From IMG/VR virus record IMGVR_UViG_3300046505_000145, positions 1-34,064 of that record: a stretch of DNA of 34,064 bases; one strand, written 5' to 3'. Both the position numbers and the translations under genes were made by a program. The stretch is from a virus. How positions within the stretch are numbered: the stretch's first letter is position 1; every line of letters starts with the position of its first letter. Below, in pieces: positions 1-34,064 of this stretch. The notes under the pieces were generated by a model. It was not told the DNA's origin, ran no database searches, and saw only the letters and a program-made list of their open reading frames with translations.

Positions 1-15
1 TTTATTCATTACTAT

Positions 16-66
16 TGTATCCGCTCACGATAAATGCAAACGGCTTTACGCGATAAATGCAAACAT
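16..66. repeat. Putative phage right-end transposase sites
   Basis: Two direct copies of CGATAAATGCAAAC lie at 28-41 and 51-64, 23 bp apart. Their reverse complement, GTTTGCATTTATCG, closely resembles the GTCATTTGCAATTATC repeats near the other end of the window, so the sites point inward from both ends as transposase-binding sites do in Mu. A TG dinucleotide at 16-17 (TGTATCC...) lies 13 bp outside the first GATAA and could be the terminus, because Mu-family ends begin with TG. No matching 5-bp target duplication was found at the other end, so the exact boundary is unproven. Confidence 0.6.
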
Positions 67-90
67 CACGTTTTTGCCATAGTGTCAGGC

Positions 91-1629
91 TTAACGGCGG
101 CGAAGTAAGGGGAGATATTTAAACCCGGTTGAGGTAGGAGCAGGTGTTTCGACTGGCGGCGGCTCCGGCACTGCCGTTCCAGTCGCAGTTATGGTTAGAG
201 GAGAGCCAGTCAACCCAGTGCTGGTTGCTGTCATAGTGTTCGATCCTGCCGCTGACCCAAGCGTCCAGCTACCTACCGTGGCGATTCCAGAGATATTCGT
301 TATTGCAGATAGACCCGTCCCCGATCCGCCGCCTGTCGCTACTGCAAACGTAACGCTCACGCCGGACACTGGATTATCGCTGGCATCCCTGACTATCACG
401 CTTGGATTAATCGCAACCGCCGTACTGACCGTTGCAGTTTGACTGTTTCCAGCATTCACCGCAATTTGTGTTGCCACAGGAGCCGATGGAGTTGTTTTTG
501 TAAAATAAAACTCTACGTCATATCCGTGCGTCCCAGATGGTGAAGATCCCCATACTTGCCAGGTGCTACCATCGGTAGTGTATTGAGCATATCCGTCACT
601 GAACATTGAACTCGCCGTAAATCCATAATTGGCATCTTTGCGAACAGGCTTCATTGCATAGGTCGTTCCGGAAGGCGCGGTTAATAATAAATGATAACTT
701 GAGCCGTTTGTAAGAGTCCTATTAGAAGTCCAGGAGACTGAATGCCATTCGTAAACAGATGAAGATATTCCCGAAGCGGCGATAGTTTGAGTCTCTATTG
801 TGCTGCCTGCGCCTGTTTCAAGAGCAATAGACAACGCACCGGTGCCCGATATTTTCTTAATCCACACATTGGCATTGATAGTTTCTTTGTCGCTGCCGGT
901 AACCGTAAATTTTTCTCGAACCGCATTATTTCCGCCAATCGATGCATCAGATTCGGATTCCATATAACTCCACCCGGTGGAATGACCGTCAGTGTAGTAA
1001 TACTCCATAATGGGAGTCTCACCATACGTATCGTCATTGGTCGTCCAGGTTGTATAGGGCGAGTTCGCGCGAAGCGACATCCAATCCGTGTTAGGAGCGA
1101 ACGGTTGCTGCGGTGTTTCTATCAACTGTGGCCAGTTCGTAAAACAATTCAAAGCCGTGTAGTTTGCCGAAGGATTTGCATCGATATTTTGAAACACCAC
1201 ATGGTACAATGTACCGGAGTCTATTGTCGCCGGTGAATTGAATGTCAACAATGGAAAAGGCGTCTCCGCACTATTGACTGAATCTGCGATGTGATTTCTT
1301 TGCATCGATGCCATCCATCCAACGCAGGGCGTGTGATTAGATGTGCTGTCGTGTCTTAAAGATATTTGCCAGGTTCCACCATTGCCTAATCCATACCCAC
1401 CCTGGGGCCTTGTATATGTTCGGCCCATAACATAAACGCGGATGCCCGACATCTGTCCGGTATATTTGGCTCTAAATCGGTATGACACCATCTCCGTGCC
1501 GTCAAGGTGAAATGGTGTCAAGTCAGTAACGTTCATCGCGGGACCGTAGACGCCACTGTTTGTCGATGGATAACTCCCCTGCGCAAGTGCAATTATCGGG
1601 ATAAAAAATATTAAGAAATACTTTTTCAT
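91..1629 (-). CDS. Secreted protein with C-terminal Ig-like (Big) domain
   Basis: A 512-aa protein and the last gene of the leftward late operon, next to the phage right end. It begins with a Sec signal peptide (residues 1-16, cleavage predicted as ALA|Q). The middle, to about residue 370, is an aromatic-rich beta region containing two similar-looking segments. Residues about 385-480 resemble a bacterial Ig-like invasin/Big domain (VSGVSVTFAV and TITATGTA motifs). The protein ends in a Pro-rich stretch and the basic tail PLLRRR. I use ATG at 1629 because GAGG lies 5 bp upstream; an in-frame GTG at 1635 overlaps that ribosome site. The function is not known to me. Adhesion or an accessory virion or surface role is inferred only from the domain and position. 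Confidence 0.8.
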   Translation of the reverse strand: MKKYFLIFFIPIIALAQGSYPSTNSGVYGPAMNVTDLTPFHLDGTEMVSYRFRAKYTGQMSGIRVYVMGRTYTRPQGGYGLGNGGTWQISLRHDSTSNHTPCVGWMASMQRNHIADSVNSAETPFPLLTFNSPATIDSGTLYHVVFQNIDANPSANYTALNCFTNWPQLIETPQQPFAPNTDWMSLRANSPYTTWTTNDDTYGETPIMEYYYTDGHSTGWSYMESESDASIGGNNAVREKFTVTGSDKETINANVWIKKISGTGALSIALETGAGSTIETQTIAASGISSSVYEWHSVSWTSNRTLTNGSSYHLLLTAPSGTTYAMKPVRKDANYGFTASSMFSDGYAQYTTDGSTWQVWGSSPSGTHGYDVEFYFTKTTPSAPVATQIAVNAGNSQTATVSTAVAINPSVIVRDASDNPVSGVSVTFAVATGGGSGTGLSAITNISGIATVGSWTLGSAAGSNTMTATSTGLTGSPLTITATGTAVPEPPPVETPAPTSTGFKYLPLLRRR

Positions 1630-1636
1630 ATTCACC

Positions 1637-3757
1637 TCAAGGCACGTATACCGTTATCGTTGAACCATTAGATAGCGTAATATCTCGCGTATGTAGTTGA
1701 ACCGTTACAGCACCCCCTGACGAGTTCGCTATATACGCACTTGCTGTTGCTGGTGATGTGGCAGAAATTACGGGAACCGTGTGTAAGTTCCAGTCACCGC
1801 CAACATAGTCAGCTCCACTCGTTGCCGAGATTGCTGTGAATGGTGACGTATTATTAGCGACAACCAATCCGTGCAATGTTGAAACACCCGTACCTCCACT
1901 GATAGGCAGTAGTGCATTTGTCAAAGTTATTCCACCTGTAAAATCAACATTTCCTGCACTTGGCTTCATAGCCGTTCCACTAGAAAACAAAATAGAATCG
2001 CAGACAACCTTCCCAAATTTTGGTGATGTTGCTACGATATCATATTGATTGGAGAGCGTTAACGTTGCATTGTCGGTTGCTCCAACTGTGGGATTATAAA
2101 CAGGAACGGGCAAGACTCCATTAACACCTTTTCCCAAAAAATTAAACACGAAAGGGGTTATAACTGTATCGGTAAATTTGATGATATAGACATCCATAAA
2201 ATTAATTTTGCCATCTCTACTCATTCGAATGTCTGTTATCATTGGCAACCCGATATTATTGAATCTTGTTTGCACCAAATGAAAGGATGGCGCTTGAACC
2301 GGAAATGATGGATAAGCCGAAGAAGAATATTCAACTTCTCCTTCAATTACGTGGCTTGTAGCACTTCCAATAAATTCCATTCTTCCGCCCGACATTCCAT
2401 GTCCAATACCACCAATAGAGTCTGCAATAAGCCTATACCATCCGGTTGCGGTTGGATAAAAGGAAATCTGTTTTGTGTCTGTGTAAGTCCTACTCCAACC
2501 GGTCGAACCCACGCCTGATTTTAAGAATAATCCTGGACTTTTAGTGGTGTCAGTGACCCATCTCGTAGAAAATATACTCCCCGGGTATGCCGAGATGCTA
2601 TTTTCTGGAACATTCGCACCCCAGACAATTTTTGTTCCTGAGTCTATTACATTTATTTGAGCGGCGTTTGTACGCAATGAACCAGCGAGCACATCCAGTC
2701 TGTCTGCATTTGGAGTCTCATAATCAGTTATTCCACCAGTGAGCATGTTGCCAAATATCTGACCATAGAAAGCTCCGCTGCCAGATGCCACTATGGATCT
2801 TGTATAACCCGCATACCCGCTTTTGTGAAAGTAATTATTATCAATATTTATTATGATACCACCCTCATAATTCACTATGTTTATACAAATCGCTGTATCA
2901 CCAACTGGCGGCAAAGGAGTAAATGCATTATTACTTATGATTGCGCCCGCCGCACCTCCATTTGGATTATGAATATTAACTCCATACTTCAACACACCAT
3001 CAAAGATATTATGCGTTATCTGATATTGTGCACCAGACATATCGACAAATGCACTATCGCAGTAGTAAATGTGATTATACGCAATGTCCCAACCAAAACC
3101 CGGAACTTTTATTCCGAAATGCGACCTTGTCGGTGTATTTAAAGTAGTACCTGCAATAATACAATTCCTCACCCATGAATCAGTTGCATGCGAACCAGTT
3201 GCATAAATTGAAATACTGTCATCATTAAAAAAACAATTTTGAACTCCATTTTCAAAAACCGGATTGGCAACTCTGCCATCAAACCATATTCCCATTCCGG
3301 CGTTGTTGATTGCGCAATCGGTTATCTGACTTCTCATTGAGCATAAATAGATTGCTGCGCTATCAGTATTGTTACCATCGACGGTAAGTCCCATGATCTC
3401 AACACCGTGAACCGCCCACGTCGGATGAGCGGGATCGGCAGCGAGTGTGAGAAAATTTCCGTGAGTCCCTGTATACTTTAAGATTCCGCTTCTATCCGCA
3501 TACGACTTTTTGCCCGATGCAACCAATCCGATATCTGGCCTGAGTGTTAGTTTTCCTGAGAGGAACGTTCCTTCAGGAAAATAAACAAACGAACCCGGAT
3601 GATTTCCTGCGCTATCAATCGCTTTTTGAAGTGCAACCGTATTGACAGTTGTGCCAGGCTTTGCATTAAACGGATGCGCCGTAACGTCGAATATCCTTTG
3701 TCCCCACACCAATCCAGGCACAAACACGAACACTATCAGAAATAAAATCCTCTTCAT
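1637..3757 (-). CDS. Pectate-lyase-like beta-helix tail-spike/secreted protein
   Basis: A 706-aa protein. Residues 1-19 are a signal peptide (cleavage predicted as VWG|Q). Residues about 22-350 match the pectate-lyase-3/parallel beta-helix pattern common in tail spikes: an N-terminal FDVTAHPFNAKPGTTVNT-like start with a paired helix (ALQKAIDSAG) and PEGTFLSGKL, then repeated N-rich rungs. Residues about 370-550 form a second beta domain, and the C-terminus has the tail-fibre-like motif LPISGGTGV. In this family the helix binds or cleaves surface polysaccharide. The start overlaps the upstream stop (ATGA) and has GGAGG at a good distance. The signal peptide is unexpected for a virion protein that assembles in the cytoplasm. 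Confidence 0.85.
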   Translation of the reverse strand: MKRILFLIVFVFVPGLVWGQRIFDVTAHPFNAKPGTTVNTVALQKAIDSAGNHPGSFVYFPEGTFLSGKLTLRPDIGLVASGKKSYADRSGILKYTGTHGNFLTLAADPAHPTWAVHGVEIMGLTVDGNNTDSAAIYLCSMRSQITDCAINNAGMGIWFDGRVANPVFENGVQNCFFNDDSISIYATGSHATDSWVRNCIIAGTTLNTPTRSHFGIKVPGFGWDIAYNHIYYCDSAFVDMSGAQYQITHNIFDGVLKYGVNIHNPNGGAAGAIISNNAFTPLPPVGDTAICINIVNYEGGIIINIDNNYFHKSGYAGYTRSIVASGSGAFYGQIFGNMLTGGITDYETPNADRLDVLAGSLRTNAAQINVIDSGTKIVWGANVPENSISAYPGSIFSTRWVTDTTKSPGLFLKSGVGSTGWSRTYTDTKQISFYPTATGWYRLIADSIGGIGHGMSGGRMEFIGSATSHVIEGEVEYSSSAYPSFPVQAPSFHLVQTRFNNIGLPMITDIRMSRDGKINFMDVYIIKFTDTVITPFVFNFLGKGVNGVLPVPVYNPTVGATDNATLTLSNQYDIVATSPKFGKVVCDSILFSSGTAMKPSAGNVDFTGGITLTNALLPISGGTGVSTLHGLVVANNTSPFTAISATSGADYVGGDWNLHTVPVISATSPATASAYIANSSGGAVTVQLHTRDITLSNGSTITVYVP

Positions 3758-4503
3758 ACCAAATCCTCCTTCATAATTATAATGTCCGCATAAATAAAGC
3801 CGTCAGGCGAAGCCATCGAGCCGTCGCCGATCGACAAATGAAATGCTATGTTCAATCCGGATTGTACTGGATCGTCTGTTTGATAAATTCTCGCATCCTG
3901 ATATGCCGAAGCGTTTGCAATTATCGTGACAAGAGACCTTGATAAATCAATCGAAGGTATTGCCCTGCCCGCACGTACTAATTTCCCGACGTTCGTTGTA
4001 AACAACTCAGGCGAATTCTCTACCTTCACCTTTTTTATTATGCATCCCAGCACAGAAGACATCACCGGCGATGCGGAATTGCTCCAAGCAAGATTTCCAT
4101 TGCCATCGTTGTGCAGCCAGCCGATGCCATTCGGAATCGATAATTTTTCAGCGCTGGCAACTGGATTCGACGCGGCTTCCACAGCGAGTAGATCCGCAAA
4201 AGTAACACCGCATAATACTTGATCTCCGACATTTATAAATCGCCTTACATCACCCTCCGATTGCCTCTTCACTATAATTATTTTTGTTCCGACGCCGCTA
4301 TCCCGCACAAGTAAAACGCGGGTAAGCTCTGCACTCACCGCAAGAGGCGGGACATTGGCCGGATAGACTGCAAGGTTGAACGGTGTTGCAGGCAGTTTAA
4401 CATTATTATCGAACGAGACAATAAACTGAATACCTTTGTCAGGCGAACAGGGTTTTCGTTGAACTATCCCGTGTGCAGTATCGTATGGAACAGTCAGATT
4501 CAT
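3754..4503 (-). CDS. Putative tail fibre/tip protein
   Basis: A 249-aa protein I do not recognise by family. It lies between the hub-side tail genes and the beta-helix protein, where receptor-binding or fibre subunits are usual. It has no signal peptide. The sequence is beta-rich; residues about 130-160 contain GIGWLHNDGNGNLAWS, a motif style seen in phage fibre proteins. I chose ATG at 4503 because it overlaps the preceding TAA (TAATG); an upstream extension to 4575 would run inside the neighbouring gene. The stop overlaps the next start (ATGA). The role is inferred from position only. Confidence 0.7.
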   Translation of the reverse strand: MNLTVPYDTAHGIVQRKPCSPDKGIQFIVSFDNNVKLPATPFNLAVYPANVPPLAVSAELTRVLLVRDSGVGTKIIIVKRQSEGDVRRFINVGDQVLCGVTFADLLAVEAASNPVASAEKLSIPNGIGWLHNDGNGNLAWSNSASPVMSSVLGCIIKKVKVENSPELFTTNVGKLVRAGRAIPSIDLSRSLVTIIANASAYQDARIYQTDDPVQSGLNIAFHLSIGDGSMASPDGFIYADIIIMKEDLV

Positions 4504-5177
4504 TAAGGGAGAATTATGACCAATATCCACGTTGAACTCAATATTCCATCTGCAGGAGCATGAGCTGTATCGCAAGAATAGATACCCAGCGGCCTTGTCC
4601 CCACACCGGCGTCATTGGTAAATATAGACGCGGAACCAAGTGCGGCGAAGGACGGACAAATTAAACAGAATGTTTTTCCTTCTTGAAAAACATCATGGGA
4701 CGATGATAAATAATATCCGGTGTTGGCTCTTGTCCAGGTCGGAGTGAATCCAAGTGTGTTCGCCAGCACCGTAACGGACGGATTGTTTGTGCCGGTCTGA
4801 GACGCTTTTGCAAAATAAAATTTCTGAGCAAACTTTGCCAACGTAAGCAACCCATCCGGGATATTTCTTAAGCCGACTCCGTCATCCATGACCTCCAGTT
4901 CATTGCTTACGTTTAATCCAATCGAACTGCCATCGACAGCTTTCCCTGTGCCGCTTCCCAGAATTCTTCCGGCTACAATTGTCGATAAGGCATTTATCAA
5001 CGCAACAACTTCTGTCTTTAAAAAATACAACGCTGAGTGTCCCGTTACCACATGTACCGCCTGCTGTGCTTCAAGAGCATTGCCCTGAGCGGCAAGAGCT
5101 GTATCGTTATTATTCCATTTTGCCCGCCCTTGATTGAGTGTATCGGAAGAGGCAACTTGTGCCGGTGTGACTGTCAT
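4503..5177 (-). CDS. Putative tail fibre protein
   Basis: A 224-aa protein starting at an ATG preceded by GGAGA. The N-terminus (MTVTPAQVASSDTLNQGRAK) reads like the attachment part of tail-fibre proteins that carry several short structural repeats. Residues about 75-110 contain GLNVSNELEV and GLRNIPDGLLTLAKFAQKFY, which also occur in fibre-type modules. It is coupled to the downstream 249-aa gene by TAATG. No catalytic motif is visible. The assignment rests on position and style, not on a recognised domain. Confidence 0.7.
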   Translation of the reverse strand: MTVTPAQVASSDTLNQGRAKWNNNDTALAAQGNALEAQQAVHVVTGHSALYFLKTEVVALINALSTIVAGRILGSGTGKAVDGSSIGLNVSNELEVMDDGVGLRNIPDGLLTLAKFAQKFYFAKASQTGTNNPSVTVLANTLGFTPTWTRANTGYYLSSSHDVFQEGKTFCLICPSFAALGSASIFTNDAGVGTRPLGIYSCDTAHAPADGILSSTWILVIILP

Positions 5178-5197
5178 AATATTATCTCCTAAAATTT

Positions 5198-5671
5198 TTA
5201 ATTAAAATGAGAAAAAAGATCGTCTTCATAATCATCAAACGTAAAATGCCGATCACCCCAATAACCGTATGGCTGATTGAGCGGCGAATCGTATCTTTCC
5301 TTCGACCGGAATGTTATTTCAAGGTTCCTTGCAGCTTCAGCGACATCGCTGTCCTCGGTCGAGATCGTATCGTTCACATCCACGTCATAATATTCTGTCG
5401 TATTAAGAATATTCGGATAAAACTTACGGTCTGTAATCGCGACATCAAACAGATCACGCAGATTGTCGAGCAATACATAATCAACGGCTTCATAACTGAT
5501 TGTGGCCTTGTAATAATATCCGCGCTGCTTGCGTGTCTTTAAGCCGGTGAACGGGTTTTTATATTCGACTTCATCCTGTTCCCATTCCTGCAGGAACGAA
5601 GCAAAGTCAGCCGGTGAAAATGTGTAGCTCTTTGCAACACCATTCAGTGTGTAAGCTAATTTCGGAGTCAT
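5198..5671 (-). CDS. Distal tail/baseplate-associated protein
   Basis: A 157-aa protein between the 404-aa hub-like protein and the fibres. It is rich in Tyr, Asp and Phe, with an acidic C-terminus (FDDYEDDLFSHFN). Its start overlaps the upstream stop as ATGA. Genes of this size after the tape measure protein often encode distal tail or baseplate connectors in siphoviruses, but I do not recognise a family, so the role is inferred from gene order. Confidence 0.7.
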   Translation of the reverse strand: MTPKLAYTLNGVAKSYTFSPADFASFLQEWEQDEVEYKNPFTGLKTRKQRGYYYKATISYEAVDYVLLDNLRDLFDVAITDRKFYPNILNTTEYYDVDVNDTISTEDSDVAEAARNLEITFRSKERYDSPLNQPYGYWGDRHFTFDDYEDDLFSHFN

Positions 5672-6882
5672 GCGAATACTCTTCCTGTTATCTTTGATGT
5701 TTCATCAGCAAGATCATCTTCTATTTCCATCATAAGCGCATTCCGTCCCCGCACAACAATCGTTTCAAATGGATTGACGTTCAATAAATTTGAGTATAAT
5801 ACTTCGAGTTCCATATAGGGCGATACGAGCCGGTAGAAATGCCTCTTGCAATAATCTTCTATCGGTTCATTGATAGCCTCGTATCCTAATGAGAATTGAA
5901 AAAATGGAATACTTTGAAAAGGGAAAACTGCCGGGTATGAATCGCCATACATTCCACTTGGCACTCGCAGGTCGAGGCAGTTGTCAGGGACCGTAACTTT
6001 AATACCAGATTGAACTCCGCGAAGGCTGAAATGGTTATCGAGGCGGCTTTCAATGCGGCGGACTTTTCCGATCACGTCCATTGAAACTCCGCTGCTCGTA
6101 TAAAATGCATAACAGTTATAATATTCCGAGCCGATCTTCACTCGGCATGGGAATAAAACGCAGTCATATTGCGGGTTCTTCGATGTCTCTTTATAACTCG
6201 CTATCGCTTCATCATATCCGGATCGGATTATGTTCGGCAATATCTGACGCGACAAAACATCAAGCCGGTTGAGCTTGGATGAATCGTCAAGATCGTTTGA
6301 GACGGAAAGAATTGCCCGATAGTGTTTTGCGAAGTCAAACCAATAATCTCGTACCGTATAATCGGGATTGTTGACTATAAAACCATACGAAGCATATCCG
6401 CTATCCGAGGGATTATTGTTTCCGTTATAACCCGGATCGTTCGATGCAAACTCAAAATCCGATGGAGTAAGATTTACCGCGCAGATTTGTCCATTGTGCA
6501 GATAATTAGATAACACCAAATCCAATGCATATTTTTGAGCGTCTATCAAAGGTTGTTTCGCAGCATCAAATATTTTCTTGGCAACGTGAAGCGCGGTGAA
6601 CGAATACTCTTCCTTCTCCGGATCGTAATCGGCTCCTTCCGACTGGATGGTCCCGCGAAATTTGCAAATCTCCGGGCCGCTCGCGGGCACATCATTGATA
6701 ACGATCGAGACTTCCTCGCCGCTTGTTACGGCCGCATAAATATCCGCTGCATCGACCGCACTGATATCGATATCGCCTGCGACAAGAGCATACTCATTCT
6801 CTTCATACCGGCGCGTGAGCTTCAGCGAGCGCGGCTTCAATTGAAATGTCCGCAAATCGGAATATGTAGCGATAGCGATCAT
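5668..6882 (-). CDS. Putative tail hub/baseplate protein
   Basis: A 404-aa protein directly after the tape measure gene and overlapping it by ATGA. The N-terminal part (LKPRSLKLTRRYEENEYALV...) has the style of hub or phage late control D/gp27-like proteins that open with short beta strands and small inserted domains. The C-terminus, about 350-404, includes NPFETIVVRGRNALMMEIEDDLADETSKITGR, ending in beta structure. The function proposed is closure of the tube and support of the fibres. The family was not recognised at sequence level. Confidence 0.65.
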   Translation of the reverse strand: MIAIATYSDLRTFQLKPRSLKLTRRYEENEYALVAGDIDISAVDAADIYAAVTSGEEVSIVINDVPASGPEICKFRGTIQSEGADYDPEKEEYSFTALHVAKKIFDAAKQPLIDAQKYALDLVLSNYLHNGQICAVNLTPSDFEFASNDPGYNGNNNPSDSGYASYGFIVNNPDYTVRDYWFDFAKHYRAILSVSNDLDDSSKLNRLDVLSRQILPNIIRSGYDEAIASYKETSKNPQYDCVLFPCRVKIGSEYYNCYAFYTSSGVSMDVIGKVRRIESRLDNHFSLRGVQSGIKVTVPDNCLDLRVPSGMYGDSYPAVFPFQSIPFFQFSLGYEAINEPIEDYCKRHFYRLVSPYMELEVLYSNLLNVNPFETIVVRGRNALMMEIEDDLADETSKITGRVFA

Positions 6883-9080
6883 AATGCGAGAGCAGCTCTA
6901 TTGCGCTGCAGTTTTTTATCTGCCTTGTCATACTTGTTGAAATCTGTATCTGAATAAATGTTCACCTGCGGCACAAGCTTCTTGAGCTGCTTGCGCATCG
7001 CAATGAATTCCTTTTTCAGATCGATCATCCCGGAAGAACCGGATGTTATTACGGACCCGCCGACAGATCCTCCCGATGCTCGATGCATCACATCGATCTG
7101 CCCGGCGTTCATTGCCTCTAAGAATTTCCGATTCGGCTCTGCGACTTCTTTTCGGATAATAAATTCACCATTTGTCAGCAATGCAGGGACCTTGTCGATA
7201 CCGGGATCGCCTGTCACAGATCCACCGCCTGCAAACTTCGGAATAATGCTATCCAACAATGCACCAATGGCAAGACCCGCAGCCGGTGCCAGCACAAGCG
7301 CAAGCGGACCTGTGGACGCAATAATCGATCCGATGTATGATGCTATAGCTTTTGCAATGAGACCCTTAATGGCATTGCGAATAACAGTAGCTTCTTGTTC
7401 TGCCAAACTCTTGCTCGAATCATATTCCATTATTCCGGACTCAATGGATTGTTTCGTTGTTTCGATGATCGCGATTCTCTTTGCCTCAAGTGCATCGACC
7501 GATTGTTTGTCGATATCGAGTTGATTTTTAGCGGTCTCCCGCTTTTTCTTGTCGGTCTCATTGAGATATAATATTTCATCAGCGGCTTGTTTTTTCTGTG
7601 CCGCACCAAGTTCCTTGGTTATATCGATAAGCGTGTCATTCGTTTTTTCTCTTTCCCTGATGCGCGCCTGGTCGATAGCTTTCTGTTTGAGATACTGCGC
7701 ATTCTCAGCCTCGATCTCTCTTTTCCGCTGCGCATCTTTGCCGGTCACATCCGCGTCGACGCCGGTTGTTTTTTCTTTTGAACTATCCTTCGCCGCCTGA
7801 ATGTCTTTGTTAATAGCGGCAATCTGTGCCCGCAACTCTTTCAGCTTATCAGGGTCCTTTACTGCCTGCATCTGCGCAGTGATGATTGACCGGTTGAACT
7901 CAAGAATCAATACCGTTGAATCTCTTTCGAGCTGTATTCTCTTCTTTGCAAACTCGGCTTCGATTTTCTGGCGTTCATCATCCGTCGTGGCATGAGCTAA
8001 CTTTATTTTCTCCTGAGTGTTATATTCAATACTTATCAATTCTTTTGCGCGTTCGACATCCTTTATTTTCAGTTCGTCAGCCGACTTTTTACTTTCGAAT
8101 ACTCGATCGGCTTGGAGCTGTTTCAATTTGTTGTCGGCTTCTTTTTCCGCGTACCAGCGATCCGTCCAGTATTGCTTGTCCGATAATTTTCCCTGTTCGT
8201 TTTCTTCCTTCCAGGTTTGAATTTTGAGATCGCGCTCATTGAGAATGATCGCCTTGCTCTTTTCATAGCCATCAAGCTGAGCTGCAATGTTGAGTTTCTG
8301 TTCCTGCAACTTTTCCATCGGAGTTTGGCCAATGGAGTCAACCGACAGCTTATTCACCTCGCGTAATGCTTTTGCAGACTCGTAAGCCTCTTTGTTTTTA
8401 TCTTTGAAGTCCCCGAGAAGTTCAACGGTCCTTTCCAGCTTGTCCATATCAGCTTGTGTCCAGCCGATCGGCAGTGGAATTGATTTGAATGAATATGCCA
8501 TGAGCTGAGCATTCATTTTCGCGTACGTCGAACTCACGCGATCCATCAATTGAATTTGATCTTCAGGTGCCAGCGATTTGAATCTATCCGCGTATGCTTT
8601 CAAACCTTGATCCGCTGCATCCTGTGCCGCCTTACTTGTTTTACCCAAAAGTTCCGGAAGATATTGCAACGCAGTTACCAACAGCATCAGTCCGAGCATA
8701 ATACCGCCCGGGCCCATGATGGAATTCTTAAGTGTTGTGCCGAGCGAGACACCCGCTTCTTCGGATCGATTTACAATGCTATCCAATCCATAGCCTAGCA
8801 AACCGAGGTTGCTCGCAAGCGCCTGGCTGCCTCCGGAGAAATCCAACTGCATCATTGTTGCATTGCGCATCACCTCGCCCAGGGTATGGAACGTGCGATG
8901 CGATAGTTCAACTTTCTTGGTGGTATTATCGTGTGCCTGACCAACCGCGTTTGTATTGACGATGGACTGCTGAGTCGTAACGCCGACATTCTTCAGGCTT
9001 GCATTTATCGCGTCCATTGCCTGCGCAACGTTCGGCGGATCGATATTAAATTTTATTAAAAAGGTTGTCGCGTTACCCAT
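6879..9080 (-). CDS. Tail tape measure protein
   Basis: A 733-aa protein. It sets tail length and is carried inside the tube. A hydrophobic segment lies at about residues 123-142. A long, highly charged coiled coil runs from about 225 to 560 (Lys/Glu/Gln rich). A second Gly/Ala hydrophobic stretch follows at about 580-620, then the motif FAGGGSVTGDPGIDKVPALL with NGEFIIRKEV, which is typical of tape measure C-termini. It sits after the frameshifted chaperone gene, as in lambda-like tails. At roughly 0.15 nm per residue the tail would be about 110 nm; this is an estimate from length only. The stop overlaps the next gene (ATGA). Confidence 0.92.
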   Translation of the reverse strand: MGNATTFLIKFNIDPPNVAQAMDAINASLKNVGVTTQQSIVNTNAVGQAHDNTTKKVELSHRTFHTLGEVMRNATMMQLDFSGGSQALASNLGLLGYGLDSIVNRSEEAGVSLGTTLKNSIMGPGGIMLGLMLLVTALQYLPELLGKTSKAAQDAADQGLKAYADRFKSLAPEDQIQLMDRVSSTYAKMNAQLMAYSFKSIPLPIGWTQADMDKLERTVELLGDFKDKNKEAYESAKALREVNKLSVDSIGQTPMEKLQEQKLNIAAQLDGYEKSKAIILNERDLKIQTWKEENEQGKLSDKQYWTDRWYAEKEADNKLKQLQADRVFESKKSADELKIKDVERAKELISIEYNTQEKIKLAHATTDDERQKIEAEFAKKRIQLERDSTVLILEFNRSIITAQMQAVKDPDKLKELRAQIAAINKDIQAAKDSSKEKTTGVDADVTGKDAQRKREIEAENAQYLKQKAIDQARIREREKTNDTLIDITKELGAAQKKQAADEILYLNETDKKKRETAKNQLDIDKQSVDALEAKRIAIIETTKQSIESGIMEYDSSKSLAEQEATVIRNAIKGLIAKAIASYIGSIIASTGPLALVLAPAAGLAIGALLDSIIPKFAGGGSVTGDPGIDKVPALLTNGEFIIRKEVAEPNRKFLEAMNAGQIDVMHRASGGSVGGSVITSGSSGMIDLKKEFIAMRKQLKKLVPQVNIYSDTDFNKYDKADKKLQRNRAALAL

Positions 9081-9094
9081 ATTCTCTTTCTATT

Positions 9095-9129
9095 CCCCTC
9101 CTTACCAAGGAGGGGATGAAGGGGTGGTT
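9095..9129 (+). repeat. Dispersed CCCCTCCTTA repeat, copy 1
   Basis: A 35-bp element with the palindromic core CCCCTCCTTACCAAGGAGGGG followed by ATGAAGGGGTGGTT. Near-identical copies occur at 16405-16439 and 22371-22405. It lies between the tail-chaperone extension and the tape measure gene. On the transcribed (-) strand the hairpin contains AAGGAGGGG just upstream of the tape measure ATG, so it could hide or supply a ribosome site. Confidence 0.85.
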
Positions 9130-9135
9130 ATGATT

Positions 9136-9833
9136 TTATTCTAACTCCATCCATTCCTTATTAAGTAAATCCACATACCGTTGATACATCGCCAGCTTCA
9201 CATCTTCTTCATTCATTTGCCAGATCGTATCCTGCTTGCTCACATCGCCTCCGCATAAACGGTACACGATCCGCGTGTAGTCATCGCATTCAGGTTCAAT
9301 AAGATTCTCATTGGTTAGCTTTCGCTTGTCCCGTTCGTACTTGATTGCGGTTTCTCGCTCTGCGCATCCTTCATAAAGCCGAGCGATGCGTTGCTCAAGG
9401 TCGGCCGACTGGATAAAAAATCCTGCAGCACCTCTTGCTGCGTTGCCTCATCGATATCAAGCATTGCCTCTATGTTCTTATCCATGCAGGCAGGGTCCCA
9501 TTTTTCACCGGCAGGAGTCAGTATCGCAGCGAGGAATTTCTCAAAACTTTTATCATCTGTGACAACGATCGATTCAAGATCAATATTAATTCCGAACGCC
9601 TTTTGTATTTCCTCTTTGGCATAACCTTCGCCAAGGACCGAAGCCAACTCTTCCGAGTTCTTCTCCGGAGCGGAGAGCAACACCCGCAGTTTGTTTATTT
9701 TCTCCAATCCCTCCGTAACCGTATTCTGAATCAACGCCATCAGTTTCTTTTGCACCGGCGCCGCGAGTTGCCGCTGTCGCAGCGTCAACGGCTGCATTTC
9801 AAATTCTTTTCCGCCTATCGAATATTTTTTCAT
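9136..9833 (-). CDS. Tail assembly chaperone, -1 frameshift fusion (GT-like)
   Basis: This is the extended product made when ribosomes slip at T TTT TTA (complement of 9414-9420). The 0-frame supplies 140 codons; the -1 frame then stays open for 92 more residues and ends at TAA 9136-9138. The extension begins IQSADLEQRIARLYEG and includes NLIEPECDDYTRIVYRLC and IWQMNEEDVKLAM. It has no start codon in its first two thirds, so expression as a fusion is the simple reading. The location just before the tape measure gene and the slippery heptamer match the lambda G/GT arrangement, where the fusion helps tail proteins assemble round the tape measure protein. The total is about 232 aa. Confidence 0.85.
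9315..9833 (-). CDS. Tail assembly chaperone (G-like, 0-frame product)
   Basis: A 172-aa protein and the unshifted product of the chaperone gene. It is helical and charged (QRQLAAPVQKKLMALIQNTV near the N-terminus). Its C-terminus is a low-complexity tail (EKPQSSTNGTSES) typical of sequence that only needs to stay open in the alternative frame. It lies between the tail-tube genes and the tape measure gene. A hairpin terminator upstream (9853-9883) probably lowers its expression relative to the tube genes, which suits a non-structural chaperone. Confidence 0.85.
   Translation of the reverse strand: MKKYSIGGKEFEMQPLTLRQRQLAAPVQKKLMALIQNTVTEGLEKINKLRVLLSAPEKNSEELASVLGEGYAKEEIQKAFGINIDLESIVVTDDKSFEKFLAAILTPAGEKWDPACMDKNIEAMLDIDEATQQEVLQDFLSSRPTLSNASLGFMKDAQSEKPQSSTNGTSES
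9414..9420 (-). other. Programmed -1 ribosomal frameshift site T TTT TTA
   Basis: On the - strand the 0-frame reads GA T TTT TTA TCC. This is a canonical X XXY YYZ heptamer and lies inside the overlap where both frames are open. Frame arithmetic is consistent: 140 codons from 9833 to 9414, then 93 codons including the stop from 9414 to 9136 in the -1 frame. Confidence 0.85.
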
Positions 9834-9852
9834 ACCGTCTCCGTTTATTTAT

Positions 9853-9883
9853 AAAAAAGCCGATGAGCGTTTTGCTCGTCGGC
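9853..9883 (-). terminator. Intrinsic terminator after the tail-tube genes
   Basis: On the - strand GCCGACGAGC and GCTCATCGGC form a 10-bp stem (one G-U pair) with a 5-nt AAAAC loop, followed by TTTTTT. It lies in the 81-bp gap between the second tube-like gene and the chaperone gene. It would give abundant tube mRNA and lower downstream transcription. Confidence 0.85.
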
Positions 9884-9914
9884 TCATGTGAGTTACTTCC
9901 TTATGCGATTGCAA

Positions 9915-10388
9915 TTAACTGCCGGCCCCGAGCGCAGCATCGAGCAGCGTGTATACTTCTGCTTCATCATACGCAGGCTTCTCGCTGTGCAGCTTGATCG
10001 ATGAGATATCGCCGACATTTAATTCACCGCTGATGTGCAAACGGTAATTCGGCAGGATGATGATCGGGTTTTCAGCGCCGACCGTTCCGACCGGCGTGCA
10101 CAGGAGCGAAACGTTCAAGCCGCGCATTTCCTGCAGGTCCGTCAGCGTCTGCGCTGTGGTTACATCCAGCGAGGATGTTTCGATCTTCGCAGTGATCTCA
10201 AGCGCGACCTTGCCGCGCTGAGTCTCAACGCTGTTCTGGTCCCACGCTACCTTGACGAACGGCTTTCCTTTCAGATCGCCGATGTCCGTCGCGTCGGCCC
10301 ATGATGCAGCGAGCGTCAGATCCACTGCATCCACAACGTCATGCTGCAAAACTTTTACGGAACCTAATATCGATTTCAGAACACCCAT
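9915..10388 (-). CDS. Tail tube-like protein, copy 2
   Basis: A 157-aa protein, clearly paralogous to the preceding 152-aa gene: both begin MG(V/A)(L/F)KSILGSVK, and share ATDIGDLKGKPFVKV, NVSLLCTPVGT and GDISSIK. The position just before the chaperones and tape measure protein, the size and the predicted beta content suit a siphovirus tail-tube or tail-terminator-proximal protein. An intrinsic terminator follows. The duplicates have diverged mainly in the 90-120 region and at the C-terminus. I infer that one builds the tube and the other is a variant or minor tube or connector protein. Confidence 0.75.
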   Translation of the reverse strand: MGVLKSILGSVKVLQHDVVDAVDLTLAASWADATDIGDLKGKPFVKVAWDQNSVETQRGKVALEITAKIETSSLDVTTAQTLTDLQEMRGLNVSLLCTPVGTVGAENPIIILPNYRLHISGELNVGDISSIKLHSEKPAYDEAEVYTLLDAALGAGS

Positions 10389-10406
10389 GATGTTTCCTTT
10401 CGAATT

Positions 10407-10865
10407 TTATGTGAGCGCAGTCGCGCGTAATGTATAGATATCGGTTTCATCGTATGCCGGTTTCTCACCCGACATTTTGATAGACGATATATCGCCCAGG
10501 TTCAGTTCACCGCTCAAGAGGAGCGGGAAGTTCCTCACGATCACAATCGGATTTGCCGCGCTGAGTGTTCCGACTGGCGTGCACAACAGCGAAACGTTTT
10601 TACCGCGCATTCCCTTCAACGCTGTCAGCGTTGCAGCCGTTGTGATATCCAGCGTGGATGTTTCGAACTTCGCAGCGAGCTCCAAGGGGATCGGTCCGGA
10701 TTGCGACGGCACATTCTGCTGGTCCCACGTGACCTTCACGAATGGCTTTCCTTTCAGATCGCCGATGTCCGTTGCCGCAGCCCATGATGCTGCGAGTGTA
10801 AGGTTTGTCGCAATTGCATTCTGCACAATTTTTACAGAACCTAATATCGATTTAAAAGCACCCAT
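10407..10865 (-). CDS. Tail tube-like protein, copy 1
   Basis: A 152-aa protein and the first of the tandem pair. It carries the same landmark motifs as copy 2: ILGSVK at the N-terminus, LTLAASWA, ATDIGDLKGKPFVKV, GMRGKNVSLLCTPVGT, and GDISSIKMSGEKPAYDE near the end. It is separated from copy 2 by 18 bp, so the pair is probably co-transcribed. Whether both are virion components cannot be decided from sequence. Confidence 0.75.
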   Translation of the reverse strand: MGAFKSILGSVKIVQNAIATNLTLAASWAAATDIGDLKGKPFVKVTWDQQNVPSQSGPIPLELAAKFETSTLDITTAATLTALKGMRGKNVSLLCTPVGTLSAANPIVIVRNFPLLLSGELNLGDISSIKMSGEKPAYDETDIYTLRATALT

Positions 10866-10886
10866 GAGAATTCCTTCCTAATAATA

Positions 10887-11294
10887 TTATTGTTTGACTT
10901 CCGCTGTAGCCGATGACGTTGACGTCGGTGCATCCATTGGCTGCTCATTCTTTTTGCTGATAACCTTTAGTCCCTGCGTCAAGCCCATAGCGGCGAGCAT
11001 CGCTGCAAGGTAGAGGAGAATGTATTCCTCGTGATACCAAAGCACGTAAAGAAAACCGTATGCGATCGCCGGAGAGAATAACGCATTTGCAAATAGCTGA
11101 TTGATGCGCGTCGAGCTGGCATGTCCGTTGTCTTCGCTCAAGCCGTCCTTCATGAACGACCAGAACGATTTTATGTTGATAGAGAGATTTATTTTTTTCA
11201 CGATAAACAGAGTCGCAATCACCGTTAGAATAATGACGACAAGCATCGCAATCGTTACTGTCATCGTTTCGATATCAATTCCAAATACGTTCAT
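10887..11294 (-). CDS. Multi-pass membrane protein, holin candidate
   Basis: A 135-aa protein with three predicted membrane segments at about 11-33, 70-87 and 91-109, and a polar C-terminal tail (DAPTSTSSATAEVKQ). It lies immediately downstream of the M15 endolysin gene. A holin lets endolysin cross the inner membrane at lysis, and small multi-pass proteins beside endolysin genes are usual holins. I do not recognise the specific family, so holin is an inference from topology and neighbours. Confidence 0.6.
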   Translation of the reverse strand: MNVFGIDIETMTVTIAMLVVIILTVIATLFIVKKINLSINIKSFWSFMKDGLSEDNGHASSTRINQLFANALFSPAIAYGFLYVLWYHEEYILLYLAAMLAAMGLTQGLKVISKKNEQPMDAPTSTSSATAEVKQ

Positions 11295-11304
11295 TTCCTA
11301 TTCC

Positions 11305-11742
11305 TCAGACTGTCGTGTAATGTGTCAAGCCGTTTTCGTGTGTCGCGCGTAACTTCTGCCCGCGTGGATTACTCCTATAACTTATGTGCACCCACTGATT
11401 GAACTCCTGGATGATCTGATCGAACGGCAGAAACACTTTTTCAGTCGCAAATAAAAACAACTCTTCTGCTGTCATACCGCTTACGTGAATATCCGCTGCC
11501 TGTCCAAACACATGCTGACTTGTTGTTGAGCCGCCGACTAATTTATTGATTTCAGGTGATCGATAACCGCTCGTGATACCCACGGGCCGGCAAAGGGCAG
11601 ATCGCAAAGGTTCTAATATTTCACTGCACAATGTTTTTAAGTTTTCGATTTCACGATCGTTCGGATCATTAGCCTTACCAAGCCGGGCGCCGGTTTCGGA
11701 GATCGTCATTTCTTCAAGTGTAAAGTGTTCTGATAATTTCAC
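11305..11742 (-). CDS. Peptidase M15 family endolysin
   Basis: A 145-aa protein that starts MKLSEHFTLEEM, the standard opening of phage M15A-type D,D-carboxypeptidase/L-Ala-D-Glu-type peptidases. The zinc ligands are visible in SQHVFGQAADIH (H77, D84) and WVHISY (H119); GITSGYRSPEIN precedes them as expected. It would cut peptide bonds of peptidoglycan in the periplasm at lysis. I chose the GTG at 11742 because it overlaps the upstream stop as GTGA and gives the usual family N-terminus; an ATG at 11766 would add eight residues. Confidence 0.9.
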   Translation of the reverse strand: MKLSEHFTLEEMTISETGARLGKANDPNDREIENLKTLCSEILEPLRSALCRPVGITSGYRSPEINKLVGGSTTSQHVFGQAADIHVSGMTAEELFLFATEKVFLPFDQIIQEFNQWVHISYRSNPRGQKLRATHENGLTHYTTV

Positions 11743-11975
11743 GGCTTTCCCTTCTTCGCTGACCATCGTTGTCTCTTGTTCCTCAGTATTGCGAGTTTAA
11801 AATTCAGTTCCGGACTTCTCGGTATCATTTTGCAAAACACTGCATGCAGCATATCCGCCATCGACAATGCACCTTTCAATTCTTCCGGTTTCATCATATC
11901 CAGCACCCGTACGATTGCGTCCTTGTCTGCATCAATGTTTTCGGGTCGAGGGCAATCTTTTGAGTCTTCACTCAC
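11739..11975 (-). CDS. Small acidic/basic protein in lysis cluster
   Basis: A 78-aa protein starting at GTG and overlapping the upstream stop as GTGA; its own stop overlaps the endolysin start the same way. It is acidic at the N-terminus and ends in a basic tail (RNKRQRWSAKKGKP). No membrane segment or known motif is seen. The double coupling suggests it is made together with the lysis proteins, but its role is unknown. Confidence 0.65.
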   Translation of the reverse strand: MSEDSKDCPRPENIDADKDAIVRVLDMMKPEELKGALSMADMLHAVFCKMIPRSPELNFKLAILRNKRQRWSAKKGKP

Positions 11976-12169
11976 TTTGTCCTTTTTACAGCAGTATCAA
12001 TGCGATCTCGAATATATTTTATATCGTCTCTGACCGGTTGGACTGCACTGCTTATCGTGGAATTTAATTCCTCACGCGTCACACGTGAACTGATAAATGC
12101 AAAGAACGCTACCAGTCCGCCAAGTAAACCGAGAATGCAAAATGCGAGCGATAAGGGATCGAGACTCAT
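11972..12169 (-). CDS. Small single-TM protein (possible lysis accessory)
   Basis: A 65-aa protein with one membrane segment at about residues 6-26 and a following amphipathic helix (VRDDIKYIRDRIDTAVK). This topology resembles small holin-partner or XhlA-like proteins, although in XhlA the membrane segment is C-terminal. It is the first gene of the lysis set and is coupled to the next by GTGA. Confidence 0.65.
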   Translation of the reverse strand: MSLDPLSLAFCILGLLGGLVAFFAFISSRVTREELNSTISSAVQPVRDDIKYIRDRIDTAVKRTK

Positions 12170-12219
12170 AAGTATTTCCTTTTTCCATTTACCATTTCCC
12201 CACTCTAATCCCGTGGTTA

Positions 12220-14589
12220 TTAATTAGACCACGTAACAGTTAGTTTTGCAGCTGCCGGGGCATAAGTGCCATAATCGATAGTACTTCTTGCAGCACTCGC
12301 TGTTGAACCATTATTTGCAATAAATAAAGTTATGTTTTGACCGACACCCCATCCAGCTAAATTCACAATTTCCTGAATTACTGCTTTAATCTCAGGGCTA
12401 TCAAACCATGCCAATGTTGACCAATATGATGTCCAATGCGGTATAGTCCAGTCTACAAGAGCATTACTTCTTGTTCTTCCTGCAAAATTTGCATAATCAG
12501 AAAATGTTGCAGGTGTAGCACTCTCTTCTGCCTTAATACGCACATTCGCATTGTCAGCAGTATAATCACCTCCAGAAGTACAGCTAATATGAGCGGAAAC
12601 AATCGTCGCACTCTTTGGCGTATTCAATCCCAAGAATCGGAAACCACTTTCAGCCGGAGTACTTATATCTGCAAGATAAAGAGCGTTTGTGGCATAACTG
12701 TTACTCCAACCGGGAACCACACAAGCATTGTCTGTTGTAGCTACTATCTGAATAGTTTGGGTTGTTGTATTAGGTGGTAAAGTCTCATCTGGTAAATCTA
12801 CTATGTAAAATATATAATTTGTTACATCCCCATAAAATGTTTTTCCTGATACAACATTACCTAAAGAACTGCTCAAACCAACACGCATGTTCGTGGTAGT
12901 GTTGTTGTTATAGAAAACTTTATTCGCCACATCCGTAAATGTATTCCCTGTTCCCGAAGCATACATTATCCCACTCGCACCAGAACCAGATGATAACCCA
13001 AAAACATATTTCGGAGTTACAAACTGACAGGTATCTATTCTCATGTGCATCGTTGCACTATTGAATACACCAGCAGAACTAAAAGAAAGTAATCGTTCAA
13101 GTGAAATAAAACTTGATTGGTTTATATATGTGGAATCCCATTGGCTTGCATTCGAATTATAAATAAACTGTGACGTTGCTGTTGTAGATGTAAATGTTGA
13201 ATTGACTATTCGCAATGAATCTGACGTTACCGCTCCATAAGAATATAAAAGAACTCCGTTTCCCGCCACATTGATATTGCACCCATTAATTATTAGTCTA
13301 TGTGTCGATGCATGGGTTGTGGAAAATACGGCTTGGAGAAAGAAACTTGCTTGAGTTCCTAATGGATTATTTATAATAGCGTTGCAATTTCTAAATTCAC
13401 ACGTTCCAAGATATCCATCTGAAATAGAAAAGAATTTCGTTCCCGAATAATCAACACCACTATTTGGAATCCAAGAACATCCGTCAAAAAGAATATATTC
13501 AATTAAACTTCTATGAGTTGGTTCTACAATCAATGCTTCTTGATAACCATAAGCGAATGTTTGAGGATTCGTGGAACTGCAATTCTTAAATGTAACACCT
13601 GTGATATTGGATGAATAACTTGCAGTACTCGATACCACTCTCCACTTAATTCCATCCGCCCCCGTCAAAGTATCGCTTGTGTGTGTGGGGGCAACACTCG
13701 CAGTAAGTGTTCCAGTGTTTACTTTTCGGTAGACTCTTCCAGCATTGACACACATGTCTCCTGCATTTGTTGCACCATATTGCCGTCCGGTTGTCCAATC
13801 ATCCCAAGCCGAAGCAATCATTCTGCATCCAAAGCCTGCCGATGATGTCCAATTCTCAATTGTTATATTTTCGGTGTTACCTACACCTGGGTCAAATCCA
13901 TACCACCCTTCTCCAATAAATATAGCGTCATCGCCTGTGTTGGAATGATAGTTTCTAAGAGTAATGTTTTTAGAATGAATAATGTCTATTCCGTCTTTAC
14001 TGTAATTCTGTAAATCTATTTCAGAAATCACACCGACGTTACAATCTATCATCTCAAAGAAATATTGTTCATATCCTGCTGTGTTATCATTGACTGTAAT
14101 TCCGCTTACATTAAAATTACTAACTCGGTATAAACATATTTCTGCACTAACAAATGGAATACGAGTTCCGCCCGATTTACTATCCATGCCATTAAAATTG
14201 ATGTTCAATCCATTTCCAATGATGTTAATATTGGAGTCGCTTACCCCTGTGATCGCACCCTTATTCACAAAAAGATTGGTGAAATATGTCGAAGCACCTG
14301 TTTGAACTTTTCGCAATGTAACCCCAGGACAGAATCTCAAGGTTGTATTGCTTGGAATGAATAAAGTACTGTCAATATCGTATTGACCTGATTTACCAAT
14401 CTTTATAGTTCCACCTAAATTTAAGGCTGTTTGTAATGCTTGCCGATTGAGCAATCCAGAATTTACCGTATTGAAGCCTGATGGATTGATATTTTGACTC
14501 TTATGCTTCATCGGTTGCGGAATATTACTTTGCCCGAATACAAAACAAACTGGGCTTATCAAAATCAATATAAATGCTGCTTGCTTCAC
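12220..14589 (-). CDS. Large pectate-lyase-like beta-helix protein with signal peptide
   Basis: A 789-aa protein. I choose GTG at 14589 because it overlaps the upstream stop as GTGA and gives a clean signal peptide (1-19, cleavage predicted as VFG|Q). Residues about 45-420 form a parallel beta-helix of the pectate-lyase/glycosyl-hydrolase-28 style, with Asn-rich rungs and NITLRNYHSNTGDDAIFIGEG in polygalacturonase-like form. The C-terminal 200 residues form a separate beta domain ending LTVTWSN. Family members bind or cut polysaccharides. It sits between capsid and lysis genes rather than among the fibres, so it may be an exported depolymerase or a capsule-modifying conversion factor instead of a tail spike. 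Confidence 0.85.
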   Translation of the reverse strand: MKQAAFILILISPVCFVFGQSNIPQPMKHKSQNINPSGFNTVNSGLLNRQALQTALNLGGTIKIGKSGQYDIDSTLFIPSNTTLRFCPGVTLRKVQTGASTYFTNLFVNKGAITGVSDSNINIIGNGLNINFNGMDSKSGGTRIPFVSAEICLYRVSNFNVSGITVNDNTAGYEQYFFEMIDCNVGVISEIDLQNYSKDGIDIIHSKNITLRNYHSNTGDDAIFIGEGWYGFDPGVGNTENITIENWTSSAGFGCRMIASAWDDWTTGRQYGATNAGDMCVNAGRVYRKVNTGTLTASVAPTHTSDTLTGADGIKWRVVSSTASYSSNITGVTFKNCSSTNPQTFAYGYQEALIVEPTHRSLIEYILFDGCSWIPNSGVDYSGTKFFSISDGYLGTCEFRNCNAIINNPLGTQASFFLQAVFSTTHASTHRLIINGCNINVAGNGVLLYSYGAVTSDSLRIVNSTFTSTTATSQFIYNSNASQWDSTYINQSSFISLERLLSFSSAGVFNSATMHMRIDTCQFVTPKYVFGLSSGSGASGIMYASGTGNTFTDVANKVFYNNNTTTNMRVGLSSSLGNVVSGKTFYGDVTNYIFYIVDLPDETLPPNTTTQTIQIVATTDNACVVPGWSNSYATNALYLADISTPAESGFRFLGLNTPKSATIVSAHISCTSGGDYTADNANVRIKAEESATPATFSDYANFAGRTRSNALVDWTIPHWTSYWSTLAWFDSPEIKAVIQEIVNLAGWGVGQNITLFIANNGSTASAARSTIDYGTYAPAAAKLTVTWSN

Positions 14590-15185
14590 GGTGTTACTAC
14601 CTCTTGCCAAACTTTAAGTTTGATTCTTATATACCCATTGAGTGCCGGTGTGTATGCGGTCACTGCTACAAGCTTTCCAAATATATCCTTGCTTGTGGAT
14701 GCACAATTGGCAATCTCGTCTATTCCAGTTACGAAATCCCAAGTTCCGGTGCTTCCCGTTCCTACTGCGTCGCCTTTCAGTGTGAATGGAATCTCGGCAA
14801 CTCGATAATTGAATCCGCCGCTTGCCCATACATTCTGAGCGTTATCGGCGATCTTCGCAATCTTTGTTGTGTCATTATTCAAGATCAATTCTATTGTTGC
14901 CTTGCATAACGAATCACCATTTGTCTGAACATTCTCTAGAATAAACTTTCCGCCGTTCGTTGCTGCTACACCGGTAAACTTCAACCAATTCTGTGTTGAA
15001 TTTGTTAATACGGTATTTGCCGCATGGGATGTTGAGGAAGCTATCTGAACCGAGTCTGTGACGTAGGCAAGTTTATAATACGCACCACTTACATTCGTAT
15101 TCTGCCTTCCAACACTCTTTCCCTGTGCAGACGCAGCCATCGATAAAATAATCATTGCAAGTAATATGACGATCGTCTTTTTCAT
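14586..15185 (-). CDS. Exported beta-rich protein
   Basis: A 199-aa protein. Residues 1-20 form a signal peptide (cleavage predicted as ASA|Q). The rest is short beta strands with few charged clusters (FILENVQTNGDSLCKATIEL, IPFTLKGDAVGTGSTGTWDF). I know no family for it. Its stop overlaps the start of the beta-helix gene (GTGA), so the two exported products are probably made in step and could work together. Confidence 0.75.
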   Translation of the reverse strand: MKKTIVILLAMIILSMAASAQGKSVGRQNTNVSGAYYKLAYVTDSVQIASSTSHAANTVLTNSTQNWLKFTGVAATNGGKFILENVQTNGDSLCKATIELILNNDTTKIAKIADNAQNVWASGGFNYRVAEIPFTLKGDAVGTGSTGTWDFVTGIDEIANCASTSKDIFGKLVAVTAYTPALNGYIRIKLKVWQEVVTP

Positions 15186-15193
15186 GTAATCCT

Positions 15194-15487
15194 CTATTCG
15201 TAGACCTGCACAGTGACTTTCGTTCCGCTCACACTTGCATCGATCGCAAGTTGACTGCTGTCATAATTCACTTCATACTGTCCATTCACACCCGTTCCGA
15301 TCATACTGCCGACAGGCGGCGTGGATAAAGCATCCACCGATGCCAGCAATCCGACCATCACGATACGCGTATCATCAGCAGGATAATTATTCGCAACAAC
15401 AACCGCTGCAGCTTTTCTGTAAGCTGTGATCGGCACCGGTGTACCGGCAGTTACAACCGTCAATTCAAATTCATGTGCGAGTTTCAT
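15194..15487 (-). CDS. Small beta-rich protein, possible head decoration
   Basis: A 97-aa protein with a Val/Ala-rich beta pattern (FELTVVTAGTPVPITAYRKA) and no signal peptide. Its position downstream of the capsid gene could suit a decoration or neck protein, but two exported-type genes lie on either side. I recognise no domain, and the assignment is tentative. Confidence 0.65.
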   Translation of the reverse strand: MKLAHEFELTVVTAGTPVPITAYRKAAAVVVANNYPADDTRIVMVGLLASVDALSTPPVGSMIGTGVNGQYEVNYDSSQLAIDASVSGTKVTVQVYE

Positions 15488-15513
15488 TTATTTCCTCTTC
15501 TCGTTTTCAAATA

Positions 15514-15544
15514 TCCCGCCGCTGCATTGCTGCATACGGCGGGA
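15514..15544 (-). other. GC-rich hairpin in intergenic gap
   Basis: TCCCGCCG at 15514-15521 pairs with CGGCGGGA at 15537-15544 (8 bp, 15-nt loop containing TGCATTGCTGCA). It lies between the 264-aa gene and the 97-aa gene. There is no strong T-run on the - strand, so it may be a weak or factor-dependent terminator or an mRNA 3' end. Confidence 0.55.
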
Positions 15545-15566
15545 CGGACGGCGGCGGTGGAGCAAA

Positions 15567-16361
15567 TTAATTCGATGTCGTGTCATGCTGCGCAGTGACA
15601 GTCCCGGCAGTATTGACATGCAGCTTCCAACTCTTCCTGTCGGAGCTTTTTAATATTGGCGAATGCATGGAATCGGAATACCAGAATGATCCCGTGATCG
15701 CAGATCCCGCCTTGTCGGCTTTGTCCGCAGCCATCGTTGGAGTATAGACTGCTTTTACTCCGGGCGTTGCCGATGTATCTTTTCGATTCCACTTTGCGAC
15801 CAATGAGTCCGGTAATCCTTTGACAATGGCTTGTAGAAATTTCTCGGATGGTTTTATAACGGCCGTGCCGGATGAATCATAAATGCAAATGTCGTTCAGG
15901 ATTCTCGCATCCCAATAAAAGTTTGATTTCGGAGTTGCAAATACTTTTCGATAGACATGGGTCGGAGCCCCCGAGACTGTGTCCGTGACTCGTATATACT
16001 TGTCAATCAAGGTGACAGTCTGCCTGTCTTGTCCCGCTGCGGTCATAGCTGTGAATCTCGCAATGCTTGTCCAATTGACGGCATCGGGAGAAGTCTGAAC
16101 GTTCGTCACAATCGTTCCGCCTGATGTGATCGTATCTACCTGCAGCCAGAAAATAACATTGCTCACGGAGCCCGGGAAATAATATTGCGATACAAACGAA
16201 TCGATAGCAGCGGTAAGCGATCGCGCAGGCACAACGGAGAACGTTGTATAATTGCTCGATCCGTCGAGGGGCGGACGCTTGTTCGGCGTCCCGGCAAACG
16301 AAACAAATAATACCGTCAGAATAGTCAAGAGAAAGATTGAAGAACTAAATACTCGTTTCAT
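15567..16361 (-). CDS. Exported protein downstream of the capsid gene
   Basis: A 264-aa protein. Residues about 1-23 form a signal peptide (VSFA|G). The mature part has two beta-rich halves, including VIFWLQVDTITSGGTIVTNVQ and VQTSPDAVNWTSIARF, the latter in the style of discoidin or sialidase-like beta sandwiches. The C-terminus repeats short Ser/Thr-rich units. The gene is separated from the capsid gene by dispersed-repeat copy 2. I do not recognise the function. Confidence 0.75.
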   Translation of the reverse strand: MKRVFSSSIFLLTILTVLFVSFAGTPNKRPPLDGSSNYTTFSVVPARSLTAAIDSFVSQYYFPGSVSNVIFWLQVDTITSGGTIVTNVQTSPDAVNWTSIARFTAMTAAGQDRQTVTLIDKYIRVTDTVSGAPTHVYRKVFATPKSNFYWDARILNDICIYDSSGTAVIKPSEKFLQAIVKGLPDSLVAKWNRKDTSATPGVKAVYTPTMAADKADKAGSAITGSFWYSDSMHSPILKSSDRKSWKLHVNTAGTVTAQHDTTSN

Positions 16362-16404
16362 CGTCTCAGCTCCATTTTATATTTTGATATTCCGCTTAAA
16401 ATTT

Positions 16405-16439
16405 CCCCTCCTTACTAAGGAGGGGATTAAGGGGAGGTT
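16405..16439 (+). repeat. Dispersed CCCCTCCTTA repeat, copy 2
   Basis: The core CCCCTCCTTACTAAGGAGGGG is followed by ATTAAGGGGAGGTT. It is nearly the same as copy 1 (9095-9129) and lies between the major capsid gene and the 264-aa gene. It may form a hairpin that marks the end of the abundant capsid mRNA. Confidence 0.85.
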
Positions 16440-16455
16440 GTTTTTCAATTACGAC

Positions 16456-17421
16456 TTAGAGCAGCCGGATACCTTCCATCCGCTGCGCAGCATAAGCGCT
16501 CAAGAGCGCCATGTCGATATCCATTTCCACGTTGGTCACATATTGCGAACCAACAAGGCCGTAATTATCGACAGCCAGGCCGACGTTTGTCGCCAGTGTG
16601 GTATCGATCTTCTCGCCGAACTTCACAGCGTAGATCGACGTGCAGTCCGTGGACTCTCCCTTGGTCTCGGTGCTCGTGATAATCTGCGTTGAGTTATCCT
16701 TCGCACGTCGCGTGTTGATAACCGGAACGCCTTTGTAGCGTGTCAGCACGAGCGAGGTCACATTATCGATGGTCGTGAGAACGATGAAGTCCCTCGCGAT
16801 TGCTTCGATGTAACTCTTTGCATCGGAGTTCATCAGTAAGCAGGATGGATTTACGGTGTCGATCAACAGATCGAGCGCTTTCAAAAACTTTTGCTGCGAA
16901 CGTTTCGCATTGTCGCTATTGCCGAGCACAACGGCATCGCCATCGGCTCCGTCTTCGATGCTCACTAATTTCGTGGCTGTGCAAACCGCTTTCAAGCCGT
17001 TGAACTGCGTCGCACTTACAGCGCCGTTCACGAACAAATTTACAAAATGCCGGGCGAAGGAACGCGAGAACGCTTTCAACTGGCGCAAACGTTCGCTTTC
17101 GATCCCTGCGCCTGCAGGGCCGAACCGGCGTTCGTACGCTTTATCGGTCATGATCTTATCGCCGATAATTTTCAACGCAATGGAATCGAGAGAAGGCGCT
17201 GTTGCGTTTCCGGCGAAATCACTATTGATCGCGCGTTCCGTGCCGCCTGTCTGCGTGGACGCCTTAATCGGCGTATCGGCAGAGCCGCCCATCTGATAGA
17301 ATTCAGCGAATTCGAAGATCGGCGTTTCAAGCCGCATCTCGTTTGCTACAATCGCGCGCAACGCTGGATCTGAATTGTTGCCTTGCTGTCCGTCTGCACC
17401 GGCTAACTCGAATAATTTCAT
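16456..17421 (-). CDS. Major capsid protein (HK97-fold type)
   Basis: A 321-aa protein with no signal peptide, downstream of the scaffold gene. It has the features of tailed-phage coat proteins: an N-arm (RLETPIFEFAEFYQMGGSADTP), a long helix with basic residues (RLRQLKAFSRSFARHFVNLFVNG), the core KFLKALDLLIDTVNPSCLLMN, and the strand RYKGVPVINTRRAKDNS. The C-terminal domain contains SIYAVKFGE and ends in AQRMEGIRLL. It assembles into the icosahedral shell. In Mu the coat gene follows the protease/scaffold gene; the order scaffold then coat is kept here. Confidence 0.85.
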   Translation of the reverse strand: MKLFELAGADGQQGNNSDPALRAIVANEMRLETPIFEFAEFYQMGGSADTPIKASTQTGGTERAINSDFAGNATAPSLDSIALKIIGDKIMTDKAYERRFGPAGAGIESERLRQLKAFSRSFARHFVNLFVNGAVSATQFNGLKAVCTATKLVSIEDGADGDAVVLGNSDNAKRSQQKFLKALDLLIDTVNPSCLLMNSDAKSYIEAIARDFIVLTTIDNVTSLVLTRYKGVPVINTRRAKDNSTQIITSTETKGESTDCTSIYAVKFGEKIDTTLATNVGLAVDNYGLVGSQYVTNVEMDIDMALLSAYAAQRMEGIRLL

Positions 17422-17460
17422 AACCTATTCTCCAAATTGTTTTTAAAATTTTATATTGAA

Positions 17461-18039
17461 TTAATTAGTGCTTGGCGCTGTGAAAGCCGCAATCGCCTGC
17501 GAATCAAAACTTCCCTTGTTATCGACGTAATTTTTTAACGACGTATTTTTCTCACCTGCATCGGCACCTGTCTTGTTCTCTGTAGTTTTTGTTTGCCTGG
17601 AAGCCGGATGCACCGATAAAGCATCGATCACTTTCATGGTCGCATCGGGAGCTGCATCATAGAGAGCTTCATACTTTTCTTTCCACTCTGCAGGCGATAA
17701 TTTTTTATCCGTCTCCGTGACCTTCTTGATGTAGTCGGCTTTCTTCTGCGCCTGTTCAGCCTTGATGCGATTCTGCATTGCCGTCTCCGCTTCGGACGCA
17801 CGCTGCTCTTGTTTCAACAGCATATCCTTCAGCGTTTTAATTTCAGCGAGAGCCACAACAACTTCATTGGGGAGTGTGACTTGCTGTGCATCTTCTTTCT
17901 TTGCAGGTTCAGCAGGTTGTTTCGCAGCTTCCGCTTCAAGTGCTGCGATCTTTGCTTCCACTTCTGTTTTTTTCGCAGCATCGAGTGTCACCGATGCGAG
18001 GAACGATTTCAATTCTAAAATCAATTTTTGCAGGTTCAT
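17461..18039 (-). CDS. Capsid scaffolding protein
   Basis: A 192-aa protein that is helical and highly charged, with coiled coil about residues 15-45 and 65-110 and a Lys/Glu/Ala/Gln bias. The C-terminus is polar. This matches the scaffold part of the Mu I/Z gene. I see no Ser-protease (S49/S78) motif, which differs from Mu where the same gene also encodes a protease. It is the first gene of the leftward late operon, 149 bp from the rightward operon. Confidence 0.75.
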   Translation of the reverse strand: MNLQKLILELKSFLASVTLDAAKKTEVEAKIAALEAEAAKQPAEPAKKEDAQQVTLPNEVVVALAEIKTLKDMLLKQEQRASEAETAMQNRIKAEQAQKKADYIKKVTETDKKLSPAEWKEKYEALYDAAPDATMKVIDALSVHPASRQTKTTENKTGADAGEKNTSLKNYVDNKGSFDSQAIAAFTAPSTN

Positions 18040-18188
18040 CTTTTTTCCTTTTCCTTTTTCCGTCTACCATCTACCAAATTTCTGTATCAATATAATTTCT
18101 TCGAATAACCCGTGATGTCCATTAGTACCTATAGCCATCTCAGCATAAATTATTTTTTTATGTTAGAACTGAACGATAAGGAGTCTCT
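18040..18188. promoter_or_regulatory. Divergent late promoter region
   Basis: A 149-bp AT-rich gap between divergent late operons. On the - strand TATATT (complement of 18090-18095) could be a -10 box, and TATAAT on the + strand is at 18091-18096. Neither has a good -35 at 17 bp, which would suit activator-dependent late promoters as in Mu. No clear operator palindrome was found. Confidence 0.5.
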
Positions 18189-18578
18189 ATGTCGCACTTT
18201 ACATCAAAAGAAAAACTGAAAGCATTCCTCAATGCCGATCAGGTGACAGCGCTCTTCTCGAAAATTCCTACAGAAGAACAGGATCAGCATTTCACATACA
18301 CCGATTCAAAAATAACGGCAAAGACCGGCGTTGCTCCTGCAGAGACAAACCATGCAATCCTTGTCAGCATTGCAAGCCGGATCGTTATCTGGTTTCTTTC
18401 CGGTGCACAACAGTGGAACGTCGATAATAAACCGGAACTGGACAGGCGGGAAAAATTATATACCGCTGCGCTCAGCGAACTTGATGCGCTAACTCCACAA
18501 GACATAGGTGTCGAGTCAAGTGATAATAATGTCGGCCCGGCGTTTCATGCATCGCATCGCAGAGTGAGGAGTTGGTAA
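18189..18578 (+). CDS. Head-tail connector, Mu gp36-like (DUF1320-type)
   Basis: A 129-aa protein. The layout (N-terminal FTSKEKLKAFL, a central helical AILVSIASRIVIWFLSGAQQ, then a Lys/Glu-rich helix) resembles Mu gp36/DUF1320 neck proteins that sit at the capsid vertex and join head to tail. AAGGAG precedes the ATG. Its stop overlaps the next start as TAATG. In Mu the gp36-like and gp37-like genes follow the coat gene; here they head the rightward operon. Confidence 0.7.
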   Translation: MSHFTSKEKLKAFLNADQVTALFSKIPTEEQDQHFTYTDSKITAKTGVAPAETNHAILVSIASRIVIWFLSGAQQWNVDNKPELDRREKLYTAALSELDALTPQDIGVESSDNNVGPAFHASHRRVRSW

Positions 18579-19039
18579 TGTCGAACGGAATCTCAACCTT
18601 GTGGCAGGGAATCGTTGACGAGCTCAACGACAACAAAGATGATCTCGGTATCGGTGTTCCCGGTGCAATAGATGATCCGGAAGATGATGGAGTGCCGGGA
18701 GCTGAACGCGCATCGACTGGCAAGGTAACAACACTCATGCCGCCATCGGCTGCCGTGTGGCTCGTGCCTGGTCAACCGACCTTGGTATCACAGAAGGGCA
18801 ATGTGCGTATACCACTCGATGTATTTATTTACTGCATCGCTGCACCGACCAATACCGAAGCGGATGCTGTGGATGCTGCGCTCACTATCGCCGGAAATAT
18901 TTTATCGTATCTCACGAATAAAGAAATCGAAGGCACGGTCCTTACACAGCCGGACAATGACCCGCCGCTCGAAATCGTTGAGCGATCCAGCACCGGCGCC
19001 ATCGCAGGCGTTCTCCTAAAAGCAGAGGTAACCTTATGA
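18578..19039 (+). CDS. Tail completion/neck protein, Mu gp37-like
   Basis: A 153-aa protein following the gp36-like gene, as in Mu. The sequence has beta strands and the pattern NVRIPLDVFIYCIAAPTNTEADAVDAALTIAG, seen in neck or tail-terminator proteins. I start at ATG 18578, which overlaps the upstream TAA and has GAGGAG upstream; a TTG at 18572 is in frame but less likely. The stop overlaps the gp27-like start by ATGA. Confidence 0.65.
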   Translation: MSNGISTLWQGIVDELNDNKDDLGIGVPGAIDDPEDDGVPGAERASTGKVTTLMPPSAAVWLVPGQPTLVSQKGNVRIPLDVFIYCIAAPTNTEADAVDAALTIAGNILSYLTNKEIEGTVLTQPDNDPPLEIVERSSTGAIAGVLLKAEVTL

Positions 19040-19557
19040 GCGATAAGAAATACAAATCACAGCCATCGACAAAAACCAAGCGCGAATGGCTAAACCTTTA
19101 TTTCGAAGACAAGCGCAGCGTCAAAGCCATCGCCGACGATTATGGTTATCCCGAATACACCGTCTATCGCGTACTGAAGAAAATGGACCCGGAGAAGATG
19201 GAACGCTCCGATAAAGGCCAGACACACAAAACGCCGATTATCGATGTGGACTTTGACAAGCTTGCTCTCGAAGGCGAATCACCTGAGACACAGCTCGGAA
19301 TGATGATTCAGGAATCTATACGCGGAATCTCGCAAAAGAAAAAACTGACGGTCGGCCAGTTATTGCTCTACACGAATCAGCTCACCGGCGCTCTGAAAAA
19401 ACTCCGTTCCGTGCAGTTCGGACAAATGGCAAAGAACCTTGATGTGAAAATAGTTGAACGTCTCATCCGCCGGTACGAACCCGAGGCAAGCGCAATGCGC
19501 ATCATCGAGGTAACGAAGGAAGTCATCGCAGAAGCGAAAGCGGACAAAAACGCATGA
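19036..19557 (+). CDS. Mu gp27-like protein with HTH (possible small terminase)
   Basis: A 173-aa protein. The N-terminal part has an HTH-like unit (SVKAIADDYGYPEYTVYRVLKKM, about residues 28-51) and the rest is helical. In Mu the DUF3486-type gene sits just before the terminase large-subunit gene and probably acts as the DNA-recognition subunit for packaging. It overlaps the terminase gene by ATGA. Confidence 0.75.
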   Translation: MSDKKYKSQPSTKTKREWLNLYFEDKRSVKAIADDYGYPEYTVYRVLKKMDPEKMERSDKGQTHKTPIIDVDFDKLALEGESPETQLGMMIQESIRGISQKKKLTVGQLLLYTNQLTGALKKLRSVQFGQMAKNLDVKIVERLIRRYEPEASAMRIIEVTKEVIAEAKADKNA

Positions 19558-21128
19558 AAGAATTTTCAGTTATAGAACAGCAGGTTGACGAGCAGGAACG
19601 CAAGCTCATTGAAGATGCTGCGTTTGGCAAAGGCCTGAAATCTCTACCTGCCGACTGGGACCGGAACCGCGAGAAGCGTATCAAGAAGGCAAGCAAGAGC
19701 TTTTTTTATTTTGCGATGGAATATTTTCCGCAATGGTTCACGTTTGCATTTTGCATCGTGCACGTCAAGATGCTGGCCGCTGCCCTGAGCAATGACAGGA
19801 AAATACATCTCATCGCTGCCGAGCGCGGTATCGGTAAAACGCGATTCTTCCGTGTCTTCAAAGTGTGGTGCGCATGCTTCGGTATCAAGCATCATTACTC
19901 CAAAGCCAGCGACACGTTGGACCTTGTGGAAAAGGATTTCCGGTACGTGCGCGATATTATCAAATTCAATCCAAAGATATCTTCTGACTTCGGCAAAATA
20001 ATCGATGATGCATGGGACACGCTGCACTCGTTTCGCATACTGCCGCACAAGTATAATCCGGAGGGAACGACATTCGTCGCGCATAGTTACACGGTAACAC
20101 CGCGCGGCGAGTTGGGCGATACGCGCGTGGACTTTGAAGAGTTTGACGACTTTGAAGATTTCAGCACGTCCATCAATTCGGAAATTAGTAAATCGAAGCT
20201 CGACGTGATCGAGCGTGACTTTCATCCAGCTCTCACCGAAACGGGCTGCGCTGTGTATCTGGGAAATAATGCGCGCACGACGTGCCTGATAAACATCCTG
20301 GAGGAAATGTCGCACACGGATCGCACTGCGCAGCATCCCGCCTTTATCGTTTCCATCTTCGATGCGTGGGATGAAAAGAATTCACGCGCACTATGGTATC
20401 AACGCTATCCGTACAAAACGGAAGATGAGATGCGTCTCGCTTTGCAATTATCGGTGAGCGTATGGAATGCGGAATACCGCCAGAAGCCGTCGCCTCCGGA
20501 AGGCGCTCGATTCCTGTTGAAGCACTGGGTCACGTATAAAACCACTCCGAAGGATGCTGTCGGAATCATCTTCTGCGATCCGGCTTTCGGCGAGACATCG
20601 GATTTTAAAACACTCGTCGTACTGCTCTATTCTCCATCGATGAAAAAGTTTATCGTTCCCGCCGCATTCGTTCGCCGCTGCGGATGGGAGGAATATTTTC
20701 TGGCGATGTATGAAGTCTATAATCTTTTCCGATCGCATTTATTATTTATCGGATGGGAAAGCAACTTCGCACAGGCACAGTATCTGGAGTTTCGGAAAAT
20801 ATATATTTCCACACGCAACCTGCCCGAGCTTCCGATCCGTCACATAGAAGTTGAAGGGGAGAAGTTCTGGCGCATCGAGCAGCTTGAGACGCCGTACTCA
20901 CTCGGAAGTATTCTATTCATTGAAACATTTTTGCAAACGCGGGACGGTATCGAAGCGCAGTCACAGCTCATCGGATACATCGGAAAGAAAACAGCATCGA
21001 AGCGCGTTGACTTTTGCGATGCGCTTGCCTCCGCATACAAACAAGTATGGCCGATAGCCATGCGCGGCGGATCGAACGACACAAGTATTCTCACTGGCGG
21101 CAAACGCCATTCGTCTGAAAGGTACTGA
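19554..21128 (+). CDS. Terminase large subunit (Mu gp28-like)
   Basis: A 524-aa ATPase-nuclease. A Walker A-like loop, AAERGIGKTR, lies at about residues 88-97 and an acidic Walker B region, VDFEEFDDFED, at about 192-202. The nuclease domain begins IIFCDPAFGETSDF (D342), continues with WESNFAQ (about 401) and ends with VDFCDALASAYK (D487), the spacing of RNase H-like terminase nucleases. It pumps DNA into the capsid through the portal and cuts it. Mu-like phages package by headful from an integrated copy, so adjoining host DNA would be expected in virions. Confidence 0.93.
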   Translation: MKEFSVIEQQVDEQERKLIEDAAFGKGLKSLPADWDRNREKRIKKASKSFFYFAMEYFPQWFTFAFCIVHVKMLAAALSNDRKIHLIAAERGIGKTRFFRVFKVWCACFGIKHHYSKASDTLDLVEKDFRYVRDIIKFNPKISSDFGKIIDDAWDTLHSFRILPHKYNPEGTTFVAHSYTVTPRGELGDTRVDFEEFDDFEDFSTSINSEISKSKLDVIERDFHPALTETGCAVYLGNNARTTCLINILEEMSHTDRTAQHPAFIVSIFDAWDEKNSRALWYQRYPYKTEDEMRLALQLSVSVWNAEYRQKPSPPEGARFLLKHWVTYKTTPKDAVGIIFCDPAFGETSDFKTLVVLLYSPSMKKFIVPAAFVRRCGWEEYFLAMYEVYNLFRSHLLFIGWESNFAQAQYLEFRKIYISTRNLPELPIRHIEVEGEKFWRIEQLETPYSLGSILFIETFLQTRDGIEAQSQLIGYIGKKTASKRVDFCDALASAYKQVWPIAMRGGSNDTSILTGGKRHSSERY

Positions 21129-21130
21129 TT

Positions 21131-22366
21131 ATGCAATACTCTTATGCACCGCTTTCCCGCAGGCTCTTCGTCACCATCAAAGAATACAACCGGGCATTTC
21201 GCCTGATCGAGATGATCGAGAATGCGGACCCGCGCCCGATGCTTGCAATTATGGCGCGCTTCATGGAAGCAAACAGCCGCGTCGGAGGACTTGTGAGATC
21301 CGCGCACGATGCTGTGACCGGATTTCCGTGGGATATTGTTCCGAGCGATCCTAAGAACAATGCAGCCGTCGCAATCGCAGCAGCTACAAAGGAACGTTTC
21401 GTCAGTTCCGGAGTGCATCACAACTTCGATGTGATCATGGACGGAGAGTTTTACGGAGTCACCGCGTTACGACAAATCTGGAACAACGTCAACGGCAAGA
21501 TGCAGGCAGATCTCGATGTCGTTGCATCGACGGATTTATTTCGAAAGAAAAACGACAAGGGAAAGTTTGATGTCGTGCTGATCGAGAATAGCGATACGAC
21601 ATTCAAGACAACGCTGATCCCGCCTGCAGAGCGCGTGCAGTATATTATTTCAGAGTTCAACCCGTTCAAGTCCACGCGCCCCGGATTCATCGGCGGTATT
21701 CTCCGCTCGGCTATCCCGCTGACGATCATCAAGAACTTCTCCTGGCAGGACTGGTCGCAGTTCGTAGAGATCTTCGGCCAGCCGTTCCGCACAGCAGAAT
21801 ACAAAGCGGGCACGTCGAATGAAGACAAGGCGGTTGCACGAGAAGCGCTGGAGGAGTTCGGCAAGAACGCATGGGCGCTTGTGAGCGAGGATATAAAATT
21901 CCAGTTGCAGGAAGCCGCACGCAGCGGAAATGTTACCGCATACGAGAACCTGCAAAAAGCAATTGATTCAGAATTGGATATACTTATCAACGGCGAAGCA
22001 AACACGACACAGCTTCCGACGCAGGGAGGCAGCCGCGCGGCATTACAAGTGATGAAACTCATCACCGACGATAGAATGTGGTGGAGACTAAATAACGTTG
22101 AAGAAATTATAAACGAGCAGCACATCAATATCGATTATCGTTTGAATGAAAGCGAAACCGATCTTACGCTGCGCCCGAAGTTTAAATTCCTCACCGATGA
22201 AGCGGAAGACCGTGAATCGAATGCTCGCATTGTTTCAGATCTTACAACGTGCGGATTTACTCTTGACGATGCCGAGGTCACCGCAAAAACAGGATTCAAA
22301 GTAACCGGCGCCAACAGCCGACCCGCAACCGGAGCTCCATCACCAACCGGAGGAACTCCAGCCTAA
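21131..22366 (+). CDS. Portal protein (DUF935, Mu gp29-like)
   Basis: A 411-aa protein matching the DUF935/Mu gp29 portal family: RFMEANSRVGGLVRSAHDAVTGFPWDI near the N-terminus, PAERVQYIISEFNPF at mid-length, and FSWQDWSQFVEIFGQPFRTAEY. Mu gp29 is about 500 aa, so this one is shorter. The portal is the dodecameric ring at the packaging vertex. The gene starts two bases after the terminase stop. Dispersed-repeat copy 3 lies just after its stop. Confidence 0.9.
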   Translation: MQYSYAPLSRRLFVTIKEYNRAFRLIEMIENADPRPMLAIMARFMEANSRVGGLVRSAHDAVTGFPWDIVPSDPKNNAAVAIAAATKERFVSSGVHHNFDVIMDGEFYGVTALRQIWNNVNGKMQADLDVVASTDLFRKKNDKGKFDVVLIENSDTTFKTTLIPPAERVQYIISEFNPFKSTRPGFIGGILRSAIPLTIIKNFSWQDWSQFVEIFGQPFRTAEYKAGTSNEDKAVAREALEEFGKNAWALVSEDIKFQLQEAARSGNVTAYENLQKAIDSELDILINGEANTTQLPTQGGSRAALQVMKLITDDRMWWRLNNVEEIINEQHINIDYRLNESETDLTLRPKFKFLTDEAEDRESNARIVSDLTTCGFTLDDAEVTAKTGFKVTGANSRPATGAPSPTGGTPA

Positions 22367-22370
22367 CTTT

Positions 22371-22405
22371 CTCCCCCTTACCAAGGGGGAGATGAAGAGG
22401 GGGTT
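22371..22405 (+). repeat. Dispersed CCCCTCCTTA-type repeat, copy 3
   Basis: The divergent form CTCCCCCTTACCAAGGGGGAG is followed by ATGAAGAGGGGGTT, between the portal and gpG-like genes. On the mRNA strand its end supplies GAGGGGG, 8 bp before the gpG ATG, so the repeat may provide the ribosome site for that gene. Confidence 0.8.
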
Positions 22406-22411
22406 TTTTTT

Positions 22412-23008
22412 ATGCCAGCCAACAACGATATACTTTCCCGCATCCTCGGTGATGCCGTGCTGCTGAAACTTGGCGAGAAAGTTCTCGCCATCATTCAAGC
22501 GCGCACACTGCGCGGAGAATTTCTTCCCGGTTCAACATCGAAAGGATACAGCACCAAATCTGCCGGTATGCCATACGGCGGACTTGTCGCGCGAATTGGA
22601 AATGGAAAAGCCGCAGCATTCCTAAAGACCATCAAGGATGGCGGCGCCGATAAAGTATACACGAACGGCAAGAGCGGCAAGATGTGGATCACACTTTCAG
22701 GCGGATATAAACAACTGCGAGAACTTGGCGGACGCGAAACGGATCGCGTCACTCTTAACTGGACCGGACAAATGTTGAGCGCATTAAAATCTCGTGTAGG
22801 GGCGAATAACAATTCGCCCACCGTTGAAATGTATTTCACAAACTCGGAAGCGGATCGGATTGCAGGATTCCATGAACAGGGAGCAGGCAGAAATAGAATC
22901 AAGCGCATCTTCATGGGATTATCGCAGCAGGAACAAGCACCGCTTGAATCATGGCTTGGCGAGGAAATTGCAAAGAAAATTCAGTTTATACTACCCGATT
23001 CTAAATAA
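22412..23008 (+). CDS. Mu gpG-like virion morphogenesis protein
   Basis: A 198-aa protein with the central motif MWITLSGGYKQLRELGGRETDRVTLNWTGQML, then a phase of short strands and FHEQGAGRNRIKRIFMGLS. This pattern matches the phage virion morphogenesis/Mu gpG family, which is needed for head or tail maturation. GAGGGGG from the dispersed repeat is the likely ribosome site. A bidirectional terminator follows. Confidence 0.8.
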   Translation: MPANNDILSRILGDAVLLKLGEKVLAIIQARTLRGEFLPGSTSKGYSTKSAGMPYGGLVARIGNGKAAAFLKTIKDGGADKVYTNGKSGKMWITLSGGYKQLRELGGRETDRVTLNWTGQMLSALKSRVGANNNSPTVEMYFTNSEADRIAGFHEQGAGRNRIKRIFMGLSQQEQAPLESWLGEEIAKKIQFILPDSK

Positions 23009-23013
23009 CAAAA

Positions 23014-23036
23014 AACCCCTCTTTTGAGGGGTTGTG
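23014..23036. terminator. Bidirectional intrinsic terminator
   Basis: AACCCCTC (23014-23021) and GAGGGGTT (23026-23033) pair around a TTTT loop. On the - strand it runs into TTTTTTG; on the + strand into GTGTTTT. It separates the end of the rightward late operon (stop 23008) from the convergent HTH gene (stop 23104). Confidence 0.9.
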
Positions 23037-23103
23037 TTTTCTAAAAAATGCTTTTACGATGCGCACCATTACCGTTAAAATCGTTCGCATTTGTTCGCAA
23101 CTA

Positions 23104-23418
23104 TTAAGGCGTAGTTTGATACTCTTTTGCTATTTCCATGCCTATAATGCGAATTTCTTCATGTGTCCTTCTCTCCCTCAGAAGTCGTTTTTTTATCTCT
23201 CCGGCTTTCACCATAAGATCAACTTCCCATGGTGCGACAGTTCCGGACATGCGCTTTGCAAGCTCGTGATCAATCTTAAAATCTTTCCCTTTTAAAAAAT
23301 CTGAGAGAGTTCCTTTTGAGATCTGCCAGGTACGTGCGAGATCCGACAACGACATTGATCTTTGGTCTTGAAGATACTTTTTTATTTTCCTGCGAATTTG
23401 TGAATTTTGTTTTGTCAT
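23104..23418 (-). CDS. XRE-like HTH regulator, possible late regulator
   Basis: A 104-aa protein from ATG 23418 (GAGAGGA upstream). Residues about 18-60 form a HTH: MSLSDLARTWQISKGTLSDFLKGKDFKID. The C-terminal half is a charged helical segment (EIKKRLLRERRTHEEIRIIG). It lies between the end of the middle genes and the late block, where Mu-like phages place a middle or late activator (Mor or C). It does not match their classical sequences as I recall them, so late activation is an inference. Confidence 0.7.
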   Translation of the reverse strand: MTKQNSQIRRKIKKYLQDQRSMSLSDLARTWQISKGTLSDFLKGKDFKIDHELAKRMSGTVAPWEVDLMVKAGEIKKRLLRERRTHEEIRIIGMEIAKEYQTTP

Positions 23419-23444
23419 ACCGTCCTCTCTTTCTTTTACTGAAC

Positions 23445-23473
23445 ACACCAGCCGAGTTTTTCTCGGCTGGTGT
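23445..23473. terminator. 12-bp perfect hairpin after repeat-protein gene
   Basis: ACACCAGCCGAG (23445-23456) pairs with CTCGGCTGGTGT (23462-23473) around a TTTTT loop. It follows the end of the long leftward operon and precedes the HTH gene. On the - strand no strong T-run follows, so termination may be weak or factor-dependent, with readthrough into the HTH gene. Confidence 0.7.
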
Positions 23474-23485
23474 ACAGAATTATTT

Positions 23486-23739
<254 letters not shown>

Positions 23740-23752
<13 letters not shown>

Positions 23753-24039
23753 GATGGGACGCCTTCAATATTCGCTTGCGCCTGTTCTGTGCAAGGAATA
23801 ATCTCTATCGCTTCGGTTAATTCTACGGTATCAACCGGAACGCTGAACTTGCATTCTTTTGGAGCCTTTACACCTTCCATTGCTAACTGTGAAAGCGATG
23901 CAGCACCGCGCCAAAACCAAAGGCGAATCGCTTTCTGTAAAACGACGTGCTTGCCGTCTGTACTTTTTGAATAAATATATCCGGCGAATACTCCCGCTGA
24001 ATAAGTTCTTACGATACAGAATCTGCTCTTCTGTGGCAT
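23740..24039 (-). CDS. DUF6948-like phage protein
   Basis: A 99-aa protein from ATG 24039, with GGAGG 5 bp upstream (an in-frame GTG at 24045 overlaps that site). The sequence includes RTYSAGVFAGYI, IRLWFWRGAASLSQLA, KECKFSVPVDTVELTEAIEIIPCTE. This combination is that of a small phage family that I know as DUF6948, of unknown function. It overlaps the repeat-protein start, so the two are coupled. Confidence 0.7.
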
Positions 24040-24111
24040 AACCACCTCCGTTTATTAATTGATTGTGATTTAATTACGGTAGCATAGATACCCATACTGC
24101 CGTTTGTAAAA

Positions 24112-24357
24112 TCATTTTCCTGCCGGTCGTTTGTCGAGTTGCTTTTCCGCAATCATCGCCTCAACGTCTTCGATGTGCAGACAGTCAACGAGGCATGCAC
24201 TTGTTACCGATTGCTGAATCGGAGCAACTGCGCCGTTGCAATAATCGTTTCCGGCTGTTGCGCTGTGCAATACTCCGACCGCTGTAACTTTTCCTGCGAA
24301 GTCAAGTTGAATAATCTTGTCTCCGTTTTTCGCTTCACGTCCATTTCGATAATGCAT
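24112..24357 (-). CDS. Small beta-rich phage protein
   Basis: An 81-aa protein. The N-terminal REAKNGDKIIQLDFAGKVTAVGVLHSATAGN has a beta-sheet and SH3-like look, followed by two Cys (NDYCNGAVAP and TSACLVDCLHIEDVE). No family name is known to me, but the style is that of conserved small phage proteins. It is in the middle operon. Confidence 0.65.
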   Translation of the reverse strand: MHYRNGREAKNGDKIIQLDFAGKVTAVGVLHSATAGNDYCNGAVAPIQQSVTSACLVDCLHIEDVEAMIAEKQLDKRPAGK

Positions 24358-24383
24358 AAATCTCCTTTCTTTAGTTTATTGTT

Positions 24384-24641
24384 TTATTTGTGCATCGTAT
24401 ATCTCGATGCTTCGCCTAATACGATTCGATCTTCTTCAATATTCGTATCTGGTTTTATCATGCGCGCCATAACACTCCAAAACTTATCACTATGGTCATT
24501 TGCCTTTAGCCGTTTTGGATTCTTTGATGCATTATATCGATCCGCATCTTTTGCACGCGCGATAAGCGAACACTTTGGGCAATACTTTATCCGGCATGGT
24601 GCACCGCAATACGCACATTTATTTTTGAATTCTGATTTCAT
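24384..24641 (-). CDS. Small zinc-ribbon protein
   Basis: An 85-aa protein from ATG 24641, which overlaps the upstream stop as ATGA; the ATG at 24647 is less likely. CAYCGAPCRIKYCPKCS (about residues 9-25) carries four Cys pairs for zinc. The rest is basic and polar. It could bind nucleic acid. Two other zinc-type genes lie just upstream. Confidence 0.65.
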   Translation of the reverse strand: MKSEFKNKCAYCGAPCRIKYCPKCSLIARAKDADRYNASKNPKRLKANDHSDKFWSVMARMIKPDTNIEEDRIVLGEASRYTMHK

Positions 24642-24799
24642 TTGCATTTATAGTGTCTGATAAATATTTGCCCGAAGCGTTGCATACTGTAATCAAAAAC
24701 GTATCGATGTTTCCCTATTGGTTTTTTACACGTAAGGCATATTTTAAAGGGAATCGTTTCACGTGCACCTTTTAATATTTTACTCTTCTTTGCTTTCAC
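24638..24799 (-). CDS. Small Cys-rich basic protein
   Basis: A 53-aa protein between the MuF-like and zinc-ribbon genes. It starts at GTG, overlapping the MuF stop as GTGA, and stops in ATGA with the next gene. Residues 21-24 are CLTC, and the chain ends HYKCK; the N-terminus is very basic (KAKKSKILKG). The tight coupling on both sides supports a real gene. It is probably a zinc-binding nucleic-acid-contacting protein. Confidence 0.65.
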   Translation of the reverse strand: MKAKKSKILKGARETIPFKICLTCKKPIGKHRYVFDYSMQRFGQIFIRHYKCK

Positions 24800-25458
24800 G
24801 CATCCGCCTGTGCCGTCAAATGATGTCTGCAGCGATAACCGCCTAACGCTAACCGCACTGGAAGCCCGCAGCCGTTATCCATTGCATCCAACTCGGCAAG
24901 CGTGAATATTTTACCAGCGTTGCGTTTACATAACTCGTGCGATGTAACCTGATTCGCCGCGGGACCGTCCCAAAGAAATTTGTTCGTCAGTGTAACTTCA
25001 GCCGTCGCGATTGTCAAGCCGTTATTAAACTGCGACAGGGAAGTGAGTGCAAGTGTTTCCGGCTGTGATACTTTTAACAACCGCAATTGATGCTTCAATG
25101 CTTGCGGTCCTTCTTCGTTTGCAATCGCGCGCTGAACTGTCGGTATCAAACCCTTTACGAGATCTCTTTTGAGTTTTGGAAAAGAGAGGGCTGCTGCCGA
25201 CTTTACAAGATTTATATCTGCATCGATCAGCTCGTCAACTACACTGCCTCGTGCAATTAGAATTTCATCGAACGCGGCATCGAGCACTCGTTTGAGCTTT
25301 GCAGCTTCTGCAGGCGGCAATCGGAATGTTTGAAGAGCTGCGAGAATCTCTTCCGGAGAATCTCCGTTTCTAATCATGCGGTCGATTTCTTTGAGCGCTG
25401 CACGCACAAGCGCATCGGCAGAGGTTGAAATACTTTGTTCTAATTCCGCGCGTGTCAT
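24796..25458 (-). CDS. MuF-like minor head protein
   Basis: A 220-aa protein. The N-terminal two thirds are helical. The C-terminus (about residues 174-214) contains HELCKRNAGKIFTLAELDAM, then DNGCGLPV and LGGYRCRHHL, the Cys/His pattern of the MuF/phage head morphogenesis family. In Mu the gpF gene follows the portal gene; here it is on the other strand, 1.8 kb from the gpG gene, in the early/middle operon. MuF proteins bind the portal and are injected or help head assembly. The length is shorter than Mu gpF. Confidence 0.8.
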   Translation of the reverse strand: MTRAELEQSISTSADALVRAALKEIDRMIRNGDSPEEILAALQTFRLPPAEAAKLKRVLDAAFDEILIARGSVVDELIDADINLVKSAAALSFPKLKRDLVKGLIPTVQRAIANEEGPQALKHQLRLLKVSQPETLALTSLSQFNNGLTIATAEVTLTNKFLWDGPAANQVTSHELCKRNAGKIFTLAELDAMDNGCGLPVRLALGGYRCRHHLTAQADA

Positions 25459-25643
25459 GCATCAACCATTATTTTTTTATTGGGATTGTTCCGCTTGAAA
25501 TATGTGATATTAATTTTTTCCTCGGTGCGTATGATAGCTGCGCATTTCAAACAGACACGTATCCGGATGCGGATGTTGCGCGATATGTGCACGTAGCTTT
25601 TAAGCACATGGCTATCGTAACTGCCGCAAGCCGGGCATTCCAT
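25455..25643 (-). CDS. Ogr/Delta-like zinc-finger activator
   Basis: A 62-aa protein. The N-terminal CPACGSYDSHVLKS and the later CLKCAAII provide four Cys in the pattern of the P2 Ogr/Delta and Mu Com zinc fingers. Such proteins activate late promoters or translation. Start TGATG and stop ATGA overlap its neighbours. A role in switching on the late divergent region is plausible. Confidence 0.7.
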   Translation of the reverse strand: MECPACGSYDSHVLKSYVHISRNIRIRIRVCLKCAAIIRTEEKINITYFKRNNPNKKIMVDA

Positions 25644-25852
25644 CAGTTTGATCCTTTTATTGGAATCGAATATTCGGCCACATGCGCGCCGGTTTCCGTT
25701 TCGATCAATCGCATATCAATGGTGACGCCTTTTTGTTTCAGGTCATACACGCGCGCACCGAGGCGAAGGCAGCCGTATTTGCGCAGCGCTTCCAGAGGCG
25801 TGAGTGTTTGACCGCTTCTAAGGTGTTCAAGTATTTTTTCCGATTGCGTCAT
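25643..25852 (-). CDS. Winged-helix HTH_39-like regulator
   Basis: A 69-aa protein matching the HTH_39 (PF14090) style: LEHLRSGQTLTPLEALRKYGCLRLGARVYDLKQKGVTID. This small domain is common in phages and usually binds DNA. GGAGAA lies just upstream of the ATG, and the stop overlaps the zinc-finger gene. Confidence 0.75.
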   Translation of the reverse strand: MTQSEKILEHLRSGQTLTPLEALRKYGCLRLGARVYDLKQKGVTIDMRLIETETGAHVAEYSIPIKGSN

Positions 25853-25869
25853 AAGTTCTCCGCGTCGTT

Positions 25870-26367
25870 TTACCGTTTAATGATAAGTGCTACCAGGGCA
25901 ACGATCATAGCGATAAATGCAAGATAAACCCAGAGTGGAATCTTTTCGACCGGGTAAGGTTTTTCAATAAGCGAATCGCGCACCATCCAATGCACAGATG
26001 TGTCGCTCACGAGTACGTCAATATTCCACAGATCGGCAGGCCATTTATAATTTGCAGCAATGCGGATGCCCTTCACCATTGTGTCGATCTTCGCATCGAT
26101 TCTTCGTGCCGCGGGTTTGTGTACCGGCGATTCTGCCCGTGCGGTATCCAGCGTCACCGATGTTCTGTTTGCCGTGTCCACGTGCGAGTGTTTACCGGAT
26201 CGTGCCAGCTCAACTTTGAGAGAATCGCTGTGCGCGCCTTCGATGTGAGTCGGTTCACGCTGCACAAGAAGCGAGTCCGGCCGTTCGGTTACTGTGGATC
26301 GTGTGACGGCGGTTGTTCCGCATCCGATTATGGTTATCACGATAATTGCAAAGCAAAATAATTTCAT
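25870..26367 (-). CDS. Putative unimolecular spanin (u-spanin)
   Basis: A 165-aa protein. ATG 26367 has GGAGAA upstream. It has an N-terminal lipoprotein signal (ITIIGC, Cys16) and a C-terminal membrane helix (about residues 143-163, VYLAFIAMIVALVALII) followed by KR. This topology, an outer-membrane lipid anchor plus an inner-membrane helix in one chain, is that of T1 gp11-type u-spanins, which fuse the two membranes at the last step of lysis. The middle is a polar, partly coiled periplasmic linker. An ordinary lipoprotein with a TM is the alternative. It lies away from the endolysin/holin genes. Confidence 0.7.
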   Translation of the reverse strand: MKLFCFAIIVITIIGCGTTAVTRSTVTERPDSLLVQREPTHIEGAHSDSLKVELARSGKHSHVDTANRTSVTLDTARAESPVHKPAARRIDAKIDTMVKGIRIAANYKWPADLWNIDVLVSDTSVHWMVRDSLIEKPYPVEKIPLWVYLAFIAMIVALVALIIKR

Positions 26368-26582
26368 ACTTTCTCCTTTGCAGCAATGCGGCTGCTGAAT
26401 TGTTCCTGTTTCCGAAGTATCGCCTGTGGCAGTGTTTCTTCTTTCCATACTGCGAATGTGCCGTAGAGCGGATGCGTGAACAATGGAAGCTTCGAGCCAT
26501 CATAAATATCCTGCATACCATTGTAATTCACATCGTACCGCCGGGCTTCATGCTCATAAAATTCTTTTGAACCATCGATCAT
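26364..26582 (-). CDS. Hypothetical small protein
   Basis: A 72-aa protein from ATG 26582, with a GGAGA site upstream. Its stop overlaps the spanin start as ATGA. It is polar with aromatic residues (EHEARRYDVNYNGMQDIYDG, FTHPLYGTFAVW). I recognise no family. It lies immediately downstream of the tRNA-like element. Confidence 0.65.
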   Translation of the reverse strand: MIDGSKEFYEHEARRYDVNYNGMQDIYDGSKLPLFTHPLYGTFAVWKEETLPQAILRKQEQFSSRIAAKEKV

Positions 26583-26593
26583 AACATTCTCCT

Positions 26594-26725
26594 TTTTACT
26601 TCGTTCTCTTGACGGGATTCGAACCCGCAACCTTCTCATGGTGTCTCCAGAAAGATTCATCATCCTTCGGCTTGGAGTTTCCAACTACGAGCAACTGACG
26701 CCATTCCAGCTTCAAGAGAACCATC
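26594..26725 (-). CDS. 43-codon ORF coinciding with tRNA-like RNA
   Basis: Reads MMVLLKLEWRQLLVVG... and ends VAGSNPVKRTK before TAA. The stop lies just before the ribosome site of the next gene, and the upstream gene stop abuts its start (TAAATGATG), so the spacing is that of a real gene. However, the same DNA carries a complete tRNA T-arm, and -GSNP- is the usual translation artefact of a T-arm. Protein and RNA are therefore alternatives, or a dual-coding sequence. Confidence 0.4.
26603..26721 (-). ncRNA. tRNA-like structured RNA (119 nt)
   Basis: On the - strand GTTCTCTTGA (26712-26721) pairs perfectly with TCAAGAGAAC (26603-26612). Inside, directly at the 3' side, is a canonical T-arm: GCGGG TTCGAAT CCCGT with a complete TTCRANY loop. 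A possible D-arm GCTG/CAGT with GG in the loop follows the 5' acceptor strand. Between them lie CTCCA/TGGAG and AAGGAT/ATCTTT helices instead of an ordinary anticodon arm. There is no CCA (CGA instead). About 119 nt is too long for a plain tRNA, and no anticodon can be assigned. It may be a degenerate tRNA with an insertion or a tRNA mimic. Confidence 0.55.
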
Positions 26726-26727
26726 AT

Positions 26728-27246
26728 TTAAATATTTTCAATCGTTACAGCTTCGCTTTTGTAAAGGCCGGTGTAGCGGAATGTTTCCTTTCCGGTAAGC
26801 TCCGCTTTGAGCGCTGCTTCAGCTATGGGATATGCAGCCGCTTTATTTTCTTCAAGCGTGCTCACCGATGCGTTACGCTTCATTGCACCGCCCTCGTAGA
26901 CTTCGAATTCGAACGTATATTTTTTCTTAGCTGCCGGCTGTGCTTGAGGCAGAGGAGGAAGCGAACTATCCGCAGGCAATTCCGGCGCCGGTGTTTCTAC
27001 TTGAGATTTTTTCCACTCGTCAATGAATTTCTTCGTCAACGTTTCGACGGCGCAGTCCGCAAATACTTCGGCATCCTCATGGGGCTGACCGAGATCTAAT
27101 TCGGTTTTGAATACTTTTTGGTATTCCGCCTGCTGCAATCCCGCCAACTCTTCCTTTTTATCCTGGGGAAGTGCCTCGTAAATGGCAACCATTTCAATAA
27201 TATCCGGCGAAGCGTCTTCAATATTTTTCTTTCCAAACAATTTCAT
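26728..27246 (-). CDS. Hypothetical early phage protein
   Basis: A 172-aa protein with AAAAGGAG upstream of its ATG. The N-terminal half is acidic and helical, the middle Pro-rich (ETPAPELPADSSLPPLPQAQP), and the C-terminus looks like a beta domain (KKYTFEFEVYEGGAM...). I do not recognise it. It is the gene after Gam in the early operon, and its stop is adjacent to the tRNA-like element. Confidence 0.7.
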   Translation of the reverse strand: MKLFGKKNIEDASPDIIEMVAIYEALPQDKKEELAGLQQAEYQKVFKTELDLGQPHEDAEVFADCAVETLTKKFIDEWKKSQVETPAPELPADSSLPPLPQAQPAAKKKYTFEFEVYEGGAMKRNASVSTLEENKAAAYPIAEAALKAELTGKETFRYTGLYKSEAVTIENI

Positions 27247-27268
27247 AGGTAACTCCTTTTATAAATGG

Positions 27269-27820
27269 TTATTGAGCGTTAGGGATTTCATCCCACTTGA
27301 TGTCAGCGTAAAACTTTTCCTCCTGGTCGATCTTTATACCGACAGCGGCCAGTTTTGAATCATCGATCTCTTTCGCCGCGTACGATGCGAGGATGCTGTC
27401 TTTATCGATTTCCTCTTTCGAGCGGATGTAATCCTTCCCGAACCGCACCTTCTTGAGCAGCTCCAACACCGTATCCCATTTGTATTTTCGGTTCAACAGG
27501 GCAACCTTGGGCGGTGTCGTTCTGAATCCGACCGTACCATGCACGAGATCCTTACTGCGCAGCGCTGCGAAGTCTGCCTTGTTGTTAATGCAGAATTTCT
27601 CAAGCTCTTTTTCGAGCAGAGATTTCGTCGTGCGTACGAGATACGTATTGATTTCATACTCATCCCGGATCTTCTGGATCTGTTCGTTCATTTCTGCTTC
27701 CTGCTTTTGCAGTTGCTGTTCGCAGTCCGCAATTTTCAGAAGCGTTTGATCTGCATCGCCGAATGAACGGATCGGCTCCGGCTGAGGAACATCCGGCAAT
27801 ATTCTTGGTTCTGTTGTCAT
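27269..27820 (-). CDS. gam: Gam-like host nuclease inhibitor
   Basis: A 183-aa protein. It has a coiled coil at about residues 28-75 and a C-terminal domain with FGKDYIRSKEEIDKDSILASY. Size and pattern match Mu Gam (174 aa). Mu Gam binds DNA ends as a dimer and protects them from exonuclease (RecBCD); it is related to Ku. It would guard phage DNA ends during infection before integration. It is in the early operon as in Mu. Confidence 0.85.
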   Translation of the reverse strand: MTTEPRILPDVPQPEPIRSFGDADQTLLKIADCEQQLQKQEAEMNEQIQKIRDEYEINTYLVRTTKSLLEKELEKFCINNKADFAALRSKDLVHGTVGFRTTPPKVALLNRKYKWDTVLELLKKVRFGKDYIRSKEEIDKDSILASYAAKEIDDSKLAAVGIKIDQEEKFYADIKWDEIPNAQ

Positions 27821-28128
27821 GCACTTTCTTTCTGCGTTATAGGTTGATTAAAAAGCGGGAATCGAGCATCGAAGAGCGTCGTTCCCTGTAAAAATTCTGC
27901 CATAACTTTGAGCTGTTTATGTTTACCGGCCAGCTCTCTCCGCAGTTCTTTCCGATCCCGGAGAATTTCATTATACCGCACAACTCCCGGCCGTAATTCA
28001 TTGGCTTCGTGATCGTATCTGTGTATCGCCGCTTCCAGCGTTTTTATTTCTTCGGAGTGTTTCTCCAATCGATCACCAAGCACTTCCATGTTGATCGTTA
28101 TCGCCTCTTCCGTCCCGCCCGTCGTCAT
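27817..28128 (-). CDS. Hypothetical helical protein upstream of Gam
   Basis: A 103-aa protein that is a charged helix with coiled-coil character (LEKHSEEIKTLEAAIHRYDH, KELRRELAGKHKQLKVMAEF). GGAGG lies before the ATG and the stop overlaps the Gam start. The function is unknown. Confidence 0.65.
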   Translation of the reverse strand: MTTGGTEEAITINMEVLGDRLEKHSEEIKTLEAAIHRYDHEANELRPGVVRYNEILRDRKELRRELAGKHKQLKVMAEFLQGTTLFDARFPLFNQPITQKESA

Positions 28129-28139
28129 CGCGCTTCCTC

Positions 28140-28463
28140 CTATGATTGTTTTAGTACGTGAATTGAAACTGAATTATCTTCCTCTGTGAATAATCGGTTC
28201 CGCTCATTCATGATCACAAAAAGATCATCCTGCAGATCGTTCGTGTCATCGCCCTTTGCATATTTCGCTTTAATTTCCCGCAGTGTCTGGGCATACAGAC
28301 AATCGAGAGCTGCGCACATATCGAGATGCGGCCATAGTGTGCTTGCAAGTCTGAGCAGTAATTGCCTTCGAGTTTCAGCGTCCCGTTCGCTCGAACAACA
28401 TATCATTCCGATAATCCATCCCATGCCAAGAAAAAATGCAATTCCCAAAATGATGAGTTTCAT
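28140..28463 (-). CDS. Small membrane-anchored early protein
   Basis: A 107-aa protein with one N-terminal membrane segment (about residues 3-22, IILGIAFFLGMGWIIGMIC), then a soluble charged helical domain. Membrane proteins in early Mu-type regions sometimes mediate superinfection exclusion, but that is speculation here. No motif was recognised. Confidence 0.65.
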   Translation of the reverse strand: MKLIILGIAFFLGMGWIIGMICCSSERDAETRRQLLLRLASTLWPHLDMCAALDCLYAQTLREIKAKYAKGDDTNDLQDDLFVIMNERNRLFTEEDNSVSIHVLKQS

Positions 28464-28479
28464 TGTAGCATCCTCCGTG

Positions 28480-28698
28480 TTAGTTGATTCGTTCTTCTGC
28501 CACTACAAAAAGGCAGAGCAGTTTGAAACGCAAACGCTCGTAGTATGCCTCGCCGGGTGATTTCTTCTTGAGATATTCTCCGAAGAACATCCAGCGTAAT
28601 AAGAGAGCGTTGGCTTTCGTTGTTAAGGGATAGTGTACCTGTGCTTCACGCACGACATCCTTGTGATTGATTCCTGCATCGATGCAATATTTACTCAT
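28480..28698 (-). CDS. Hypothetical early protein
   Basis: A 72-aa protein starting MSKYCIDAGINHKDVVREAQ. The start codon lies within CATGAGTAA, overlapping the upstream stop. Its C-terminus is hydrophobic and basic (LRFKLLCLFVVAEERIN). Unrecognised. Confidence 0.6.
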   Translation of the reverse strand: MSKYCIDAGINHKDVVREAQVHYPLTTKANALLLRWMFFGEYLKKKSPGEAYYERLRFKLLCLFVVAEERIN

Positions 28699-29206
28699 GC
28701 CGTCCGTCCGATCTGTTGTTTATTGATGCGATTTTATTAAATACATCGCCGAGTGACATCGGCTGTGATTTGCTTTTTTTATTTTGTTCCAGCTTCGCGA
28801 GCGTTGCCTCGTATTCCGGTGTGCCGCGTTCCAATTGCCCAAGCTTGATGCGAAGAGACCTATTATCGGAGGAACTCACATCCTTGCTTAAGCTTTCGTC
28901 ACGCGACACAACCGTTTCGGGACCTGCGAACATCTTTAAATTAATCTTACCGTCTGGAAATCTTGTTCCCTTCAGCACATCGTCCGCTCTGCGCTTCGCA
29001 CAGTTGAGTACGAATTTTTTATAGTCCTTTGGTATTTTATCCGACCTGCGCACGAGATACGTTTCGAGCTCGATCATCAAGCTCTGCCAGTTCTTTACGT
29101 GCGAGTAACGATAGTGCAGCAGATCGAGCATGCGCTGCGTCATGACCAATTCGGGAAATACCTTTGAGACCCAGATTATTTTCTCGATAGATTTCTGCTT
29201 ACTCAT
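28691..29206 (-). CDS. Hypothetical early protein
   Basis: A 171-aa protein from ATG 29206 (overlapping the GemA stop), beginning MSKQKSIEKIIWVSKVFPEL; upstream in-frame ATGs would lie deeper in GemA. The C-terminal third is Lys/Ser rich. It has no Walker or HTH motif. Unrecognised. Confidence 0.65.
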   Translation of the reverse strand: MSKQKSIEKIIWVSKVFPELVMTQRMLDLLHYRYSHVKNWQSLMIELETYLVRRSDKIPKDYKKFVLNCAKRRADDVLKGTRFPDGKINLKMFAGPETVVSRDESLSKDVSSSDNRSLRIKLGQLERGTPEYEATLAKLEQNKKSKSQPMSLGDVFNKIASINNRSDGRHE

Positions 29207-29729
29207 GATCGGCTCCATCGACCACGCCGGCCTTGAGTCGTTTTTCAATGCGCTCAAGCCGTTTGATGAGATACCATGCTTCCTGATTCGTCAGCTCGTC
29301 AAGCTTCACGCGCTTTGCATCCTTGAGCCTCACAACCCACTCCTTTGCTTTTTTCCAGAACCAGTCGTGTCCATATTTCTCATCGATAATAGAGTAGCGG
29401 CCGAGCTTCACGATCCGCTTGATCTGCCCGGATGTCGCTTTCGGTTCGAGTGAGTTGTTTGTCTGCGTGACCTGCGCTCCAAACCGGCGTGCATCGGATA
29501 TTTCCTTATTCAGTTCGCGCAACTGTTGAAGCGTGAGGTCTGCGAACGAACAGATCCCGCAGAAACGCTGAGCGCAGAGATCATGCACAATACCAAGCTC
29601 GTGATCCGCCGCATGCAGCGATGCAATCAGCACCTTGCGTTCTGTTTCTTCCGGAGTCCCGCCTTTGTATTGCCGTCCGGAGCGCGAACGGTGAACGAAA
29701 AGCCCGGGTGATGTTTGTTCGATAAGCAT
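29199..29729 (-). CDS. gemA: GemA-like (Mu gp16/DUF1018) regulatory protein
   Basis: A 176-aa protein. Residues about 98-162 contain ATSGQIKRIVKLGRY, YGHDWFWKKAKEWVVRL and DELTNQEAWYLIKRLERI, the signature of the GemA/gp16 family. Mu GemA alters host DNA supercoiling and gene expression. A CGIC motif at about 57-60 may bind metal. The start overlaps the previous stop (TAATG). Confidence 0.8.
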   Translation of the reverse strand: MLIEQTSPGLFVHRSRSGRQYKGGTPEETERKVLIASLHAADHELGIVHDLCAQRFCGICSFADLTLQQLRELNKEISDARRFGAQVTQTNNSLEPKATSGQIKRIVKLGRYSIIDEKYGHDWFWKKAKEWVVRLKDAKRVKLDELTNQEAWYLIKRLERIEKRLKAGVVDGADHE

Positions 29730-30073
29730 TATTGCACCGATACCTGAGCAAGAACGCGTGCGGACTGATTTTTATCGAGCAACTTCGTAAGCTTCGTATC
29801 CGGCACATCCATCCCGAATTTTTTCAGCAATCCAAAGATCATTTTCCGCGCACCGTTTTTTTCGTGTTGAGCGATAACCAACTCCTTGTCTTCTTTCGAG
29901 AGCATGCGCAGCTCTTGATATTCTTTCGATTCCCGCAGCTTTGCATTGAGCTCGTGCTTGCGCTCTTCGATTTCAAGCCGTCGTGTGATCGTGTTCGCCA
30001 GCGATTGATCGACCATCAACATCTGCCGACGCGCTTCTTCTCTTGTATCCGCCTTGATTAATGAATTGCCCAT
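29729..30073 (-). CDS. Coiled-coil protein in place of MuB
   Basis: A 114-aa, charged, helical protein (RRLEIEERKHELNAKLRESK). It follows the transposase where Mu has the MuB AAA+ ATPase (about 312 aa), but has no Walker A and is far too short. It overlaps the transposase by TAATG. The function is unknown; it may be a transposase accessory. Confidence 0.6.
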   Translation of the reverse strand: MGNSLIKADTREEARRQMLMVDQSLANTITRRLEIEERKHELNAKLRESKEYQELRMLSKEDKELVIAQHEKNGARKMIFGLLKKFGMDVPDTKLTKLLDKNQSARVLAQVSVQ

Positions 30074-31941
30074 TATTCCGTCTCCTCGTTTTGTTGGTTT
30101 TTAAAAAGGTTGCTGTAGAATTCTTCACCGAGCTTCATATATTCATCGTCCATCGGTACTGTGTTCTCGGCCGCAACCGGTGTTTTTAAATTCTCATAAA
30201 TTGATTTTTCAATATTTCGCACGCCGATCTGTTCGTGCGCTGCAGGAGACTTCGCTTTCCAGAGTTCATCCATTTGCACGAGCGTGGCTTTTGCCTCGGC
30301 AACTTCACGCGTTCGCTTCTTGATGATGTTCCGTGTCTTGCGATATGCCGTTGCAATTTCACGCGTCGGAGTCTCAATGCGATTCTTGCCGCGCAGGTCC
30401 CATGCTCCGCAGATGCAGTTTCCGTTCAGGTCGCATATCCAAGCCTGATACATGTTTGCCGGATTGACAACAACTTCAAACGTCTCACTGTACCGCTCGC
30501 ATGGTATTCCTTCACCATCCGGCACGTACACAATTTTCTTTGCACTTATCGCGGCAGGTGTAACGAACACGCCCTGCTTGATGCCTGATCGGAATTTTCG
30601 AGAGAAGAGAAAAGCGAGTTTCATCGGATCGATCTTGAACGGCTCGAATGATTTATAAGCGCGGTCGAAGGCATCTTTCAGTGAGCGCGGGCGGTTTGCA
30701 TTTTCCTCGTGATGTGATTTGTAGGAAGGGTTCATCCACGAGGTGCGCTGCGCTTCACGATAATAGCCATTCAGATATACTTCAAATTTTTCTATCCACT
30801 CAGAGAGGGTGTGTGTTGGCTTGACGTAACTTAGTTGACGTGTTGGCTTGCGGCTTTCTTCCTGACTTGGAGAGTAAGATCTTGAGAACGCGCAGAATTC
30901 ATCTTTAAATATTCGATGCTGCCGTTCGTGCGATCCCTTGCCGTATGGCTGGTATGGCTCTGAGAAAATGACGCGCGTTTTTGTTTCATGATCCTGCGTT
31001 GTGTAAAGTCCGCGCAGGAATCTCTGTACTGATTCGTTTGTGAATTCCGTGCCATTATCGAGCAGCCATGTGGACGGCCTGCCCCAATTATAAACGACAT
31101 CGAGCAGCACGCCGAGCACATCATCCTGTGAAACGCTTTTTTCGAATGCTTTCCATGCCAGCGGGTATCGCGTTTTCGAATCGAATGCGAACACGCAGAC
31201 CATGGATACATCCTTGCCGTTGTATTTGAATTTTGTTTTCGTCAGGTCTTCCATTCCCCAGCTTTTCAAAACGCGATCCGGGACAGTCCAGCCATCGAGA
31301 GATACCTGCTCAAGGAATTCGAATTCAGACCAGAGATCGCGTCGCACGCGTGGTGTATGTTTTTGTTCGAACTTACTTTCCTGATGAAATAAAAGGCGCT
31401 GCGGTTCAATCTCTCTTGCCCGGGCCCGGAAATATCGGATCGGAAGATCGACACCTTCAAACTGGCGGCGCATGAGATTGTAGGCGAGCTGCACATTGGC
31501 GCATTGTGCATTTTGAATATAAATACTATCGAACATTACGAGAGCTGCTGCAGGAATTTCTTTTTTTGTTGTGCCACGGTCGGCACGAGCCTTGCGTTGC
31601 ACACGCTCCGGATTTTTCCACATCCGATAAACGCTCCAATAACTCACATCATATTTCTTTGCAATTTTGGAAACAGCATCGGATTCGTTCTTCGCATTCA
31701 TCGCGTTCAGTTCACTAAGCACCATCTCACGCTGTTCATTGCTGAGATGCTTTTTCTTTCGTGCGTCATCCTTCACGATCACGAAATAGCGCGGTGTGCC
31801 GTTGGCATGCGTTCCATCCTGCGTGAGATCGTATCGCATACCGGCATGATCGATAAAGAGATAATCGGATGTTATTGCCATCTTGCGTACGTATTGGATT
31901 GAAAGTTTCTTTTGACACGCGAATTGTTCAAAGGAGATCAT
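30073..31941 (-). CDS. Mu-like DDE transposase (MuA-type)
   Basis: A 622-aa protein (MuA is 663). N-terminal HTH-like region with SKIAKKYDVSYWSVYRMWKNP near residues 91-111. The DDE core is visible: D216 in EQVSLDGWTV, D295 in TWLLDNGTEF and E339 in GKGSHERQH. It binds the phage ends, nicks them and joins them to target DNA, in integration and in replicative transposition. It overlaps the CP76-like gene (ATGA) and the next gene (TAATG). Confidence 0.95.
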   Translation of the reverse strand: MISFEQFACQKKLSIQYVRKMAITSDYLFIDHAGMRYDLTQDGTHANGTPRYFVIVKDDARKKKHLSNEQREMVLSELNAMNAKNESDAVSKIAKKYDVSYWSVYRMWKNPERVQRKARADRGTTKKEIPAAALVMFDSIYIQNAQCANVQLAYNLMRRQFEGVDLPIRYFRARAREIEPQRLLFHQESKFEQKHTPRVRRDLWSEFEFLEQVSLDGWTVPDRVLKSWGMEDLTKTKFKYNGKDVSMVCVFAFDSKTRYPLAWKAFEKSVSQDDVLGVLLDVVYNWGRPSTWLLDNGTEFTNESVQRFLRGLYTTQDHETKTRVIFSEPYQPYGKGSHERQHRIFKDEFCAFSRSYSPSQEESRKPTRQLSYVKPTHTLSEWIEKFEVYLNGYYREAQRTSWMNPSYKSHHEENANRPRSLKDAFDRAYKSFEPFKIDPMKLAFLFSRKFRSGIKQGVFVTPAAISAKKIVYVPDGEGIPCERYSETFEVVVNPANMYQAWICDLNGNCICGAWDLRGKNRIETPTREIATAYRKTRNIIKKRTREVAEAKATLVQMDELWKAKSPAAHEQIGVRNIEKSIYENLKTPVAAENTVPMDDEYMKLGEEFYSNLFKNQQNEETE

Positions 31942-32393
31942 AGAGACATTTCCATTTGATTAAAGTCTTTGATTCGTTTTTGTAGGGAAGCACTGTATTC
32001 CATTACGGCTTGCAGCGCGGAGTTTGTCTCTTCTAATTTTGCGGGGGAAGGTGATTGAAAGAAGTCCATCAACAATTTACTCGCTGCAGAGCATAGCGTA
32101 TTGTATTCGTTCACTGCATCGACTTCATCACGCTTGTCGTGGAAGCCGCGAGGTGCGCGGACAGTGAGAAATCCACAGAGTCGATTCAAATATTTTAGAA
32201 CGGAATAATCGCCGGAAGATTTCATGAGTGGAATAAGGTGTTCAATCGGGAACTTTACGCCGGACTCGTCTGTTGGTAATCCAGCGCGATACAAATACGA
32301 AGGGCTAATTCCGGTCTCATCGGCCAACTGTGCAACACTCTTTGCGTTGCGGTGGATAGTTGTGTACAGAAGCGTTTTAAGGGATTGTGTCAT
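31938..32393 (-). CDS. CP76/CII-like phage regulatory protein
   Basis: A 151-aa protein. The N-terminus has a HTH-like unit (SVAQLADETGISPSYLYRAGLP) and the rest is helical; the layout matches the phage CP76/CII family that controls lysis-lysogeny in Mu-like and P2-like phages. GGAGGGAG lies upstream. It is between Ner-like and transposase genes. Confidence 0.75.
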   Translation of the reverse strand: MTQSLKTLLYTTIHRNAKSVAQLADETGISPSYLYRAGLPTDESGVKFPIEHLIPLMKSSGDYSVLKYLNRLCGFLTVRAPRGFHDKRDEVDAVNEYNTLCSAASKLLMDFFQSPSPAKLEETNSALQAVMEYSASLQKRIKDFNQMEMSL

Positions 32394-32428
32394 AGCTCTT
32401 ATAATCTCCCTCCTAAATAATAATTGAT

Positions 32429-32710
32429 TTACACTAAGGCAGTAGTTATATTGCGGGCACGCGGATTGCTACCGTTAGCGCGGCGGCTATGCGTTTGGGA
32501 ATGAGCCAGTGCATGTTTATCCGCATGCCCGTTGTTATAGGTTTGCTTCATTTGCTGTTTCAGCTCGGTAAGGCTCATCTTCAACACGTCTGCAATCTGC
32601 TGCAATCGTTTTTCACTTGTTCTAACTCCGCGCACCAGTTGATGCACGTAACCAGGTGTGATATTTAATCGGCGAGCAAGTTCAGAAATGTTTACAAGTT
32701 CGAGATCCAT
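32429..32710 (-). CDS. Ner/Cro-like HTH regulator
   Basis: A 93-aa protein whose residues about 5-50 form an XRE HTH (ISELARRLNITPGYVHQLVRGV). The C-terminus is a basic, low-complexity tail (HSRRANGSNPRARN). It is the first gene of the leftward early operon and opposes the repressor, the place of Ner or Cro. Its early promoter overlaps the operator palindrome. Confidence 0.8.
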   Translation of the reverse strand: MDLELVNISELARRLNITPGYVHQLVRGVRTSEKRLQQIADVLKMSLTELKQQMKQTYNNGHADKHALAHSQTHSRRANGSNPRARNITTALV

Positions 32711-32756
32711 CTAAGGTGAGCCTTTATAATTTGTGTATGTAATTTTAAGCATCAAA

Positions 32757-32785
32757 AATATAATACACGAATCGTGTAATGTCAA
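32757..32785 (-). promoter_or_regulatory. Early leftward promoter with operator
   Basis: On the - strand: -35 TTGACA (32780-32785), a 17-bp spacer and -10 TATATT (32757-32762), an almost perfect sigma70-type promoter. The spacer holds the palindrome TACACGA A TCGTGTA (32764-32778), so a repressor dimer bound there would block the promoter. TATAAT on the + strand at 32759-32764 may be the repressor's own -10. Confidence 0.85.
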
Positions 32786-32801
32786 GAGGAAAATCAACAA
32801 A

Positions 32802-33170
32802 ATGTTAAAAATAATTGTGGGCGAGCGATTACGTATTATCCTCGGTATGGACAGGCAAAAAGACTTTGCCGCATCGCTCGATGAATCACCTCAAACTATT
32901 AACAACTACCTTTCCGGCATACGATTTCCATCGGAAGACTTTATGCTCAAACTTGTTAAAATTAAACGTGTCAACCTGAATTGGTTTATTGCGGGAGAAG
33001 GTGAGGTCTATTTAAAAGAGCAGAAAAACATTGAAGCTATTGAAAGTATTCCAGCTCTTATTGGCATGAAAAATCTAACGGATCAATTCATGTATAAAGT
33101 GTCCGAAACGGTAGCAGAATACAATAAGAAATCGAAGGAACTTAAAGAGCGTAAAAAAACGAAGAAATAG
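32802..33170 (+). CDS. Phage repressor (XRE HTH, no S24 domain)
   Basis: A 122-aa protein from ATG 32802 (AGAGGA upstream). Residues about 8-60 contain a HTH with DFAASLDESPQTINNYLSG, then NLNWFIAGEGEVY, typical of CI-like N-domains. It ends with a Lys-rich helix and has no S24 peptidase half, so RecA-stimulated self-cleavage is not expected. It would hold lysogeny by binding the palindrome in the opposing promoter. Confidence 0.85.
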   Translation: MLKIIVGERLRIILGMDRQKDFAASLDESPQTINNYLSGIRFPSEDFMLKLVKIKRVNLNWFIAGEGEVYLKEQKNIEAIESIPALIGMKNLTDQFMYKVSETVAEYNKKSKELKERKKTKK

Positions 33171-33181
33171 CATTATAAACC

Positions 33182-33212
33182 CCTTGAATTAGTTAATCCC
33201 GAATAGTATCAT
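33182..33212 (+). promoter_or_regulatory. Putative promoter of lipoprotein gene
   Basis: TTGAAT (33184-33189), a 17-bp spacer, then TATCAT (33207-33212). It sits just before the lipoprotein gene and after the repressor stop, and would allow expression in the lysogen. The 13-mer CCTTGAATTAGTT here recurs at 34011-34023. Confidence 0.55.
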
Positions 33213-33255
33213 TTGCTGATATTTATTAGATAATCACATAGAAAGGTCGCTAACT

Positions 33256-33702
33256 ATGAAACAATTACCAATATTCCTTTCTGCTTTAGTCCTATTTGGA
33301 TGCGTCACTGCACGAGAAACAAGTAGATCGATTATTAGCACCGGCTGGGATTTTCGCGAATGCACAAAAAATAATTTCTTTATTACTACCGAACCTCCAA
33401 CCGGAATATATGATCCGATTGGTGTGTTTAGCTTTACAATTCGACCGAGTGTAATGAAAAATAACCAACAGAAACCCGATAAATTTTACTGGATTTCGGT
33501 GTTCGATGATAAAACGGGAATGAGTCAGTGGTGTTTTGAATATATATCTCCAGACACTATAATTAATATCATTTACAAAGAAATATCTTCTAAGGGGGCA
33601 AATGCATTTACAAAATTTTCAGCAGAAATGAAGGTCGAAAAGAACGGCGACATCACAGTTCCATACTGGGAAGTGTCAGGTTTCGCTATAAAACGGAAAT
33701 AA
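33256..33702 (+). CDS. Lipoprotein cargo (moron) gene
   Basis: A 148-aa protein. The N-terminal 15 residues end in a lipobox (LFGC, Cys16). The mature part is a mixed alpha/beta domain with one internal Cys (QWCFEYISPDT), and I recognise no family. It lies between the repressor and the left phage end and has its own promoter-like sequence, the place of a lysogenic-conversion gene. A role in the cell envelope or in exclusion of other phages is inferred only. Confidence 0.7.
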   Translation: MKQLPIFLSALVLFGCVTARETSRSIISTGWDFRECTKNNFFITTEPPTGIYDPIGVFSFTIRPSVMKNNQQKPDKFYWISVFDDKTGMSQWCFEYISPDTIINIIYKEISSKGANAFTKFSAEMKVEKNGDITVPYWEVSGFAIKRK

Positions 33703-34064
33703 GTTTTTGTCATTTTGTCATTAAATTTTATTGCCGTGTCGATGTCGAAAATAATACATAATCGCCATATTGAGTACGCGTGCGCACGCGTACGAGTACG
33801 CGTGCTATCGAAAATAAACTATAAACGCGTCTTTTTTAGCACGCGTCAAACGGTCAGCGTCAAAATCATTATAAAATCAGCGGTTGGCGTCAAGTCATTT
33901 GCAATTATCGTGTAAATGCGAGGCTGTAAGTCCTTAAATCACGTCAGTGTCATTTGCAATTATCTCGGTCAATATCAATATCTAGTACAGATGCAATACT
34001 CCTATTTGTTCCTTGAATTAGTTCAATGGTAAGATAAATGTTATATATTTTTTTTGTCTTATCG
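33703..34064. repeat. Left-end region: transposase sites and ACGCGT palindrome array
   Basis: No gene is seen here. A perfect 20-bp palindrome GTACGCGTGCGCACGCGTAC lies at 33774-33793, GAGTACGCGTGC is repeated at 33772-33783 and 33794-33805, and five ACGCGT sites occur between 33776 and 33846. GCGTCAA is repeated at 33843, 33857 and 33887. GTCATTTGCAATTATC is repeated exactly at 33894-33909 and 33949-33964. By analogy with Mu these are transposase sites, and the array may be an enhancer or operator. A CA 13 bp beyond the second site (33976-33977) is a candidate terminus. From about 33978 on the sequence may be host DNA. Confidence 0.7.

Follow-up and report, generated by a model that had tools for sequence, protein, structure and literature searches.

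A tRNA-derived element with a replaced anticodon loop lies between two genes of a Mu-like phage operon

A real, well-formed tRNA-derived element that had been missed by standard tools was found between two genes of the early operon of a Mu-like transposable phage. The window, that is, the whole stretch of DNA analyzed here, is a complete virus record of 34,064 bases. Our preferred reading, held tentatively and at somewhat less than an even chance, is that the element derives from a class-I tRNA gene whose anticodon loop was replaced by a 49-nt hairpin, and that it would act as a non-decoding tRNA-like RNA within the early operon mRNA, cut by RNase P and by 3' tRNA nucleases.

Genomic Context of the Element

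The window is a Mu-like transposable phage (Table 1), in which the terminase and portal labels were assigned from position and weak similarity. On the minus strand, 17 genes are tightly packed from position 32393 to 24384, and this packing suggests that the operon is transcribed as one unit. The sole gap of more than 22 nt among these genes measures 145 nt and separates the 172-aa gene from the 72-aa gene; the element is located inside it, on the strand of the operon, exactly between the stop codon of the former gene and the ribosome site of the latter. The 72-aa gene has its own ribosome site (AAAGGAG), just past the element.

Other parts of the window also presented particular arrangements. 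A 6-bp tandem repeat, AGCCGG (positions 23488–23735; 41 copies, 84% matches), lies in the otherwise long gap that separates the leftward operon from the head genes; both strands have open frames in which it would encode Arg-Leu or Arg-Ser repeats. Adjacent and clearly similar proteins of about 155 aa (MGVLKSILGSVK/MGAFKSILGSVK) are encoded at 9915–10388 and 10407–10865, which suggests a tandem duplication of a structural gene.

Table 1. Positions in the window of the tRNA-like element, its parts, and the genes and open reading frame considered in this work.
Feature	Position	Strand	Basis or remark
Large terminase-like protein	19554-21128		Label from position and weak similarity
Downstream operon gene, 72 aa	26364-26582	-	48% identical homologue in the related phage L003
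43-codon open reading frame overlapping the element (MMVLLKLEWRQ...KVAGSNPVKRTK), doubtful gene	26596-26727	-	Open frame
tRNA-like element, 119 nt with the 9-bp closing stem (115-nt tRNA body with a 7-bp acceptor stem)	26603-26721	-	Fold; tRNA genes matched by covariance model R1 along its positions 1-119
Acceptor/closing stem, 3' strand CAAGAGAAC	26603-26611	-	Sequence
T arm, GCGGG-UUCGAAU-CCCGU	26612-26628	-	Sequence; pairing probability up to 0.97
Variable loop AGGUU, 5 nt (class-I length)	26629-26633	-	Aligned to AGGUU of tRNA-Arg and AGGUC of tRNA-Gly
Anticodon stem, 3' strand UGAGA	26634-26638	-	Alignment to tRNAs
Loop of 49 nt, 42 nt longer than the 7-nt anticodon loop that it replaces	26639-26687	-	In none of the matched tRNAs
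Anticodon stem, 5' strand GCUCG (other register CUCGU, 26687-26691)	26688-26692	-	Pairs with UGAGA/AUGAG
D arm, stem GCUG/CAGU, 9-nt loop GAAUGGCGU with GG	26694-26710	-	Sequence; R1 alignment to tRNA D arms
Acceptor/closing stem, 5' strand GUUCUCUUG	26713-26721	-	Perfect 9-bp complement of 26603-26611
Upstream operon gene, 172 aa, function not assigned	26728-27246	-	53% identical homologue in L003
Mu Gam-like protein	27269-27820		
GemA-like protein	29199-29729		
rve-type transposase	30073-31941		

Structure of the tRNA-Like Element

Read along the minus strand, the element runs GUUCUCUUG AA GCUG GAAUGGCGU CAGU U GCUCG (49 nt) UGAGA AGGUU GCGGG UUCGAAU CCCGU CAAGAGAAC. All stems of the cloverleaf were intact, with 0–1 mismatch depending on the register. 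The two strands of the closing stem paired over 9 bp with a probability of about 1.0. The initial annotation had described a perfect stem of 10 bp; 9 bp of it stood, and the tenth pair (A-U) competes with the first pair of the T stem. The length of about 119 nt proposed there was the same as that obtained by us, and the T arm, also described as perfect, was so apart from one G-U pair. The T-arm sequence GGTTCGANTCC occurs once in the window (0.06 occurrences expected).

As regards the middle part, the 49-nt loop was predicted to fold into the two helices already noticed in the initial annotation, CUCCA/UGGAG and AAGGAU/AUCUUU, the latter with an additional outer G and C (GAAGGAU/AUCUUUC); their probabilities were about 0.67 and 0.97, respectively. 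The accompanying statement that the middle is not an anticodon arm had to be abandoned, as the D arm and the anticodon stem are both there and only the anticodon loop is abnormal. These two elements were formed in only about half of the predicted ensemble, and the folding energy was only mildly low (z of -1.4 with flanks and -2.2 for the 119 nt).

The expectation by chance was estimated in several ways. The probability of finding a perfect 9-nt complement 60–150 nt upstream of a random site was 2.75e-4, and a T arm with an adjoining stem of at least 9 bp appeared in 3 of 1500 shuffled windows. Given the acceptor stem and the T arm, a D arm with GG together with a 5/5 anticodon stem, both in the right places, was obtained in 0.11% of 50,000 shuffles of the inner part.

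Similarity to Ordinary tRNA Genes

A covariance model (R1) was built from the element alone, with its predicted fold, and was searched against 81 genomes of the KSB1 phylum, which was chosen because one DUF3164 locus led there and which may not be the phylum of the host. Class-I tRNA genes (74–79 nt) were matched end to end in 66 of the 81 genomes, with scores of up to 48.6 bits. The best loci corresponded to tRNA-Arg(UCG) (48.6 bits) and tRNA-Gly(GCC) (43.3 bits) as named by ARAGORN, which was used to call the eight best loci, the remaining matches being taken as tRNAs on the basis of length and score. When aligned with the element, the tRNAs were devoid only of the extra anticodon-loop sequence and everything else was in register; of the 28 nt that extend from the anticodon stem to the end of the T arm, 25 were identical to tRNA-Gly(GCC). 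This end-to-end match indicated that the element is a tRNA body that carries a structured loop of 49 nt where a tRNA has its 7-nt anticodon loop. The initial suggestions of a tRNA with an insertion or a tRNA mimic thus agreed with the alignment, in which the enlarged anticodon loop was the only difference from normal tRNAs.

A control model was constructed in the same way from rnaC of phage T4, whose T arm is equally perfect. Its scores on the tRNA loci found with R1 did not exceed 15.6 bits, indicating that the tRNA match of the element rests on more than the T arm. In the acceptor, D, anticodon, and T stems, two-sided changes with pairing kept with respect to the tRNAs affected 13 pairs and 31 cells (vs. 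6.1 pairs and 9.0 cells for shuffles; slid controls gave no more than 8 cells), values higher than in any of 500 shuffles; the alignment was fitted to the R1 model and includes known tRNAs, so that these figures reflect the fit to a tRNA body and not selection on the element. All four pairs of the D stem were conserved, one of them being compensatory, and those of the anticodon stem were kept through double changes.

Deviations from a Decoding tRNA

The element has the cloverleaf body of a functional tRNA (acceptor stem, D arm, anticodon stem, and T arm), but the 7-nt anticodon loop of such a tRNA, with its U33 and its anticodon, is missing. It also presents A8 and G14 where tRNAs have U8 and A14. 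When the acceptor stem is read as 7 bp, positions 73–76 are ACGA and not NCCA, and there is no encoded CCA end.

The extra sequence is located exactly in the anticodon loop, which is the site of tRNA introns, as would be expected of a working tRNA from which a small intron is spliced out to yield a decoding molecule. We consider this very improbable. When single excisions from the loop were traced by hand on the sequence for both registers of the anticodon stem, position 33 was always A or G and never U; thus, the element is not simply a decoding tRNA interrupted by an intron. Bacterial tRNA introns are self-splicing introns of group I or II, and the 42–49 nt present here are too short for either of them. 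Rfam gave no intron match in the element, the 49-nt loop being far from the more than 200 nt of a group I intron core, and the archaeal helix-bulge pattern (3-nt bulges on opposite strands around 4 bp) was not seen in the predicted fold.

ARAGORN detected no tRNA in the element, neither by default nor with introns allowed, and no tmRNA. Rfam, a search of which had been proposed in the initial annotation, returned nothing for the element at gathering thresholds: the tRNA family RF00005 reached 14.6 bits, below its cut-off of 29, and a match to sR23 (15.6 bits; cut-off 45) was attributed to chance. Both RF00005 and ARAGORN relaxed to 90% preferred a class-II-like fold of the 3' 91–92 nt. This tRNA-His-like fold, as given by ARAGORN at 90%, contains two mismatches in the acceptor and ignores the perfect upstream strand and the D arm. 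It was rejected as the weaker reading, and the class-I fold is preferred.

The 43-Codon Open Reading Frame

The open reading frame that overlaps the element fills the gap just as the initial annotation had stated: it has 43 codons, starts directly after the TAA of the upstream gene and ends 13 nt before the next gene. It might be a translated gene, translationally coupled to the preceding one, the tRNA likeness being secondary or part of a dual-coding arrangement. Such a gene would be consistent with the way in which the frame exactly occupies the space from the TAA to the following ribosome site, the operon having no other gap above 22 nt, and with a coding score (0.18 bits per codon) in the range of true genes. 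This score is nevertheless intermediate (26th percentile of true gene pieces) and was reached by 8% of open non-coding frames and by 2% of open shuffles, a coding signal far weaker than the end-to-end match to tRNAs. A run of 43 codons stayed open in about 8% of shuffles, and the carboxy end KVAGSNPV is simply the T arm translated in frame.

No Shine-Dalgarno sequence or other ribosome site was found in the sequence upstream of the frame, and its protein gave no family or homologue in any search of collections that contain only one related phage, L003, in which the corresponding gap holds no open reading frame. A weak match of the frame in an Enterococcus phage contig (E 0.4) was considered a chance hit. 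Taken together, these data make a small gene improbable; the dual-coding proposal of the initial annotation found no support, in view of the missing homologue and Shine-Dalgarno sequence, the intermediate coding score, and the absence of both element and frame at this place in L003. The open reading frame is probably a chance frame.

Related Phages and Search for Further Copies

Protein queries with the transposase, Gam, terminase, 103-aa, and 172-aa genes against viral contigs yielded one true relative, IMGVR_UViG_3300049914_000197 (L003), along with one distant Gam match. L003 is the closest relative of the phage in the window, with 89 and 93% identity for the terminase and the major capsid protein, respectively. 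Both genes flanking the element are kept in L003, and the gap between them, devoid of the element, holds an unrelated palindromic repeat. This indicated that the element is dispensable for this phage type and that the gap accepts insertions. The palindromic repeat (CTCCCC...GGGGAG core) is present in three places of L003, one of them (18020–18095) being the gap that matches the site of the element, and a diverged copy occurs in the window between two head genes (22369–22402); it appears to be a REP-like element that these phages carry in dispersed copies. Another difference between the operons is a gene swap, the Mu Gam-like gene of the window being replaced by one for a DUF3164 protein in L003 (L003:18639–19325) with conserved neighbors.

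Searches of viral contigs, phages, plasmids, and 82 genomes of the KSB1 phylum gave no further copy of the element, nor was there a second one in the window or in either related phage record. Exact DNA patterns for the T arm/acceptor, the D arm, and the loop hairpin gave no match in viral contigs, and BLASTN with the element produced only short matches, mostly to tRNA T arms. Two genome scans revealed no close relative; the one based on DUF3164 led mostly to proteobacterial prophages without the operon, and a search of the KSB1 phylum for the phage transposase was negative.

The main rival to our reading is that a host tRNA gene was captured by the phage and inactivated by an insertion into its anticodon loop, persisting as an inert passenger in a gap that tolerates insertions. 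The unrelated repeat that fills the same gap in L003 and recurs in these phages, the lack of copies of the element elsewhere, the destruction of the anticodon, and the high similarity of the 3' part to tRNA-Gly all point in this direction, and we regard such a capture as a serious possibility, albeit one well short of even. Mildly against it, the cloverleaf has kept all its stems, with a closing stem lengthened to 9 bp, despite the loss of the decoding loop; a decaying gene would be expected to lose stem pairs too, unless the capture was recent. The absence of the element from L003 and its perfect inverted ends of 10 bp (GTTCTCTTGA/TCAAGAGAAC) would also suit a MITE, a small transposon-like insertion for which these ends would be the terminal inverted repeats. 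However, the search for a second copy in the window and in both related phage records was negative, no target duplication is visible at the flanks, and the ends lie exactly at the place required for a tRNA acceptor stem, one next to the T arm and the other separated from the D arm by two nucleotides, so that this origin is hardly credible.

Discussion

Since no homologue of the element was found, we infer its function. RNase P and the 3' tRNA nucleases recognize their substrates by the acceptor/T-arm stack; in the element, this stack is contained in a same-strand transcript which, as judged from gene packing, would be polycistronic. In the reading that we prefer, this stack would be recognized as a pre-tRNA in the operon transcript; RNase P would cut at its 5' end, a few bases beyond the point at which the 172-aa gene stops, and trimming by the 3' tRNA nucleases would end just ahead of the ribosome site of the 72-aa gene. 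These cuts would release a stable, non-decoding RNA of about 115–119 nt and would separate the two parts of the mRNA. Because the stack is placed between a stop codon and a ribosome site on the transcribed strand, processing would split the mRNA without harm to either gene. The anatomy of the element makes its processing by RNase P and RNase Z plausible. An RCCA end helps RNase P, and the encoded ACGA 3' end, a poor match to this motif, counts against the participation of this enzyme. RNase P is known to cut polycistronic mRNAs as well as phage M3 RNA and phage C4 RNA, which are not tRNAs (review PMC11143913).

In a broader interpretation, the element could be a functional anticodon-less tRNA mimic of a transposable phage, with the decoding loop exchanged for a dedicated hairpin. 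Such a mimic might cut the operon mRNA through the tRNA-processing enzymes of the host or, as a free RNA, occupy a tRNA-binding host protein (e.g., a tRNA-targeting defence enzyme, a synthetase, or EF-Tu). We regard this interpretation as a possibility, less likely than not.

Among known systems, the element is comparable to class-I bacterial tRNAs in its acceptor stem, D arm with GG, anticodon stem, 5-nt variable loop, and T arm, the nearest being tRNA-Arg(UCG) according to the model score and tRNA-Gly(GCC) according to the 3' sequence. It differs from them in the structured 49-nt loop, the lack of an anticodon, A8/G14, the 9-bp closing stem, and the absence of a CCA end. The tRNA-like domain of tmRNA likewise retains the T arm and the acceptor, with a long helix in place of the anticodon arm; in contrast with the element, it has no D stem, and tmRNA includes a tag reading frame and pseudoknots. 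Using cmscan, only the T arm of the element was matched by tmRNA (8.5 bits vs. a cut-off of 47). C4 acts as a short antisense regulator of an antirepressor, and nothing with a comparable role was seen at the element. The C4 antisense RNA of phages P1/P7 and the phage M3 RNA are non-tRNA phage RNAs cut by RNase P (PMC11143913), and no sequence match of either to the element was obtained with Rfam.

The species 1 (rnaC, 139 nt) and species 2 (rnaD, 119 nt) RNAs of phage T4 are phage-encoded small RNAs of about the size of the element. The former shares with it a perfect T-arm end with an acceptor-like stem, has no anticodon arm, and is likewise not matched by Rfam, neither rnaC nor rnaD being covered by any Rfam family at the gathering threshold. 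In rnaC (L099:1409–1547), the acceptor-like stem pairs at 5 of 7 positions. Both T4 RNAs are encoded in a tRNA cluster, whereas the element stands alone between two operon genes. The R1 model scored only 13.5 bits on rnaC and gave no match to rnaD; the rnaC model, with its low scores on tRNAs (15.6 bits at most), did not match the element. These weak or empty cross-searches indicated that the architectures of the element and of the two T4 RNAs differ. To our knowledge, anticodon-less phage tRNA-like RNAs such as T4 species 1 and 2 have been known for decades with no agreement on their function; our literature searches gave no account of a similar element in Mu-like phages. Since elements of this kind escape both Rfam and ARAGORN, more of them may be hidden in phage genomes. 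The element described here is compact, is located alone in a Mu-like operon, and is derived from a class-I tRNA changed only in the anticodon loop, thus offering a clean test of tRNA bodies as phage mRNA-processing signals vs. decoys for tRNA-binding host factors.
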